Shown here: positions 1-64,000 of the stretch, piece by piece | Layout: each line of letters starts with the position of its first letter | How positions within the stretch are numbered: position 1 is the first letter of the stretch | The notes under the pieces: generated by a model | Database searches by the model: none | What the model was told of the DNA's origin: nothing | Seen by the model: only the letters and a program-made list of their open reading frames with translations | Position numbers and translations under genes: made by a program | NCBI RefSeq assembly: GCF_004364975.1 | Contig: NZ_SOBW01000007.1 | Location: 992,001 to 1,056,000, forward strand | DNA from: Gelidibacter sediminis | GTDB taxonomy: Bacteria > Bacteroidota > Bacteroidia > Flavobacteriales > Flavobacteriaceae | Direction of reading: 5' to 3' | Length of the DNA stretch: 64,000 nt

Positions 1-1
1 T

Positions 2-607
2 GGTGCTTTCGCCACCAAAGGATTAACGCTTGTTGTTAACGGTAATACCAATGATTACTTAGGAAAAGGACTTTCCGGCGCTAAAATAAGTGTCAAGGTA
101 CCTGAGGAATCCACCATTGTTCCTGAAGACAATATCATTATTGGTAATGTGGCCTTATATGGCGCTACCAGCGGCGAAGTGTATATTAATGGAAAAGCAG
201 GAGAACGTTTTTGTGTCAGAAATTCTGGTGCACATGCGGTTGTTGAAGGCATTGGCGACCATGGTTGTGAATACATGACAGGTGGGCGAGCCGTTATTTT
301 GGGCGAGGTAGGTCGGAATTTTGGTGCCGGTATGAGTGGTGGCATCGCTTATGTTTATGACCCCAACAACACCTTCGATAAAAAATGCAATAAGGAAGGG
401 TTGAATTTAGAGCCTGTCGCTTCCGCAGAAGATGGTGCAGAATTGAAAAACCTAGTTGAAAGTCATTACAATGCCACACTGAGTCCGCTAGCGCAGAGAC
501 TTTTGGAAAACTGGCAGAAGGAATTGCCGAAATTCATCAAAGTATTGCCAGAAGAATACAGGCAAGCATTAATAAGATTGGAAGAAGAAAATAAAGTAGT
601 TGTTTAA
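2..607 (+). CDS. gltB: glutamate synthase large subunit, C-terminal end (partial)
   Basis: This is the last ~200 residues of the large subunit of NADPH-glutamate synthase, open at the window's left edge. The visible part is the right-handed beta-helix (GXGXG) domain, with repeated glycine-rich turns such as GKGLSGAKI, GATSGEVYINGKAGERF and GDHGCEYMTGGRAVILG. The glutaminase and FMN/Fe-S synthase domains must lie upstream, outside the window. The family transfers the glutamine amide to 2-oxoglutarate, working with the GltD subunit encoded 34 bp downstream. The assignment is firm from the C-terminal domain and the gltD neighbour. Confidence 0.96.
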   Translation, partial: GAFATKGLTLVVNGNTNDYLGKGLSGAKISVKVPEESTIVPEDNIIIGNVALYGATSGEVYINGKAGERFCVRNSGAHAVVEGIGDHGCEYMTGGRAVILGEVGRNFGAGMSGGIAYVYDPNNTFDKKCNKEGLNLEPVASAEDGAELKNLVESHYNATLSPLAQRLLENWQKELPKFIKVLPEEYRQALIRLEEENKVVV

Positions 608-641
608 TTGAAAAAGATTTCCGTTTGCGCGGAACACACCT

Positions 642-2108
642 ATGGGAAAAATAACAGGATTTTTAGAATACGAGAGAGTTGACGAGCCTTACTTAGCGGT
701 TGCAGAACGATTGGAAAATTATAAGGAATTCACCATTCCACTAGAGGAGAAAAAAGTAAAAGAACAGGGCGCACGCTGTATGGATTGTGGCATTCCCTTT
801 TGCCATAGTGGCTGTCCCTTAGGGAATTTGATTCCAGATTTTAATGATAAAGTATACAAAGGCCGTTGGAAAGAGGCTGCTCAAATTTTACATTCCACCA
901 ACAACTTTCCAGAATTTACAGGCAGATTATGTCCTGCTCCCTGCGAAGAAGCGTGTGTCTTAGGCATTAATGAAGATCCGGTGTCTATAGAAAACATTGA
1001 AAAAAACATAGTCGAAAAGGCCTTTGAAGAAGGATGGATTACAGCACGACCACCAAAATCAAGAACAGATAAAAAGGTGGCCATTATTGGTTCTGGCCCT
1101 GCAGGTTTAGCCGCCGCACAACAACTAAACCGAGCAGGACATACCGTCACTGTTTTTGAACGGGATGCCAAAGTAGGCGGATTATTGCGTTACGGCATTC
1201 CAGATTTTAAACTTGAAAAATCGATTATTGATCGGCGAATTGCGATTCTTGAGGAAGAAGGCATCACGTTTAACACCAACGCCCATGTAGGCCAAAATAT
1301 CAGTATAGAAACCATTAAAGCCGATTTTGACGCTGTGGTTTTATGTGGCGGCGCAACCGAGCGCAGAGGCATCCCAATAAAAGGCAACCACCTAAAAGGC
1401 GTGCATCAAGCCATGGATTTCTTAAAATTAAACAATCAATTTGTAGACGGTTTAATCAGTGAAGATGCAATTTTATCTGCAAAAGATAAGAACGTCATTG
1501 TAATTGGCGGTGGAGATACCGGCTCAGACTGCATCGGAACCAGCAATCGTCATGGTGCCAAGAGCGTGACAAATTTTGAAATTTTAAGCAAGCCATCTGT
1601 AGGACGACCTGCACATCAGCCTTGGCCCTATTGGCCTATGCGATTAAAAACAACCTCATCCCACCAAGAAGGTGTAGAACGGTTTTTCAGTGTCTCGACC
1701 AAAGAATTTTTAGGAGATAAAAATGGAAACCTCAGCGGATTAAAAACTGTGGAAGTGGAGTGGATTTTTAATGAAGGCCAACGCCCTGAACTTAGAGAAC
1801 TCCCTAATACAGAAAAACAGTGGGAATGCGATATGGTGTTGTTGGCCTTAGGCTTTATAGGTTCAGAAAAAACACTGGCAGAGCAATTTGGTCTCGAAAT
1901 GGATTTTAGAACCAACATAAAAGCTGCAACCACGGATTACGCCACGAACGTTCCCGGAATTTTTAGCGCTGGAGATATGCGCCGCGGACAATCCTTAATT
2001 GTTTGGGCCATTTCGGAAGGCCGACAAGCCGCTCACCACGTAGATAAATACCTCATGGGCAGCTCTAATTTACCTCTTAAAGACGACAACGATTTGCCAA
2101 GAATTTAA
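642..2108 (+). CDS. gltD: glutamate synthase small subunit
   Basis: 488-residue electron-input subunit of glutamate synthase, which passes electrons from NAD(P)H through FAD and Fe-S clusters to GltB. The N-terminal region carries the cysteine sets CMDCGIPFCHSGCP and CPAPCEEAC, which bind the 4Fe-4S clusters. A first Rossmann motif, IIGSGPAGLAAA (about residue 147), binds FAD, and a second, VIGGGDTGSD (about residue 289), binds the pyridine nucleotide. Length is normal. It follows gltB by 34 bp and forms an operon with it. I see no separate terminator after it, so readthrough transcripts would run into the first ilv attenuator. Confidence 0.97.
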   Translation: MGKITGFLEYERVDEPYLAVAERLENYKEFTIPLEEKKVKEQGARCMDCGIPFCHSGCPLGNLIPDFNDKVYKGRWKEAAQILHSTNNFPEFTGRLCPAPCEEACVLGINEDPVSIENIEKNIVEKAFEEGWITARPPKSRTDKKVAIIGSGPAGLAAAQQLNRAGHTVTVFERDAKVGGLLRYGIPDFKLEKSIIDRRIAILEEEGITFNTNAHVGQNISIETIKADFDAVVLCGGATERRGIPIKGNHLKGVHQAMDFLKLNNQFVDGLISEDAILSAKDKNVIVIGGGDTGSDCIGTSNRHGAKSVTNFEILSKPSVGRPAHQPWPYWPMRLKTTSSHQEGVERFFSVSTKEFLGDKNGNLSGLKTVEVEWIFNEGQRPELRELPNTEKQWECDMVLLALGFIGSEKTLAEQFGLEMDFRTNIKAATTDYATNVPGIFSAGDMRRGQSLIVWAISEGRQAAHHVDKYLMGSSNLPLKDDNDLPRI

Positions 2109-2159
2109 AAAGAAATTAAAATTTTTAAGCATAAATTAGGATTTATTAAAATGTTTTTT

Positions 2160-2167
2160 GACTTTTG
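2160..2167 (+). promoter_or_regulatory. candidate -7 promoter element of the ilv operon
   Basis: GACTTTTG differs by one base from the Bacteroidota -7 consensus TAnnTTTG and resembles the element ahead of the arg leader (TACTTTTG). Its last base lies 9 nt before the first leader-peptide ATG, so the 5' untranslated region would be very short. No clear -33 TTG is visible, so this is a tentative call. Confidence 0.4.
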
Positions 2168-2175
2168 ACGAACAA

Positions 2176-2235
2176 ATGAAACACCATAACTTACATATTA
2201 TTTCTATTATTAGCATCGTGATTATGTCACGCTGA
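2176..2235 (+). CDS. ilv leader peptide 1 (Ile-rich, attenuator)
   Basis: A 19-codon ORF encodes MKHHNLHIISIISIVIMSR, with six Ile and one Val codons clustered in the second half. Its UGA stop directly abuts the antiterminator arm GGAGGAA (2236-2242). That is the classical geometry in which a ribosome stalled on Ile codons leaves the arm free, while a ribosome reaching the stop covers it. The peptide itself presumably has no function beyond sensing charged tRNA-Ile. The call rests on codon content plus the adjacent RNA folds, read directly from sequence; no experimental evidence is claimed. Confidence 0.88.
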   Translation: MKHHNLHIISIISIVIMSR

Positions 2236-2236
2236 G

Positions 2237-2299
2237 GAGGAATGGTACACTAAGTTTAAAAATATAACTAAAGCCTTCCTCTAATTGGAAGGCTTTTTT
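2237..2299 (+). terminator. ilv attenuator 1: antiterminator arm and intrinsic terminator
   Basis: The terminator stem is AAGCCTTCC (2271-2279) with GGAAGGCTT (2287-2295), followed by a T run to 2299. Its 5' arm overlaps TTCCTC (2276-2281), which can instead pair with GAGGAA (2237-2242) immediately after the leader-1 stop codon. The two structures exclude each other, so transcription should stop when Ile-tRNA is plentiful. It would also end readthrough transcripts from gltBD. Confidence 0.88.
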
Positions 2300-2334
2300 A
2301 GTATCACACATTTTGAAATAAATTATTTAGCGTA

Positions 2335-2385
2335 ATGCAACAGAACAGCATCATTATTAGCATCATTATTATTAGCTCCAGTTAG
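2335..2385 (+). CDS. ilv leader peptide 2 (Ile-rich, attenuator)
   Basis: A second short ORF encodes MQQNSIIISIIIISSS, in which seven of 16 residues are Ile and none is Leu or Val. It begins 36 bp after the end of terminator 1, without an obvious promoter of its own, so it is read only by polymerases that passed attenuator 1. Its UAG stop is followed without any gap by the 5' arm of a perfect 9-bp antiterminator. An Ile-only sensor suits an operon that includes ilvA, the Ile-committing step. Confidence 0.88.
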   Translation: MQQNSIIISIIIISSS

Positions 2386-2444
2386 TTGATACAGTATGCT
2401 ATTCCCAAAAAAAGCCTGTATCAATTGAGATACAGGCTTTTTTT
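2386..2444 (+). terminator. ilv attenuator 2: antiterminator and intrinsic terminator
   Basis: The terminator stem is AAGCCTGTATC (2412-2422), loop AATTGA, GATACAGGCTT (2429-2439), then a T run to 2444. The sequence TTGATACAG (2386-2394), starting right after the leader-2 stop codon, is perfectly complementary over 9 bp to CTGTATCAA (2416-2424). It can therefore sequester the 5' arm of the terminator. The arrangement is a complete second attenuator in series with the first. Confidence 0.9.
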
Positions 2445-2522
2445 ATTCAAAAGTTTAGCATTTTGAACATCATAAATAAACATACTTAAACGACTGAAAA
2501 ACAATAACTTAAATATAAAACA

Positions 2523-2597
2523 ATGACACTGAGTTTAATCGGACACAGCAATCTCAAAACACTCAAACAAACTGTTATATTAATTTTAAACTTTTAA
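2523..2597 (+). CDS. possible third leader ORF ahead of ilvE (Leu-rich)
   Basis: A 24-codon ORF beginning MTLSLIGHSN and ending TVILILNF contains six Leu, three Ile and one Val codons. Its stop lies 6 nt before the ilvE start codon. No terminator hairpin follows it, so it cannot be a third attenuator of the same kind. It could couple translation into ilvE or be chance. I keep it as a weak candidate because of its composition and spacing. Confidence 0.3.
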   Translation: MTLSLIGHSNLKTLKQTVILILNF

Positions 2598-2603
2598 ATA
2601 ATT

Positions 2604-3503
2604 ATGAACGCTTACTATAACAACCAAACCATAATCTACCACAACGGTGAGTTTTTAAAGCCTGAAGCCGCATCAAGTAGTTTATATAGCCAAAGCTTAC
2701 ACTACGGTAATGGCGTGTTTGAAGGTATTAGATCTTATAAAACAGACGAGGGCACCAAAATATTTAGAGCGGAAGCTCATTATGAGCGTCTAAAATATGG
2801 CGCTAAGGTAATGGGCATCCCATTCAACTATTCTGTTGAAGAACTAATTGCAATCACTTATGAGCTCTTGGAACAAAACCAACTTCAGGACGCCTATATC
2901 CGACCATTAATCAGCACTGGGGTCAATATGGGACTGTATACGTCAAAAGAATCGTTTCTCACTATGCAATGTTGGGAATGGGGAAAACTCATGGGCGACC
3001 GCTTGTTACGTGTCAAAACCTCATCGTTTGAACGCCCTAATCCAAAATCGTGTTTCGTAGAAGCTAAGGTTACCGGGCATTATGTCAACTCCATTTTATC
3101 AACCAACGAAGCTAAAGATGCAGGGTATGACGAAGCGTTATTGTTGGATATGTATGGCAATGTTGCAGAATGTTCAGGAGCAAACATCTTTATGGAGAAA
3201 GATGGCAAACTTTTCACTCCTAAAAAAGGCAGCATTATGGCAGGAATCACACGTGCTACCATCTTAGAAATCTGTGAGGAAGAAGGCATTCCTGTTGAAG
3301 AAAAACATTTCAAATTAGAAGAATTAAAGCAAGCTGACAGTTCATTTTTTACAGGAACAGCAGCTGAGGTTGTCGGGTTAAAATCTTTAGATGATTACGA
3401 ATTTCCTCTACCATGGACCGACTCCTTAGGTTATAAATTAATGCAGTTGTACCAGCAAGAAGTTTTGGGTCAACGTAAATCAAAGTTATCAAACGCACTA
3501 TGA
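2604..3503 (+). CDS. ilvE: branched-chain amino acid aminotransferase
   Basis: 299-residue fold-type IV PLP aminotransferase. It catalyses the last step of Ile, Val and Leu synthesis, moving the amino group of glutamate to the 2-oxo acids. The PLP lysine is K155 in the segment [11 protein letters not shown], and the downstream block [12 protein letters not shown] matches the cofactor phosphate-binding region of the family. It is the first structural gene after the two attenuators, and its stop overlaps the ilvD start (ATGA at 3500-3503), indicating translational coupling. The glutamate donor fits the gltBD genes immediately upstream. Confidence 0.96.
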
Positions 3504-5179
3504 GTAATTTAAATAAATACAGTAAAACAGTTACCCAAGATCCAACGCAACCCGCTGCACAAGCCATGTTGCACGCTATTGGATTAACAACTGAAGACTT
3601 TTTAAAACCCATGATTGGGATTGCAAGTACCGGTTATGAAGGCAATCCGTGCAACATGCACTTAAATGATTTGGCCAAATTGGTTAAAGAAGGCACCAAA
3701 AACGAAGATATTATCGGATTAATTTTTAATACCATTGGCGTCAGTGATGGTATTTCTATGGGGACACCGGGCATGCGTTACTCCTTGCCGTCTCGTGATA
3801 TTATTGCTGACTCCATGGAAACCGTGGTACAAGCTATGAGTTATGATGGATTGGTGACGGTAGTTGGCTGTGATAAAAATATGCCTGGCGCTTTAATGGC
3901 GATGATTCGTTTAAATAGACCAAGCATTTTAGTTTATGGTGGCACCATAGATTCTGGTTGCCATAATGGAAAGAAATTAGATATCGTTTCAGCTTTTGAA
4001 GCATGGGGCAGCAAAGTTGCCGGTACGATGGCAGAAACTGAATACCAAAGTATTGTTGAAAAAGCGTGTCCAGGCGCTGGAGCTTGTGGGGGTATGTATA
4101 CTGCAAACACCATGGCATCGGCTATAGAAGCTTTAGGGATGACCTTACCGTTCAATTCTTCCAACCCAGCACTTAGTGATGCAAAACAACAAGAATCTAT
4201 CCGTGCTGGAGAAGCCATGCGTGTCTTATTAGAAAAGGACATCAAGCCTTCAGACATCATCACTAGAAAATCATTAGAAAATGCAGTGCGATTGGTGACT
4301 ATTTTAGGAGGTTCTACCAATGCCGTACTCCACTTTTTAGCTATTGCAAGAGCTGCTCAAATTGACTTTACCCTAAAAGATTTCCAAAATATTAGTGATA
4401 ACACTCCATTTTTAGCAGACTTAAAACCAAGCGGGAAATACTTAATGGAAGACGTTCATGCTGTGGGCGGCATTCCTGCAGTTTTAAAATATCTTTTGAA
4501 AAAAGGCATGCTTCACGGCGATTGTTTAACCGTAACCGGAAAAACAATGGCAGAAAACCTATTGGATGTTGAGGACCTTACAGAAGGACAGGACGTTATC
4601 AAAACCATTGAGGAACCTATAAAAATCTCTGGTCATTTACGCATGCTTTACGGCAATTTAGCGCCTGAAGGAAGTGTGGCAAAAATCACCGGAAAAGAAG
4701 GTTTAAACTTTGTTGGGAAAGCAAAAGTTTTCGAAGGCGAATACGCTGCAAATGATGGAATTAGAGATGGAAAAGTTGAAAAAGGAGATGTTGTGGTTAT
4801 CCGTTACGAAGGTCCAAAAGGAGGTCCTGGAATGCCAGAAATGCTAAAACCAACCGCCGCTATTATTGGGGCAGGCTTAGGAAATGATGTCGCGTTAATT
4901 ACAGATGGTCGTTTTTCAGGGGGTACCCACGGTTTTGTTGTAGGCCATATTACTCCAGAAGCTCAAGAAGGAGGTCCTATTGCCTTGGTAAAAAATGGCG
5001 ATATGATTTCTATTGATGCTGAAACAAATACGATAACCCTTGAAATTTCTGAAGAAGAACTTCAAAAACGCCACCGCGATTGGCAGGCACCACCACTTAA
5101 ATTTGAACGCGGTGTACTATACAAATATGCAAGATCGGTTTCATCGGCATCCAAAGGTTGCGTCACAGATGAATTCTAA
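3500..5179 (+). CDS. ilvD: dihydroxy-acid dehydratase
   Basis: 559-residue Fe-S enzyme that dehydrates 2,3-dihydroxy-isovalerate and 2,3-dihydroxy-3-methylvalerate to the 2-oxo acids used by IlvE. The three cluster cysteines appear to be C51 (GNPCNMH), C124 (GCDKNMPG) and C196 (GAGACGGMY). K125 occupies the position of the carbamylated, Mg-binding lysine known in the [2Fe-2S] class. Length is normal. It overlaps ilvE by 4 bp. Confidence 0.97.
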
Positions 5180-5256
5180 TATATAATTAAGTAAAAACAA
5201 TATTGAGATTCCTTTCCTTAACTATTGGAAGAAATGGAATAAAAAAAGTTTTCAAT

Positions 5257-6993
5257 ATGAAAGACACACAAACATTAGAAAAAGAACAATCTACAGCCAC
5301 TAAAACGGTGCGTATTTCTGGTAGTGAAGCCATCATCAGATGTCTTATTGCTGAAGGTGTAGACATTCTTTACGGGTATCCAGGCGGTGCTATCATGCCG
5401 GTTTATGATGAACTTTATAAGTTTAGAGATCAAATCCATCATGTGTTAACACGTCATGAACAAGGCGCTACACACGCGGCTCAGGGGTATGCACGTATTT
5501 CAGGTAAAGTGGGTGTCGCTATGGCAACTTCCGGTCCAGGCGCTACAAACCTAATAACGGGAATTGCAGATGCACAAATAGATTCCACCCCAATGGTGTG
5601 TATCACAGGGCAAGTCGCTTCACATTTATTAGGTAGTGATGCCTTTCAGGAAACCGATATCATCGGCATTTCTACTCCAGTGACCAAGTGGAATCATCAA
5701 ATTACCAAAGCGTCCCAAATTCCTGAAGTGATTGCAAAAGCCTTTTATATTGCAAAAAGCGGACGCCCAGGACCTGTGTTAATTGACATTACTAAAGATG
5801 CACAGTTTGAACAGTTTGATTTTTCTTATGAAAAGTGTAAAGGTGTCAGAAGTTATAATCCTGTTCCAAAAACAGATATTGACGATGTTAAAGCGGCTGC
5901 GCTTTTAATTAATGCGGCTAAAAAACCATTAATCGTTTGGGGTCAAGGCGTGATATTGAGTGAAGCAGAAGAGGAATTAAAAGCGGTTATCGAAAAAACC
6001 GGGATTCCTGCTGCATGGACCATTCTTGGAGCGTCAGCAGTTCCTACTGCCCATCCTTTAAATGTGGGAATGGTTGGAATGCACGGCAATTATGCACCAA
6101 ACGTATTGACCAATGAATGTGATCTTTTAATTGCGATAGGCATGCGATTTGACGATCGTGTAACAGGAAATTTGGCTACGTATGCGAAGCAAGCTAAAGT
6201 GATTCACTTTGAAATTGATCCTGCAGAAATCGATAAAAATGTAAAAACAGATGTAGCGGTTTTAGGCGATGCTAAAGAAAGTCTGTCACAGTTATTACCG
6301 TTGTTAAAAGCAAATTCCCATGAAGAATGGCATCAAAAATTCAAGGATTTATATGCTATAGAATATGAAAAAGTGATAAAGGATGATTTGTATCCAACAA
6401 AAGAAGGTTTAACCATGGGCGAAGTGCTCAAAGAAATCAACATCCAAACCAAAGGCAACGCGGCTATTGTTTCAGATGTAGGCCAACACCAAATGATTGC
6501 TTGCCGTTACGCCGAATTTACCACGACTAAAAGTAATATTACTTCTGGTGGATTGGGCACAATGGGCTTTGCACTACCTGCTGCCATTGGTGCAAAAATG
6601 TCGGCTCCAAAACGTGATGTGGTGGCTATTATTGGCGATGGCGGTTACCAAATGACCATACAGGAATTGGGTACTATTTTTCAACAAAGAGTACCGGTAA
6701 AAATCGTCGTCCTAAACAATGAGTTTTTAGGTATGGTACGCCAATGGCAACAGTTGTTTTTCGAAAAACGCTATGCCTCAACTGAAATGACCAATCCTGA
6801 TTTTGTAGCCATTGCAAAAGGCTATTATATTGACGCTCAAAAAGTAACGAAACGTGAAGATCTAAAAGCTGCAGTTGCTGAAATGATGGCATGTGAAGGA
6901 CCTTACTTTTTAGAGGTTTGTGTAGAAAAAGAAGACAATGTGTTCCCAATGATTCCGACAGGTGCTAGTGTTTCGGATATTCGATTGGAATAG
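5257..6993 (+). CDS. ilvB: acetolactate synthase large (catalytic) subunit
   Basis: ThDP-dependent enzyme that condenses pyruvate with pyruvate or 2-oxobutyrate, the first common step of Val and Ile synthesis. I choose the ATG at 5257 (578 residues, MKDTQTLEKEQ) rather than a TTG at 5203. The 18 extra residues from the TTG are not family-like, and the IlvB homology starts at VRISGSEAIIRCL. Visible motifs are the catalytic glutamate region LTRHEQGATHAAQGYAR and the ThDP/Mg motif IIGDGGYQM followed by KIVVLNN. The small subunit gene follows 65 bp later across a purine-rich gap. Confidence 0.96.
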   Translation: MKDTQTLEKEQSTATKTVRISGSEAIIRCLIAEGVDILYGYPGGAIMPVYDELYKFRDQIHHVLTRHEQGATHAAQGYARISGKVGVAMATSGPGATNLITGIADAQIDSTPMVCITGQVASHLLGSDAFQETDIIGISTPVTKWNHQITKASQIPEVIAKAFYIAKSGRPGPVLIDITKDAQFEQFDFSYEKCKGVRSYNPVPKTDIDDVKAAALLINAAKKPLIVWGQGVILSEAEEELKAVIEKTGIPAAWTILGASAVPTAHPLNVGMVGMHGNYAPNVLTNECDLLIAIGMRFDDRVTGNLATYAKQAKVIHFEIDPAEIDKNVKTDVAVLGDAKESLSQLLPLLKANSHEEWHQKFKDLYAIEYEKVIKDDLYPTKEGLTMGEVLKEINIQTKGNAAIVSDVGQHQMIACRYAEFTTTKSNITSGGLGTMGFALPAAIGAKMSAPKRDVVAIIGDGGYQMTIQELGTIFQQRVPVKIVVLNNEFLGMVRQWQQLFFEKRYASTEMTNPDFVAIAKGYYIDAQKVTKREDLKAAVAEMMACEGPYFLEVCVEKEDNVFPMIPTGASVSDIRLE

Positions 6994-7058
6994 TTTTGTG
7001 GAAAAATGAATAGGGAGAAGAGAAAAGAGAGAAAAGAATCGTTATCAATTATATTAAC

Positions 7059-7589
7059 ATGAGTGAACCTAAAGCATACACCGTATCCATTTACACTGAA
7101 AATAACATTGGGTTATTGAATCGTATTTCGGCTATTTTTCAACGTCGTCACATTAATATTGAGAGCATCAATTCTTCAGTTTCTGAAATTGAAAATGTCT
7201 CAAAATGGACCATCGTAGTGAAACTTCATGAAGAGCAGATGAAGAAAATCATCGGACAGATTGAAAAACAGGTAGAGGTCATAAAGGCCTATTTCCATAC
7301 TGAAGATGAAACCATTTATCAGGAATCGTGCTTATTTAAAATCAAGTCAAATTTATTGTTTGATGAACGCCGTCAAATTGAATCGATCATTAAAGATAAT
7401 AACGCACGAATTGTAACCGTAAATAGAGAGTTTTTCGTCATCGAAAAATCAGGGCGTAAAGAGGAATTAGAAGTATTATACAGAGAATTAAGTGTTTTCG
7501 GAATCATGCAATTTACCCGTTCCGGACGGATTGCAGTGACCAAGGACGAAATGAAAATATCAAAAATGCTTGAAGCATTTCAACATTAA
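7059..7589 (+). CDS. ilvN: acetolactate synthase small (regulatory) subunit
   Basis: 176-residue regulatory subunit that activates IlvB and gives it valine feedback sensitivity. The N-terminal ACT domain is clear (YTVSIYTENNIGLLNRISAI, residues ~7-26, then INSSVSEIENVSKW), followed by the C-terminal ALS_ss domain. It could equally be named ilvH; the length is of the ~160-180 residue ilvH/ilvN long type rather than the ~95-residue E. coli IlvN. It sits between ilvB and ilvC, 12 bp before the latter. Confidence 0.94.
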   Translation: MSEPKAYTVSIYTENNIGLLNRISAIFQRRHINIESINSSVSEIENVSKWTIVVKLHEEQMKKIIGQIEKQVEVIKAYFHTEDETIYQESCLFKIKSNLLFDERRQIESIIKDNNARIVTVNREFFVIEKSGRKEELEVLYRELSVFGIMQFTRSGRIAVTKDEMKISKMLEAFQH

Positions 7590-7601
7590 AAATCAAAGAA
7601 A

Positions 7602-9104
7602 ATGTCAAATTATTTCAACACATTACCATTAAGACAACAATTAGAGCAATTAGGACAATGCCGATTTATGGACGCGTCAGAATTTGAAGATGGCGTAAAC
7701 GCTCTAAAAGGAAAGAAAATAGTTATAGTAGGCTGTGGTGCCCAAGGTTTGAACCAAGGTTTGAACATGCGCGATTCAGGTTTGGATATTTCCTACGCCT
7801 TACGTGAGGCAGCCATTAAAGAAAAACGTGCCTCTTATAAAAATGCAACGTCCAACGGCTTCAATGTGGGTACTTATGAGGAGCTAATTCCTTCAGCTGA
7901 TTTGGTACTGAATTTAACGCCAGACAAGCAACATACGGATGTTGTAAAAACGGTGATGCCTTTGATGAAAAAAGGAGCAACATTAAGCTATTCCCACGGA
8001 TTTAATATCGTGGAAGAAGGCACTAAAATCCGTGAAGATCTTACGGTCATCATGGTGGCGCCCAAATGTCCAGGTACTGAAGTACGGGAAGAATACAAAC
8101 GTGGCTTTGGTGTACCAACATTAATTGCAGTACATCCAGAAAATGATCCAGAACAAAAAGGTTGGGATCAAGCTAAAGCGTATGCGGTTGCAACAGGTGG
8201 CGACAGAGCTGGTGTTTTGGCATCATCATTTATTGCTGAAGTAAAAAGTGATTTAATGGGTGAGCAAACCATTCTTTGTGGGGTGCTTCAAACTGGATCA
8301 ATCTTGGCTTTTGACAAGATGGTTGCAGAGGGCGTAAACGCCAATTATGCTGCAAAACTGATCCAATTGGGATGGGAAACCATCACAGAAGCCTTAAAAC
8401 ATGGTGGCATTACCAACATGATGGACCGTTTATCAAACCCAGCAAAAATTAAGGCCCATGAATTGTCTGAAGAATTAAAGACCATTTTGAAACCCTTGTT
8501 TGAAAAACATATGGACGATATCATCTCAGGTCATTTCTCACAAACGATGATGGAAGATTGGGCAAATGATGATGCAGATCTATTAAAATGGCGTGCTGCT
8601 ACTGGCGAGACCGCTTTTGAAAAAACAGAATTGACTACAGATCACATCTCAGAACAAACCTATTTTGATCATGGGGTACTTTTAGTAGCCTTCGTTAAGT
8701 CAGGTGTTGAGTTGGCGTTTGAAACTATGGTTAGCGCTGGTATTATTGAAGATTCCGCTTATTATGAATCACTTCATGAATTGCCATTAATTGCCAACAC
8801 TATCGCTAGAAAAAAACTATACGAGATGAACCGGGTTATATCTGATACAGCAGAATATGGTTGCTATTTATTTGACCACGCATGTAAGCCTTTATTGGAG
8901 GATTTCATGAAAAATGTCGATCCGAATACCATCGGAAAATCATATGCAAAATCTAATAGTGTTGATAACCAAGAGTTAATCGCAGTTAATGACGCTATCA
9001 GAAACCATCCTATTGAAACGGTTGGTAAACGATTGAGAGCTGCAATGACGGCCATGAAAGTTATAAAAACAGATGCTGAAGTAGAAGATTCAGTATTGGT
9101 CTAA
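7602..9104 (+). CDS. ilvC: ketol-acid reductoisomerase (class II)
   Basis: 500-residue NADPH-dependent Mg enzyme that isomerises and reduces acetolactate and acetohydroxybutyrate. The nucleotide-binding loop is [16 protein letters not shown] (about residue 40). Its length puts it in the long E. coli-like class II, with a duplicated C-terminal knotted domain, rather than the ~330-residue class I. It is in the middle of the ilv operon. Its NADPH demand may be relevant to the gapN gene at the end of the same transcript. Confidence 0.96.
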
Positions 9105-9126
9105 TATCAAAAAGAATCTATAATTA

Positions 9127-9148
9127 AGGCAGGAAGTAATTCCTGCCT
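9127..9148 (+). repeat. short perfect hairpin between ilvC and ilvA
   Basis: AGGCAGGAA (9127-9135), loop GTAA, TTCCTGCCT (9140-9148) makes a perfect 9-bp stem ending 13 bp before the ilvA start. No T run follows, so it is not an intrinsic terminator. It resembles the dispersed 'cctgcc/ggcagg' palindromes seen elsewhere in the window (for example 20275-20300) and may stabilise or process the transcript. Confidence 0.6.
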
Positions 9149-9161
9149 CTAACAACAAACG

Positions 9162-10427
9162 ATGAACGTTGATACTAATATATATTCCCCAAGTATAGCC
9201 GCCGTTGAAGCTGCCGCTAAAAGACTACAAGACGTTGCGGCGGTAACTCCCTTAATTGAAAATTTCCGCTATTCAAAAGAACTTGAGGCAAACATTGTTT
9301 TTAAACGCGAAGATTTACAACAAGTACGTTCCTATAAAATTAGAGGAGCTTATAATAAAATGTCGTCGCTAACGCCTACGCAGGTAGAAAACGGAATAGT
9401 GTGTGCAAGCGCTGGTAATCACGCGCAAGGCGTGGCCCTCTCTTGCAAATTATTGAAAATAAAAGGGACTATTTTCATGCCCTCACCAACTCCAAAACAA
9501 AAGATTGAGCAAGTAACAATGTTTGGTGAAGACTTTATTGAGGTCGTGTTGGTGGGCGATACGTTTGATGATGCCAATAATGCCGCAAAAATGGAATGTG
9601 AGCGTTTGAATAAAACTTTTATCCATCCATTTAATGATGAAAAAGTCATTGAAGGTCAGGCCACGGTAGGTTTAGAACTTATTGATCAGGCACAGCACCC
9701 CATACACTATGTGTTTGTTCCTGTAGGTGGTGGTGGATTATCAGCTGGTTTATCCTCAGTCTTTAAGCAGTTGTCACCAAACACAAAGATTATTGGTGTA
9801 GAACCGAAGGGTGCTCCATCCATGTCCACCTCTTTAAGCAACAAGCGCAATACAGAATTGAAAGAGATCGAAAATTTTGTGGATGGTGCTGCGGTAAAAC
9901 GTGTGGGAGATTTGAATTTTGCTATTTGTCAACAAAATCTACACGAAATGATTACGGTTGATGAAGGTAAAGTTTGTGAAACGATTTTGGATCTTTATAA
10001 CAAAGATGCCATTGTTGTAGAACCTGCCGGTGCCTTGAGTATCGCCGCCTTAGACCAATATGCGGACGAAATAAAAGGTAAAAACGTTATTTGCATTATC
10101 AGCGGCAGTAATAATGACATTACCAGAACTGCTGAAATTAAAGAACGTGCACTATTATATGCTAACTTAAAGCATTATTTCATCGTCAAGTTTCCGCAAC
10201 GTGCGGGTGCATTACGTGAATTTGTGGTAGACATCTTGGGCCCTACTGATGATATTACCTATTTTGAATATACAAAAAAAACAAATCGTGAAAATGGCGC
10301 AGCTGTTGTAGGGGTAGAACTCAAAACATCAGATGATTTAGAGCCGTTAATTACAAAAATGAAACTCCGTAATTTCTATGGGGATTACCTCAACGACAAA
10401 CCCGATTTATTTCAATTTTTAGTTTAA
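9162..10427 (+). CDS. ilvA: threonine ammonia-lyase (threonine dehydratase), biosynthetic short form
   Basis: 421-residue PLP enzyme converting threonine to 2-oxobutyrate, the step that commits carbon to isoleucine. The PLP lysine lies in [13 protein letters not shown] (about residue 64) and the cofactor phosphate loop is [10 protein letters not shown]. The C-terminal ~85 residues (from [18 protein letters not shown]) form a single ACT-like domain. The long E. coli form has two, so allosteric behaviour may differ. It is within the ilv operon, consistent with the Ile-only leader peptides upstream. Confidence 0.94.
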
Positions 10428-10437
10428 ATACAACCTT

Positions 10438-12015
10438 ATGAACATTCCAGAGCAGTACCAAATAAAATCATTAATCCACCAAAACAGCTATTTGGTTGAT
10501 GGCGAATTAAGGCCCTGGTCTGGAGAAACCTCAGAGGTGTATTCTACAATATCCTCAACGCCTAACTATGCTCCAACCTTACTGGGCACCATTCCTACTT
10601 TAGGAGAAAAAGAAGCTTTGGAAGCCATGGATGCCGCGGTTAACGCCTATAATAAAGGTCAAGGTTTATGGCCTACTATGAAGGTGAAAGACCGCATTGC
10701 TTGCATGGAAAAGTTTGTGGCCCAAATGAAAACCAAGCGTGATGCCATCGTGAAATTGTTGATGTGGGAAATTGGAAAATCCCTACCAGATTCAGAAAAG
10801 GAATTTGATAGAACCGTGGATTACATCTACGACACCATTGAAGAATACAAACAATTGGATAGAGACAACGCCAAGTTTGAAAAAAATGAGGGTGTGTATG
10901 CCCATATCCGCAGAGGTCCATTGGGTGTGGTATTGTGTTTAGGGCCTTATAATTATCCTCTAAACGAAACCTTTGCCCTATTGATCCCAGCATTAATCAT
11001 GGGTAACACCGCCATTTTTAAACCTGCCAAGTTTGGAGTTTTGTTGATATCGCCTTTGTTGGAAGCGTTTCAAAGCAGTTTCCCTAAAGGTGTGGTCAAC
11101 ATCATTTACGGTCGCGGTCGAACGGTTGCTACCCCAATCATGCAATCTGGAAAGGTTGATGTATTAGCGCTTATCGGCAATAGCAAATCGGCCAATGCCT
11201 TGCAAAACGAACATCCTAAAAGCAACCGTCTTCGTTTGGTATTAGGTTTAGAAGCAAAAAACCCTGCGATTGTACTAAAAGATGCCGATTTAGATTTGGC
11301 TATTGACGAGTGTATTGCCGGTACGACCTCTTTTAACGGACAACGTTGTACAGCGCTTAAAATAGTCTACGTACATGAAGACATTGTAGACGAATTTAAT
11401 AAGCGTTTTGCTACCAGAGTCGATGCTTTAAAATTTGGAAATCCGTGGGAATCTGGCGTGAAATTAACCCCTTTACCAGAACCTGATAAACCGCAATACA
11501 TACAAGAATTAATTGATGATGCGCTTGCTAAAGGTGCTACCATATTAAATGAAAAAGGCGGCGAAACCACGGAAAATTATATTTTCCCTGCAGTGCTATA
11601 TCCTGTAAACAAAGACATGCGTGTGTTTCAGGAAGAACAATTTGGACCTGTGATTCCTGTACTGTCATTTAAAGATATTGACGAACCACTAGATGACATG
11701 GCAGAGTCCAATTACGGACAGCAAGTGAGTTTGTTTGGAAGTGACATTAAAACCCTGGCGCCGCTAATTGACACGTTGGTAAACTTGGTGTGTAGAGTTA
11801 ATTTAAATAGCTCTTGCCAACGCGGACCTGACGTGTATCCTTTTACAGGCCGAAAAGATTCTGCGGTGGCCACTTTAAGTGTCCATGATGCCTTGCGGTC
11901 TTTTTCTATCAGAACTTTCGTGGCTTCCAAAGACAATGCCTACAACAATGCCATTTTAAATAACCTATTAGATAGTAAAGCTTCAAATTTTGTAAGCACA
12001 GATTACATACTTTAA
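10438..12015 (+). CDS. gapN: NADP-dependent aldehyde dehydrogenase, GapN-like (non-phosphorylating GAPDH)
   Basis: 525-residue aldehyde dehydrogenase-superfamily protein. Catalytic residues are visible: C304 ([10 protein letters not shown]), E272 (VLGLEAKNP) and N172 ([10 protein letters not shown]). The overall sequence resembles the GapN branch, which oxidises glyceraldehyde-3-phosphate to 3-phosphoglycerate with NADP, bypassing ATP formation. It starts 10 bp after ilvA, so it is probably co-transcribed. A plausible role is NADPH supply for IlvC and GltBD, but that is inference. The superfamily is certain; the GapN substrate is likely rather than proven from sequence. Confidence 0.85.
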
Positions 12016-12032
12016 AAAAAGTTAAAATTAAA

Positions 12033-12061
12033 TTGAGTTGTAAAATAAAATGTTACTTTTG
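12033..12061 (+). promoter_or_regulatory. promoter of the arginine operon leader
   Basis: TACTTTTG (12054-12061) exactly matches the Bacteroidota -7 consensus TAnnTTTG. A TTG at 12033-12035, 18 nt upstream, fits the -33 element. Transcription would begin at about 12066, just ahead of the Arg-rich leader ORF. Confidence 0.7.
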
Positions 12062-12074
12062 ACCCATGTTTATA

Positions 12075-12137
12075 ATGAAAAATAAAATACGTCCATCTAG
12101 TCCCGCACGCATGTTGCGCAGACGCTGTGCATTCTAA
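12075..12137 (+). CDS. arg leader peptide (Arg-rich, putative attenuator)
   Basis: A 20-codon ORF encodes MKNKIRPSSPARMLRRRCAF, with five Arg codons (cgt, cgc, cgc, aga, cgc), three of them consecutive. It starts about 9 nt after the predicted transcription start; an in-frame ATG at 12066 would add three residues. It is followed ~150 nt later by a terminator hairpin and then by the arginine operon. This matches the logic of a ribosome-stalling attenuator sensing Arg-tRNA. The stop codon is farther from the antiterminator than in the ilv leaders, so the folding path is less clear. Confidence 0.72.
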   Translation: MKNKIRPSSPARMLRRRCAF

Positions 12138-12217
12138 TCTAAAAAAGAGTCGCTAACGTATATTTATTTTTTACACCTTGATCAAATCATCACACATATT
12201 TTCCTCCTCAAATACAG

Positions 12218-12233
12218 TTGTTACAAATAACAA
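12218..12233 (+). promoter_or_regulatory. small hairpin in the arg leader RNA
   Basis: TTGTTA, loop CAAA, TAACAA forms a perfect 6-bp stem between the Arg-rich leader ORF and the terminator. It may act as a pause site or spacer structure in attenuation; function is inferred from position only. Confidence 0.4.
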
Positions 12234-12257
12234 TCGTGTCAGGACAAGTCATTTTCT

Positions 12258-12319
12258 GTTCCGCCGCCCTTAAGGGTGCGCTTTATTTTGGGAACTTAGG
12301 TGAGTCCGGTTCCGTTTTT
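12258..12319 (+). terminator. arg operon attenuator: terminator with competing antiterminator
   Basis: GGAAC (12291-12295) can pair with GTTCC (12309-12313), and the second arm is followed by G and a T5 run (12315-12319), an intrinsic terminator. The same GGAAC is complementary to an upstream GTTCC (12258-12262), which would form a mutually exclusive antiterminator enclosing the CCCTTAAGGG palindrome. The stems are short (5-6 bp, with weak extra GG/CC pairing), so the call is weaker than for the ilv attenuators. Confidence 0.6.
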
Positions 12320-12364
12320 CCGACAACATATCTTTAATTTTTTTTAATCTAAATATCAACAACA

Positions 12365-12982
12365 ATGGACATTGTTATTGCTAATAAATCTCATGCAATT
12401 TATGCACAGATCATTTGCGACACCATTGCCGAATCTGCTAAAGTAAGAGGTACGGGTATTGCAAAACGAACCCCTGAGTACATCATTACAAAAATGGAAA
12501 ACGGGAATGCCGTTATCGCATTAGATGGCGACACCTTTGCGGGCTTTTGTTATATTGAAGCGTGGAGCCACGGTAAATTTGTGGCTAATTCCGGATTGAT
12601 TGTACATCCAGACTATAGAGAGCAGGGCTTAGCCAAGAAAATCAAAGCGCGTATTTTTCAGCATTCACGAGAGAAGTTTCCAGATTCAAAAGTATTCAGT
12701 ATTACTACGGGATTGGCTGTTATGAAAATGAATAGTGAATTGGGCTATAAACCCGTCACGTTTTCAGAATTAACAGACGATCAAAGTTTCTGGAACGGCT
12801 GTCAAACTTGCAAAAATTATGATGTATTGCAACGTACAGAGCAGAAAATGTGCTTGTGTACAGGGATGCTCTACGATCCGAAAGCAAAAGACAGCAACGA
12901 ACCTCAACATATAAAAACCAAAACATTTCAAAGATTAAAGCAAATCAAACAGGCTTTGTTTTTAAAAAAAGATAAATCATGA
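12365..12982 (+). CDS. GNAT-family N-acyltransferase heading the arginine operon (candidate N-acylglutamate synthase)
   Basis: 205-residue GNAT protein. The acyl-CoA loop region is VHPDYREQGLAKKIKARIF (about residues 80-98), followed by the family's last strand and helix at SELGYKPVTF. The C-terminal third has four cysteines, CQTC and, 15 residues later, CLC, plus a basic tail (FQRLKQIKQALFLKKDK). It overlaps argG by 4 bp (ATGA). The operon has no argJ or classical argA, so this is the best candidate for the enzyme that acylates glutamate. The acyl donor (acetyl- or succinyl-CoA) cannot be told from sequence. The CxxC/CxC pattern suggests a metal site not typical of GNATs. Confidence 0.8.
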   Translation: MDIVIANKSHAIYAQIICDTIAESAKVRGTGIAKRTPEYIITKMENGNAVIALDGDTFAGFCYIEAWSHGKFVANSGLIVHPDYREQGLAKKIKARIFQHSREKFPDSKVFSITTGLAVMKMNSELGYKPVTFSELTDDQSFWNGCQTCKNYDVLQRTEQKMCLCTGMLYDPKAKDSNEPQHIKTKTFQRLKQIKQALFLKKDKS

Positions 12983-14169
12983 GCAAAAAATTAGTTTTAG
13001 CCTATAGCGGCGGATTGGATACTTCGTATTGTGCGGTACATTTAAGTAAGGATTTGGGTTATGAAGTTCACGCTGTAAGTGTGAATACAGGCGGATTTAC
13101 ATCTGAAGAAATCAGTACTATTGAATCAAATGCCTACAAAATGGGCGTTTCTACCTATAAAAATTTAGATGCCGTAGCCTCATATTACAATAAAGTGATC
13201 AAGTATTTGATCTATGGCAATGTATTGAAAAACAATACCTATCCTTTATCAGTAAGTGCGGAACGTATTATTCAAGCCATAGAAATTGTTGAATACGCTA
13301 AAAGTATCGATGCGCAGTATATTGCTCACGGTAGTACTGGTGCAGGAAATGACCAGGTAAGATTTGATATGATTTTCCAAACCTTGGCACCTCATATTGA
13401 AATCATCACCCCAATTAGAGATTTGAAATTATCTAGACAGGAAGAAATCGATTACCTCAAAAAGAACGGTGTGGATATGTCTTGGGAAAAAGCTAAATAC
13501 TCCGTCAATAAAGGGCTTTGGGGAACAAGCGTTGGTGGTGAAGAAACCTTAACTTCAGAAAAATCATTACCAGAACACGCGTACCCATCACAATTGACCA
13601 AAGAAGGCGAAGAAAAAGTCACCTTAACTTTTAAAAATGGACAATTTACAGCGCTAAATGGCAATTCTGATGCGCCAGAAAAAAATATTGAAGCCTTAAA
13701 TAAAATTGCATCTGCGTACGCTATTGGGCGTGACATTCACGTTGGAGATACTATTGTAGGTATTAAAGGCCGTGTAGGTTTTGAAGCTGCAGCAGCATTG
13801 ATCACCATTAAAGCGCACCATTTATTGGAAAAGCACACGCTTACCAAATGGCAGTTGCAACATAAGGAGTACCTCTCTAGCTTCTACGGCATGCATTTAC
13901 ACGAAGGTCAATATTTAGACCCTGTTATGCGCAACATTGAGGCGTTTTTGGAAAGTAGCCAGAAAAATGTTTCTGGAGATGTTATAGTGACCTTAAAACC
14001 GTATCATTTTATGTTAGACGGTATCAGCTCTGATCATGATTTGATGAATGCGAAATTTGGAAGTTATGGCGAGCTCAACAAAGGATGGACCGCAGATGAA
14101 GCCAAAGGATTTATTAAAATCGTTGGGAATCAAAATAAAATTTATCACCAAGTAAATTCAGAATCATGA
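12979..14169 (+). CDS. argG: argininosuccinate synthase
   Basis: 396-residue ATP-dependent ligase joining citrulline and aspartate. The N-terminal ATP-pyrophosphatase P-loop is LAYSGGLDTSYC (residues ~8-19), and GSTGAGNDQVRFD marks the citrulline/aspartate-binding region. Length is normal. It overlaps both the preceding GNAT gene and argC by 4 bp, indicating tight translational coupling. Confidence 0.97.
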   Translation: MSKKLVLAYSGGLDTSYCAVHLSKDLGYEVHAVSVNTGGFTSEEISTIESNAYKMGVSTYKNLDAVASYYNKVIKYLIYGNVLKNNTYPLSVSAERIIQAIEIVEYAKSIDAQYIAHGSTGAGNDQVRFDMIFQTLAPHIEIITPIRDLKLSRQEEIDYLKKNGVDMSWEKAKYSVNKGLWGTSVGGEETLTSEKSLPEHAYPSQLTKEGEEKVTLTFKNGQFTALNGNSDAPEKNIEALNKIASAYAIGRDIHVGDTIVGIKGRVGFEAAAALITIKAHHLLEKHTLTKWQLQHKEYLSSFYGMHLHEGQYLDPVMRNIEAFLESSQKNVSGDVIVTLKPYHFMLDGISSDHDLMNAKFGSYGELNKGWTADEAKGFIKIVGNQNKIYHQVNSES

Positions 14170-15143
14170 TAGACGTTGGTATTATTGGAGGTGCAGGTTA
14201 TACGGCGGGCGAATTAATCCGTTTGCTCCTCAACCATCCAAAAACAAACCTTAATTTTATTTACAGCACCTCAAACGCCGGAAATAAAATTCACAAGGTG
14301 CATCAAGATTTAGTGGGCAGTACAGATTTAGAGTTCTCTAGCACCATTAATCCTGAGGTTGACGTTTTATTTTTGTGCTTGGGGCACGGTAATTCGAAAG
14401 CGTTTTTAGAGAGTCATAGCTTTTCGTCTAAAACTAAAATCATCGATTTAAGCAATGATTTTAGACTGGAAGCGGATCGTGATTTTCAAGGCAATCATTT
14501 TGTTTACGGATTGCCAGAATTGCATAAGGAAACCATCAAAAAAGCCAACTTTATCGCGAATCCGGGGTGTTTTGCAACGGCCATTCAATTGGCGCTTTTG
14601 CCTTTAGCCGCTTTTCAATTATTAAAAAGTGATGTGCATGTTAACGCCGTTACGGGATCAACAGGCGCTGGCACGTCGCTGTCTGAAACCACCCATTTCA
14701 CTTATCGCGATAATAATTTTTCACATTATAAAGCGTTCACCCATCAACATTTGGGAGAAATCAATGAGCGCATCCAAGACTTACAGAAAAAGTCTACATC
14801 TGAGGTCATTTTTGTACCTAACCGAGGGAATTTTTCGAGAGGTATTTTTGCCACCGCATACACTGATTTTGAAGGCAGTTTAGACGATGCAAAAACCTTG
14901 TATAAAACCTATTATCAAGATGCGGCATTTACAGTAATTTCTGATGAAGACATCCATTTAAAACAAGTGGTCAACACTAATAAATGCATACTTCATTTGC
15001 ACAAACACAACAATAAACTTTTGATAACGAGCATTATTGACAATTTGCTGAAAGGCGCTTCAGGTCAGGCCATTCAAAACATGAATTTGATGTTTGGTTT
15101 TGAAGAAACCGAGGGATTGCGATTAAAGGCTAATTATTTTTAA
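14166..15143 (+). CDS. argC: N-acetyl-gamma-glutamyl-phosphate reductase
   Basis: 325-residue NADPH-dependent reductase that converts the acylglutamyl phosphate made by ArgB into the semialdehyde. The N-terminal Rossmann motif GIIGGAGYTAGELIRLL and the catalytic cysteine C135 in ANPGCFATA are visible. It overlaps argG by 4 bp. The 144-bp gap after it holds a copy of the dispersed 'attcgtgtattcgtgg' repeat (around 15188-15205) and is otherwise unremarkable. Confidence 0.96.
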   Translation: MIDVGIIGGAGYTAGELIRLLLNHPKTNLNFIYSTSNAGNKIHKVHQDLVGSTDLEFSSTINPEVDVLFLCLGHGNSKAFLESHSFSSKTKIIDLSNDFRLEADRDFQGNHFVYGLPELHKETIKKANFIANPGCFATAIQLALLPLAAFQLLKSDVHVNAVTGSTGAGTSLSETTHFTYRDNNFSHYKAFTHQHLGEINERIQDLQKKSTSEVIFVPNRGNFSRGIFATAYTDFEGSLDDAKTLYKTYYQDAAFTVISDEDIHLKQVVNTNKCILHLHKHNNKLLITSIIDNLLKGASGQAIQNMNLMFGFEETEGLRLKANYF

Positions 15144-15287
15144 TCAATTCAGAAGCCATTCAGGTTTGAGAATAAATACTATAAAAACATTCGTGTATTC
15201 GTGGCAAAAAAACAAGAAATAACTCAAAGTTGAATTAATAAGATACCCGCCAATTCATATGAAGCGGCGTCGAAATACGGTCATAAA

Positions 15288-16088
15288 ATGAAAATAGCAA
15301 TCATCGGTACAGGAAATTTAGGCAAGTCCATCGCCAAAGGGTTAATCACCACTAATGCGATTACCACTTTATACCTGTCCAAAAGAAATACAGACAGCAT
15401 CGCAGAATTTGAAGGTTATAAAAATGTTTTTATAACTTCAGATAATGGGGAAGCTGTTAAAAATTCTGATATTCTGATTTTAGCCGTTCAGCCTGCACAT
15501 TTAGAACATGTATTGCAGGATATCGCTGGACTCATCACTGAAAAACATGTGGTCATTTCAACGGTTACCGGATTTCTAATTCCTAAAATTGAAGAAATTA
15601 TTGGCCCAGATCAGTTTATCATCAGAGCGATGCCAAATACGGCAATCGCCGTTGGGAAATCGATGACCTGTATTTGTAGCAATACATTGGGCGCAAAACG
15701 CATTAAGATAGCACAGGCAATATTTAACCGCTTAGGACATTCTTTGGTGATTCCTGAGTCTCAAATGCAAGCCGCAACAGTCATATGTGCTAGCGGGATT
15801 GCTTTTTGGATGCGATTGATTCGCGCCAGCACCCAAGCAGCCATTCAATTAGGATTCGATGCAAAAGAAGCTCAAGAATTGGCGATGTATACCAGTGAAG
15901 GTGCCGCAAATTTATTAATCGCCAACGGACATCATCCTGAAGAAGAAATTGACCGAGTCACCACACCTCAAGGTTGCACCATAGAAGGGTTGAATGAAAT
16001 GGAACATAAAGGCTTGAGTTCTTCACTAATCCACGGCATGATTGCATCCTACAATAAAATAAGTAACATTAAAAAAGAACAACTATGA
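15288..16088 (+). CDS. proC: pyrroline-5-carboxylate reductase
   Basis: 266-residue NAD(P)H-dependent reductase of the last step of proline synthesis. The N-terminal Rossmann motif is IAIIGTGNLGKSIAKGL, and the family C-terminal block appears as TPQGCTIEGLNEMEHKGLSSSL (about residues 225-246), here in two parts. It sits inside the arginine operon between argC and argD, overlapping argD by 4 bp. Placing a proline enzyme here may coordinate use of glutamate-derived semialdehyde between the two pathways. Confidence 0.93.
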   Translation: MKIAIIGTGNLGKSIAKGLITTNAITTLYLSKRNTDSIAEFEGYKNVFITSDNGEAVKNSDILILAVQPAHLEHVLQDIAGLITEKHVVISTVTGFLIPKIEEIIGPDQFIIRAMPNTAIAVGKSMTCICSNTLGAKRIKIAQAIFNRLGHSLVIPESQMQAATVICASGIAFWMRLIRASTQAAIQLGFDAKEAQELAMYTSEGAANLLIANGHHPEEEIDRVTTPQGCTIEGLNEMEHKGLSSSLIHGMIASYNKISNIKKEQL

Positions 16089-17230
16089 GTTTATTTAATG
16101 TCTATCCGCTTTTTGATATCACGCCAGTGCGTGCAAAAGACCTCGCGGTTTATGACGATAAAGGTGTGGAGTATTTAGATTTATACGGCGGTCATGCGGT
16201 TATTTCTATTGGACATTCCCACCCCACCTATGTGTCAGCCATTTCTGATCAAGTAAAAAACTTGGGGTTTTATAGCAATGCGATTCAAAATCCGCTACAA
16301 CAATCTCTAGCGTCTGAACTTGAACGCATCTCCGGTTGTCAAGACTATCAGTTATTTTTATGTAATTCGGGCGCTGAAGCCAACGAAAATGCATTAAAAC
16401 TCGCTTCTTTTCACACCGGAAAAAAGAATGTCGTGGCGTTTAAAAATTCGTTCCACGGACGTACCTCAGCGGCTGTTGCGGCTACGGATGACCCTAAAAT
16501 TGTGGCGCCGTTAAACGCGCAACAACATGTGGACTTTGTAGCATTGGGCGACTTGGCAGCGGTTGAAACTATTTTAAAAAAAGGAGAAACCTGTGCTGTG
16601 ATTATCGAATGTATTCAAGGCGTGGGTGGTTTAGATGAAAGTACTCCGGAATTTTACATCGGTCTTGAAAAACTTTGTAAATCGTATAAGGTCATGCTGA
16701 TTGCCGATGAGGTACAGTCCGGATTTGGAAGAACTGGCGATTTCTTTGCCTTTCAAAAATACGGTTGGACTCCAGATATTATTGCGATGGCAAAAGGAAT
16801 GGGCAACGGCTTCCCAATTGGCGGAATTTTAATCCACCCAAACATTAAAGCATCCTTTGGATTATTAGGGACCACTTTTGGAGGGAACCATTTAGCCTGT
16901 GCAGCCTCTTTAGCGGTTTTGAAAGTTTTAGAATCGGAAAAATTAATGGCAAATGCCGATGAAATGTCAGGCTATTTTATTCAGAAATCGCAGAATTTAC
17001 CGCATTTAAAAACGGTAAAAGGCCGCGGGTTAATGTTAGGTTTAGAATTTGACTTTTCGGTAGCAGAGCTGCGTAAAAGCCTCATCCATAAGCATAAGAT
17101 ATTTACCGGAAGTGCCAAAAACCCGAACTTAATCAGGATTCTTCCACCATTAACCATTCAAAAAAAACATATCGATTTGTTTTTTGAAGCCTTAAAACAG
17201 GAGTTATTATTAATGAATGGTGGACAGTAA
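16085..17230 (+). CDS. argD: acylornithine aminotransferase
   Basis: 381-residue class-III PLP aminotransferase making N-acylornithine from the ArgC product with glutamate as donor. Visible motifs are the PLP phosphate region NSGAEANENALKLA, the aspartate LIADEVQSGFGRTG and the Schiff-base lysine in IIAMAKGMGNGFPIGG. Acetyl- and succinyl-ornithine activities are not distinguishable by motif; the operon context fixes the biosynthetic role. Overlaps proC by 4 bp. Confidence 0.93.
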   Translation: MSLFNVYPLFDITPVRAKDLAVYDDKGVEYLDLYGGHAVISIGHSHPTYVSAISDQVKNLGFYSNAIQNPLQQSLASELERISGCQDYQLFLCNSGAEANENALKLASFHTGKKNVVAFKNSFHGRTSAAVAATDDPKIVAPLNAQQHVDFVALGDLAAVETILKKGETCAVIIECIQGVGGLDESTPEFYIGLEKLCKSYKVMLIADEVQSGFGRTGDFFAFQKYGWTPDIIAMAKGMGNGFPIGGILIHPNIKASFGLLGTTFGGNHLACAASLAVLKVLESEKLMANADEMSGYFIQKSQNLPHLKTVKGRGLMLGLEFDFSVAELRKSLIHKHKIFTGSAKNPNLIRILPPLTIQKKHIDLFFEALKQELLLMNGGQ

Positions 17231-17234
17231 TTTC

Positions 17235-17267
17235 AAACCTCACAGGTTTTCAAAACCTGTGAGGTTT
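17235..17267. repeat. perfect 16-bp-arm palindrome
   Basis: AAACCTCACAGGTTTT (17235-17250), one C, then its exact complement to 17267. It lies in the 67-bp gap between argD and argF. A related copy is at 18243-18284. It would form a strong hairpin in either strand's RNA, without a proper T run. It looks like a dispersed palindromic element rather than a gene-specific terminator. Confidence 0.8.
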
Positions 17268-17297
17268 AAGAAAACATAATTGAAAAATAAATTTCTG

Positions 17298-18233
17298 ATG
17301 AAAAAATATACCGAAATAAAAGATATTTCCAACATATCTGAAATGATTAAGGAAGCGATTTTACTCAAAATGCAACCTTTAGAATTTTCGGAATTAGGAA
17401 AACACAAAACCTTAGTCATGTTGTTCTTCAACTCGAGTTTAAGAACCCGACTAAGCACTGAAAAAGCAGCACGTAACTTAGGAATGCATGTGAGCATACT
17501 GAACGTCAACGACGCTTGGAATATAGAATTTGAAGATGGCAGCATTATGAATGCCGGTAGTTCAGAACACATCAAGGAAGCGGCGCAAGTTATTTCGCAG
17601 TATGCGGATATTATCGCGGTGCGCGCCTTCCCTAGCCTAACGGATAAAGAAAAGGATGCTTCAGAATTTATCCTTAAAAGTTTTATAAAATACGCCACAG
17701 TGCCAATCGTCAATATGGAAAGTGCCACCGCACATCCGTTGCAAGCCTTGGCAGACGCGATTACCATTACAGAGCTTTCTGAGACCCGTAAACCTAAAGT
17801 GGTGTTGTCTTGGGCGCCACACCCAAAAGCGTTGCCTCAGGCTGTTGCAAATTCGTTTGTGGAAATGATGCAAACCATGGACGTAGATTTGACCATCACC
17901 CATCCAAAAGGTTATGAACTCGATGCCAACATCACCAAAAACACGCCAATTAATCACAATCAGGAGGACGCACTAAAAGATGCTGATTTTGTCTATGTGA
18001 AAAACTGGAGCAATTATAAAGATTATGGTAAGGTCTTAAACGAAGATCCGAAGTGGATGATGACCCAGGAAAAATTGGGCAAGGCTAAGTTTATGCACTG
18101 CCTACCGGTAAGACGAAATGTAGTGGTAGAAGACGCGGTTTTGGATGGCGATCAATCTGTGGTCATCAATCAAGCCAATAACAGAACCTTTGCGGCGCAA
18201 GTGGTATTGAAAAACATATTGGAAAATTTATAA
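17298..18233 (+). CDS. argF': N-acylornithine carbamoyltransferase (acetyl- or succinyl-ornithine type)
   Basis: 311 residues from the ATG at 17298; a TTG at 17280 would add six residues next to a palindromic repeat and is less likely. The carbamoyl-phosphate loop is NSSLRTRLS (about 45-53) and the second substrate block is WAPHPKALPQAVANS (172-186). HCLP near the C-terminus completes the family pattern. The sequence matches the acylornithine branch known from Bacteroides (succinyl) and Xanthomonas (acetyl), not classical ornithine carbamoyltransferase. At the position that, from memory, is Pro90 in the succinyl enzyme and Glu92 in the acetyl enzyme, this protein has Ser89 (AGSSEHIKEA). The exact substrate is therefore open. 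Confidence 0.88.
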   Translation: MKKYTEIKDISNISEMIKEAILLKMQPLEFSELGKHKTLVMLFFNSSLRTRLSTEKAARNLGMHVSILNVNDAWNIEFEDGSIMNAGSSEHIKEAAQVISQYADIIAVRAFPSLTDKEKDASEFILKSFIKYATVPIVNMESATAHPLQALADAITITELSETRKPKVVLSWAPHPKALPQAVANSFVEMMQTMDVDLTITHPKGYELDANITKNTPINHNQEDALKDADFVYVKNWSNYKDYGKVLNEDPKWMMTQEKLGKAKFMHCLPVRRNVVVEDAVLDGDQSVVINQANNRTFAAQVVLKNILENL

Positions 18234-18242
18234 ATTTTTAGA

Positions 18243-18284
18243 GGCCTCACAGTCCCGTATTTTCGGGATGAAACCTGTGAGGTC
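18243..18284. repeat. nested palindrome downstream of argF
   Basis: Outer arms CCTCACAG (18245-18252) and CTGTGAGG (18275-18282) enclose an inner TCCCG (18253-18257) / CGGGA (18264-18268) hairpin. The outer arms are the same sequence as the palindrome at 17235-17267, so this looks like a copy with a second hairpin inserted in it. The two copies bracket argF. Confidence 0.7.
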
Positions 18285-18314
18285 TTGGAAGAAAAAAAAA
18301 TTCGCTGGAGTTCA

Positions 18315-18336
18315 TCTTGAGCGAAGTCGAAAGACA
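18315..18336. repeat. dispersed 22-bp repeat, copy 1
   Basis: This stretch around CTTGAGCGAAGTCGAAAG matches 21 of 22 bases with the reverse complement of 23515-23536 in the leuC-leuD gap. It sits directly upstream of argB, and the in-frame TTG within it explains a spurious N-terminal extension of that gene. Confidence 0.75.
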
Positions 18337-18346
18337 CGGGCATGGC

Positions 18347-19123
18347 ATGAAAACACTAAAAATCATAAAAATAGGCGGCAATATCATTGATAATGACGCG
18401 GCACTAGCGTCCTTTTTAGAGGCTTTTGCAGCTATTGAATCGCCAAAACTATTGATTCATGGCGGCGGAAAATTAGCAACTCAACTCGCCAATCAACTGG
18501 GTCTTGAAGTGAAGCTAATTGACGGCCGACGCATTACCGATCAAGCCACATTAGACCTCATCACCATGGTATATGCCGGGAAAATCAACAAAAACATTGT
18601 CGCGCAATTGCAGTCTAAAAACTGTAATGCTATCGGGTTTTCGGGTGCAGATGGGAATACTATTCGTTCTAAAAAACGTCCTGTAACAACTACGGATTTC
18701 GGTTTTGTGGGCGATGTTGAAAAAGTAGACACCAAAATTCTACAAGTGTTGTTAGATCATAAGGTGACGCCGGTATTTTGTGCACTAACCCACGATAAAA
18801 AAGGACAACTCCTAAATACAAATGCCGATACCATTGCCTCAGAATTGGCTATTGCTTTTGCGGACCAATATCAAACCGAATTATACTATTGCTTTGAGAA
18901 AAACGGGGTCATGCGGGATATTGCGGATGAATCGTCAGTCATAAAAAAAATAACGACACAATCCTATCAAGGGTTAATTGATGATAAGATTATCGTTGAC
19001 GGCATGCTACCAAAATTAAATAATTGCATTCACGCTGTCCAAAAGAACGTTTATAAAGTGTGTATTGGCAAACCAGAGATGTTGTTTGACGCCACTGCAA
19101 ATTTTACAACCATTACCAAATGA
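18347..19123 (+). CDS. argB: acetylglutamate kinase
   Basis: 258 residues from the ATG at 18347. An upstream in-frame TTG at 18317 lies in a dispersed repeat and would add ten unrelated residues. The start MKTLKIIKIGGNIID is the typical amino-acid-kinase N-terminus, followed by the glycine-rich LLIHGGGKLATQLA and NADTIASELA near the nucleotide site. It phosphorylates N-acylglutamate, the second step of the pathway. It overlaps argE by 4 bp. An N-terminal extra helix of the arginine-sensitive type is not evident, so end-product control may rest mainly on the leader. Confidence 0.93.
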   Translation: MKTLKIIKIGGNIIDNDAALASFLEAFAAIESPKLLIHGGGKLATQLANQLGLEVKLIDGRRITDQATLDLITMVYAGKINKNIVAQLQSKNCNAIGFSGADGNTIRSKKRPVTTTDFGFVGDVEKVDTKILQVLLDHKVTPVFCALTHDKKGQLLNTNADTIASELAIAFADQYQTELYYCFEKNGVMRDIADESSVIKKITTQSYQGLIDDKIIVDGMLPKLNNCIHAVQKNVYKVCIGKPEMLFDATANFTTITK

Positions 19124-20181
19124 TAGAAAAACTGACCACAGATGCCATTGCATTGCTTAAAAAGTTAATCGAAACACCATCTTTTTCCTCTGAAGAAGAT
19201 GAAACAGCTTCGCTTGTTGAGCAATGGTTTGAGAAACGAGCTATACCTTACACACGAACCAAAAACAACGTTTGGGCCACTAATAAGTATTTTGACGATT
19301 CCAAACCGACCTTATTGCTCAATTCGCACCACGACACGGTTAAACCAAATACCGCTTACACTAAAGATCCTTTTAAAGCGATTGTGGAAGACGGGAAATT
19401 ATTTGGATTGGGAAGCAATGATGCTGGTGGTTGTTTGGTATCGTTAATAGCGACGTTTACCTATTTTTATGAGCGTCCCAACCTCAACTATAACTTAGTT
19501 CTTGTAGCGTCCGCAGAAGAAGAAAGCAGCGGCCCTAATGGACTTAATAGCATGTTGGCGGTTATTCCGCACATTGATGTGGCTATTGTGGGCGAACCCA
19601 CCTTGATGCAGCTCGCCATTGCTGAAAAAGGGCTGGTTGTGTTTGACGCCAAAGTTAAAGGCACGCCAAGTCATGCTGCGCATCCTAATGATGACAACGC
19701 CATTTATAATACGATTGAAGTTTTACAATGGTTTAAAAACTATAAATTTGATAAGGTTTCGGCTGCCTTAGGAGAAGTTAAAATGACAGTTTCCCAAATT
19801 AATGCAGGAAAACAACACAATGCCGTGCCTGCAGAAGTGGATTTAGTGGTTGATGTGCGGGTGAATGATTGCTACACTAACGCTGAAATTGTGGAAATTC
19901 TACAAAAAGAATCGCCGTGCAGTAGCATCATCCCTAGAAGTTTACGTTTAAACTCGTCGTCCATTCCTGAAGATCACGCATTGGTAACGGCTGGCATCGC
20001 TTTAGGAAGATCCACCTATGGGTCGCCAACACTTTCAGATCAGGCAACCTTAACTTGTCCGTCGTTAAAATTAGGCCCGGGTGATAGCACGAGATCACAT
20101 TCTGCGGATGAATTTATTTATATTCGTGAGATTGAGGATGGGATTGGGTTGTATGTGAGGTTGTTGGAGTGGATACTTTAA
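19120..20181 (+). CDS. argE: acylornithine deacylase (M20 family)
   Basis: 353-residue M20-family metallohydrolase. The zinc ligands appear in LLNSHHDTVKP (about residue 69), GSNDAGG and the catalytic glutamate pair SAEEESSGPNG. In this operon it should remove the acyl group after carbamoylation, yielding citrulline (in Bacteroidota deacylation follows the ArgF' step). It is shorter than E. coli ArgE (~380). Overlaps argB by 4 bp. Confidence 0.88.
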   Translation: MIEKLTTDAIALLKKLIETPSFSSEEDETASLVEQWFEKRAIPYTRTKNNVWATNKYFDDSKPTLLLNSHHDTVKPNTAYTKDPFKAIVEDGKLFGLGSNDAGGCLVSLIATFTYFYERPNLNYNLVLVASAEEESSGPNGLNSMLAVIPHIDVAIVGEPTLMQLAIAEKGLVVFDAKVKGTPSHAAHPNDDNAIYNTIEVLQWFKNYKFDKVSAALGEVKMTVSQINAGKQHNAVPAEVDLVVDVRVNDCYTNAEIVEILQKESPCSSIIPRSLRLNSSSIPEDHALVTAGIALGRSTYGSPTLSDQATLTCPSLKLGPGDSTRSHSADEFIYIREIEDGIGLYVRLLEWIL

Positions 20182-20307
20182 GTAGAAAAAAGAACGAAGA
20201 ACCAAGAACCAAGACTTGATCTTGCTTCCATCCAAATATTGGTTCAAAATGAAAATTAATTAATAAAAATGAAAGCGGGAAGCGATTCCTGCCTTCGCAG
20301 GACTATT

Positions 20308-21585
20308 ATGAAACTCTGGGATAAAGGAATAAGTATTGACAAAAAAATAGAACAATTCACCGTTGGTAACGATAGGGAAATTGATTTGCATATTGCTAAA
20401 TATGATGTGCAGGCTTCTTTGGCGCACGCTAAAATGTTGCAGTCTATTGGTATATTATCTGAAGATGAATTGGAGCAATTGCAAGGTGGCTTAGAAACTT
20501 TAGCGCAGCAAATTGAAGACGGCACGTTTACCATTGACGCGCAGTTTGAAGATGTGCATTCTAAAATTGAGTTTGAATTGACCAAAACTTTAGGTGAGGT
20601 TGGTAAAAAAATCCACACGGCGCGTTCTAGAAACGATCAAGTTTTAGTGGCCTTACAGTTGTTTTACAAAGAAAATCTTGGGAGTATTCACGAGAAAACT
20701 GAAGTGTTTTTCAACACCTTGTTAAATCTTGCCGAAACTCACAAAAAAGCGCTACTTCCTGGATATACGCATTTACAAGTGGCCATGCCTTCCTCCTTTG
20801 GCTTATGGTTTTCTGCCTATGCGGAATTGCTGGTGGACGACGTTTATTTACTCAATGCGGCCTTAAAAACGGTGGATCAAAATCCGTTAGGTTCTGCAGC
20901 GGGTTATGGCAGTTCTTTTGGTATTGACAGAGAATTGACCACTAAAGAACTACAATTCGCTACCTTAAAATATAATGTTGTGGCCGCCCAAATGGCGCGC
21001 GGAAAAAGTGAACGTACCATTGCGATGACTTTAGGTAGTTTGTGTAATACTATGGCGCGTTTTGCTATGGATATTTGCCTTTATATGAGCCAAAATTTTG
21101 GGTTTATTACCTTCCCGGATGAATTGACTACAGGAAGTAGTATTATGCCTCATAAAAAGAATCCGGATGTGTTTGAGTTGATTCGTGGAAAGTGTAATAA
21201 AATTCAAGCTTTACAGACCGAGATGGTGTTAATTACCAATAACCTTCCAAGTGGTTACCACCGCGATTATCAATTGTTGAAAGAAAATATGATTCTTGCC
21301 ATTAATGATGTCAAGGATATTTTGGATATTTTCACCTATGCCATTCAGCAAATTGAGGTCAAGGATATCGATTTAAATGATGCTAAATACCAGTATTTAT
21401 TCACAGTAGATAATATCAATACCTTGGTAGAAGGTGGAATGAGTTTCCGTGAAGCATATCAAATTATTGGAAAACAAGTACAGGAAGGCACGTATAAGCC
21501 CGATACGTCAAAGGCACATTCGCATGTGGGGAGTATGGGGAATTTGTGTTTAGATAAGATTAAAGCGAAGTTTCCGAAGTTGTAA
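20308..21585 (+). CDS. argH: argininosuccinate lyase
   Basis: 425 residues from the ATG at 20308 (MKLWDKGISID). An upstream ATG at 20269 would add 13 residues encoded by a palindromic repeat (gcgggaagcgattcctgc) and is unlikely. The fumarase/aspartase-superfamily signature is GSSIMPHKKNPDVFEL, and SRNDQV near residue 108 is the substrate region. It releases arginine and fumarate, the last pathway step, and is the last gene of the operon. Confidence 0.96.
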   Translation: MKLWDKGISIDKKIEQFTVGNDREIDLHIAKYDVQASLAHAKMLQSIGILSEDELEQLQGGLETLAQQIEDGTFTIDAQFEDVHSKIEFELTKTLGEVGKKIHTARSRNDQVLVALQLFYKENLGSIHEKTEVFFNTLLNLAETHKKALLPGYTHLQVAMPSSFGLWFSAYAELLVDDVYLLNAALKTVDQNPLGSAAGYGSSFGIDRELTTKELQFATLKYNVVAAQMARGKSERTIAMTLGSLCNTMARFAMDICLYMSQNFGFITFPDELTTGSSIMPHKKNPDVFELIRGKCNKIQALQTEMVLITNNLPSGYHRDYQLLKENMILAINDVKDILDIFTYAIQQIEVKDIDLNDAKYQYLFTVDNINTLVEGGMSFREAYQIIGKQVQEGTYKPDTSKAHSHVGSMGNLCLDKIKAKFPKL

Positions 21586-21640
21586 TTTAGTTTTCGTTTT
21601 CAGACACTTAAAGAAAAAATTAAATCAACCTATAAACAAC

Positions 21641-21667
21641 GAAAAGCATCCTTCACGGATGCTTTTC
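21641..21667. terminator. bidirectional terminator between argH and leuB
   Basis: GAAAAGCATCC (21641-21651), loop TTCAC, GGATGCTTTTC (21657-21667) is a perfect 11-bp stem with a T run on one strand and an A run, hence T in the other direction, on the other. It lies between the convergent arg and leu operons. Confidence 0.88.
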
Positions 21668-21706
21668 TACTGTGCTACTATTAAAAATCTGACTAACAAT
21701 ATTAAC

Positions 21707-22825
21707 TTAAATAATAGTAGATTGTCCTAAGTGAATGTTTGTAAAATTCATGTTGGTATCTTTCGGATTATTGATGAAATCCTCAATAAAGTCACCCACT
21801 TTGGTTGTAGTTATATGATTGAACTTACTGTTCAATTCTGGTGTGGTAATGTTCAATTTCAACGATTTCTCTACCCCTTCCCTGATCAATTCTGCTTCTT
21901 CAAAAAGTTCAAAATGATCTAACAACATCGCTGCTGATAAAATGGAAGCAATCGGGTTAGCGATGCCTAAATCTTTTGCCTGCGGATAAGAACCGTGGAT
22001 CGGTTCAAACATGGCAAAGTAATCACCAACTGACGCAGAGGCTAAAAGTCCGATAGAACCTCCAATAACACTTGCTTCGTCGCTAATGATATCGCCAAAC
22101 ATATTCTCTGTAAGAATGACGTCAAATTGTTTTGGGTTTAAGATGATTTGCATGGCGGCATTATCCACAAATAAGTAGTCCAACTTCACGTCTTTATAGT
22201 CTTGCGACACTTCGGTTACCACTTTTCGCCATAACCGCGACGATTCTAACACATTGGCTTTATCAACTAAAGTCACTTTGCGTTTACGAGATTGTGCTGC
22301 TTTAAAGGCCAAATGGGTAATACGCTCAATTTCTGCACGTGAATACACACATAAATCTGATGCCGTGTTGCCATCTTCACTGAGCGTTTTTTCACCAAAA
22401 TAAATACCGCCGGTCAACTCTCTATAAATGCAAATATCAGTGCCTTTTATAAATTGTTTTTTTAGCGGCGATTTATCCAAAAGCGTGTCATAAGCTTTTA
22501 CGGGTCTGATATTCGCAAACAAGCCCAATTCTTTACGCAGCTTTAACAAGCCTTGTTCTGGGCGTACTTTGGCTGCCGGATTATTATCATATTTAGGATC
22601 TCCAATAGCGCCAAATAAAATAGCATCTGAATTTTTACATAAATCGAGTGTCTTTTTTGGCAATGAATCTCCCGTTTCATCAATTGCTACGGCACCTACA
22701 GGTGCATATTTAAATTGAAATGAATGGTCAAATTCTTGTGCAATCGCTTTCAAAACTTTAACAGCCTGAGCGGTTACCTCTGGTCCTACGCCATCTCCTG
22801 GCAATACTGCTATTTTTAATTTCAT
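21707..22825 (-). CDS. leuB: 3-isopropylmalate dehydrogenase
   Basis: 372 residues from the ATG at 22825 (MKLKIAVLPGDGVGPEV); an ATG seven codons earlier (22846) is possible but gives no family similarity. NAD-dependent oxidative decarboxylase of leucine synthesis. Motifs include the nucleotide/substrate loop VLPGDGVGPEVT and the family signature near NMFGDIISDEASVIGGSIGLL with the metal-binding aspartates. Last gene of the leuACDB operon, 52 bp after leuD by this start. Confidence 0.94.
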   Translation of the reverse strand: MKLKIAVLPGDGVGPEVTAQAVKVLKAIAQEFDHSFQFKYAPVGAVAIDETGDSLPKKTLDLCKNSDAILFGAIGDPKYDNNPAAKVRPEQGLLKLRKELGLFANIRPVKAYDTLLDKSPLKKQFIKGTDICIYRELTGGIYFGEKTLSEDGNTASDLCVYSRAEIERITHLAFKAAQSRKRKVTLVDKANVLESSRLWRKVVTEVSQDYKDVKLDYLFVDNAAMQIILNPKQFDVILTENMFGDIISDEASVIGGSIGLLASASVGDYFAMFEPIHGSYPQAKDLGIANPIASILSAAMLLDHFELFEEAELIREGVEKSLKLNITTPELNSKFNHITTTKVGDFIEDFINNPKDTNMNFTNIHLGQSTII

Positions 22826-22877
22826 ATAGTGTGGTGAAGACGACATAATGGCCTTCGTGTTTTAGTTATTATGGTGC

Positions 22878-23465
22878 TTAAATAAGCGTTTTTTCAAAGT
22901 GTTCTATGGTATCTTTTTTACTCAGCAAATAATCAATGTCATCATAACCATTGATCATACACGTTTTTTTGTAGGCATCAATCTCAAAAGGCTCCACATG
23001 ATCTGAACCTTCTATTCCGATGGTCTGTGCTACCAAATCGACCGTGATTTTTGTTGGCGGATTCGCTTTAATCGCGGTCATTAATTCCTTTAAAAATTCA
23101 GGTGTCACCTGAACTGGCAGCAAGCCGTTATTCAATGCATTTCCTTTAAAAATATCTGCGAAAAAGCTGGATACAATCACTTTAAATCCATAATCGGTTA
23201 ATGCCCAAGCCGCGTGTTCTCTACTACTTCCGCATCCAAAATTATCGCCTGCCACTAAAATAGGTCCTGCGTATTGCGGTTGATTTAACACAAACTCAGT
23301 ATTGACAGTACCATCTTTTTGGAAACGCCAATCTCTAAAGGCGTTTTCACCAAACCCCTCACGATTGGTGGCTTTTAAAAATCGCGCAGGAATAATCTGG
23401 TCCGTGTCGACGTTTTCAATGTCTAACGGAATTGCTGTTGCGGTTAATGTTTTAAATTTTTCCAT
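22878..23465 (-). CDS. leuD: 3-isopropylmalate dehydratase small subunit
   Basis: 195 residues from the ATG at 23465 ([14 protein letters not shown]), the usual LeuD N-terminus. An upstream ATG at 23489 begins within a palindromic repeat and adds eight residues. The swivel-domain signature [13 protein letters not shown] and [13 protein letters not shown] are present. It pairs with LeuC to isomerise isopropylmalate. The 155-bp gap to leuC is unusually long for this operon and is filled with repeats. Confidence 0.93.
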
Positions 23466-23514
23466 TGAAAATTTATTTTTCATTCCCACAGAGGTGGAAA
23501 TTTAAAGTAGATCC

Positions 23515-23536
23515 TGTCTTTCAACTTCGCTCAAGA
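23515..23536. repeat. dispersed 22-bp repeat, copy 2 (inverted)
   Basis: Reverse complement of 18315-18336 with one mismatch. It sits in the leuD-leuC gap together with a CCACTAATTCACGAAT segment (23580-23595) and its approximate inverse CGTGTATTCGTGG (23629-23641). This suggests a cluster of short repeats has been inserted between the two genes. Confidence 0.75.
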
Positions 23537-23620
23537 TTAATTGAGGCGGGTATCTCTTTTATTTTTATTATTTTATATACCACTAATTCACGAATCTTAA
23601 TCAAATTCAATATCACTACT

Positions 23621-25033
23621 TTAAACAGCCGTGTATTCGTGGTTCACTTGGTGTTGCAACTGTTTTGTGATATCTATAATCTTTCCTTCCACTGCAGTCG
23701 CTGCCGCCATTAACGGACTCGCTAAAATAGTTCGAGCGCCCTGCCCTTGTCTGCCTTCAAAATTTCTGTTTGAAGTTGACACACAATATTCGCCTTGCGG
23801 AATTTTATCATCATTCATCGCCAAACACGCAGAACATCCGGGCTGACGCAATTCAAATCCTGCTTCATCAAAAATGGTTTTCAAGCCTTCTTCAATAATT
23901 TGTGCTTCCACCTGTTTACTTCCAGGAACTAACCAGGCCGTCACATTCGCTGCTTTTTGCTTGCCTTTAATATAATCAGCCGCTATCCTAAAATCTTCAA
24001 TTCTTGAGTTGGTACAACTGCCTATAAACACATAATTTATCGGTTTGCCAATTAATGTTTCGCCTTTCTTAAAATTCATGTAGTCCAAGGCCTTCTCAAA
24101 AGATGCATCATTAGTTTCCGGAATGGATTCGGAAATTTTAATGCCCATTCCTGGATTGGTACCGTAGGTCAGCATCGGCTCAATATCTGCAGCATCAAAA
24201 AAGTATTCTTTATCAAATGTAGCATCAGCATCAGTTGACAATGTTTTCCAATAGGCTACTTTCTTATCAAATTCATCACCTTTAGGCGCAAATTCACGCC
24301 CTTTAACATACTCAAAAGTGGTTTCGTCAGGAGCAATCATGCCGCCACGAGCGCCCATTTCAATACTCATATTACAAACCGTCATTCGGCCTTCCATAGA
24401 CATGTTTTCAAACACATCTCCTGCATATTCGCAAAAGTAGCCCGTACCTGAATTGGTGCCGATTTTGGAAATGATATAGAGAATGACATCCTTTGGCAAC
24501 ACTCCATTCTTCAACTTCCCATTGACGGTAACACGCAAACTCTTTGGTTTTGTAAGCAACAAACACTGGCTCGCAAAAACTTGCGCTACTTGACTCGTTC
24601 CAATCCCGAAGGCAATGGTTCCAAACGCACCGTGGGTTGAGGTATGACTGTCGCCACACACAATGGTCATGCCCGGTTGGGTAATGCCCAATTCTGGCGC
24701 CATAACGTGAACGATGCCGTTGTATTTATGCCCTAACTCATACAGGGTGATATTATTTTTCTTGCAATTTTCAGAAAGTTGCTCCAACTGTTTTCTGGAC
24801 AATTCATCTTTAATTGGCAAATGCTGATTTAAAGTCGGCGTGTTATGATCGGCCGTTGCTACAATCTGGTCAGGCCTGAACACAGGAATATTGCGTTCTT
24901 CAAGTTCTTTAAACGCTTGCGGACTGGTCACTTCATGAATCAGGTGTTTATCTATATATAGAATTTGCGGCCCATCTTTAATGGTATCAACCACATGCGC
25001 ATCCCAAACTTTATCAAATAAGGTTTTTCCCAT
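23621..25033 (-). CDS. leuC: 3-isopropylmalate dehydratase large subunit
   Basis: 470-residue aconitase-superfamily subunit. The 4Fe-4S ligands are the cysteine in [13 protein letters not shown] and the pair in [11 protein letters not shown]. Substrate and domain motifs such as [20 protein letters not shown] are present. The last few residues (VNHEYTAV) are encoded by a copy of a dispersed repeat (rc of cgtgtattcgtgg). The original C-terminus may therefore have been replaced by repeat-encoded residues. It follows leuA with essentially no gap. Confidence 0.95.
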
Positions 25034-25034
25034 C

Positions 25035-26210
25035 TTAAGCCGTAATTATTTGTTGATATACTTTACTTGTTTCGATAATCTGATGAATGTCTTGGTCATT
25101 GATTTCCTTTTTCTGATCGGCAAAATCCAAGAAATTAGCATACACGTCATCCAATTGCAACTTGGTCAATTCGTATCCTACATTTTTGGCTCTGTAAGCT
25201 AAAGCGGCACGACCACTACGTGCTGTCAACACAATTGCGGACTCGGTAACCCCAACATCTTTAGGGTCAATTATTTCATAGGTTGCTCTATTTTTAATCA
25301 CACCGTCTTGGTGAATTCCGGAACTGTGTGCAAAAGCATTGGCGCCCACTATGGCTTTGTTAGGCTGCGTATAAATACCCATGCTTTCTGAAACCAACTG
25401 GCTGATGCCATACAAATGTGGCGTCTTAATATTCGTATCCAAATTAAGATACGGGTGTTGCTTCAATACCATCACCACTTCTTCAAGCGCGGTGTTTCCT
25501 GCACGTTCTCCAATACCGTTAATGGTACATTCAATCTGTCTGGCACCGTTTATCACACCCTCTATGGAATTGGCGGTTGCCAGTCCTAAATCATTATGAC
25601 AGTGGCAAGACAGAATGGCCTTTTCAATGCCTTTAACGTTTTCTTTTAAATATTTAATTTTCGCACCATACTCACTTGGCAAGCAATAGCCCGTGGTGTC
25701 TGGAATATTCAATACGGTAGCGCCGGCTTTAATGGCCATTTCGCAAACACGTGCTAAAAACTCATTATCTGTACGTCCTGCATCTTCCGCATAAAACTCG
25801 ACATCTTCTACAAAGGATTTCGCAAATTTAACAGCCTCAAAAGCCCGCTCTAAAATGGCACCCTGATTACTGTTGAATTTATATTTGATGTGTGATGCCG
25901 AAGTGCCAATACCCGTATGAATTCTCGGATATTTTGCATATTTTAAAGCTTCCGCAGCAACTTTGATATCATTTTCAACCGCTCGTGTCAATCCGCAAAC
26001 TGTTGTATGTTTGATGAGTTTTGAAATTTCTTCTACTGATTTAAAATCGCCAGGACTCGACACTGGAAAGCCTGCTTCTATAACATCTACACCCAAATTT
26101 TCCAGCTGCTCTGCAATGACTAACTTTTGCTTGGTATTCAATTTACATCCAGGAACTTGCTCTCCGTCTCTCAGCGTGGTGTCAAAAATTTGAACATTAT
26201 TATCAGACAT
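25035..26210 (-). CDS. leuA: 2-isopropylmalate synthase, short form without the allosteric domain
   Basis: 391-residue member of the HMGL-like acyl-transferring synthases, condensing acetyl-CoA with 2-oxoisovalerate. The start is [15 protein letters not shown] with the metal-binding and catalytic residues. The metal histidines are in [15 protein letters not shown], and [13 protein letters not shown] is present. It ends soon after residue 390, whereas leucine-sensitive LeuA is ~500-560 residues with a C-terminal dimer/regulatory domain. That domain is missing, so leucine feedback is doubtful. Citramalate or homocitrate synthase is the alternative, but leuCDB directly downstream favours leuA. 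It heads the operon, and I found no convincing attenuator upstream. Confidence 0.88.
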
Positions 26211-26357
26211 TTGTTGTGTTTTATTTTTCTATTGACTAGCTAATTTATACTTTGGATTCAAATTCAAATTCTAAAGGATTGGACTTTTACGATGTTCAGT
26301 TGATTTTAATCATTATAACAATTTGATTAACAGCATTTTAAATGCGATTTTAACGTG

Positions 26358-27902
26358 ATGACTAAAGAACAAAAAGATAATTTATTTCAGTTGGTGAAAT
26401 CATTAACCAAGTCAGAAAAACGTCAGTTTAAACTGTATGTTGGTCGTTTAGGGGTGAATGCTGATTCTAAGTTTTTGAATCTTTTTAACTTTTTAGACAA
26501 AGCCTCAACCTATGACGAACCTTCGATTATAAAAACAGGAATCGTTAAAAAGCAACAGTTAGCAAATGTTAAAGCGCATTTGTATAAGCAGATTTTAATC
26601 AGTTTAAAACTGAATCCATCACATCAAAATATCCGTTCCCAAATTCGAGAACAATTGGATTTCGCTTCTATTTTATACCATAAGGGACTTTACAAACAAA
26701 GCTTACGAATTTTAGATAAAGCTAAAGAACTCGCCATTCAGCACGAAGAAAAAAACATGGCCTATGAAATTGTGGAGCTCGAAAAAATTATCGAATCGCA
26801 ATACATCACCCGAAGCATTAGTACGCGTGCCGATGAGCTTACTATACAAGCCAAACAATTAAGTGAACTGAATGTCATTACCAGCAAACTTTCCAATTTA
26901 TCCCTACAGTTATATAGCATCATTTTAAAATCAGGCTATGTTAAAAATGCTGAAGAAGGGCAAAAAGTCACCGCATATTTTCATGACCGACTTCCAAAAT
27001 TTGAATTTTCTAAAATAGGGTTCAGAGAAAAATTATGGCTCTATAATTCGTATTTGTGGTATAGTTTTTTGCTTCAAGATTTTCTAAATTGTTATAAATA
27101 TGCCTCGAAGTGGGTAGATTTATTTTACGAGAATCCACACATGATCAGTCTAAATCCCGTTTCGTTTTTAAAAGGAAACAATTATTTATTGGAAGCACTC
27201 TTCTTTATTAGAAAAAAACCAAAATTTTTAAAGAAGCTCCGCATTTTAGAAGAGCAAGTGGAGCAACCAGATTTTCCGAAAGATGAAAATGTAGAGGCAC
27301 TAGTGTTTTTATATCTCAATTTTCATAGGATTAATCAGCACTTTATAGACGGTAGCTTTGAAGAAGGCCTTAACCTCATCCCTAGAATTGAAACAAAATT
27401 CAAGAAATTCAATAATCGTTTGGACGGGCATCATAAGATGATTTTTTACTACAAATTTGCGAGTCTACAATTTGGCGCTGGCAATAATAAAGCCTGTATC
27501 TTCTATTTAGACAAAATCATCTCTAACAAAACATTGTCTATGCGCGAAGATTTACAGTGTTTTGCACGCGTCTTAAATCTTGTAGCGCATTATGAAGCAG
27601 GATTGGATTACCATATGGAAAGTTTATTGCGAAGCACCTATAAATTTCTATTAAAGATTAATGATTTGTACGAGGTGCAAAAAGAAATGATAAAATTCAT
27701 CAAAGGTTTACAGGATATTTATCCGCACGATTTAAAAAATGCATTTATAGAGCTTCATAAAACTTTAAAAACATATGAGGATCATCCTTATGAGCGTCGT
27801 GCTTTTTTATATCTCGATATTATTTCTTGGTTAGAAAGCAAGATTGAAAACAAACCCGTGGGCCAAGTTATCAGGGATAAATATAAGGCTGAGTTTGCCT
27901 AA
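26358..27902 (+). CDS. uncharacterised helical (TPR-like) protein
   Basis: 514 residues from the ATG at 26358, a GTG one codon earlier being less likely. I do not recognise a named family. The protein is basic and strongly helical, with a first block of MTKEQKDNLFQLVKSLTKSE that looks conserved in type. Later segments have TPR-like spacing (LDFASILYHKGLYKQSLRILDKAKELA, residues ~91-117, shown in two parts by its helix pair). It has no signal peptide or membrane segment. It is divergent from leuA with a 147-bp gap; a TATACTTTG near 26249 is a loose promoter match. Probably cytoplasmic, with no function proposed. Confidence 0.7.
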   Translation: MTKEQKDNLFQLVKSLTKSEKRQFKLYVGRLGVNADSKFLNLFNFLDKASTYDEPSIIKTGIVKKQQLANVKAHLYKQILISLKLNPSHQNIRSQIREQLDFASILYHKGLYKQSLRILDKAKELAIQHEEKNMAYEIVELEKIIESQYITRSISTRADELTIQAKQLSELNVITSKLSNLSLQLYSIILKSGYVKNAEEGQKVTAYFHDRLPKFEFSKIGFREKLWLYNSYLWYSFLLQDFLNCYKYASKWVDLFYENPHMISLNPVSFLKGNNYLLEALFFIRKKPKFLKKLRILEEQVEQPDFPKDENVEALVFLYLNFHRINQHFIDGSFEEGLNLIPRIETKFKKFNNRLDGHHKMIFYYKFASLQFGAGNNKACIFYLDKIISNKTLSMREDLQCFARVLNLVAHYEAGLDYHMESLLRSTYKFLLKINDLYEVQKEMIKFIKGLQDIYPHDLKNAFIELHKTLKTYEDHPYERRAFLYLDIISWLESKIENKPVGQVIRDKYKAEFA

Positions 27903-27920
27903 TCAGGCCATTCCAAATAA

Positions 27921-28829
27921 ATGTCTATGTCAATACACAAAACACCCTTATTTCTCCTTGTTTTATGCTTTTCTATTAGTGCCACTGCCCAAGGTCTATT
28001 TAGAAAAAAAGATTCCATTGTTACCAAATCCTTATCCGAATCATGGGAACTTAATAAAAAGGATAGAACTGGAACATTCCGACTCAATTCTTACAAACCC
28101 TTTTACGTATTGCCTGCAAAATGGAGCAATCGGATTAATGAAATGCCACAAAGTGTAGGCGAACCGCCAGCCTTTGATGAGCCCGTGGACCTTCATTCTA
28201 CAGAAACGAAATTTCAGATAAGTTTTAAAACGAAGTTGATTCAGTCCTTTTTATTCGGGAAGGGCGATATTTGGGTGGGTTATACTCAAGTTGCGTATTG
28301 GCAAGTGTATAATAAGCAGTTATCACGACCATTTAGGGAGCTCAATTATGAGCCTGAGCTGATCATCAATTATCCTCTCAATTTTAATTTTTTAGGATTT
28401 CAAGCGAAGATGGCGGGATTTGCGTTCAACCACCAATCTAACGGGAGAGCCGATCCTATTTCGCGTAGTTGGAATAGAATTATCTTCCATTTTGCGATGG
28501 AGCACGATAATTTTCAAATTTATTTAAAACCTTGGATTCGCGTTGATTCAGACGCAGAAATTGATGACAATCCAAAAATTAGTGATTATGTAGGACGCGC
28601 GGAGGCCAACGTTATTTATCGAAAAAATGGCCATAGTTTGAATCTGTTGTTACGAAATTCGCTCTCCTTTAATGACAATCATGGCAGTTTTCAGTTCAAC
28701 TATATGTATCCTATCAGAAACAACCTGAGAGGCCATCTTCAGGTGTTTAGCGGTTATGGAGAAAACTTAATCGATTATAACCATTACCAAACCACAATCG
28801 GTTTAGGGATTTCATTTGTGGAGTGGTAG
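27921..28829 (+). CDS. pldA: outer-membrane phospholipase A (OMPLA)
   Basis: 302-residue precursor with a signal peptide (residues 1-23, LLVLCFSISATAQ). The OMPLA active site is clear: NHQSNGRADPISRSWNR with H171, S173 and N185 as the catalytic triad equivalents. The alternating hydrophobic pattern afterwards fits a 12-strand barrel. The family hydrolyses phospholipids that reach the outer leaflet of the outer membrane. It begins 18 bp after the preceding helical protein, possibly in the same transcript. Confidence 0.93.
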   Translation: MSMSIHKTPLFLLVLCFSISATAQGLFRKKDSIVTKSLSESWELNKKDRTGTFRLNSYKPFYVLPAKWSNRINEMPQSVGEPPAFDEPVDLHSTETKFQISFKTKLIQSFLFGKGDIWVGYTQVAYWQVYNKQLSRPFRELNYEPELIINYPLNFNFLGFQAKMAGFAFNHQSNGRADPISRSWNRIIFHFAMEHDNFQIYLKPWIRVDSDAEIDDNPKISDYVGRAEANVIYRKNGHSLNLLLRNSLSFNDNHGSFQFNYMYPIRNNLRGHLQVFSGYGENLIDYNHYQTTIGLGISFVEW

Positions 28830-28979
28830 AAATTTTCTTCACAAACACTTCAAGATAGCAAAGATTGCATGCCCAGCTTAGATGATAATTTTTGACAGCT
28901 TCACCTCTCATTGGCATTTTTATTTTGTAGCCTTTTACATATCACTTACATTTAAGAATCTAATGCCTTCTTAATAAAT

Positions 28980-29013
28980 AAAATCCTTGTGCTTTATATT
29001 GTTCAAGGATTTT
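28980..29013. promoter_or_regulatory. hairpin upstream of the GH3 fusion gene
   Basis: AAAATCCTTG (28980-28989) and CAAGGATTTT (29004-29013) form a 10-bp stem with a 14-nt loop, ending 13 bp before the next ATG. The flanking A and T tracts are short. It could be a weak terminator for pldA or a leader-RNA structure. Confidence 0.45.
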
Positions 29014-29026
29014 AAAATGATGTAAA

Positions 29027-31993
29027 ATGATACAAAAAACAACATCTATAATCTTCTTTTTGACCCTGCTTCTGTCTGGACAAGTTCTTATTGCCCAAAC
29101 AAAAGTTCTTGAAAAACCCGAATTTTTAAAATACGAAAACAGCCAGTGGGTAGATTCCATTATGAAAAGCCTAAGTGTTGAAGAACGCATTGCGCAACTC
29201 ATTATGGTGCCCGCTTATTCCAATAAAGGCGAGGAACACACACAAGCCATTTTAAAGCTCATAGCAGAACAGAACATTGGCGGACTCATCTTCTTTCAAG
29301 GCGATCCTGAAACTCAGGTAAAACTTATAAATACTTACCAAAACGCTTCAAAAACACCGTTATTAGGTGCTATGGATGCCGAATGGGGATTGGGAATGCG
29401 ATTGGACAACACCATCAGTTATCCGTTTCAGATGGCTTTGGGCGCCATTCAGGATGATGGCCTTATTTACGAAATGGGCACTCAAGTAGCGCGGCAATTA
29501 AAACGCACAGGACTTCATGTCAATTTCGCCCCTGTGGTAGATGTGAACAACAACGCTAACAATCCGGTGATCAATTACCGTTCTTTTGGAGAAAACAAGC
29601 ACAATGTCGCCCAAAAAGCAACGGCTTATATGCGCGGCATGCAAGATCAATTCGTATTGACCACCGCCAAACATTTTCCCGGACATGGCGATACGGACAT
29701 TGATTCGCATTACGCTTTACCGCAAATCAATCATTCTCTAAAACGCTTGGATACGTTGGAATTATTTCCATTCAGGAAACTAATGGAAGCAGGACTTGGT
29801 GGGGTTATGGTAGCACATTTAAACATTCCTGCGCTCGATGCTTCCGGGGTGCCATCAACATTATCCAAAGCCATTGTTACAGATTTGCTCAAAGAAAAAA
29901 TGGGTTTTGAAGGACTCATCGTGACGGATGCCATGACGATGAAAGCTGTTACTCAGGGCCATTCGCCAGGCATTGTGGATAGAGATGCTATTTTGGCCGG
30001 AAATGACGTTTTGGAATTTGCTGAAAGTGTGCCGGATGCGATTTTAGAGATTAAAAAAGCCATTCAAAAAGGGTTGATCTCCCAAGCAGAAATCGACCGA
30101 AAAGTCAGAAAAGTTTTGGCTGTAAAACAATGGGTAGGATTACACCAGTATCAACCTACCGCTTCTGAACATATCGTAGCTGAAATAAAAACACCTGAAG
30201 CCTTATTATTACATCGAAAACTGGTTGCTGCATCGCTTACAGTGCTTAAAAATGATGCTAATTTATTGCCTTTTCAAGACTTGGATAAAGTGAGCTTTGC
30301 GTCCGTTTCCATTGGCGCTGAGGCTGAAACTGGTTTTCAGAAGAGTCTAAAACTTTATACAAAAGTGGACGCTTATCAGTTGCCAATTGAAGCTACATCG
30401 GCAGACATTTCAGCGTTGCAAGAGAAGCTTAAAGCCTATGACCATGTGATTCTCGGGATTCATGACGAGAGTACACGCCCCGCTAATACGCTCAAGTTTT
30501 CGACTGAAGTACAAGCGTTTATCAGCGAATTTTCCCAGAAACATCAGAGTGTTGTAGCGTTTTTCAAGAATCCGTATGTGCTCGATAAATTAGAACATAT
30601 TGAAAAGGCTAACGGACTTATAGTAGCGTATCAAGATTCGAAAGCGTCCCAAGAACTCACCGCACAACTTATTTTTGGTGGCATTAGCGCTTCTGGTAAA
30701 TTACCGGTGAGCATTGGAACTAAATTTAAATATGGTGATGGATTAGACCTTGAAGGTGGCCTCCGCTTTAGTTATACGCTTCCTGAAGATGTTGGAATGG
30801 ATTCTGAGATATTAATCGGCGGCATTGACTCGTTAATGCAACAGGCTATGGCTCTGAAAGCCATTCCTGGCGGACAGATTTTGGTGGCTAAAAATCAAAA
30901 AGTAGTCTTTCATAAAGCTTACGGTTTCCACACCTATAACGACACCATTACCGTAAAAAAGGAGGATTTATATGATTTAGCTTCCGTGACCAAAATTTCG
31001 TCGGCCATGGCGGCAGTCATGAAGTTATACGATGAACAAAAGTTTGATCTGGATGGCACTTTGGCGGAGCAGCTGCCGAGTTTTAAGAACAGTAATAAGG
31101 CCGATATTTCCTATCGTGATATTCTGACCCACCAGGCGCGTTTTCAATCGTGGATACCGTTTTACAAAAACCTGTACCGCAAAAACGGCAGTTATAAGTG
31201 GTGGACCATTAAAACAGATTCTTCCGCGCAATACCCCGTAAAAATTGCCAAAAACATGTTTTTGCATCGCAATTATGATGATAAAATCGTAAAAGCCATT
31301 CGGAAATCGCCGTTGCTTGAAACAAAACGTTATGTGTATTCTGATTTCTTTTTCATCTTAGCACCACGAGTAGTGGAAAGTATGGTGGACAACGATTTCT
31401 CCACGTATTTGCAACACAATTTCTACCAACCTTTGGGCGCGACAAGCATCACTTATAACCCATTAACTAAATATAGCCTAAAAGAGATTGTACCTACTGA
31501 AAATGACTTCTATTTCCGTCATATACCCATTCACGGGACAGTGCACGATGAAGGTGCCATTATGCTTGGTGGGGTTTCCGGGCATGCCGGACTATTTGCC
31601 AACGCCAATGATTTGGCAAAATTGATGCAGATGTACCTCAACATGGGCAGCTATGGTGGGAAACGCTATATTGAAGAAGAAACCCTGCGAAATTTTTCCA
31701 AAACCCAATTCCCAGATTCCGATAACAAACGCGCTTTAGGCTTTGATAAACGTCGCCCAAACAAAGAAGGCATCGTGAACAATACAGCAACAGATGCCAG
31801 CGAAAGCAGTTTTGGTCATACAGGTTTTACCGGAACGATGGTTTGGATGGATCCGGAGGAGGAGTTATTGTATATTTTTCTGTCCAACCGGGTGTCGCCT
31901 ACCCGCGATAATGTCAGGTTGTATAATTTGAACACACGTACAGAAATTCAACAAGTGCTTTATAATGCCATAAAAGCAGGTGCTAAACAATAA
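29027..31993 (+). CDS. glycoside hydrolase family 3 (NagZ-like) fused to a serine beta-lactamase-type hydrolase
   Basis: 988-residue exported protein with a signal peptide (1-23). Residues ~40-380 are a GH3 beta-N-acetylhexosaminidase domain with the NagZ signature KHFPGHGDT (215-223) and the nucleophile region LIVTDAMTM (D301). A GH3 C-terminal-like domain follows to ~590. Residues ~610-985 are a class C beta-lactamase/penicillin-binding-type domain with SxxK at S653-K656 (ASVTK), a YSD motif (about 765) and an HTGFTG box (about 928). Likely acts on peptidoglycan or its fragments in the periplasm. This fusion is recurrent in Bacteroidota; the two activities are inferred from motifs. Confidence 0.92.
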   Translation: MIQKTTSIIFFLTLLLSGQVLIAQTKVLEKPEFLKYENSQWVDSIMKSLSVEERIAQLIMVPAYSNKGEEHTQAILKLIAEQNIGGLIFFQGDPETQVKLINTYQNASKTPLLGAMDAEWGLGMRLDNTISYPFQMALGAIQDDGLIYEMGTQVARQLKRTGLHVNFAPVVDVNNNANNPVINYRSFGENKHNVAQKATAYMRGMQDQFVLTTAKHFPGHGDTDIDSHYALPQINHSLKRLDTLELFPFRKLMEAGLGGVMVAHLNIPALDASGVPSTLSKAIVTDLLKEKMGFEGLIVTDAMTMKAVTQGHSPGIVDRDAILAGNDVLEFAESVPDAILEIKKAIQKGLISQAEIDRKVRKVLAVKQWVGLHQYQPTASEHIVAEIKTPEALLLHRKLVAASLTVLKNDANLLPFQDLDKVSFASVSIGAEAETGFQKSLKLYTKVDAYQLPIEATSADISALQEKLKAYDHVILGIHDESTRPANTLKFSTEVQAFISEFSQKHQSVVAFFKNPYVLDKLEHIEKANGLIVAYQDSKASQELTAQLIFGGISASGKLPVSIGTKFKYGDGLDLEGGLRFSYTLPEDVGMDSEILIGGIDSLMQQAMALKAIPGGQILVAKNQKVVFHKAYGFHTYNDTITVKKEDLYDLASVTKISSAMAAVMKLYDEQKFDLDGTLAEQLPSFKNSNKADISYRDILTHQARFQSWIPFYKNLYRKNGSYKWWTIKTDSSAQYPVKIAKNMFLHRNYDDKIVKAIRKSPLLETKRYVYSDFFFILAPRVVESMVDNDFSTYLQHNFYQPLGATSITYNPLTKYSLKEIVPTENDFYFRHIPIHGTVHDEGAIMLGGVSGHAGLFANANDLAKLMQMYLNMGSYGGKRYIEEETLRNFSKTQFPDSDNKRALGFDKRRPNKEGIVNNTATDASESSFGHTGFTGTMVWMDPEEELLYIFLSNRVSPTRDNVRLYNLNTRTEIQQVLYNAIKAGAKQ

Positions 31994-32056
31994 GAGTAGG
32001 TGAAATTTTGATGGTATTGTGACGAAATAAGGTGTTTGGATATCTGTTTATTTTTT

Positions 32057-32084
32057 GAAGATTTGAAGATTTGAAGATTTGAAG
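32057..32084. repeat. 8-bp tandem repeat
   Basis: The unit GAAGATTT occurs three times plus a final GAAG, between the convergent GH3 fusion and SRAP genes. It is a simple-sequence tract prone to length change and is not inside a gene. Confidence 0.85.
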
Positions 32085-32128
32085 TCAACAATTTTAATGT
32101 GAACATCCGCTTCTAAATCAACATAAAT

Positions 32129-32905
32129 TTAATCCATATCCAGCGTTGGCAATTCCTCATAGTGGAGTGGTTCAGAAATTGCTTCAGTATTGCCCATATA
32201 GTCTTTCCCTCTTAATTTAGCCACGGTATAAGCGTCCAACGCATCATTTGGATAGGCTTTAATGAGGTCTTCTAGCGTCGATTTATCCAAAGGATCATCA
32301 TAACCAATCAGCCATTTATCGGCTAAGGCATCCGGTAAAATAACAGGCATGCGCGGCTCCTTTAGTTTAGGATTGTTATGAATCTTTGACAGTATGGTGT
32401 TGGCTGTAGTCGTCACTATTGAAAAGGTATTCAGCTTGCCGCCATGTTCAGGATTAGTCCACTCACTATATAATCCCGCAAAAATCATGGGTTCTTTATC
32501 CTTTCGGAAGATGAAATACGGATATGTTTTTTTATTGAAATGACGGTGTTCATAAAACCCATCGGCATAGATTAAACAGCGGCTGTTTTTTGCGGATTCT
32601 CTAAAAGACGGTTTTTTAAAAATGGTTTCCTCGCGGGCATTCAAGGTGGTATTCCAAGTCTTTTTTAATTGCTCTGCGTCATTCACCCAATGCGGCACCA
32701 ATCCCCAGGTAGCAACCTCAGGATAGTCTGGAGAGCGGTCCGTGTAGATTAAAACTTCAGGATGTGTAAAGCCAGAAGCGTGAAATAAGGGCAAATCCGT
32801 CAACGGAATTAGTTTTTCCATGATTTCATCCACCGCAGAGGCATCGCCTCGCCTAGCGGCTCTTTTCAATTGTGATTCTAAAGATATTTTAACGTCGTAG
32901 CACAT
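32129..32905 (-). CDS. SOS response-associated (SRAP/HMCES-like) protein
   Basis: 258-residue SRAP-family protein. The mature N-terminus would be Cys2 (MCYDVK), the residue that in this family crosslinks to abasic sites in single-stranded DNA. Other conserved blocks are NAREET, the glutamate in YADGFYEH and RMPVILP with a histidine just before it (IHNNPKL). It should protect abasic sites and can also autoprocess. It ends convergently with the GH3 fusion gene. Confidence 0.93.
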   Translation of the reverse strand: MCYDVKISLESQLKRAARRGDASAVDEIMEKLIPLTDLPLFHASGFTHPEVLIYTDRSPDYPEVATWGLVPHWVNDAEQLKKTWNTTLNAREETIFKKPSFRESAKNSRCLIYADGFYEHRHFNKKTYPYFIFRKDKEPMIFAGLYSEWTNPEHGGKLNTFSIVTTTANTILSKIHNNPKLKEPRMPVILPDALADKWLIGYDDPLDKSTLEDLIKAYPNDALDAYTVAKLRGKDYMGNTEAISEPLHYEELPTLDMD

Positions 32906-32923
32906 AAAAATTATTCTGAGTAT

Positions 32924-33433
32924 TTACAATCCATAACCAAATGACAAGCCATAGTTAAGGGCTGTAGTTTTGCCAACATCAAAATTAACCACGGGACCAA
33001 ACGATAGTTTATTCACATGAAAATCATAACCAGTGCCTATCCGGAAATAAAGATCAGTGGCCTTTTTATGCTCATGTCCATTACTATTGTGTGCTGCGGT
33101 AAAGGCAACCAAAGGTGACGCAATTAATTTCAGACCTTTATAAGGATGTACGAATACCGGAATCCCCACCAAAACCTCATTCGCATCACCTAAAATCAAT
33201 TCTGAGAGAAGTCCTAACCCAATTACTTCCGAAATGCGATATTCATAATCTAACCCCACCGTATAGGCGGTAGATTTATGCGTGAAATTGGTTGTAGCCC
33301 CATTAAATACAGCAAGATGATGTGTGCCAGCATGAGAATGATGATCGCTATTGGTTTGCACAACCGTTTGCTGTGCAGAGCTACCTATATTGCCCAAAAA
33401 AAGGCTCAGCAGTAGGAGGATTAGATTTTTCAT
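32924..33433 (-). CDS. small outer-membrane beta-barrel-like protein, His-rich loops
   Basis: 169 residues with a signal peptide (1-20, LLLLSLFLGNIGSSA). The rest alternates hydrophobic and polar residues as in small barrels (AYTVGLDYEYRISEVIGLG, FGPVVNFDVG) and ends in an aromatic-rich strand (LSFGYGL). Two histidine clusters, SDHHSHAGTHH (~30-40) and NSNGHEHK, could bind metal. Not assigned to a named family. It lies 18 bp upstream of the SRAP gene on the same strand. Confidence 0.72.
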   Translation of the reverse strand: MKNLILLLLSLFLGNIGSSAQQTVVQTNSDHHSHAGTHHLAVFNGATTNFTHKSTAYTVGLDYEYRISEVIGLGLLSELILGDANEVLVGIPVFVHPYKGLKLIASPLVAFTAAHNSNGHEHKKATDLYFRIGTGYDFHVNKLSFGPVVNFDVGKTTALNYGLSFGYGL

Positions 33434-33823
33434 GTATTCTCAAATTTAAAGGCCTAGAAGAATTGGGTGAGTTCGCAGGTCGCACAAAGATTAAATCATA
33501 GTAAGTGTCGAAATGAAAATTCTACACCTAAGATAATGAAATTACGCTTTTTAGAATTCTGATATTTAAATTATTTTGGACTTGGAATCTTCTATTCCTC
33601 AACCTTACATCATTAAACTTAGCCACACTTAATCCTGCGTAACCAATGTTTTATTGGGTGGTTTTCAAGCTAAAGGATTTAAATAAATGACTCAGAAGGC
33701 ATGTAAAATATGAGACTTTAGGGAGTTAATGTTATAGTCCTGATACTGTGAATTATTTGGATTTGTGAGCTAATAAGCGAGGATAGACAAAGTAATAGCC
33801 TGTAAACAGGTTATAAGTTTCAT
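33434..33823. other. 390-bp intergenic region at the left edge of the cassette block
   Basis: No convincing gene. The right end (about 33767-33815, gcgaggatagacaaag ... agcctg) matches the right half of the inter-gene elements further along; compare 38167-38190, gcgaggaaggacaaag ... ccatgg. The cassette at 33824 therefore also ends in such an element. The left ~300 bp are AT-rich and otherwise featureless. Confidence 0.55.
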
Positions 33824-34450
33824 TTACCATTCATCTTTCATGTCTTGATTTTTTAAATAAGACAAAAGACTTAGGTCAATTTGGCTTAATTTGTCAACTA
33901 TTTGCGGAATGATTTTCTTACCATAATTCTGTTGGGATTCATAATCCTTTCGAAATTTATCATCGTTGTTTATTCTTTTAATCGCAGCCTTTTTACCCAT
34001 TCCGTCATATTCTTCCATAGCTTTTAGGCTAAAAGTTTTATATTCGTCATAGCTCATAAAATAGACAGAAAGTGCGCGCGTTGCGTCAATTCCATCGAAC
34101 AACAAATCCGAAATATCAATTTTATATTTTCCATCCTTAAATTTTAAATCCAGAGTGTATTCCACTTTTCGCTCAGAATATAAGGTTGCTCCAAAAGCAC
34201 TAAAGTCGGCTCCAACATCAAATGCTCCTTTTATCAAAATATTATCTTCGTTGTTTATTCTAGTAACATACTTAGAGTTATTATAATTCTTTGCAACCCA
34301 ACGATTTGTTTTTTCTTGTAATTCATTTTTGTCTAGTTCGATTTCTTGAACTCTATCAACATAGATTTTTGCATTTATTGAATCGACCACAACTTGTGCG
34401 TTCCCAATAAATCCAATTAAAATAAATGTCAGAATCGTTGTTACTTTCAT
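33824..34450 (-). CDS. exported protein of unknown function (DUF4468-like)
   Basis: 208 residues with an N-terminal signal peptide (1-18, TILTFILIGFIGNA). The pattern INNEDNILIKGAF ... YTLDLKFKDGKYKIDISDLLF resembles the TBP-like DUF4468 family of exported Bacteroidota proteins, but I am not certain. It is the last gene of the minus-strand cassette block, AT-rich like its neighbours. No function can be proposed. Confidence 0.6.
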   Translation of the reverse strand: MKVTTILTFILIGFIGNAQVVVDSINAKIYVDRVQEIELDKNELQEKTNRWVAKNYNNSKYVTRINNEDNILIKGAFDVGADFSAFGATLYSERKVEYTLDLKFKDGKYKIDISDLLFDGIDATRALSVYFMSYDEYKTFSLKAMEEYDGMGKKAAIKRINNDDKFRKDYESQQNYGKKIIPQIVDKLSQIDLSLLSYLKNQDMKDEW

Positions 34451-34622
34451 AGGTACTTTTTATTAGTGTTCGATATATTTGTAATGACTGTTTTCGTTCT
34501 TTAAACACTTCATTTAGTAAATACATACAAACTGAATAGATAATCCGCGAGTCACGATATCCATTGGGATTCTTAAGTAGGCTTACCTAGCAATTGATTA
34601 TATGCGGTGTTAAATTGTTGTT
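34451..34622 (-). repeat. cassette-type inter-gene element
   Basis: Non-coding. The part 34567-34614 (gggattcttaagtaggcttacc ... in pieces GGGATTC, AAGTAGG, CTTACC, GCGGTGTT) aligns with the right half of the elements at 42233-42290 and 44122-44190. The left half has diverged. It separates two unrelated minus-strand genes. Confidence 0.55.
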
Positions 34623-35885
34623 TTAGAATTCGTTCAATTTATCAATTTCTTGTTGATAATTATACCAATCTAAATCTGATTGTTCTTCTTCTGTTTTGAT
34701 TTCTTTTGAGATTTCAATGTTTTCAAAAACATCCAAAGTCAGTTGATTTTTTTTATAATAACTAACATTATTTAACCCTTCAATTCTTGTCTTAATACCT
34801 TGCTCATCATAATGTACATATCCGATACCTTCAATAAACTCTACTTCTTTTACTCCATTTGGAAACCATCTTTCGTAACTTCTATTTTCTTTCAAAGTAC
34901 TTATTTTGGATTCTTTATTTCCATTTTCGTAGTAAGTAGTTCGAATATATTCATTGTGAGAATCTTTGAGTTCTTCCTTAACACTTAAATTCCCATTTTC
35001 ATACCATTCACAAGTTATTTTGAAAGGTTTTCCTTTCTTAGTTTTTTTAAAATATTTTTTATTTCCAGAAGGATAATATGAAGTAAGCGTTATAGTATTA
35101 TTATTTCTTTCAACTGACATTCGTAATACTCCATTTATATTGCTTTTTAAATTGAACTTTAGGGATTTCTCAAATTCTTTATCAAAATTGAGATTGAATT
35201 GTTCATCTATTATGTCGTATTGAGCAAAAGGTATTTTATCGGAAACATATAATTTTTCGAAGAACTGCTTTGAATAAATCCAATTTGAATAAACCGGGAA
35301 ATTATTTTCGCGTATTGCTTTAAATAATTCTATTTGTCGTTTATTAATCCCGTCTGAAAAAAATTCATCAAGTGTTTCTTCACATTTGAAACTTCCATTT
35401 TTATTATAAGTGTAAATTTTTTGTTCTTTATTAGGTGTATTTAAATAATTGAATTGCGAAAGTGTTGGAATTTCTTGAAATTTTTGTTGAGCAATAAAAT
35501 CTAATTTATTTAACTCAAATTTTGGTTGATAGGCTTTAGGATAAAAAATAGAATCTTTAAGTCTCCATTTTCCTCCAGGATTTAAATTAGATAAAATTCC
35601 TTCATTTAAAACTTGTCTTCCTAATTTGTAAATAATTATTCTCTCAAGTTCAAATGCAGTATCTTCATCAAGATTTGGAAATAAAATTTCAATTTTCACC
35701 TCTAAATTAGAGTCTTTAATTTTTTGAATTCTTTCTAGTTTTGAGAAATTTAAGTCATTTTTTGTAGGTTTTAAATGAGATAAATACCTTTTACCTTTAC
35801 CCTTACCAATGTAAAAATATTGATCATTTCTGGGATCGATTAATCCGTAAACGTAATATTCATTTTTGTTCAAAGGGTTCTTCAC
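34623..35885 (-). CDS. GIY-YIG nuclease-domain protein with C-terminal MORN-type repeats
   Basis: 420 residues. The N-terminal ~95 residues are a GIY-YIG domain (YYVYGLIDPRNDQYFYIGKG, residues 10-29, with glutamate in the helix FELERIIIYKLG), close to the LEM-3/COG3680 type. Residues ~95-260 are unassigned. Residues ~265-385 contain repeats of the form YYxxGNKKYF, WYENGNLSVKEE, YYENGNKESK and WFPNGVKEVEF, the MORN_2-type repeat. No signal peptide. A structure-specific nuclease tethered by MORN repeats is plausible; substrate unknown. It is a single-gene cassette. Confidence 0.75.
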   Translation of the reverse strand: MKNPLNKNEYYVYGLIDPRNDQYFYIGKGKGKRYLSHLKPTKNDLNFSKLERIQKIKDSNLEVKIEILFPNLDEDTAFELERIIIYKLGRQVLNEGILSNLNPGGKWRLKDSIFYPKAYQPKFELNKLDFIAQQKFQEIPTLSQFNYLNTPNKEQKIYTYNKNGSFKCEETLDEFFSDGINKRQIELFKAIRENNFPVYSNWIYSKQFFEKLYVSDKIPFAQYDIIDEQFNLNFDKEFEKSLKFNLKSNINGVLRMSVERNNNTITLTSYYPSGNKKYFKKTKKGKPFKITCEWYENGNLSVKEELKDSHNEYIRTTYYENGNKESKISTLKENRSYERWFPNGVKEVEFIEGIGYVHYDEQGIKTRIEGLNNVSYYKKNQLTLDVFENIEISKEIKTEEEQSDLDWYNYQQEIDKLNEF

Positions 35886-35889
35886 AATT

Positions 35890-36030
35890 ATTTATACCAG
35901 TTTTGTTTATAAGCTGTGACGTGATTAGTCACGGAGAGAACCGCAAATTGACATTTCACATTTTAAAATCCGCAGGAATTTCCAAAGTAGGCGAGAACTA
36001 GCCATAGCTTATACATATTGTTAGGCACAA
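35890..36030 (-). repeat. cassette-type inter-gene element with inverted ends
   Basis: The left end TTTATAAGCTGTGAC (near 35906) and the reverse complement of the right end (TGTATAAGCTATGGC, near 36001-36016) agree at most positions, giving an imperfect dyad of ~110 bp. GTTAGGC at 36020-36026 fits the integron core consensus GTTRRRY. Confidence 0.65.
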
Positions 36031-36035
36031 TTATT

Positions 36036-36959
36036 TTAAAATCCATAGTATTTTCCAATAGCTTCTGCTAATAAACTTCCAGCTGTTCCAATTCCAACTT
36101 TCCAAGAACCATCCAATGCTTTTCCGAGCATTTTAGTTGTCCAAGCATTAACTTTTGTACCAAATATTTTTGTTTTTTGATTAGGTTCTTCTGTATCTAT
36201 TATTTCTGCTAAATCATCAGTATCTTCAGAATTTAGACCAAGGTTTTGCAGATGCTTTATTAATTCTTCTTTATTTCCTTTCGTAATTTTAATTTTAGCT
36301 TCAATTTTAGCTTTATTTCCTGTATTTACAACGTTTCCATCTCCACTCGTATTTATAATCGTTTGACTCATAATCGTATTTATTTCGTCTTTTTTTGTTT
36401 TCAATTCAGTAATATCAGTTATATTCCCATATTCTTCATCGATTTTTAGCATAAAGTCTAATAAGCGATTTCTTACAACAGATATGATTTCAGTGATAGT
36501 TCCGGCAGCAATTTTTTTTCTAGTATTAATTAGATGTAGATAAGGATTTCCTAATTTTTGCCAATTATAACCAATTACTCCAGTTAATTCCGCACGTAGA
36601 GGCATTTCTAAGACTCCAGAAGTGCAATTTTTATATAAATTTTCTAAACCAGAAATACTTTGATAGAATTCAACAGATCGAACCGAATCCTCTAAACTTT
36701 CTGGAAGTCCGTCAGTTGGTATTGGTTGGTTATTGTACTGTGTATAACCAACTGTATAAGTTCCGATTAATTGACACCGATAAATTCGATGCTTAGGTAA
36801 AGTATCTTTTAAACTATAACCTTCTAATTCATTACTAACCCAATCAAGCAGTTGAGCATTTTGAGTTCTAGATGCTAACACTTTGGTTTTGAGTAAAGGA
36901 GAACTAATTGATTTCTCAGTATCAATTAATTCATTTATTATGTCTGCTATGAGTTTCAT
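36036..36959 (-). CDS. AbiTii-type abortive-infection-like protein
   Basis: 307 residues. The N-terminal ~190 residues match the AbiTii pattern: LIADIINELIDTEKSISSPLLKTKVLAS, then QLLDWVSNELEGY and LPKHRIYRCQ. A glycine/asparagine linker (SGDGNVVNTGNKA, ~206-218) follows. The protein ends with a short helical domain and an amphipathic C-terminus (GSWKVGIGTAGSLLAEAIG) that could contact membrane. Family members are associated with phage defence, but the mechanism is unknown to me. It is the first gene after the head sequence at 36960-37334. Confidence 0.72.
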   Translation of the reverse strand: MKLIADIINELIDTEKSISSPLLKTKVLASRTQNAQLLDWVSNELEGYSLKDTLPKHRIYRCQLIGTYTVGYTQYNNQPIPTDGLPESLEDSVRSVEFYQSISGLENLYKNCTSGVLEMPLRAELTGVIGYNWQKLGNPYLHLINTRKKIAAGTITEIISVVRNRLLDFMLKIDEEYGNITDITELKTKKDEINTIMSQTIINTSGDGNVVNTGNKAKIEAKIKITKGNKEELIKHLQNLGLNSEDTDDLAEIIDTEEPNQKTKIFGTKVNAWTTKMLGKALDGSWKVGIGTAGSLLAEAIGKYYGF

Positions 36960-37477
36960 ATAATTTTGATCTTTACTTAATACGTTAGCTTTAAGTGATT
37001 AATTTTTTTTCCGAAATAGGTGGAATTGTGCCAACACATATATAACACCCTTTTGAGATACACATATTTCCCACCAAGATAGTAAAATCCCCCACTTAAA
37101 ACATTTTAAATTTTATTTAAAGTACTCTCCTACTTACGCTTAAGTTAAAGCCTTGGTATATCACGAGTTTTTCAATTGAAAGAACCAAATTTTAAAATCT
37201 GAGAATTAATTAACAGACCTCTTCTGTAGAAAGAATTTGAAAGTTGGCTTTTCTAGAAAGTGCTAATAATACTGTAATGAAGGTCATTACCTTAAACAAA
37301 AAAGCCATTCATTTTCGTGAAAGGCTTTTTTGTTATTGTGGAGTTTCCCACTGTACTTTAGTTTCTCCAATTTTGAAGACGGTCGCGATATAAATGACCT
37401 TCTACAAATTTTCGGTGGTCGCTGCTGGTCATTTTTTCCAATACATACAATGCGGAAATATAGCTCGCCTATTTTTG
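36960..37477 (-). other. 518-bp non-coding head sequence (copy A) of a cassette run
   Basis: No real gene; a 64-residue frame at its right end is not protein-like. Two blocks are shared with 44687-44832. One contains CCCACCAAGATAGTAAAAT (37070-37088). The other is GAAAGTGCTAATAATACTGT with following bases (37255-37290). A terminator-like hairpin follows at 37295-37334. Near 37029-37047 GTGCCAACACATATATAAC resembles the outer end of the inter-gene elements. In both copies the sequence precedes a run of minus-strand cassettes. Confidence 0.6.
37295..37334. terminator. bidirectional terminator-like hairpin
   Basis: AACAAAAAAGCC (37295-37306) pairs with GGCTTTTTTGTT (37323-37334), with further internal pairs (TTCA/TGAA). 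T runs exist in both orientations. It would insulate the AbiTii-containing run from the upstream cassettes. Confidence 0.75.
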
Positions 37478-38116
37478 TCATGGCACTGTGATTTCGTAAG
37501 GTTTTTCCGGAAATCCATATAGCGTTAATTTTTCCTTACTAATTTCACGAATAGGGATTAAAGTTTCTCTTACTCCATTATTATAAATTGCCCCGAAATA
37601 CGTTCCGTCAAGGTTTTCAAGACTTAATTTCCGACCTTCTCTACGCATTCGTTTGTTAACTTCCTGAATAGCTGAACTATCTAAATCCTTATTAAAAACA
37701 AAGTTTATATGTTCATTATTCCATTGTACGTTAAATTCCAATTTCTCAATGTCCATCTTGGATAAATCAGTTTTAGTAGGTTCAATGCGTTCATAGTCCA
37801 CCTCAAAAATTTTGTCTACAGTAATTGACTCCGTTTCGCTTATTACTTTATGTTCCTTTCCATTGCGAAAAAACCTAATCCGATTTGCGTTTACAAGTTC
37901 AAATCTTGTGTCAGCTATATTTTCAACCCAAATTTCGTTTTTCGATAAAACTCCATTATGCGATTCATTCCGAACTCCAAAGTGAAGAACTTTATTGTCA
38001 TAAAATTCAATTAATTCAGGTTCGGAATAATCGTCTCCTGTTTTAATCATTAACCAAGTACCTTTAAATTCTTTCAAGTTATTTGTCGTTTTTTGAATGT
38101 TCGTGGATTGTAGCAA
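37478..38116 (-). CDS. hypothetical protein (two-part, lipocalin-like N-terminus possible)
   Basis: 212 residues, no signal peptide. The N-terminal half (EFKGTWLMIKTGDDYSEPEL ... IRFFRNGKE) has the 'G-W-x' start and beta pattern of small lipocalin-like domains, but this is only suggestive. The second half is mixed alpha/beta with basic residues (NKRMRREGRKLSLENLDGTYFG). No family recognised. Single-gene cassette; the sequence directly after its stop does not show the usual element end. Confidence 0.55.
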   Translation of the reverse strand: MLQSTNIQKTTNNLKEFKGTWLMIKTGDDYSEPELIEFYDNKVLHFGVRNESHNGVLSKNEIWVENIADTRFELVNANRIRFFRNGKEHKVISETESITVDKIFEVDYERIEPTKTDLSKMDIEKLEFNVQWNNEHINFVFNKDLDSSAIQEVNKRMRREGRKLSLENLDGTYFGAIYNNGVRETLIPIREISKEKLTLYGFPEKPYEITVP

Positions 38117-38119
38117 ATA

Positions 38120-38210
38120 AAAATAGACTTTGGACTCCCGATAGCTGTTAGGAGCAGGATTTTACTAGCGAGGAAGGACAAAGCCATGGCTTAATTACGG
38201 TGTTGGCAAC
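38120..38210 (-). repeat. cassette-type inter-gene element
   Basis: It includes the hairpin-like core TCCCGATAGCTGTTAGGA (38136-38153) and ends with a 25-bp string beginning CATGGCTTAATTACGG (38185-38209) that is identical to 44163-44187. The outer left half is short or missing compared with the 42.2 kb and 44.1 kb elements. Confidence 0.7.
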
Positions 38211-38223
38211 ATTTATTTACTTT

Positions 38224-38739
38224 CTATGCAACACCATTTACTCTAAAATCCACAAAACATTTTTTATCAATGATATAATTTATATTCCAATATCGACTTC
38301 CTCCATCAAAAATCACTTGCCATTCTGATTTCCAAGTGCCATCTGGTTTTGTCCAGCCTCGAATAGATTCCCAAAGACTGTAGCCATTCCAAATAAAATT
38401 GATGTGTATTACTTTTTGTCCATATTGGTCTATAAATCCGATGTATTGTCGGTCGTATTTTTTCAGTTTTCTATGAATAATCGGTCCGTAACCTTTTCCT
38501 TGATTGGGCTTATTCTTATTAATTTTCTTTATATCATTCTGTAATTGTTTTTCCAATTCCAAAATTTCCTTTTTTGTAGGTGTAAACCGTTTTTCAATCG
38601 AAGGATTTTCAGAATATGGAATCTCATAAGAATTGGAAAATATTGCTCCTTCAAACTTTCGGTTTTCAATCAACTCAATTTCTTGAGAAAAAGTGAAGCC
38701 AAAGTTTAAAATTAATATTATTAGAAGCAGTTTTTTCAT
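38224..38739 (-). CDS. exported hypothetical protein
   Basis: 171 residues with a signal peptide (1-18, LLLIILILNFGFTFSQ). The middle is lysine-rich and helical (KKEILELEKQLQNDIKKINK) and the C-terminal half is aromatic-rich (GWTKPDGTWKSEW, SRYWNINYIID). No family recognised. Probably periplasmic or outer-membrane associated. Single-gene cassette. Confidence 0.6.
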   Translation of the reverse strand: MKKLLLIILILNFGFTFSQEIELIENRKFEGAIFSNSYEIPYSENPSIEKRFTPTKKEILELEKQLQNDIKKINKNKPNQGKGYGPIIHRKLKKYDRQYIGFIDQYGQKVIHINFIWNGYSLWESIRGWTKPDGTWKSEWQVIFDGGSRYWNINYIIDKKCFVDFRVNGVA

Positions 38740-38757
38740 AATTAATGCCTAAGGTTG

Positions 38758-38868
38758 GGTATTTCTGTTGGCGGGGACTTTTTATAACAAGTCTTAGTAA
38801 ATATAACAAATTGAACAATTAGTAAAATTCTTTATGATAGGAACTTCCGCCCCACTAATAGAAATACC
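38758..38868 (-). repeat. inter-gene element with 19-bp inverted arms
   Basis: The left arm GGTATTTCTGTTGGCGGGG (38758-38776) pairs with 38850-38868; the arms differ at three positions. The sequence differs from the 42.2/44.1 kb type but the position and dyad architecture are the same, suggesting a second element family. Confidence 0.65.
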
Positions 38869-38871
38869 TTG

Positions 38872-39393
38872 TTATACGACGTTTTTTATCCTTTTGTTTA
38901 GTATTTCTAAAAGTTCCTGCTGTTTAATATTAATAAAATCTGTTTGAATAGCGTATTGGGAATTTGCTAATGGTTTACTTATTCTTCTAATAAATTTGTG
39001 CAGCCACATATTTGTATAATTCTCTGTAGGTTTATATAATTCAATAAATATTTGCCTGTTTGTAGCAATTCCTCGGTTGTAAGTGTTAACGATAAAAAAA
39101 GACTTTACATTCTTAATTTCTACAGTTTTAGATGAAGTCAGAACGCTATGAATAATTATTTGGTTATTTGTTATCGTTAGAAGTGGTTTTGTTCTTGTCA
39201 ATAATAAAATTGATAAAATAATTCCAAAAGCAAATAATAAAAAGGATAAAATTAAAAGCACCGTTTTAAATGGCTTTTCTTGAAAGTTAATTAGTTTGTC
39301 TTCAAGAAATATTCCGGCGATAACAATTAAGGAAGAAATTACAAGGAGTAAAAATGAAGATGATTTTTTAGAGTAAAAGTTTAATTCTTTCAA
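38872..39393 (-). CDS. small membrane protein with two N-terminal helices (PH-like domain possible)
   Basis: 173 residues. Two transmembrane helices (SFLLLVISSLIVIAGIFL and VLLILSFLLFAFGIILSILL, residues ~13-65) are followed by a mostly beta domain (LLTITNNQIIIHS ... EIKNVKSFFIV) resembling the PH-like domains of the STM3941/bPH2 type. Function unknown. Single-gene cassette. Confidence 0.58.
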   Translation of the reverse strand: MKELNFYSKKSSSFLLLVISSLIVIAGIFLEDKLINFQEKPFKTVLLILSFLLFAFGIILSILLLTRTKPLLTITNNQIIIHSVLTSSKTVEIKNVKSFFIVNTYNRGIATNRQIFIELYKPTENYTNMWLHKFIRRISKPLANSQYAIQTDFINIKQQELLEILNKRIKNVV

Positions 39394-39450
39394 TTTTATT
39401 TCAATAATTTTTATCGGATCTTTTAATATTAACGGATTGTCTGAAATGGC

Positions 39451-39620
39451 GTATATCGTGTTGGTATATGAGCTATGGCGTGTGTTGATTGTTTACGAGC
39501 TAATTTTTACAAATTTCGCCTATTAATTTTGTCAGAAATAAGTCGCATTGTATAAATGCGGAGGTTTTACAAATACAGTAAACTTGAAAAAATCCCGCCT
39601 TGCTTATATACTATTGTACA
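39451..39620 (-). repeat. cassette-type inter-gene element
   Basis: The left end (39451-39480) contains CGTGTTGGTATATGAGCTAT, essentially identical to the left ends at 42160 and 44049. The right end GCTTATATACTATTGTACA (39602-39620) is the inverted counterpart. An internal CGCATTGTATAAATGCG hairpin lies at 39544-39560. Confidence 0.72.
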
Positions 39621-39625
39621 TCCTT

Positions 39626-40792
39626 TTATTCGCGATAATTTTCAATATAATGATTAAAATAATGAGATAGATTTTCTTCTGAAATATTTGAAAATAAATC
39701 TTCGTAAACTTTGTGGTTACTTATTAAATTTATGTAATGCCATTTATGCCTATATTTTTTAACCAAACTTGTAGACCAATGAATTGACTCATTTAAACTA
39801 ATTTCATCCCAATCCCATAAGTCCTCATATTTTTCAATTAGGTGATTTGACCAAGGTAACCCTTTGTTACTTGAAAGACCAGAATATACATGTTGAAAAC
39901 CCCAAGTCCAGATATTTTTATACCTATCAATTAACTGTTCTGACCAACAAAGACCTTCATTTTCTGACAATGATTCCCAATTCCATTTATGATAATATTT
40001 TTCAATCAATTGTTCAGTCCACGGAAGTTTTTCATTCCGAGATAATGAGCCATTGGAAGGGTCGTTCCAAATTAAATAATCTTTTAGATTTTCTATTAAC
40101 GAATCGCTCCAAGGTATAGATGAATTCATTGAAATTCCTGACCAATCTAATCTGCCTTTGTGTTTTTCTAATAAATCTGGTGTCCAAATAACGCTTGTAT
40201 TCCAAGAGAGACTTGACCAGGAAATCTTTTCTCCAAAAATATTGACGAAATCAGAAGTTATTTTGAGATCCGATATATTTGGTATTGTTGACAAGTATCC
40301 TTCATTAATATATTTTTCCGCTAATTCTATAGTCCAATTTATGTGAGGATTATTTGGAAGAACACTCCACCATATTTCTTTTTTATATTTTTCTAATAAA
40401 TTATCATCGAAGGGAAAAGATTCTTGAGATAGAAATTGCCAATCTAATTTCGTTTTATATTTCTCGAGCAATTTTTCATTCCATTCGACATTGGAATTCA
40501 TAGATAAATATTCAAAATCTATATATTCTTCAAATTTTTTTATTGACTCGTCATTCCACGAAATAGCATTATTTGCTGATAAACCAGCCCAATTAAATTT
40601 ATTTTTATTTTCCCATATAAACTTCAAATTCCAATTAATTTTTTCATTATTAGATATTCCAAACTCGGGATAATCCGCACCGAACCAATCTAAATAGTTT
40701 GAATATTTATTTATGAAATCTTCAGACATTGGATAAAAAGCTGATATTGACTCTAAAAAAAATCTTTTATTTAATATAATTAATTCTTTCAT
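39626..40792 (-). CDS. tryptophan-repeat protein of unknown function
   Basis: 388 residues built from about a dozen degenerate ~24-residue repeats of the form (L/I)SxNxxIxWxxxLIEKYxxxWxW. Clear copies include LPWTEQLIEKYYHKWNWESL, LCWSEQLIDRYKNIWTW and LPWSNHLIEKYEDLWDW. The repeats should stack into an elongated helical or mixed solenoid. No signal peptide or catalytic motif. Such repeat proteins usually bind other proteins, but no partner can be named. Single-gene cassette. Confidence 0.7.
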   Translation of the reverse strand: MKELIILNKRFFLESISAFYPMSEDFINKYSNYLDWFGADYPEFGISNNEKINWNLKFIWENKNKFNWAGLSANNAISWNDESIKKFEEYIDFEYLSMNSNVEWNEKLLEKYKTKLDWQFLSQESFPFDDNLLEKYKKEIWWSVLPNNPHINWTIELAEKYINEGYLSTIPNISDLKITSDFVNIFGEKISWSSLSWNTSVIWTPDLLEKHKGRLDWSGISMNSSIPWSDSLIENLKDYLIWNDPSNGSLSRNEKLPWTEQLIEKYYHKWNWESLSENEGLCWSEQLIDRYKNIWTWGFQHVYSGLSSNKGLPWSNHLIEKYEDLWDWDEISLNESIHWSTSLVKKYRHKWHYINLISNHKVYEDLFSNISEENLSHYFNHYIENYRE

Positions 40793-40994
40793 TTAGGATT
40801 TAAAAAAACGATGGACAATGTTTAGTATTAAAGAAGTAGAGCTGTAAATAAACAACTACCTCTCGGGTTATACTCAAGATAAATCTTTTGTATTTTGTTT
40901 TAAATTATTTTTCTATAAGCCAAATCAAAAAATTTGGCGACGTTGCAAATAAGCCTGAAACATTGGGTTTAGCACTGACTTGCCCTATATTTTT
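40793..40994 (-). repeat. diverged inter-gene element
   Basis: Non-coding, AT-rich. The right end (TATACATTGTTATAG, 40997 leftward) resembles the element ends, and an internal CCAAATCAAAAAATTTGG palindrome is present near 40919-40936. It matches the consensus poorly; membership is inferred mainly from position. Confidence 0.4.
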
Positions 40995-42131
40995 TTATAC
41001 ATTGTTATAGACAGTGTTTAACAGCTGTGATATTGACAAATTAATTTGACCTTTAGCCATTAAACTATCGAACATATAACTTCTGTCTTGTCTTCCAAAG
41101 TTTGCTTTATTTAAAGTATATTTTCTATCCACATAAAATAGGTTAATAATGTCTTTTTTCTCAAATATCCATTTTGTTTTTAGAGCGTTCTTAGTTTCTT
41201 CATTTTCAATTTTAATAAAATCATTTTTCGCAAGATAATTAAGCAAATAATTTTCTAGTTTATCTTCTTTCGAAAACTCAGTAATTTTCTCTACTTGGGT
41301 AAAACCAAAGGGTGTTGGAAAAATTTTAAGTTCCACTCTTTCATCAGATACGACCATCTCGTGTCCAAAATATTCATTTGAATTTTGATTTGAAATAATT
41401 CTTTTTAAACAAACTATAAATGCCTCAATTAGAGTTTTTTGAATATAAAAATTATAAAAATATTTACGGTCTTTTAATAAATTAGAAGAAACGTTCAATG
41501 CTTTGTCATTTTTCATAACAAAATTAGCTATTGAATCAGTAAAACCCTGACCATAATCAAGAGCATCGGCATATTTACTTCGAATTTCTTGAATTTCTGT
41601 AACTGATAATTTTTTTAGAGGATCTATAGTAATTTCATAATTATCTTTTAAAATAACTGCTATAACCTCTCTGAATCTATTGAATATATTTTTTTTGAAA
41701 TTTTCGTCGTAACTAATGCTTTTGAATTCTCTGTTGAATATTACTTTGTAAATAAAATATAAGTACATTTCAGCGTGACAACTGAAAAGACATTCATTTA
41801 AAGAATCTTTAATTAAATCTAATTCTATTTCAGTTGCACTTTTATTGCTAACTAATTGGTTTATCAAACTGTTATGAAAATAGCCATATTTTTTGTCAAG
41901 ATAGTCAAATTGTATTTTTCTTATTTTAAAATCTTCTAAGTCTAAAGAAAAAATTTCGGTCGGATATTCTATTAAATTTTTCGCAAAATGCGAATCTTTT
42001 TTAAAAATTATAGCATAAGTTTTGTTAGGGTTAAATGAGTTATTATTAATTATTGAAATAACGACAGTCAACGTATCTACATTATTTATTTCATTCTCTA
42101 TTATTTCAATTGGTTTGTATTTTAATATCAT
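40995..42131 (-). CDS. hypothetical protein, 378 residues
   Basis: I choose the ATG at 42131 (MILKYKPIEIIENEIN). The frame stays open to 42194, but those 21 codons translate the inter-gene element. No recognised domain. The protein is rich in Asn, Lys and Ile, with an N-terminal mixed alpha/beta part (TLTVVISIINNNSF, KTYAIIFKKD) and a helical middle (CLFSCHAEMYLYFIYKVIF). No signal peptide. Single-gene cassette with very low GC. Confidence 0.6.
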   Translation of the reverse strand: MILKYKPIEIIENEINNVDTLTVVISIINNNSFNPNKTYAIIFKKDSHFAKNLIEYPTEIFSLDLEDFKIRKIQFDYLDKKYGYFHNSLINQLVSNKSATEIELDLIKDSLNECLFSCHAEMYLYFIYKVIFNREFKSISYDENFKKNIFNRFREVIAVILKDNYEITIDPLKKLSVTEIQEIRSKYADALDYGQGFTDSIANFVMKNDKALNVSSNLLKDRKYFYNFYIQKTLIEAFIVCLKRIISNQNSNEYFGHEMVVSDERVELKIFPTPFGFTQVEKITEFSKEDKLENYLLNYLAKNDFIKIENEETKNALKTKWIFEKKDIINLFYVDRKYTLNKANFGRQDRSYMFDSLMAKGQINLSISQLLNTVYNNV

Positions 42132-42152
42132 AATTTTATATTTTTTGCATTG

Positions 42153-42290
42153 TGTATAACGTGTTGGTATATGAGCTGTGGCGAGTGACGGCACGAACCT
42201 CTCTAAATAAAAACTGGCTTTGGAAAATCCGCTCCCGATAGCTATCGGGATTCCAAGTAAGGACTAACCAAGCCATAGGCTATACACGAC
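42153..42290 (-). repeat. cassette-type inter-gene element (reference copy)
   Basis: Left end GTATAACGTGTTGGTATATG (42153-42172), central perfect palindrome TCCCGATA-GC-TATCGGGA (42233-42250), right end AAGCCATAGGCTATACACGA (42270-42289). The outer ends are approximate inverted repeats, so the whole can fold on one strand. Most of its length matches 44044-44190 at high identity, including cacgaacctctctaaataaa (42192 on). Confidence 0.78.
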
Positions 42291-42291
42291 T

Positions 42292-43341
42292 TTACCTGCT
42301 GGCTTTTTCACTTACTATTTTTTCAATTTCTATAATGGATAAGTTTATGCCTAAAACAATTTCATTCTCGTCAATCAGATAATTAAATGGTATTCCTTGA
42401 ATTCCAAGTTCATTATATACCTGCTTGTCAAAGTCAATTAAATTAGTCCAAGTCAGATTATCTTTAGCTATAGCTTGAATCCAATTCTTTTTATTATCAT
42501 CAATTGAAACGCTTACAATATCAAAATTATCTTTCTCAAACTTCTTTTTAAGTCTTATCAAGTCAGGATGTTTTATTCTGCAAGGTCTACACCAAGAAGC
42601 CCAAAAGTCAACCAAAGTTGTTTTGCCTAAAAACGATGTTGTGTCATCATTTTTGCCTTTACTGTTTGGTAGAGTAAATTTTAAAAACGGTTTATTTATT
42701 CCATATTCATCAAGGTTTGCGATTCCCATTTTAAACATTTCTAAATCCTCTTTATTTTGTTGGGTTGTGTCAATCTTAGCATAAATTTCAATGAGTTCAC
42801 TCTTTGTTAAAACAGGCTCTATTAATGCATTTTCTGCCAAAATTGTTCCACTTAATGGATGGTTTTTGTTCTCCTCAATAAATGATTTAAGTTTCTCATA
42901 AAGTAAAGATTTAAAATTTTCTTTATTCTGATTGGCTTGATAAAACTCTTTATACTCGTTCTGAATTCTAGCAGAGTAAGAGCCTTTAATATCATTTATT
43001 TTCAGAACATTATATTTTATTTCGTTCTGAATTTGTGTTTTAAAATCGGCTTGAATTAAAATATCGCTATTTTCAATATAAATGTCAGCACTTGTATAAT
43101 ATCCTTGTAAATTTAAACTTCCTGGAATTGGTGTTTTAACCATCCCATTAAATTCAAAACTGTTATTTAAGACTTTTGTGCTGTCTTTTACATTTCCATA
43201 ATTCAAATATATATAGTCTGAATAATCACCATTTATTGTTCCTTTTAGACTGAAAGATTCTTTTTCTGCTGTTTCTTTTTTCGGGTTTTCTTTACAGCCT
43301 ATAAGAATGCAGATGATTAGAATCGTAAAAATGTTTTTCAT
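42292..43341 (-). CDS. thioredoxin-fold lipoprotein (TlpA/ResA-like, DUF4369-type N-terminus)
   Basis: 349 residues. A lipoprotein signal peptide ends at C16 (ILIGC). Residues ~28-115 resemble the DUF4369 beta domain (FSLKGTINGDYSDYIYLNYG) and residues ~215-345 are a thioredoxin-like domain with WASWCRPCR (C251 and C254). Family members are periplasmic membrane-anchored thiol-disulfide oxidoreductases, often reducing. A single-gene cassette; the only one in the block with a clear enzymatic fold besides the GIY-YIG protein. Confidence 0.85.
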   Translation of the reverse strand: MKNIFTILIICILIGCKENPKKETAEKESFSLKGTINGDYSDYIYLNYGNVKDSTKVLNNSFEFNGMVKTPIPGSLNLQGYYTSADIYIENSDILIQADFKTQIQNEIKYNVLKINDIKGSYSARIQNEYKEFYQANQNKENFKSLLYEKLKSFIEENKNHPLSGTILAENALIEPVLTKSELIEIYAKIDTTQQNKEDLEMFKMGIANLDEYGINKPFLKFTLPNSKGKNDDTTSFLGKTTLVDFWASWCRPCRIKHPDLIRLKKKFEKDNFDIVSVSIDDNKKNWIQAIAKDNLTWTNLIDFDKQVYNELGIQGIPFNYLIDENEIVLGINLSIIEIEKIVSEKASR

Positions 43342-43365
43342 AAGTTGGTTTTTTCAGCTTGGAGG

Positions 43366-43495
43366 TTACGTTGATGTGTATGATTAGTTGCGTGTTAAAG
43401 CCCATAATTTAGTAAACAAAAACTTGCCAGAGAAAATTCCGAAGGAATTTTCTAGATAAGCACTAGCCATTGCTTATACACATTGTCGTAATTTG
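43366..43495 (-). repeat. cassette-type inter-gene element
   Basis: Left part GTTACGTTGATGTGTATGAT (43366-43385), central palindrome AGAAAATTCC-GAA-GGAATTTTCT (43431-43453) and right end GCCATTGCTTATACACATTG (43466-43485). It has the same architecture as the 42.2 kb copy with a different central hairpin. Confidence 0.68.
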
Positions 43496-43535
43496 TTTTT
43501 TTATTAATTACTGTCTTTAAATGTTTTTAATAAAA

Positions 43536-43985
43536 TTAATCCGTCAATTTGAGTAAGGATAAAACTTTGATTTCCACTACTGGAATAGCCTCAAACTTGT
43601 TGATAACAATGTCTTTTATCATTAAATAAAAATCAATTTTTTTATCTCTGCTCAATAAATCAAAATTATTTTTTTCCCTGTTAATTTTGTCATTGTTAAA
43701 TCTATTAAGAAGTTTTCTTTTTGAAGTTATGTTGAGTTTGCCAATTTTATTCAAATCAATATAAAAAGAGTTTTTGTCTGGATTTTTTATGAAGTTTATG
43801 AATTTTAACTCTTCACAAATTAAATAAGAACCCTTTTGCCAGTTTTCCTCTATAATATTAGAATTACATTGAATTTCATTTTGATTAAATACAATGTATA
43901 TTTTTTCTGATGGTCTTGGTAAAAAAATTAAAACCATAATAATTATCAAAAATGCAGATATAATTAAGTATTTATAGTTTCTCAT
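43536..43985 (-). CDS. small membrane-anchored hypothetical protein
   Basis: 149 residues with one N-terminal membrane helix (YLIISAFLIIIMVLIFL, residues ~6-22) and a basic, Asn-rich remainder (LLNRFNNDKINREKNNF). No family recognised. Very low GC. Single-gene cassette. Confidence 0.55.
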   Translation of the reverse strand: MRNYKYLIISAFLIIIMVLIFLPRPSEKIYIVFNQNEIQCNSNIIEENWQKGSYLICEELKFINFIKNPDKNSFYIDLNKIGKLNITSKRKLLNRFNNDKINREKNNFDLLSRDKKIDFYLMIKDIVINKFEAIPVVEIKVLSLLKLTD

Positions 43986-44043
43986 TTTTAATAATTTAAA
44001 ATCAACTTTGGAATTCTGATTTTTTTGTTTTTTAGAAATGAAT

Positions 44044-44190
44044 TACAACGTGTGGGTATATGAGCTGTGGCGTATGTCTGCACGAACCTCTCTAAATAAA
44101 AACTGGCTTTAATAAATCCGCTCCCGACAGCTATCGGGATTCCAAGTGGGGACAGACCAAAACATGGCTTAATTACGGTGTTGGCAAACG
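44044..44190 (-). repeat. cassette-type inter-gene element (second near-identical copy)
   Basis: Left end CAACGTGTGGGTATATGAGC (44046-44065), shared middle beginning cacgaacctctctaaataaa (44081), hairpin TCCCGACAGCTATCGGGA (44122-44139), and the 25-bp end string at 44163-44187 shared exactly with 38185-38209. It is therefore a mosaic: left and middle like the 42.2 kb copy, right end like the 38.1 kb copy. Confidence 0.78.
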
Positions 44191-44198
44191 TTTTTCTT

Positions 44199-44666
44199 TT
44201 AAAGTTCTAATATTCCGGAAATCAATGTCTTGTATTCTTGAATATTTCTCTCATATTTTTTCTGTATTCTAATCCACAATATAATTCCAACAGCTAAAAT
44301 TAGAATTCCAATTAAATACAGATAAACACTGCTGGTTTCTCCTAAAATTACAGCAATAAGAACACCCAGTCCCATAATAATATCCGTAAATATTACTGAT
44401 TTCCATAAAAAATGTTGATTGAAAGAAATTTCAATATCAGTCTCGTTTTCAATATCTGTTTTTGATAATTTTCCATTTACAACAATGCTGTTTATATAGA
44501 ACAAGTACCACGCATATAGAATCCGTTTACGCATTTTAAATGTTATTGATTTATTTTTATCATGGTTCATATTAAATACTAATCCGTTAACAGATTTAAG
44601 TGAGGATTCTATTTTTTTACTAATCTCTTTAGGATTATTTTTTATTGTAAAATTCCATTTTTTCAT
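44199..44666 (-). CDS. hypothetical protein with two membrane helices
   Basis: 155 residues from the ATG at 44666 (MKKWNFTIKNNPKEISKK); an ATG at 44693 would add nine residues from the head sequence. The N-terminal ~60 residues look like a small alpha/beta domain. Two transmembrane helices follow (TDIIMGLGVLIAVIL, YLYLIGILILAVGIILWI, ~95-140). No family recognised. It is the first cassette next to the tRNA-side head sequence. Confidence 0.57.
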   Translation of the reverse strand: MKKWNFTIKNNPKEISKKIESSLKSVNGLVFNMNHDKNKSITFKMRKRILYAWYLFYINSIVVNGKLSKTDIENETDIEISFNQHFLWKSVIFTDIIMGLGVLIAVILGETSSVYLYLIGILILAVGIILWIRIQKKYERNIQEYKTLISGILEL

Positions 44667-44686
44667 ATTATCGCTTTTAATGTTTG

Positions 44687-44832
44687 GTAACACGTATATA
44701 TCAGCAGTTAGCTATATATATATTATCCCACCAAGATAGTAAAATACCTCAAGAGGAAAATTTTAAAATTTATATACTGTAATGTTTATGAAAGTGCTCA
44801 TAACGCTGTAATGAAGTCAATTGCGCTATAAA
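44687..44832 (-). other. non-coding head sequence (copy B) of the cassette block
   Basis: Shares with copy A the 19-bp box CCCACCAAGATAGTAAAAT (44727-44745) and the block GAAAGTGCTCATAACGCTGT with following bases (44796-44825). A run of TA dinucleotides lies between the box and the first cassette. It sits between the first cassette and the tRNA terminator. Confidence 0.6.
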
Positions 44833-44834
44833 AC

Positions 44835-44866
44835 AAAAAATCCAACCTAAATAAATAAGTTGGATT
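44835..44866 (-). terminator. terminator of the tRNA gene
   Basis: On the minus strand AATCCAAC (44866-44859), a 12-nt loop, then GTTGGATT followed by a T run (to 44835). It is placed directly after the tRNA. Confidence 0.8.
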
Positions 44867-44876
44867 CTGTACGTTG

Positions 44877-44950
44877 TGGTCCCACCTGGGCTCGAACCAG
44901 GGACCACCTGATTATGAGTCAGGTGCTCTAACCAACTGAGCTATAGGACC
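44877..44950 (-). tRNA. tRNA with CAT anticodon (Met elongator or Ile2)
   Basis: 74-nt cloverleaf on the minus strand. The acceptor arms GGTCCTA/TGGGACC pair; the D arm contains AGCTCAGTTGGTTAGAGC. The anticodon stem-loop is CCTGA-CTCATAA-TCAGG with anticodon CAT, and the T arm CCTGGTTCGAGCCCAGG is normal. The 3' CCA is not encoded. CAT may be elongator Met or lysidine-modified Ile2; identity elements cannot settle this by eye. A TAATATTG (44971-44964) is a one-mismatch -7 element just upstream. Confidence 0.94.
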
Positions 44951-44999
44951 GGTTAAGAGGATGCAATATTACTACTAATTTTAAAATCATACAACAATT

Positions 45000-45404
45000 T
45001 TATGGCTTTATGTCCTGACATAATTCAATCAAAACACCATTGGTACTTTTAGGGTGCAAAAATGCGACCAACTTATTATCTGCGCCCTTTTTCGGAATTT
45101 TGTTGAGGATGGTAAAGCCTTCGCCTTCCAAGCGTTTGAGCTCTGTTTCTATATCATCAACCGCAAAGGCGATATGGTGAATCCCCTCCCCTTTCTTTTC
45201 AATGAATTTCGCAATCGGACTATCTGCCGACGTAGCTTCCAGCAATTCAATCTTGTTAGGGCCATTCTCAAAAAATGAGGTGCGTACGCCTTCACTCTCC
45301 ACCGCTTCTATCTTGTAGTGGGGTTTCCCAAAAAGCGCCGCAAACAAGTCGTTAGAAACCTCTAAATCTTTAACCGCAATGCCTATGTGTTCTATTTTTT
45401 TCAT
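45000..45404 (-). CDS. mce: methylmalonyl-CoA epimerase
   Basis: 134-residue vicinal-oxygen-chelate protein. Metal ligands appear in KIEHIGIAVKD (His7), GIHHIAFAVDDIE and the C-terminal GVLIELCQD. It interconverts the R and S forms of methylmalonyl-CoA in propionate metabolism. Length is typical. Alternative glyoxalase-type assignment is less likely given the conserved GVRTSFFENGPNKIELLE block. Confidence 0.93.
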   Translation of the reverse strand: MKKIEHIGIAVKDLEVSNDLFAALFGKPHYKIEAVESEGVRTSFFENGPNKIELLEATSADSPIAKFIEKKGEGIHHIAFAVDDIETELKRLEGEGFTILNKIPKKGADNKLVAFLHPKSTNGVLIELCQDIKP

Positions 45405-45411
45405 AATCGTG

Positions 45412-45531
45412 CCCGCGAAGGCGGGTATCTACATCCATTCCCACGAAAGCGGGAATCTCTTTAAATTATAACTTATCCCCTTCTAAGCAACCTCAGGCGG
45501 GAATCTCATGCATTCCCACGAAAGTGGGAAT
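45412..45531. repeat. cluster of short palindromic repeats
   Basis: CCCGCGAAGGCGGG (45412-45425), ATTCCCACGAAAGCGGGAAT (45437-45456) and ATTCCCACGAAAGTGGGAAT (45512-45531), the last perfectly palindromic outside the GAAA loop. All three are variants of one hairpin with a GAAA loop. They occupy most of the 322-bp gap between mce and rbfA and look like dispersed palindromic elements, not a CRISPR (no regular unit or spacers). Confidence 0.8.
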
Positions 45532-45639
45532 CTTATAATTAGCAATCCATTTATCATTCCAAAGCTAAATCCGACCCACCTAAGGTGGCGCCAACGCAAC
45601 TTTGTATCCTCAAAAATACAATAATCCTTAAATATGCTC

Positions 45640-45647
45640 TATTTTTG
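45640..45647 (+). promoter_or_regulatory. candidate -7 promoter element for rbfA
   Basis: TATTTTTG matches TAnnTTTG exactly, 80 bp before the rbfA ATG. No well-spaced -33 TTG is visible. Confidence 0.45.
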
Positions 45648-45726
45648 CAGTTGATAAGCCGCTATTTGGCTTTTTAATACTAATTTAAATCAAAAATTAG
45701 CAGTTTTAGATTTATAAATAAGAATC

Positions 45727-46122
45727 ATGGAAGAAAGTCATAGACAGAAAAAAATAGGTGGGATATTGCAGGAAGACTTGGTTGACGTGCTTCAAGGTGC
45801 AGCAACTAAAGGCGGCATGCGCGGAATTATCATCTCCGTAAGTAAAGTAAACGTAACGGCCGATTTAGGATTAGCCAAAGTATATTTAAGCATTTTCCCT
45901 AATAAGGAAGCTGAAGAATTATTGAAAGGTATCCGTTCAAACACGCCACTCATTCGTCATGAATTGGCACAACGTACCAGACATCAATTGCGCAGAATGC
46001 CTAATTTGGAGTTTTTTATTGATGATTCACTAGAATATATTGAACGCATCGATAAGTCATTAAAAGGCGAAGAAAACCCTATTAAGGACGCCGATTTATT
46101 GGACAAACGTAAAAAATCATAA
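45727..46122 (+). CDS. rbfA: ribosome-binding factor A
   Basis: 131-residue KH-fold protein needed for late maturation of the 30S subunit and 16S rRNA 5'-end processing. It has the typical N-terminus ESHRQKKIGGILQEDLVDVLQ, the KH-type core VSKVNVTADLGLAKVYLSIF and the HELAQRTRHQLRRMPNLEFFID block. Its stop codon is immediately followed by the TTG start of the next gene, so the two are translationally coupled. Confidence 0.95.
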   Translation: MEESHRQKKIGGILQEDLVDVLQGAATKGGMRGIIISVSKVNVTADLGLAKVYLSIFPNKEAEELLKGIRSNTPLIRHELAQRTRHQLRRMPNLEFFIDDSLEYIERIDKSLKGEENPIKDADLLDKRKKS

Positions 46123-47325
46123 TTGAACTTTGCGCTTTACATCGCTAAGCGATACCTCTTTACCAAGAGCAGCAATAATGCCATCAATATTATGACCATT
46201 ATTGCCGCTTCAGGTGTAGTTGTTGCCGCCGCTGCGTTGTTTATAGTGCTTTCAGGGTTTGCGGGCCTAAAGGATTTTAGCCTCGAATTTTCTTCTTTTG
46301 TAGATCCTGACCTTAAAATTACACCTGCGCAAGGGAAATCTTTTTTACTCACTGAGAAAGATTCTACAGCCCTAAGAAACATTGATGGTATTGCCTCCTA
46401 TTCAAACATTATTGAAGAGCGTATCATTATTGAATTTGACAATAAAAATGTATTAGCATCTCTAAAAGGTGTAGACGATCAGTATCTGAACGTCACCAAT
46501 ATTGATTCCATGATCATACAAGGGCAATGGTTTCAGAAAGGCAGCGGACAATTGGTTTCCGGCTGGGGCATTGCGCACAACCTCTCTTTTGGGGTCTTGG
46601 ATTATGGTAAAACACTTAATGTGTACGTGCCGAAACCTGGCGTTGGACAAATCAGCTCCATCAAAGGGGCGTTCAACTCACTAACCATGGTCAATATTGG
46701 GGTTTTTGATGTGAATGAAGATTTAAATGCTTCTTACGTGTATACAGACATTGCGAATGCACGTTATTTGATGGATTACGCGCCCAACCAACTGAGTAGC
46801 ATCGAAATCAAATTGCATCCAAATGCGGATGAAAAATCGGTTAGAAACGCCATTTTAGAGCAGTTTGAAACCGATGTGATTGTTAAAAACAGAGCCCAAC
46901 TTAATGATTCGCTCTACAAGATGTTGAACACGGAAAATTTAGTGGTCTATCTGATTTTTACCTTAGTAATCATCATTGCCTTATTCAACGTCATTGGAGC
47001 CCTAATCATGATGATTTTGGATAAAAAAGGGTCTCTGCACACGCTTTATAATATTGGCGCAACTACAAAAGATATCCGTCGTGTGTTCTTCCTTCAAGGC
47101 AGTTTAATGACCATTCTTGGTGGATTTGTAGGGGTTTTAATTGGATTTATTCTGGTAGTACTGCAACAGCAATTCGCGCTGGTTATGATCACACCATCGC
47201 TTCCTTATCCTGTTAATATTAAGGTTATGAATATTGTGTTGGTTCTTGTTACAATTACCGTTTTAGGATTGATTGCTTCAAAAATTGCTTCAGGACGTAT
47301 TACTGAAAAACTGATTAGAAGTTAA
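46123..47325 (+). CDS. LolC/LolE-type ABC transporter permease
   Basis: 400-residue inner-membrane protein with one N-terminal helix (about 20-45), a large periplasmic domain (~50-270) and three C-terminal helices (~275-395), the FtsX/MacB fold. The start FALYIAKRYLFTKSSNNAIN is the usual one for this group. It uses TTG at 46123, with no in-frame ATG nearby and only the rbfA stop before it. Probably part of lipoprotein release toward the outer membrane; the ATPase partner is not in the window. Confidence 0.88.
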   Translation: MNFALYIAKRYLFTKSSNNAINIMTIIAASGVVVAAAALFIVLSGFAGLKDFSLEFSSFVDPDLKITPAQGKSFLLTEKDSTALRNIDGIASYSNIIEERIIIEFDNKNVLASLKGVDDQYLNVTNIDSMIIQGQWFQKGSGQLVSGWGIAHNLSFGVLDYGKTLNVYVPKPGVGQISSIKGAFNSLTMVNIGVFDVNEDLNASYVYTDIANARYLMDYAPNQLSSIEIKLHPNADEKSVRNAILEQFETDVIVKNRAQLNDSLYKMLNTENLVVYLIFTLVIIIALFNVIGALIMMILDKKGSLHTLYNIGATTKDIRRVFFLQGSLMTILGGFVGVLIGFILVVLQQQFALVMITPSLPYPVNIKVMNIVLVLVTITVLGLIASKIASGRITEKLIRS

Positions 47326-47342
47326 TAAAGCGCATCTAAAGC

Positions 47343-48335
47343 TTATACAAATTCGTATCCAGAAAAGACTTCGAGCACCTCATCGAAGGCTGCAAATACA
47401 TCCTCAGATCCATCACTCGTTACCATTTTTGTACGGTAATCTTTAAAGTTTGGAATGCCTTTAAAGTAATTGGTATAGTGACGTCGGGTTTCAAAAACAC
47501 CGAGCTTCTCCCCTTTCCAATCAATGGCCATTTGCAGATGTCTGCGGGCAGCATCTACGCGTTCTTCCAAAGAAATTGGTGCGAGATGTTCACCAGTATT
47601 AAAAAAGTGTTTTACTTGCTTAAAAAACCACGGATTTCCGATACTCGCCCGACCAATCATACAGCCGTCCAATCCGTAAACATCACGCATTTCCATTGCT
47701 TTTTCTGGCGTATCCACATCGCCATTACCAAACACCGGAATGTGCATACGCGGATTGTTTTTTACCTCAGCAATTGGTCCCCAGTCAGCATTACCCTTAT
47801 ACATTTGAGCACGCGTACGCCCGTGAATGGAAATAGCCTTACAGCCTACGTCCTGCAAACGTTCGGCCACTTCAACAATGCGGATAGAATCATGGTCCCA
47901 TCCCAAACGGGTTTTTACGGTTATTGGTAAGTTGGTACGTTTTACCATCTCGGCTGTCAGCTGCTCCATAAGGCACACATCTTTTAAAATACCTGCGCCG
48001 GCGCCTTTACTCACCACCTTTTTTACGGGACAACCAAAATTGATATCAATAATATCTGGATTCGATTTTTCGACAATATCAATGGTTTGTAACATGCTTT
48101 CCAAATTGGCTCCAAATATTTGGATCCCAACAGGACGCTCCTTTTCATAAATATCTAACTTCATGATGCTTTTTGCTGCATCTCTGATCAAACCTTCGCT
48201 AGAAATGAATTCGGTGTACACCACATCAGCACCGTGTTCTTTGCACAACGCTCTAAATGGTGGATCACTGACATCTTCCATAGGTGCTAAAAGCAAAGGA
48301 AAGTCGGGAAGTTGTATGTCGCCTATTTTAACCAC
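47343..48335 (-). CDS. dusB: tRNA-dihydrouridine synthase B
   Basis: 330-residue FMN enzyme that reduces uridines in tRNA D loops. Motifs are LLLAPMEDVSDPPFR at the N-terminus, DINFGCPVKKV, the catalytic-cysteine region in NFGCP, and CMIGRASIGNPWFF. I choose GTG at 48335 (giving MVKIGDIQLPDFPLL). A TTG at 48353 lies inside the predicted promoter and adds six atypical residues. Convergent with the permease gene. Confidence 0.93.
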   Translation of the reverse strand: MVKIGDIQLPDFPLLLAPMEDVSDPPFRALCKEHGADVVYTEFISSEGLIRDAAKSIMKLDIYEKERPVGIQIFGANLESMLQTIDIVEKSNPDIIDINFGCPVKKVVSKGAGAGILKDVCLMEQLTAEMVKRTNLPITVKTRLGWDHDSIRIVEVAERLQDVGCKAISIHGRTRAQMYKGNADWGPIAEVKNNPRMHIPVFGNGDVDTPEKAMEMRDVYGLDGCMIGRASIGNPWFFKQVKHFFNTGEHLAPISLEERVDAARRHLQMAIDWKGEKLGVFETRRHYTNYFKGIPNFKDYRTKMVTSDGSEDVFAAFDEVLEVFSGYEFV

Positions 48336-48350
48336 TGTTGAAATTTTCGA

Positions 48351-48358
48351 CAAAATTA
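48351..48358 (-). promoter_or_regulatory. -7 promoter element for dusB
   Basis: TAATTTTG read on the minus strand (48358-48351) matches TAnnTTTG exactly. It overlaps the TTG at 48353, which argues that translation starts at the downstream GTG (48335). Confidence 0.6.
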
Positions 48359-48457
48359 ATACTTTTTATATAAATGCAATTATTTAAACCTCAGAGGTTT
48401 TTATTAAAAACATTCAAGTGCAGATGGCTTTGTAAGTATTGGAGCTTGTATAGCGAA

Positions 48458-50884
48458 TTAATTACCAGTCTTTTCTAAACGTTCAGTCTCTTGCTGTGAT
48501 TTTTGACGTTGGTTGGTCTCTAAATTGGTATTCCCAAATTTGTAGCGGAAGCCTAACTTAATATATCGGGTATCCTGATCATAGAAGGTAGCGCTATTTT
48601 GATTGAGATAACGTGAGCTAATGTCAAAATTTTGAGTGTTAAAAAGATCCGCAACCACCAAAGAGATGCTGCCTTTACTCTTTAAGATACTTTTGGAAAC
48701 GGTCAATTCTGACATCAAAAGGTCTTGAATTTCTCTAAACCCACTGATACTTTTACTCATGTAAGTCAGATTGAAATTTAAATTGAGGCTTCTGTCTTTT
48801 AAGAATGTAAAATCATTACTGAGCACACTGTAATTTGACCATTGATCTCGTTCAATTTTGATGCCTTCAAACTCAGATTCATTTTTTGTATTATAGAATG
48901 ACGTAACAAAATAAATAGACCAATTATCTAGTACATAGAAATATGTTATAAAGTCAAATCCAAATTCCTCAATTTTATTGAGATTGATGGGCGTATAAAT
49001 CAACATGTTTTCAACGTTGTCCTGATACGGCAGCTCATAAATATGATTGGTATATGTTTTATAATAAGCTTCTAATGTAAACGTTCCTTGTGCTAAAGAG
49101 GTGCCCAATACGGCGTGATCTACGATAACAGGAAGCAATTCCGGACTCCCTGTAACAATCACAAAATCGTTGAGATAAAATTGAAAAGGATTGAGATTTT
49201 GGTAATTAGGACGTTGGATACTTCTCTTGTAATTGGTGTATACTGAAGTTTTATCAGAAAGCGCATAACTCAAGCTTGCTGTAGGAAACCATTCGAGATA
49301 ATTTTTGCTCTTAACAGTTTCGTCGAGCACTGAAGTACTTTCTGTAGCCGTATGTTCAGCTCGCAATCCTGACACTAAGCTTAGTTTATCCCAATCTTTA
49401 GAAAAACTAACATAACCTGCTGCAATAGTTTCATCATAATCAAACGCATCGGTATTATTGGGGTCTATCACCTCATTGCCATCCATTTGATCAAACTGTG
49501 TAATCTTACTTACATTTTTAATATGCGATCCTTTGGCCCCTAATTCTAAGGTTGCGCTCTCACCCAAGGGTAAGGTATAATCTGCCTTGGCAGTGTAAAT
49601 ATGGGTATCCTGATGATTGTCTGTTCTAAATGCTGTAGCATCTAAAAAACTTCCGTCAGCATCAAAATAATTACTCTTTACATTTTGATTTCGGTTGTAA
49701 TTAAACGTTGTAAAATGGGCGTTTACTGCCAATTTTTCGCCCGCTTTTTTAAACCTGTGGATATAGTCTAAATCAAACCCGAGATTGTACTTTTCATCAT
49801 CAGAAAGATTGTTGGCGTTAAACATATAGTCTAAATCCTGATTGCCATTGAACACTTGTGTCTTATTGTTGATTTTATATTTAAAATAGGGTAAAACAAG
49901 GATGTTAGAACTTAGGCTCAAGGTGTTATTAGCATCAATCGTGTAGTCAAAATTGAAATTGAAATTGTGCGTTTTAGACCATGTATTTCTATTGGTGGTG
50001 CCTTTAAATATTTCATCAATAGCGTTGGTATCATCTAAATAATTAACAATATCATCTTGATCTCTATTGATTTTATCATGGGCATAGCTGTAGTTTGCAA
50101 AAAAGTCTATATGATCATTCTTAAAGAAATGACTGCTCCCTGCATTATAGCGCGGGAATACCCCTTGTATAAAATCAGCAAACACATTACCACGGTATCC
50201 CGTAACTAAATTTTTACTCATGACAATATTAATTACCGTACCGCTTGACGCATCATATTTTGCAGACGGATTGGTAATTACCTCTACGGCTTTGATATTA
50301 TTGGCTGATGACCCCTCTAAAAGCTGAATCAACTCAGCCGTATCTAACTGTACTTTTTTGTCGTTTATGTAGACCGTAGGTTTGGAATTTTTAACTTGAA
50401 TTGAGTTATCCAATACCAAAACACCTGGTGTGTTTTTTAATACATCAAATATATTTCCTTCAATTAAGGCTGTATTTTCGATATTAAACACCAATCGGTC
50501 AGCTTCCTTCTTTAAGGTTGGTCGTTTTATCAAAATGCTAACTTCATCAAGTTCTTGTGAAGATTCGCGTAATACAATCGTTCCTAGATCAACAGATTGT
50601 GTGATACTGACCTGTTTATGAAGGTCTGAAAAACCGATAAAGCTGAATTTTAATACGTAGTCATCGGCCTTGATTTTATCAAAAAGAAAACGACCTTTCT
50701 CATTCGTAGACACCCCTTTGATGATAGTGGAATCTTGAGATGTCATTAAAATAACGTTGGCAAATGCAATGGGTAATTTATCAGCATCTTCTACAGTACC
50801 TGATATAGTTTGATCCTGCCCATAACTAAATGTAACTGATAATAAGGCACAAAAAATGTAGGCAAATTTAATGGAGCGTGTCAA
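48458..50884 (-). CDS. outer-membrane beta-barrel receptor (TonB-dependent-receptor-like, carboxypeptidase-regulatory N-terminus)
   Basis: 808-residue precursor with a signal peptide (1-22). Residues ~24-110 form a carboxypeptidase-D regulatory-like beta sandwich (QTISGTVEDADKLPIAFANV). A plug-like region follows (VLKNTPGVLVLDNSIQVKN ... VEVITNPSAKYDASSGTVIN). The remainder is barrel strands, ending in YIKLGFRYKFGNT. This is the OMP_b-brl_3 type common in Bacteroidota. No SusD partner is adjacent, and the ligand is unknown. Confidence 0.9.
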   Translation of the reverse strand: MTRSIKFAYIFCALLSVTFSYGQDQTISGTVEDADKLPIAFANVILMTSQDSTIIKGVSTNEKGRFLFDKIKADDYVLKFSFIGFSDLHKQVSITQSVDLGTIVLRESSQELDEVSILIKRPTLKKEADRLVFNIENTALIEGNIFDVLKNTPGVLVLDNSIQVKNSKPTVYINDKKVQLDTAELIQLLEGSSANNIKAVEVITNPSAKYDASSGTVINIVMSKNLVTGYRGNVFADFIQGVFPRYNAGSSHFFKNDHIDFFANYSYAHDKINRDQDDIVNYLDDTNAIDEIFKGTTNRNTWSKTHNFNFNFDYTIDANNTLSLSSNILVLPYFKYKINNKTQVFNGNQDLDYMFNANNLSDDEKYNLGFDLDYIHRFKKAGEKLAVNAHFTTFNYNRNQNVKSNYFDADGSFLDATAFRTDNHQDTHIYTAKADYTLPLGESATLELGAKGSHIKNVSKITQFDQMDGNEVIDPNNTDAFDYDETIAAGYVSFSKDWDKLSLVSGLRAEHTATESTSVLDETVKSKNYLEWFPTASLSYALSDKTSVYTNYKRSIQRPNYQNLNPFQFYLNDFVIVTGSPELLPVIVDHAVLGTSLAQGTFTLEAYYKTYTNHIYELPYQDNVENMLIYTPINLNKIEEFGFDFITYFYVLDNWSIYFVTSFYNTKNESEFEGIKIERDQWSNYSVLSNDFTFLKDRSLNLNFNLTYMSKSISGFREIQDLLMSELTVSKSILKSKGSISLVVADLFNTQNFDISSRYLNQNSATFYDQDTRYIKLGFRYKFGNTNLETNQRQKSQQETERLEKTGN

Positions 50885-51000
50885 ATAAATAGTTTTAGTT
50901 CCGCAATATATAAATAGTTTTAGATATAATTTTACGGTTTTCCCTCAGATATAGTGCTATTTAGAATCAATAAAAAATATTTAAACGCTAATAATTCGCT

Positions 51001-51008
51001 TATATTTG
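51001..51008 (+). promoter_or_regulatory. -7 promoter element for lepA
   Basis: TATATTTG matches TAnnTTTG exactly, 22 bp before the lepA ATG at 51031. The predicted transcript leader is under 20 nt. Confidence 0.65.
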
Positions 51009-51030
51009 CAACTTAGATAGCGCAGTTTAT

Positions 51031-52827
51031 ATGAAGAACATTCGAAATTTTTGCATTATTGCACATATTGATCACGGTAAAAGTACTCTAGCGGACCGCT
51101 TGTTGGATTTTACAGGATCTGTAACCGAACGGGAAAAGCAAAATCAACTTTTGGATAGTATGGATTTGGAGCGTGAGCGTGGTATTACCATAAAATCTCA
51201 CGCCATTCAAATGGATTATACCTACAAAGGAGAACAGTATGTCTTAAACCTTATAGACACGCCAGGCCACGTTGATTTTTCTTATGAAGTTTCGCGTTCT
51301 ATTGCGGCTTGTGAAGGGGCTTTGTTGATTGTAGATGCTGCTCAAAGTATTCAGGCACAAACCATTTCAAACCTCTATTTAGCCTTAGAGAACGATTTAG
51401 AGATCATCCCAATACTGAATAAAGTAGACTTGCCAAGTGCAAATCCGGAGGAGGTAACAGACGATATCGTCGATTTATTAGGATGCAATGCAGAAGATGT
51501 GATCCACGCCAGTGGTAAAACAGGCTTTGGGGTTGATAAAATATTAGAAGCGGTTATAGAACGTATTCCTGCACCAAAGGGTGATCCGGAAGCGCCATTG
51601 CAAGCCTTAATTTTTGATTCTGTTTATAATACTTTTAGAGGCATTGAAACCTACTTTAGAGTATTTAACGGCGAAATCAAAAAAGGACAAAAAATTAAAT
51701 TCGTTGCTACAGATAAAGAATATTACGCAGACGAAGTAGGGACTTTAAAACTCACACAAATTCCTAAAAAGAGCGTTAAGGCGGGTGATGTAGGTTACTT
51801 AATTACTGGTATTAAAACCGCAAAAGAGGTTAAGGTTGGAGATACCATTACAGATTTTGCAAACCCAACCACTAATATTGTGGAAGGTTTTGAAGACGTA
51901 AAACCTATGGTTTTTGCCGGTATTTATCCAGTAGATACTGAAGATTATGAAGAGCTTCGTAACTCTATGGAGAAATTGCAGTTAAATGATGCCTCTCTGG
52001 TATTTATGCCAGAAAGTTCTGCAGCTTTAGGGTTTGGTTTTCGTTGTGGGTTTTTAGGAATGCTCCATATGGAAATTATACAGGAGCGATTGGAACGCGA
52101 ATTTGATATGACGGTCATTACGACCGTGCCCAACGTGTCCTACCACGCCTATACCAATAAAAATCCTGATGTTGCTTTTATTGTCAATAACCCATCAGAT
52201 TTACCAGATCCATCTACCGTTAATCGTGTAGAAGAACCCTTTATTAAGGCTACCATCATTACCAAATCGGACTTTGTTGGTAACGTGATGTCCTTATGTA
52301 TTGAAAAAAGGGGAATGGTGCTTAATCAAACCTATTTAACACCAGAGCGTGTTGAACTTACTTTTGAAATGCCATTGGCTGAAATTGTATTTGATTTTTA
52401 TGACCGACTTAAAACCGTTTCTAAAGGATATGCTTCTTTTGATTACCATCCAATTGGTATGAAGACCTCCAAATTGGTAAGATTGGACATTTTATTGAAT
52501 TCACAGCCTGTAGATGCACTTTCAGCTTTAATTCACGCTGATAATGCACAAAATATAGGGAAAAAGATGTGTGAGAAATTGAAAGAATTGATTCCACGTC
52601 AACAATTTGATATCCCAATACAGGCCGCTATTGGAGCTAAAATTATTTCAAGAGAAACGATAAAGGCACTTCGTAAGGATGTGACGGCCAAATGTTATGG
52701 TGGTGATATTTCTCGTAAACGTAAACTTTTAGAGAAACAGAAAAAAGGTAAAAAACGCATGCGCCAAGTGGGGAATGTTGAAATTCCGCAACAAGCGTTT
52801 ATGGCCGTTTTAAAACTGAATGACTAA
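51031..52827 (+). CDS. lepA: elongation factor 4 (back-translocase GTPase)
   Basis: 598-residue translational GTPase. G1 is [16 protein letters not shown]3 [12 protein letters not shown] and G4 NKVDLP, and the diagnostic LepA C-terminal domain follows ([20 protein letters not shown] and the basic tail [18 protein letters not shown]). Acts on stalled or mis-translocated ribosomes at the membrane or cytosol. Length is typical. Confidence 0.98.
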
Positions 52828-52856
52828 ACCATAAAGATTATATTTTTTTTTAAAGG

Positions 52857-52887
52857 CTCCATACAAATGTTTTGTATGGAGTTTTTT
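52857..52887 (+). terminator. terminator after lepA
   Basis: CTCCATACAAA (52857-52867) pairs with TTTGTATGGAG (52871-52881), followed by a T6 run to 52887. A strong intrinsic terminator separating lepA from glgA. Confidence 0.92.
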
Positions 52888-53003
52888 ATTATCCCAAACG
52901 GTCATTAAATTGACCGCCAATAGGTATTAATAATTTATTTATTTTATATCTATGTGATATGCTCAAATATTTTGTAGTTTTAAAGAACTCATAAAATCAA
53001 CCA

Positions 53004-54407
53004 ATGACCATATTTCATATCAGTGCAGAATGCTATCCTATTGCTAAAGTTGGCGGTCTAGGAGACGTGGTTGGTGCGCTGCCAAAGTATCAAAATAAGT
53101 TAGGCCAGACCAGCAGTGTTATCATGCCCTTTTACGATAATAAATTTACTAAATCCCATACCTTTAAAAGGGTGTTTAAAGGCCGGTTTAACTTGGGGAG
53201 ACCCTTTGATTTTGATATTCTTACACTAGAAGACAACACGCTTGGTTATGAGCTCTATTTGGTACATATTCCTGGTTTGTTATATACTGATTATGTGTAT
53301 TCTTCCAATGATACGGAACGCTTTTTAGGGTTTCAAATTGCAACGCTCGATTGGTTGGTACAACTGGAACAAAAACCAAATATTGTGCATTGCCATGACC
53401 ATCATACGGGTTTAATTCCGTTTATGATGTCTCAGTCTTATGCCTATCATAAGTTGCGCAGTACGCCTACTGTAGTCACTATTCATAACGGACAATATCA
53501 AGGTTGGTTTGGCCATGATAAAATTCACCTTATTCCACCCTTCGATTTTTCAAAAGTAGGACTTTTAGATTGGAAACACCTGATCAATCCGTTGGCATCA
53601 GCTATAAAATGTGCTTGGAAAGTGACCACCGTATCTCCCAATTACATGCAAGAACTTATGTATGCTGCCAATGGCTTGGAGGATTTGCTACGCTATGAAA
53701 GTGGCAAATGTGTGGGCATCCTAAACGGTATTGATGATAAAGTTTGGGATCCAGCAACCGATGCTGACCTCATAAAAAATTACAGTATAAAGACCGTTCA
53801 GTCCGGTAAAAAAGCAAATAAAGAATGGCTCTGTAAGGAATTTAACCTTAACCCTAATTTGCCTCTTTTTGCATTTATTGGACGTCTGGTTGATGAAAAA
53901 GGCGCTGATTTATTGCCTGAAATTTTCAACAATTCGCTCTATCATAAAAATTTGTGCATCATGATGTTGGGCTCCGGAGATACTCGTGTAGAACAGCAAT
54001 TGGACCGTCTCAAAAACCAACATCCAGGTTATTATAATACCTATATAGGCTATAATGAACGTTTGGCGCACATCGTTTACGCTGCCGCAGATTTTTTAAT
54101 TATGCCGTCCCGCGTAGAACCTTGCGGCCTCAATCAGATGTATGCCCTGCGTTATGGTACCGTGCCTATTGTTAATAAAGTTGGAGGCCTTAAAGATACC
54201 GTTGAAGATTTTGATAATAACGGATTTGGCGTACTCCATGACGGTGCTACTGTACAGGAAGGCAGTTTTGCCATCTACCGCGCCATTAATTTTTTCAATG
54301 CTACTGACAGATTCAAAAAAAACCGTAACTTCATCATGAAGATTGATCATTCTTGGGATCGTTCTGCACAAGCGTATATTGATCTCTATAACTCTCTAAA
54401 TCCATAA
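53004..54407 (+). CDS. glgA: glycogen synthase (ADP-glucose-dependent)
   Basis: 467-residue GT5-family glycosyltransferase. The ADP-glucose-binding KVGGLGDVVGALPK lies at residues ~14-27. The catalytic C-terminal block is SRVEPCGLNQMYALRYGTVPIV (about 371-392), given here in its two halves. It extends alpha-1,4-glucan from ADP-glucose, which is made by the glgC product encoded 2 bp downstream. Confidence 0.95.
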   Translation: MTIFHISAECYPIAKVGGLGDVVGALPKYQNKLGQTSSVIMPFYDNKFTKSHTFKRVFKGRFNLGRPFDFDILTLEDNTLGYELYLVHIPGLLYTDYVYSSNDTERFLGFQIATLDWLVQLEQKPNIVHCHDHHTGLIPFMMSQSYAYHKLRSTPTVVTIHNGQYQGWFGHDKIHLIPPFDFSKVGLLDWKHLINPLASAIKCAWKVTTVSPNYMQELMYAANGLEDLLRYESGKCVGILNGIDDKVWDPATDADLIKNYSIKTVQSGKKANKEWLCKEFNLNPNLPLFAFIGRLVDEKGADLLPEIFNNSLYHKNLCIMMLGSGDTRVEQQLDRLKNQHPGYYNTYIGYNERLAHIVYAAADFLIMPSRVEPCGLNQMYALRYGTVPIVNKVGGLKDTVEDFDNNGFGVLHDGATVQEGSFAIYRAINFFNATDRFKKNRNFIMKIDHSWDRSAQAYIDLYNSLNP

Positions 54408-54409
54408 CT

Positions 54410-55672
54410 ATGTACCACGACAGTGTAATTTCTATCATTTTAGGTGGTGGACAAGGCTCCAGACTATATCCCCTAACCCAATCCCGATCAAAACCCGCGG
54501 TACCAATAGCGGGAAAATATAGATTGGTGGATATTCCGATTTCCAATTGTATCAATTCTGAAATCAAACGCATGTTTGTACTCACGCAATTTAACTCGGC
54601 ATCATTAAACAAACATATTAAGAATACTTACCATTTTAGTTTTTTTAGCCAGGCCTTTGTGGATGTCTTGGCGGCTGAACAAACCATGTCCAATAATACG
54701 TGGTTTCAGGGTACGGCAGACGCTGTACGCCAGAGCATGCATCATTTTTTGAATCATGAGTTTGAGTATGCGCTCATTCTTTCAGGAGACCAACTGTACC
54801 AAATGGACTTTAATGAAATGCTGGATGCGCATAAAGAAAGTAATGCTGAAATAACAATTGCAACCTTACCTGTAAAGGAGAAGGAAGCGACCTCTTTCGG
54901 GATTTTAAAAACCGACGAAAACAGCGTTATTACCTCGTTTATTGAAAAACCGGATGCCAGTTTGTTACCTGATTGGACCTCTCAGGTAAGTGATGACATG
55001 AAGTCTCAAGGTCGTAACCATTTGGCTTCAATGGGAATTTATATTTTTAACCGTGATTTACTGATTGAGCTCATGAGCAATCCTGATACCAATGATTTTG
55101 GTAAGGAAATCATTCCGCAGTCTATTGATAAACACAAAACATTGAGTTATCAATTTGAAGGCTATTGGACTGATATTGGGAACATAGATTCGTTTTTTGA
55201 GGCCAATTTAGGCCTAACAGACGAAATTCCTGAATTTGACCTCTTCAACAGCAAAAAACGAATTTATACAAGAGCCCGGATGTTGCCCACCACAAAAATT
55301 AGTGGTACCACCTTAAATAGGGCCGTTATTGCTGACGGCTGCATCATTAATGCCGCCAAGATTGAACGTTCTGTAATTGGCATTCGTGCACGCATTGGCC
55401 ATGACTCTACCATTATAAATACCTATATGATGGGTAGTGATAACTATCAATCTTTGGAAGAAGTGACCTCTACATCAAAAATTCCGATGGGAATAGGGGA
55501 GCGTTGCTTTATAAAGAATGCCATCATTGATAAAAATTGCCGTATTGGTAACGATGTCAGAATTAATGGCGATGTGGCCACTAAGGATATTGAAACCGAT
55601 ACCTATGTTATTAGAGATGGAATTGTAGTGATCAGAAAAGGAGCTATCATCCCACATGGCACCGTTATTTAA
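54410..55672 (+). CDS. glgC: glucose-1-phosphate adenylyltransferase
   Basis: 420-residue nucleotidyltransferase making ADP-glucose. The N-terminal signature is ILGGGQGSRLYPLTQSRSKP, followed by ISNCINSE and SGDQLYQMD. A left-handed beta-helix C-terminal domain carries hexapeptide-like repeats (GCIINAAKIERSVIG). It forms a two-gene glycogen operon with glgA. The branching enzyme is not in the window. Confidence 0.96.
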   Translation: MYHDSVISIILGGGQGSRLYPLTQSRSKPAVPIAGKYRLVDIPISNCINSEIKRMFVLTQFNSASLNKHIKNTYHFSFFSQAFVDVLAAEQTMSNNTWFQGTADAVRQSMHHFLNHEFEYALILSGDQLYQMDFNEMLDAHKESNAEITIATLPVKEKEATSFGILKTDENSVITSFIEKPDASLLPDWTSQVSDDMKSQGRNHLASMGIYIFNRDLLIELMSNPDTNDFGKEIIPQSIDKHKTLSYQFEGYWTDIGNIDSFFEANLGLTDEIPEFDLFNSKKRIYTRARMLPTTKISGTTLNRAVIADGCIINAAKIERSVIGIRARIGHDSTIINTYMMGSDNYQSLEEVTSTSKIPMGIGERCFIKNAIIDKNCRIGNDVRINGDVATKDIETDTYVIRDGIVVIRKGAIIPHGTVI

Positions 55673-55788
55673 ACGTAGAAACCTTACACCATACTTATAC
55701 TATTTACATCCGTATATAGGCTTTAAAACGCTCTATTTTTGGAAGTATTGATGGTGATAGCGACATAACACTAAAGACGTTTTGGAGT

Positions 55789-57669
55789 CTAATCCGGAAC
55801 GTCTTCGTTTTCTGCGGTATTCGCTTTTTCTTTTTGAATTTTCTCTACATCATAGGGCTTTCCTAAATATACCAATTTCCACCCTTCGGTAAATTCTTCT
55901 TCATCATTGTCAATGTTGGTCAGAATATGTAGCTCATTAGATTCATCCTTTAAAAATAGCGGTATAATATCATAATCTCTACCGCTGAGGTCTATCAGGT
56001 TTTCATAATGTTTCTTATCAATAATGTCAATTTCATGAACCGCCGGGTACCTTCGCGTTGTCTCCGTAAGTGATATAAAATCATCACGCTGTATAAAAAT
56101 GTTTTGTTTTGGCTGGTAATTTGGATCATTCAATTCGTCAGATGTGATCAATCTAAATGCACCATTTTCGCCAAATTCACCTTTAAATCTATTGATTGCA
56201 AACTGATTGATTTCAGAGTTTCCGGTTAATGCAATTATATAACCTACATCATTCAACTCAATATTATCATCTAAAGAATCAGAATAAATATTGGTATTGA
56301 TAGCCTCTAAGCCTAGTTCAATAGCCTTGTTGATGTTATTTTGATTATTATCAATTAAAACCACATGGCGGCCGTTTTCTTCTAAGTAATTCCCGATTAA
56401 TCGAGAGGCTTTGGAAGCGCCAATAATTAAAATACCATTCGATTTTTTCAAAAATACTCCCACCCATTGTGCCACAAAACGTGCGGTGGTGGCATTTAAT
56501 AACACGGTGCCCAATACAATCATAAAAACCAATGGTGTGATATATTCAGCATCAGGAACCCCATTTTTGGCCAATTTCAAACCAAATAATGACGCAATCC
56601 CTGCTGCGACAATTCCGCGAGGACCCACCCAACTTATAAATATCTTTTCATTCAATTTTAGTGGCGAATTTAAGGTGCTTAAAAACACTCCCAATGGTCG
56701 TAATACAAATACCACTACGGCAAACAATACCACAGTATTCCAATTAAAAATCAACAGTAAGTCTTCCATGTTGATATTGGCGGCCAGTAAAATAAACAGG
56801 ATGGACACCAACAACACACTTAAGGATTCTTTAAAGTATAGTAACTCCTTTAAATAAGAAGAATTGGAGTTACCCAATACCATACCCATTACCACTACGG
56901 CCAGTAACCCTGATTCATGAGCAAAAGTATCGGCCAATACAAAAACTCCTAATACGCTGGCCAATGCAAAAACATTGAGTAGATAATGCGGAATTAAGCG
57001 CTTGTTGATGATAAAATTAAGGCCGTGGGCAAAGGCAAATCCGAAGGTACTTCCAAACAGTACAATCTTGCCAAACTCAATAAAGGCTGTTTTTGTAAAC
57101 GCACCTCCTGCATCAACACTTATAAATTCAAAAACCAATACCGCTACCAAGGCGCCAATAGGGTCAATAAGAATACCTTCCCACCTTAATACGGCAGATA
57201 CATCTTGCTTTAATGGAATATTACGTAAAATAGGGGTAATTACGGTAGGCCCCGTTACAATAATCAATGCGGAAAATAAAAAAGACATTTCCCAGCTCAA
57301 ATAAAATATAAAATGTGCGGCAACAGCGGCACCAAAAAACGTCACAATAGATCCTACAGTAATCAATTTTGAAATAACCGGACCTACATTTTTTATTTCC
57401 TTTACACGTAGCGTTAAACCCCCTTCAAATAGAATGATACTAATGGCAAGTGATACAAAGTAAAAAAGGCTTTCGCCTGGAAATAATCCTTTTTCTCCGT
57501 TATAAATTGGCTCTATCCATTTAGAGCCATCGCTAGACAGATATTCTGCCGCGACTGGTCCCACTAAAAGTCCAATTAAAATTAATGGTAAAATGGCTGG
57601 AATCTTAAATTTCCACGCCACCCATTGTGCCAATATGCCAAGTATAATGATTCCTGCTAATTCAATCAT
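55789..57669 (-). CDS. CPA1-type cation:proton antiporter with C-terminal RCK-like domain
   Basis: 626 residues. About 12-13 membrane helices span residues ~1-395 with the CPA1 pattern (LFEGGLTLR, GPTVITPILR, GPRGIVAAGIASL). A nucleotide-binding fold follows (GILIIGASKASRLIGNYL, ~400 onward), typical of TrkA-N/RCK domains that gate transport by ligand or nucleotide. It should exchange Na+ or K+ for H+ at the inner membrane. The ion is not determinable by eye. Confidence 0.9.
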   Translation of the reverse strand: MIELAGIIILGILAQWVAWKFKIPAILPLILIGLLVGPVAAEYLSSDGSKWIEPIYNGEKGLFPGESLFYFVSLAISIILFEGGLTLRVKEIKNVGPVISKLITVGSIVTFFGAAVAAHFIFYLSWEMSFLFSALIIVTGPTVITPILRNIPLKQDVSAVLRWEGILIDPIGALVAVLVFEFISVDAGGAFTKTAFIEFGKIVLFGSTFGFAFAHGLNFIINKRLIPHYLLNVFALASVLGVFVLADTFAHESGLLAVVVMGMVLGNSNSSYLKELLYFKESLSVLLVSILFILLAANINMEDLLLIFNWNTVVLFAVVVFVLRPLGVFLSTLNSPLKLNEKIFISWVGPRGIVAAGIASLFGLKLAKNGVPDAEYITPLVFMIVLGTVLLNATTARFVAQWVGVFLKKSNGILIIGASKASRLIGNYLEENGRHVVLIDNNQNNINKAIELGLEAINTNIYSDSLDDNIELNDVGYIIALTGNSEINQFAINRFKGEFGENGAFRLITSDELNDPNYQPKQNIFIQRDDFISLTETTRRYPAVHEIDIIDKKHYENLIDLSGRDYDIIPLFLKDESNELHILTNIDNDEEEFTEGWKLVYLGKPYDVEKIQKEKANTAENEDVPD

Positions 57670-57798
57670 ATGGTTTATTTATCCTTATTAACTTCATGTA
57701 AAGTGAGTAAAGTTATTTTTTTTGAAGTTAACCCCCATAAAAATTGTCATAAAAATGACATCAGTACTGAATATTAGACGGTTACGGTATCCTGATTT

Positions 57799-58152
57799 TT
57801 AGGCGTCGTTGCCTTTCGACTCAAAAGTGTAGTATAATTTTTTTAAACTTTTTTTCAATAGGGTAAACCGATAAATTCCAATAATAAAAAAAATGGCACT
57901 AAATACTAAAGCTAACAAGGCTAGATATTTAAAATCTGGAAAATTCTTTAATTGAAAAAAAGCAATCCCTCCTAAAAGAAGATAAAGGGAAGATCTGATA
58001 TAAGAAAGTAAGGTACGTTCATTAGCCAAGCGCGTACGTTCAATAGCCAAATAATCTCTAAGAATAATCTCTTGATCTGGTTTAAAATCCCTACCAAACT
58101 TTAACAATCTCATTTTTTTGAGGCGTAAAGGCTCTGGAACTATTTTTTTCAT
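57799..58152 (-). CDS. DUF202/YidH-family small membrane protein
   Basis: 117 residues. The family motif LAIERTRLANERTLLSYIRS (residues ~29-48) precedes two or three hydrophobic helices (SLYLLLGGIAFFQL, LALLALVFSAIFFIIGI). Function of the family is unknown. It lies 129 bp upstream of the antiporter gene on the same strand. Confidence 0.85.
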   Translation of the reverse strand: MKKIVPEPLRLKKMRLLKFGRDFKPDQEIILRDYLAIERTRLANERTLLSYIRSSLYLLLGGIAFFQLKNFPDFKYLALLALVFSAIFFIIGIYRFTLLKKSLKKLYYTFESKGNDA

Positions 58153-58318
58153 AACACTTTTTTATAAAATTAGATTAATTTTAGTTGGTTTCAAATTATC
58201 TCCTGATTACTTATCGAAATAAAATGTTAAAATACAGCCAATATCAATGTTCAAAACTCGCAAATTTTAAGTGTTTTAGTAATTTGCGTGTTATTAAAAA
58301 AGGCTTAAAACCGAAACT

Positions 58319-59182
58319 ATGAAACTATATCCTATTGAATCTGGAAATTTCAAACTTGATGGAGGTGCCATGTTTGGTGTTGTGCCTAAATCCATTTGGC
58401 AACGTACCAACCCTGCTGATGCCAATAACATGATTGATATTGCTGCCCGTTGTTTGTTGATTGAGGATGGCAAGCGTTTGATTTTGGTAGATACCGGAAT
58501 GGGGAACAAGCAAAATGATAAGTTTTTTGGCTATTATTATTTATGGGGTAATGATTCTATTGATAACTCGTTGAAACAACTTGGATTTCATCGGGATGAC
58601 ATCACGGATGTGTTTATGACCCATTTGCATTTTGACCATTGCGGTGGCAGTATTCAATGGAATAAAGACCGAACTGGATATGAACCGGCTTTTAAAAATG
58701 CACAATTTTGGAGCAATACGGAGCACTGGGAGTGGGCAACGCAACCCAACAATCGGGAAAAAGCATCATTTTTAAAAGAAAACATTTTACCAATGCAAGA
58801 AAGTGGGCAGCTTAGGTTTACGGAACTGCCAAAAGACAAACTTCTCAAAAATTCTGATCTGGGTTTCGATATCTTTTTTGCTGATGGCCATACGGACAAA
58901 CAAATGATTCCCCTGATCAAATATCAAGGTAAAACTATCGCTTTTATGGCCGATTTATTACCTACAGTAGGACATTTGCCTTTGCCTTTTGTAATGGGAT
59001 ATGACACACGGCCGCTATTGACTTTAGATGAAAAGGAACAGTTTTTAAACACCGCGGCTGATGAGAACTATTATTTATTTTTAGAACATGATGCCCATAA
59101 TCAAATTATTACCGTAAAACATACTGAAAAAGGGGTACGATTGCACGAAACCTTTACTACACGAGACATTTTTACAAATTAA
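58319..59182 (+). CDS. metallo-beta-lactamase-fold hydrolase
   Basis: 287 residues. The dinuclear-metal motif is THLHFDHCGG (about residue 101), followed by further ligands in FFADGHTDKQ (H) and LFLEHDAHN. No signal peptide, so probably cytoplasmic. The substrate cannot be inferred; lactonase- and phosphodiesterase-type members share this pattern. It begins a + strand run with the two peptidase genes. Confidence 0.88.
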   Translation: MKLYPIESGNFKLDGGAMFGVVPKSIWQRTNPADANNMIDIAARCLLIEDGKRLILVDTGMGNKQNDKFFGYYYLWGNDSIDNSLKQLGFHRDDITDVFMTHLHFDHCGGSIQWNKDRTGYEPAFKNAQFWSNTEHWEWATQPNNREKASFLKENILPMQESGQLRFTELPKDKLLKNSDLGFDIFFADGHTDKQMIPLIKYQGKTIAFMADLLPTVGHLPLPFVMGYDTRPLLTLDEKEQFLNTAADENYYLFLEHDAHNQIITVKHTEKGVRLHETFTTRDIFTN

Positions 59183-59194
59183 TACATAGACTTT

Positions 59195-60811
59195 ATGAAA
59201 TTATTTAAATCATTTGCTATTGCTGCAATTGCCGCAACCACGCTTTATAATTGTAGCTCATCTACAGGTGTCGTGTCTACGCCAGTTGAAAACATAGATA
59301 CTCTACCCTTAAAAACGTCTGAGTTAACAGAGACTGAAAAGCAACATTGGGCCCATTTAGATCTTAAAAAGGATACCATTCCAGGGATGAGTGTAGATAA
59401 AGCTTACGATGAAATTATAAAAAACAGAAAGGGTGCTACCACCATAGTTGCTGTAATTGATTCGGGAATTGATATTGACCATGAAGATTTGCAAGGCGCC
59501 ATTTGGAAAAATCCTAAAGAAATTCCTGGCAATGGAAAAGATGATGATAATAATGGTTATATAGATGATGTTTACGGCTGGAATTTTTTAGGCGATGCCT
59601 ACAATGAGCAGTTGGAGTATGTACGTTTACTGGCCAGTGGCAATACCGCCCATCCAAGATATGCTGAAGCAAAAGCAGAACGGCAATCAGAATATGATAA
59701 ATATGTGGGTATCAAAAGCAATTATGAGCAGTTTTTGCAACAAATTAAAAATGCTGATGATGCTTTAAAAAGAGAAACAAAAAAGGAAAATTACACCCAA
59801 GAGGATGTTAATGCCATTACCACTAACAACCAGACCTTACAACAATATGTTGCCGTTGCAAAATATGTTTACAGTTTAGAATTTGACAGTTTAAAAGATG
59901 CCATAAAAGAACTTAGTGATGGTTTGGTAGACATTACTGAGCGTTTAAATTACAATCTTAACGTTGATTTTAAAGGGCGCACTACGGGCGATAATCCTGA
60001 CGATCTGACTCAGAAGTATTATGGCAACAACAACGTTAAACCTATAAAAGCTTCTGAAAGCCATGGGACACACGTTGCTGGTATTATTGCTGCTGTTAGA
60101 AATAATGGCAAAGGTGGAAATGGCGTTGCAAATAATGTAAAAATTATGAGCATTAGAGCCGTTCCCAATGGCGATGAGTATGATAAAGATGTGGCATTGG
60201 CCATACGATACGCAGCAGATAATGGGGCCAAAGTAATCAATACAAGTTTTGGAAAGTATTACTCACCTCATAGTGACTGGGTAAGGGATGCTATCGTGTA
60301 TGCAGCGTCTAAAGATGTATTAATTGTAAATGCAGCCGGTAATGAAGGGACTGATTTAGACATAAAAAACGTGTATCCCAATGATGCGGTAGGTACAGGT
60401 CCTGAAGTGGCTGATAACTTTATCAGCGTAGGCTCATTAGATCCTAAATACGGATCAGGTTTGGTGTCAGGATTTTCAAATTACGGAAAAATCAATGTCG
60501 ACATTTTTGCACCTGGCGGCGATATCTACTCCACATTTCCTGACAATACCTATAAAAGCATTGGTGGTACATCTATGGCATCTCCAGGAGTTGCTGGCAT
60601 TGCAGCCTTAATTCGTTCTCAATATCCAAAATTGTCCGCACCACAGGTAAAGAAAATTATTATGGATTCAGGATTGGCCTTAACTACTAAAGTGATTGTT
60701 GGGGGAGATCCATCAAATGTCAAACCATTTGGTGCATTATCAAAATCGCAAAAAATCGCCAATGCTTACAATGCTTTACTATTAGCTGCTGAAGTAGCTA
60801 AAAACCTTTAA
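59195..60811 (+). CDS. subtilisin-family (S8) serine peptidase lipoprotein
   Basis: 538 residues. A lipobox ends at C20 (TLYNC). The catalytic triad is D89 (VAVIDSGIDIDHED), H290 (ESHGTHVAG) and S460 (GGTSMASPGVAG), with oxyanion N383 (NAAGNEG). A ~200-residue, partly coiled insertion lies between D and H, longer than in classical subtilisins. Expected to be anchored in the periplasm or on the cell surface. It lies 12 bp after the hydrolase gene and 15 bp before the M1 peptidase gene, suggesting one operon. Confidence 0.93.
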   Translation: MKLFKSFAIAAIAATTLYNCSSSTGVVSTPVENIDTLPLKTSELTETEKQHWAHLDLKKDTIPGMSVDKAYDEIIKNRKGATTIVAVIDSGIDIDHEDLQGAIWKNPKEIPGNGKDDDNNGYIDDVYGWNFLGDAYNEQLEYVRLLASGNTAHPRYAEAKAERQSEYDKYVGIKSNYEQFLQQIKNADDALKRETKKENYTQEDVNAITTNNQTLQQYVAVAKYVYSLEFDSLKDAIKELSDGLVDITERLNYNLNVDFKGRTTGDNPDDLTQKYYGNNNVKPIKASESHGTHVAGIIAAVRNNGKGGNGVANNVKIMSIRAVPNGDEYDKDVALAIRYAADNGAKVINTSFGKYYSPHSDWVRDAIVYAASKDVLIVNAAGNEGTDLDIKNVYPNDAVGTGPEVADNFISVGSLDPKYGSGLVSGFSNYGKINVDIFAPGGDIYSTFPDNTYKSIGGTSMASPGVAGIAALIRSQYPKLSAPQVKKIIMDSGLALTTKVIVGGDPSNVKPFGALSKSQKIANAYNALLLAAEVAKNL

Positions 60812-60826
60812 TAAAAAAATATAAAA

Positions 60827-62713
60827 ATGAAATTATTTAGTGCTCTAAGTCTCGGTTTCCTATTGGTAACGTCGTCATTTAATAGTCATGCGCAACAAGA
60901 CACACATCCTAACCCATATTATTGGCAACAACATGTAGATTATACCATGGCTATTGATATGGATGTGAATACCTACAAATATTCAGGCACGCAAAAACTG
61001 GTCTATACCAATAACTCTCCTGATGTTTTAAACAAGGTGTTTTACCATTTGTATCCAAATGCTTTTCAACCGGATAGCGAAATGGATGCACGCTTAAAAA
61101 GTATTGCAGATCCTGATGGCCGTATGGTTAATAATTTAGGCACTAAAGCCGAGCCTAATTACGAAAGTAGAATCAGCAAGCTCGACCCTGACGAAATTGG
61201 CTATATCAAAGTTACATCCTTACTTCAAGATGGAAAACCTGTAACACATGAAACTCAAGGCACTATTTTAATGGTAACTTTAAATACACCTATACAACCG
61301 GGCGAAAAAACAACTTTTGATATGGTTTTTGATGCCCAAGTGCCGCTTCAAATCCGTCGTGCAGGTAGAAACAGTAAAGAAGGCGTCGCACTATCTATGG
61401 CGCAATGGTATCCTAAATTAGCTGAATATGATGATGAAGGGTGGCATGCTGACCCTTATATTGCAAGAGAATTTTACGGGGTATGGGGTGATTTTGATGT
61501 TAAGATTACCATTGATAAAAATTACATTATAGGTGGTACAGGCTACCTTCAAAACCCTAACGAGATAGGCCATGGCTATGAAACGGGAAAAGTAAAAAAA
61601 CAGAAAGGCAAGACTTTAACATGGCACTTTAAGGCACCTAATGTGCACGATTTTACTTGGGCTGCTGATCCGGATTATATCCACGATACCCTCCAAATGG
61701 AAAATGGACCAACGCTACATTTTTTGTACAAAAGCACTATGCCAGCTGAAAAACTTGAAAATTGGAAAACATTACAACCCATTACGGCGCAATTGATGAA
61801 TTACTTTAACACGCACATTGGAGAATATCCATATGATCAGTATTCAGTCATTCAAGGTGGTGATGGTGGCATGGAATATGGCATGAGCACGCTTATAGTG
61901 GGAGAAGGCTCTTTAAATGGCTTAATCAGTGTTACAGCGCATGAATTGGCGCATAGCTGGTTTCAATTTGTATTAGCTTCTAATGAAAGCAAACATTCTT
62001 GGATGGATGAAGGGTTTACCAGTTATATTCAAGATAGAGCCTTGGATGCCATTAGTGGTACCAATAGCGACAATCCGTATGCGGGTTCATACCGATCCTA
62101 TATTGCCTTGGCAAAGTCAGATAGAGAACAACCACAAACCACCCATTCTGACCGCTATAACTATAACCGTGCCTATTCAATATCGGCTTATAGCAAAGGC
62201 ACCTTATTTTTATCACAATTGGGGTATATTATTGGTGAAGACAACTTAAATAAAACCATCAAACGATATTATAAAGAATGGGCGTTTAAGCACCCAAAAC
62301 CTATGGATGTAATTCGTGTGGCTGAAAAGGTATCGGGACTGGAACTCGATTGGTATTTAATGGATTGGACCCAAACCACAAATACTATTGATTATGCCGT
62401 TAAGTCAGTCGATTCAGTAGGAGAGAAGACCACTGTAACTTTAGAACGTATTGGATTAATGCCAATGCCTTTAGATATAGAAGTGACCTATGCAGATGGA
62501 TCAAAAGCCCAATACAATATTCCATTGCGTATGATGCGTGGTGCAAAGCCAGTTGATACTAACACTACAGTATTGACAAATTGGGCTTGGGCACATCCAA
62601 ATTATACCTTTGAAATTGCAAAACCTAAAAGCGAGATTACCACGATAACTATAGATCCGCGAGAATATATGGCAGATATTAACAGAGACAATAATGTGCT
62701 AACCGTAAATTAA
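60827..62713 (+). CDS. M1-family zinc metallopeptidase (aminopeptidase-like)
   Basis: 628 residues with a signal peptide (1-22, LSLGFLLVTSSFNSHA). The exopeptidase-type GGDGGMEYGMST is followed by the zinc site HELAHSW and the third ligand in SWMDEGFTSY. Substrate likely peptides in the periplasm; exact specificity unknown. It may be co-transcribed with the preceding subtilase and ends at a clear terminator. Confidence 0.93.
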   Translation: MKLFSALSLGFLLVTSSFNSHAQQDTHPNPYYWQQHVDYTMAIDMDVNTYKYSGTQKLVYTNNSPDVLNKVFYHLYPNAFQPDSEMDARLKSIADPDGRMVNNLGTKAEPNYESRISKLDPDEIGYIKVTSLLQDGKPVTHETQGTILMVTLNTPIQPGEKTTFDMVFDAQVPLQIRRAGRNSKEGVALSMAQWYPKLAEYDDEGWHADPYIAREFYGVWGDFDVKITIDKNYIIGGTGYLQNPNEIGHGYETGKVKKQKGKTLTWHFKAPNVHDFTWAADPDYIHDTLQMENGPTLHFLYKSTMPAEKLENWKTLQPITAQLMNYFNTHIGEYPYDQYSVIQGGDGGMEYGMSTLIVGEGSLNGLISVTAHELAHSWFQFVLASNESKHSWMDEGFTSYIQDRALDAISGTNSDNPYAGSYRSYIALAKSDREQPQTTHSDRYNYNRAYSISAYSKGTLFLSQLGYIIGEDNLNKTIKRYYKEWAFKHPKPMDVIRVAEKVSGLELDWYLMDWTQTTNTIDYAVKSVDSVGEKTTVTLERIGLMPMPLDIEVTYADGSKAQYNIPLRMMRGAKPVDTNTTVLTNWAWAHPNYTFEIAKPKSEITTITIDPREYMADINRDNNVLTVN

Positions 62714-62731
62714 GTTACCACTTCAAATCAT

Positions 62732-62761
62732 AAAAACCGCTTTTAATAAAGCGGTTTTTTT
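62732..62761 (+). terminator. terminator after the M1 peptidase gene
   Basis: AAAAACCGC (62732-62740), loop, GCGGTTTTT with T7 (to 62761). The ATG at 62762 that abuts it is therefore unlikely to start rnpA. Confidence 0.9.
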
Positions 62762-62788
62762 ATGAATCCTAATTACCTTTGGTGTCCT

Positions 62789-63172
62789 ATGGAGCAGTCG
62801 TTTAAAAAAACAGAAAAACTTAAAAGTCAAAAGCTTATTGAAAAGCTTTTTTCTGAAGGGAAGTCGGTAGTGGCATATCCCTTACGATTGGTCTATTTGA
62901 AAACTAGTTTTGAAGACGCTGTTTTTGTAAAAGCAGGGGTTTCTGTTAGTAAACGAAATTTCAAAAAAGCTGTTCATAGAAACCGTATCAAGCGCTTACT
63001 AAGAGAGGCATATCGGCTTAATAAATCTACTTATTTTAACAACATTCCAGCCCAATATGCGTTTATGATTTTGTACATAGGAAAATCGGAGAGTGATTTC
63101 AACACGATTTCAAAAAAAATGAATACCTTATTAGACGCGTTTATAACAAAAGAAATACCCCCTAAATCTTAA
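62789..63172 (+). CDS. rnpA: ribonuclease P protein component
   Basis: 127 residues from the ATG at 62789 (MEQSFKKTEKLKSQK); the ATG at 62762 is directly on the preceding terminator. The RnpA signature is KKAVHRNRIKRLLREAYR, and FSEGKSVVAYPLRLVYL is typical of the group. It is the basic protein cofactor of the tRNA 5'-end-processing ribozyme. rpmH, the usual partner, is not next to it here. Confidence 0.94.
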   Translation: MEQSFKKTEKLKSQKLIEKLFSEGKSVVAYPLRLVYLKTSFEDAVFVKAGVSVSKRNFKKAVHRNRIKRLLREAYRLNKSTYFNNIPAQYAFMILYIGKSESDFNTISKKMNTLLDAFITKEIPPKS

Positions 63173-63191
63173 ATTTTTTGACCCCTATATT

Positions 63192-64000
63192 ATGAAAAAG
63201 TTACTGACAAAAAAGATAGTACTTCCTATACTTATCGGTGTTGTGTTCCTTACCGGATCAGCATTTAAGAGTGATTTTTTTGAGATTGCTAAACAAATAG
63301 AAATATTCACCACCTTGTTTAAGGAAGTGAACATGAATTATGTGGACGAAACAAATCCTGCCGATTTAATGGATACGGCCATTAAAAGCATGCTTCAGGA
63401 TTTAGATCCCTATACCAATTTTTACAATGAACAGGATGTAGAAGCTTCGCGAATAAATAATACCGGCGATTATACTGGTATAGGCGCCAGTGTATTGACT
63501 TTAAAAGATAAGTTAGTAATCATGGAGCCTTACAAAGGTTTTCCGGCCGATAAAGCAGGTTTAAAGGCTGGCGACGAAATTATAAAAGTGGATGGAACCG
63601 TTGTGGCCACTTTTAATGATGATGCAGGTAATTTATTACAAGGTACTGCCGGAACTACAGTGGACGTGACGTACCTGCGTCAAGGCAAGACACAAACTGC
63701 TACCATAAAACGGGAAGCTGTAGAAATTCATGCCGTTCCTCACCATTCAATGATAGATGATAAAATTGGTTACATTGTGTTACGTAAATTCACTGAAAAA
63801 GCATCGGCTGAAACTATTAATGCAGTGCGTATTTTAAAAAGTCAAGGGGCCAAACAAATTGTTTTGGACTTACGTGGAAATTTAGGCGGATTACTCAATG
63901 AAGCTGTGAATGTTACCAACATCTTCGTACCAAAAAATCAATTGGTAGTTACCACAAAATCTAAAGTAGATAAATACAATAAAACCTATTATACCCAGAA
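63192..64000 (+). CDS. S41-family C-terminal processing peptidase (partial, truncated by window end)
   Basis: The first ~270 residues of a CtpA-like peptidase. A signal/anchor helix (IVLPILIGVVFLTGSAF) is followed by a short N-terminal domain. A PDZ domain comes next (VIMEPYKGFPADKAGLKAGD ... KVDGTVV, ~115-135), then the start of the S41 core (IGYIVLRKF, IVLDLRGNLGGLLNEAV). The catalytic serine lies beyond the window. It follows rnpA by 19 bp. Confidence 0.92.
   Translation, partial: MKKLLTKKIVLPILIGVVFLTGSAFKSDFFEIAKQIEIFTTLFKEVNMNYVDETNPADLMDTAIKSMLQDLDPYTNFYNEQDVEASRINNTGDYTGIGASVLTLKDKLVIMEPYKGFPADKAGLKAGDEIIKVDGTVVATFNDDAGNLLQGTAGTTVDVTYLRQGKTQTATIKREAVEIHAVPHHSMIDDKIGYIVLRKFTEKASAETINAVRILKSQGAKQIVLDLRGNLGGLLNEAVNVTNIFVPKNQLVVTTKSKVDKYNKTYYTQ

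Follow-up and report, generated by a model that had tools for sequence, protein, structure and literature searches.

A probable satellite array of an integron-like gene capture system with a XerA-like recombinase in Gelidibacter sediminis

The stretch of DNA analyzed (the window) comprises 64,000 nucleotides of Gelidibacter sediminis contig NZ_SOBW01000007.1. Between 33.8 and 44.8 kb, it contains a cassette array with 11 genes, six separators recognized by covariance models, and two attI-like leaders. As stated in the initial annotation, the 11 genes are consecutive and lie on the minus strand (33824 to 44693). The gaps between them measure about 100 to 230 bp, close to the 90 to 200 bp given there, except for a single larger gap of about 520 bp (36960 to 37477). 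A minus-strand tRNA-Met (CAT) predicted by ARAGORN is located upstream of the array head (44876 to 44950). From the head onward, the minus-strand cassette genes encode a 164-aa protein without NCBIfam or PADLOC match (44199 to 44693), a 149-aa protein without Pfam match (43536 to 43985), a 349-aa thioredoxin-like/AhpC-TSA protein (42292 to 43341; PF13905 and PF00578), a protein without Pfam match (40995 to 42133; the open reading frame [ORF] listing runs to 42194 via an upstream GTG), a 388-aa protein with internal repeats of family D3 (39626 to 40792), a 173-aa protein (38872 to 39393; ORF list and Pfam scan), and a 171-aa protein (38224 to 38739; ORF list). These are followed by a gene for a 212-aa protein (37478 to 38116), which is retained in the sister species upstream of an attI-like site; a 307-aa AbiTii defense gene (36036 to 36959; PF18864, E 1.2e-36, and PADLOC), which is the first cassette after the second leader copy; a GIY-YIG gene that is LEM-3-like (34623 to 35885; Pfam, PADLOC PD-T4-3 over residues 7 to 85, and a weak MORN match); and, last in the array, a DUF4468-domain gene (33824 to 34450; Pfam). 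In the function scan of the window array with Pfam and PADLOC, the cassettes were defense genes and unknowns.

All separators are given on the plus strand, the bottom strand that is predicted to fold. The covariance model R1 was built from eight elements, including four attC-like elements of the window at 44047 to 44180 (98.7 bits, E 3.9e-20), 43367 to 43485 (100.4 bits), 42158 to 42291 (99.6 bits), and 35896 to 36020 (82.8 bits), the last of which belongs to the AbiTii cassette. At an E value of ≤0.001, R1 retrieved five window elements, namely, these four input elements and a degenerate one at 34472 to 34609 (30.3 bits, E 0.0004); a second model, R2, added a sixth, also degenerate, at 38751 to 38871 (32.8 bits, E 0.00037). 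Three further separators matched neither model at the thresholds used: an attC-like element with a long center (39449 to 39630; repeat family D2 and alignment), a degenerate separator recognized from sequence alone (40793 to 40994), and a truncated half element (38117 to 38223; repeat D6) at the junction to the platform retained in the sister species. The direct-repeat families D1, D2, D6, and D19 correspond to common ends of the separators and, together with the covariance models, bear out the shared ends that had been noticed initially. The lone GTTRRRY motif reported at 36020 to 36026 is present, but it reads as the complement of the box that ends the AbiTii cassette. An unanchored 14-mer scan of the 11 window genes paired a gene's own start and end at best at 9 to 11 of 14 positions, and the ends of other genes reached 11 to 13; none of four window pairs showed start/end complementarity at six of six positions. 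Since the blind scan was uninformative, the start/end test was based on anchored sites in relatives, and the clean site statistics given below derive from those relatives, not from the window array. The failure of the window pairs, along with a scan no better than mispairing, marks the window array as a decayed example. It is confirmed that its separators and genes form a real, partly decayed integron-like array.

Both leaders lie on the minus strand. Copy 1 (44689 to 44837; repeat families D4 and D8) has its GTT at 44691 to 44689 (minus strand, ...GATATATACGTGTT/ACCAAAC), aligns with copy 2, and resembles the attI ends that adjoin recombinases. Copy 2 (37033 to 37303) has its GTT at 37035 to 37033 (minus strand, ...GTTATATATGTGTT/GGCACAATT). 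At the equivalent locus of the sister species, the flanks are 92 to 95% identical and the leader is retained, with other cassettes; the variable content proposed initially is thus observed, the difference starting at the attI GTT, where homology ends at window position 37032. The segment from 37032 to 38117 is 93% identical to positions 4091 to 5177 of the sister-species locus L312, and homology with the sister genome G006 also ends at 38117. Among relatives, loci L119 and L101 are identical, and loci L107 and L117 nearly identical, up to the GTT, after which their first cassettes are unlike. One cassette with GTT at either end is 98.7% identical over 975 bp between two species, and in a third genome its start is found directly behind attI. 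Among the matches listed, the first cassette start lies at the attI-like site in 6 of 10 array heads (L140, L153, L099, L104, L111, and L013); in L098 and L150 it lies behind another element, and for the window head there was none. As in integrons, an attI site with apparent cassette entry adjoins the recombinase gene. The alignments show that cassettes, as delimited by homology, start and end at GTT and vary between sister species, and that one of them recurs with exact ends in unrelated surroundings.

The properties of the sites were determined with 259 of 267 R1 hits, the other 8 being cut off, partial, or very short; in the start/end test, 1 of 230 pairs contained N, and GTT was missing from one end of 13 of 229. 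The initial annotation had proposed attC-like folding of a single strand. One strand is favored indeed, and it is the one opposite the genes: for 219 of the 239 distinct elements, the better predicted fold was that of this bottom strand (reverse for 19, equal for 1). In sites rebuilt in a circle-like manner from a cassette's own ends, the bottom strand was predicted to fold better in 200 of 209 cases, and for 186 of the 209 the predicted circle form exceeded the array form in stability. The expectation that the elements are foldable was supported by stem covariation, with 88.3% of cells paired versus 75.2% in shuffled sets; double changes were found at nine stem pairs, and slid versions gave 27 to 45%. 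In 119 of 154 distinct cassettes, the start was the reverse complement of the cassette's own end at all six of positions 4 to 9, compared to a mean of 1.6% and a maximum of 3.9% in the shuffled control, and this complementarity reached 14 nt. Position 11 was A against G in 132 of 154 cassettes and A against C in 19; the A/G combination yields a G.T wobble that is confined to the bottom strand, and the strand bias arises at least partly from such wobbles. The predicted structures thus combine the attC features of complementary outer boxes, a spacer, an inner stem, and bottom-strand folding. The outer boxes mostly fit GTTR, but later positions deviate from the GTTRRRY consensus (e.g., GTTGTAAG and GTTACC). 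A few weak reverse-strand matches were seen on top of strong ones (L228, L250, and L116), as near-palindromes predict. Among the 201 distinct cassettes below 4 kb, 166 had their longest ORF (at least 60 aa) in the forward direction and 6 in the reverse direction, and 29 had no ORF of this length. The elements mostly lie between single genes, as had been suggested, so that one-orientation arrays of mostly single-gene cassettes with variable content are present, as in integrons.

The search for elements beyond the window that had been suggested initially was productive. There were 24 matches at an E value of ≤1 in the own genome, and elements were present in 39 of 59 genomes; within one family, 34 of the 36 genomes sampled had them (both counts include the own genome), and a single-contig genome had 95 model matches in two arrays. 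In a phylum sample of 345 genomes, for which R1 came from one genome and 10 candidates were scored per genome, elements and the N-terminal domain of the candidate recombinase described below occurred together in 21 genomes versus 9.9 expected (Fisher p 9e-5); 38 of the 59 genomes with the domain had no R1 match, and 37 of the 58 with R1 matches were without the domain. Elements were found in 20 of the 38 genomes of the own family in this sample, and the remaining 18 were all of genus g48.

None of the six PF00589 matches of the own genome lies inside the window, in agreement with the initial report that it holds no integrase. Its suggestion of another or a distant recombinase is supported by a non-IntI tyrosine recombinase at array heads. 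In the own genome, a 374-aa XerA-like tyrosine recombinase is encoded on another contig (C4) beside its own attI and cassettes, and this protein, outside the window, is likely the integrase of the system. Its core scores above the cutoff of NF040815 (232.1 versus 220 bits), named "site-specific tyrosine recombinase/integron integrase" in NCBIfam, and the solved structures most closely related to it are those of an archaeal, XerC-like protein and of XerA. Its TIGR02249 (IntI) score is below the cutoff (192 versus 265 bits), with model columns 180 to 245 unmatched; in the alignment, the patch insertion is found in two IntI rows and is absent from the four family rows shown. The recombinase consequently does not qualify as an IntI with the additional (patch/I2) domain, which a strict integron has. 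The extra N-terminal domain may have an XPB-DRD/HARP-like fold, with weak matches (Foldseek E 0.1 to 0.3), and its profile gave a best E of 0.16 against solved structures. The survey of array heads covered 42 of 55 homologue matches in 41 loci; outside it were 13 matches, ten of a 298-aa type and one each in G006 (contig C6), G018, and G025. At 21 of the 42 hits, elements followed downstream and the genes ran the same way, the first element being within 1.5 kb in 17. Three hits were divergent, one (298-aa type) had elements in the opposite direction, and 17 were without R1 elements; in 11 of these, the contig ends no more than about 1.1 kb downstream. A wider set of 80 loci, 69 of which were run with R1, gave at an E value of ≤0.1 same-direction downstream elements in 15 of 48 loci, divergent ones in 1, and none in 32; recombinase-headed arrays extended to records named Rufibacter, Algoriphagus, and Bacteroidales. 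In a first tree with one IntI row, the recombinase family formed one side of a branch (69/85). In a second tree, which retained 2 of 12 IntI loci because the motif filter was too strict, the Bacteroidota family required two changes, and 12% of bootstrap trees had it as one side of a branch; the IntI rows, two in number, formed their own branch (100/100) among non-Bacteroidota relatives, with a loosely supported placement.

The array might instead belong to a canonical integron whose true IntI was lost or is located elsewhere, the XerA-like recombinase being a mere neighbor. A true IntI above the cutoff is present in 93 of 345 phylum-sample genomes, an IntI locus (L320) has a model-detected site of 61 bits, and in family f37, where IntI is common, arrays have the same arms, positions 4 to 9 being perfect in 9 of 14 pairs. 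Yet the own genome has no IntI above the cutoff, none of the 95 phylum-sample genomes with an IntI match is of the own family, the XerA-like gene is at the array head in 21 of 42 hits, and only 1 of 13 IntI loci, most of them short-flanked, had a model match. We therefore consider this explanation unlikely, although some arrays sit in genomes with a true IntI, which could move some of them.

The repeats with imperfect inverted ends between genes would also be compatible with MITE-like, transposon- or insertion sequence-derived repeats that were inserted by chance. This is very unlikely and was rejected, since the hits used from each of 29 sources all share one strand, cassette ends pair with their own starts, and the exchange occurs at GTT, inside the edge of the site. 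Foldable separators with covariation could also be terminators or structured RNAs between genes whose conservation serves the control of expression, but the better fold is on the gene-complementary strand (219 of 239), Rfam had no match in four array loci, and the cassette-specific arms would have no role; this reading was also rejected and has hardly any probability.

We consider it highly probable that the region represents a partly decayed satellite array belonging to a Bacteroidota integron-like gene capture system with a XerA-like recombinase. Judged from sequence, the system appears to work like an integron and is outside the strict, IntI-based class. A cassette consists of mostly one gene and an attC-like site, the bottom strand of which would fold and be cut between G and TT by the XerA-like recombinase with its extra N-terminal domain; circular cassettes would then enter at attI, which is located behind the recombinase gene or divergent from it. 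Recombinase-less arrays like that of the window have an attI-like copy and would either depend on a recombinase acting in trans or be fossils. Subfamilies differ in orientation, so a single mechanism for all is an assumption. We see an even chance that there is a Bacteroidia-wide integron lineage in which XerA-type hairpin recombination is independent of IntI, structure recognition by the N-terminal XPB-DRD/HARP-like domain replaces the IntI patch, and satellite arrays with copied attI are served in trans. If a second recombinase type handles folded single strands, the origin of integrons becomes directly testable, and, if true, cassette annotation would change across a large phylum.

The portions of two reviews consulted record integrons for Bacteroidota (PMC8618304, PMC2426708), and the corresponding part of the IntegronFinder 2.0 article (PMC9024848), Chlorobi and Ignavibacteria aside, mentions a single complete integron, that of Salinibacter, and otherwise only integrase-alone elements. 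In open PubMed Central titles and abstract starts, we recognized no description of non-IntI integrons of Bacteroidota, which a preprint or subscription paper may contain. The system resembles sedentary chromosomal integrons (attC features from parts of PMC2727003) in its mostly single-gene cassettes in one orientation, the attI beside the recombinase gene, the outer boxes, unpaired spacer, and inner stem with bottom-strand bias, and the exchange between G and TT (bottom C and A), next to a conserved G. It differs in a recombinase without the IntI insertion and with an extra N-terminal domain, in outer arms that are 14 nt long and cassette-specific with a near-fixed wobble, and in an outer box that is mostly GTTR rather than GTTRRRY. 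According to the sections used of PMC4792948, the I2 helix is an IntI adaptation to folded single strands, no Xer dimer-resolution recombinase is known with an I2-type domain, and CTXphi integrates by host XerCD, Xer-type enzymes without I2 that act on a folded single-stranded site. An Xer-type recombinase on a folded single strand is also proposed here, whereas CTXphi, which lacks an integrase of its own, provides a phage site and has neither cassettes nor arrays. In the Treponema chromosomal integron, the recombinase has the same direction as the cassettes, as here, but it is a true IntI. The possible likeness to the XPB damage-recognition and SMARCAL1 HARP domains has weak scores, and here the N-terminal domain is fused to a recombinase. 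XerA/NF040815 recombinases share the core of the family described here, which is set apart by the extra N-terminal domain and its location at arrays.

Eleven genes follow one another on the minus strand of the window (33824-44693), and a repeat search showed that the gaps between them have common ends. Pfam matches among the encoded proteins comprise DUF4468, GIY-YIG, AbiTii defence, and thioredoxin-like domains, and most of the other genes lacked a clear match in Pfam, NCBIfam, and PADLOC. The gene at 39626-40792 encodes a protein of 388 aa in which W/N-rich units are repeated (D3) and which has no Pfam match, and a short repeat (CATTCCCACGAAAGCGGGAATCT-like, D5) is present in three copies at 45404-45533, between genes beside the array.

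Eight attC-like separating elements, half of them from the window and half from contig C4 of the same genome, were aligned to build a covariance model (R1). Read on the bottom strand, which lies opposite the genes, they share a stem of 16 pairs in which 88.3% of cells are paired, versus 75.2% after shuffling; nine stem pairs are altered on both sides, and another is G.U in every element, corresponding to an A.C mismatch on the other strand. In folding predictions, the bottom strand is energetically preferred in 219 of the 239 distinct elements and in 200 of 209 sites rebuilt as in a circle. The rebuilt form is also predicted to be stabler than the form within the array (186 of 209 cases), so the site seems to be tuned to a circular cassette. 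The elements recur elsewhere, as anticipated by the initial annotation, which had read this region as a cassette array: R1 gave 24 matches (E<=1) in this genome, located in the window, at the end of C4, at the start of C5, on the small contigs C7, C8, and C9, and twice on C2, and 39 of 59 genomes were positive (this one included), namely, 34/36 of the same family and 5/23 others of the order. The R1 matches used were all on one strand within each of 29 sources.

If the cut falls between G and TT, a cassette start and its end box would derive from one molecule. We examined 229 consecutive element pairs, 216 of which had GTT at both ends (154 distinct). Start and own end matched perfectly at positions 4 to 9 in 119 of the 154 distinct pairs, versus 1.6% with ends reassigned; the match extends to position 14 and then ends. 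At position 11, an A at the start meets a G in the reversed end in 132/154 pairs, a wobble on the bottom strand only. Of five consecutive cassettes at locus L321 (G095:C33), three have the start GTTGAAGAAGAATTC in common and different ends, as if one element had been inserted directly after GTT.

Comparisons between genomes point to cassette movement. In G006, of the same genus, the flanks of the window locus are collinear and 92-95% identical, and the 212-aa gene and the attI-like leader are kept (93%). Homology ends at window position 37032, adjoining the attI GTT at 37033-37035; beyond this break lies a different first cassette, its two ends matching each other likewise, and the window block 38117-44689 has no match at this locus. 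The stretches fetched from the seven remaining genomes of the genus match the right flank alone (plus element-like pieces in G005). G003 has no match to the left-flank gene, five genomes carry it on other contigs, and in G001 it shares the contig at a distance of 46 kb. These comparisons answer the refuting condition set by the initial annotation. Locus L119 equals L101, and L107 is nearly identical to L117, up to the attI GTT, and the first cassettes beyond differ in both pairs. A one-cassette stretch of 975 bp is 98.7% identical, GTT to GTT, between this genome and G005, with differing neighbours, and in G006 the same cassette start comes after an attI-like site that belongs to a divergent recombinase. 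G021 (L098, L138-L143) contains 90 near-full-length pairs of similar cassettes, and a short cassette (~435 bp between elements) is repeated several times.

This genome contains six PF00589 matches. One of them is the recombinase gene at C4:175602-176726. Within ~45 bp downstream of it lies an attI-like sequence; a lone gene, one element, and a further three elements come next. The XerA-like gene product of 374 aa consists of an N-terminal part of ~100 aa without a Pfam match, followed by a SAM-like and a catalytic domain; it is the top IntI-profile match of the genome, yet under the cut-off, and lacks the IntI insertion when aligned with IntI rows. Homologues (E<=1e-40) are present in 37/59 genomes, this one included. 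The flanks of 42 of the 55 matches, representing 41 loci, were fetched: 21 have downstream elements with same-direction genes (for 17 of these, the first element is no more than 1.5 kb away), three (L113, L116, and L137) are divergent from the elements, and at one locus of the 298-aa type the elements run in the other direction. R1 detected no element at 17 of the 42, 11 of which reach a contig end within ~1.1 kb downstream, a pattern to be expected where an array interrupts the assembly; a second model (R2) additionally detects elements at L121 and, weakly (E 0.044), at L109. Among 48 named-record loci, 15 have same-direction downstream elements, one (L265) is divergent, and no elements were detected at 32. 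The 15 include Winogradskyella ursingii, Seonamhaeicola aphaedonensis, Algibacter onchidii, Zunongwangia mangrovi, Flavobacterium aciduliphilum, Algoriphagus ornithinivorans, Cyclobacterium, Aquiflexum, Rufibacter (E 0.003), and a Bacteroidales MAG. The 298-aa tyrosine recombinase, possibly an insertion element using the sites, has many copies in G005 (L117 53-949, L315, and others), several adjoining array elements, and occurs also at G003:C24, G007:C32, and G008:C11.

On the single contig of G021, the first element of one array is 1.1 kb behind the recombinase; a second array, half a megabase away, begins with a ~100-bp copy of the attI region of the first (one difference), and no recombinase match was found in the stretch searched. 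G017 also has a second array head with a similar attI. Having a pair of attI-like leaders while lacking a recombinase, the window resembles these presumed satellite arrays, which we infer to be served in trans.

A sample of 345 genomes of the GTDB phylum had the N-terminal domain in 59 and the element in 58; 21 genomes had both, against 9.9 expected (Fisher p 9e-5). The element was present in 20/38 genomes of the family of G. sediminis, all 18 negatives being from one genus. True IntI exceeded the cut-off in 93/345 genomes, with a single exception from outside the class Bacteroidia; this is more than statements in PMC9024848 suggest, perhaps because the GTDB phylum is wider. Of the 95 genomes with an IntI match, none belongs to this family and one to the rest of the class Bacteroidia. 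Arrays of f37, a family with frequent IntI, have the same arms (9/14 pairs), and one site adjoining a true IntI was detected by the element model; the two systems may therefore share cassettes. A tree with two IntI rows did not resolve the relation to IntI, nor did it recover the Bacteroidota family as one clade. Judged by comparison and prediction, on which the whole assessment rests, the system works like an integron. The integrase feature that defines the IntI-based kind was looked for and found to be absent, which places the system outside the IntI-based integrons.
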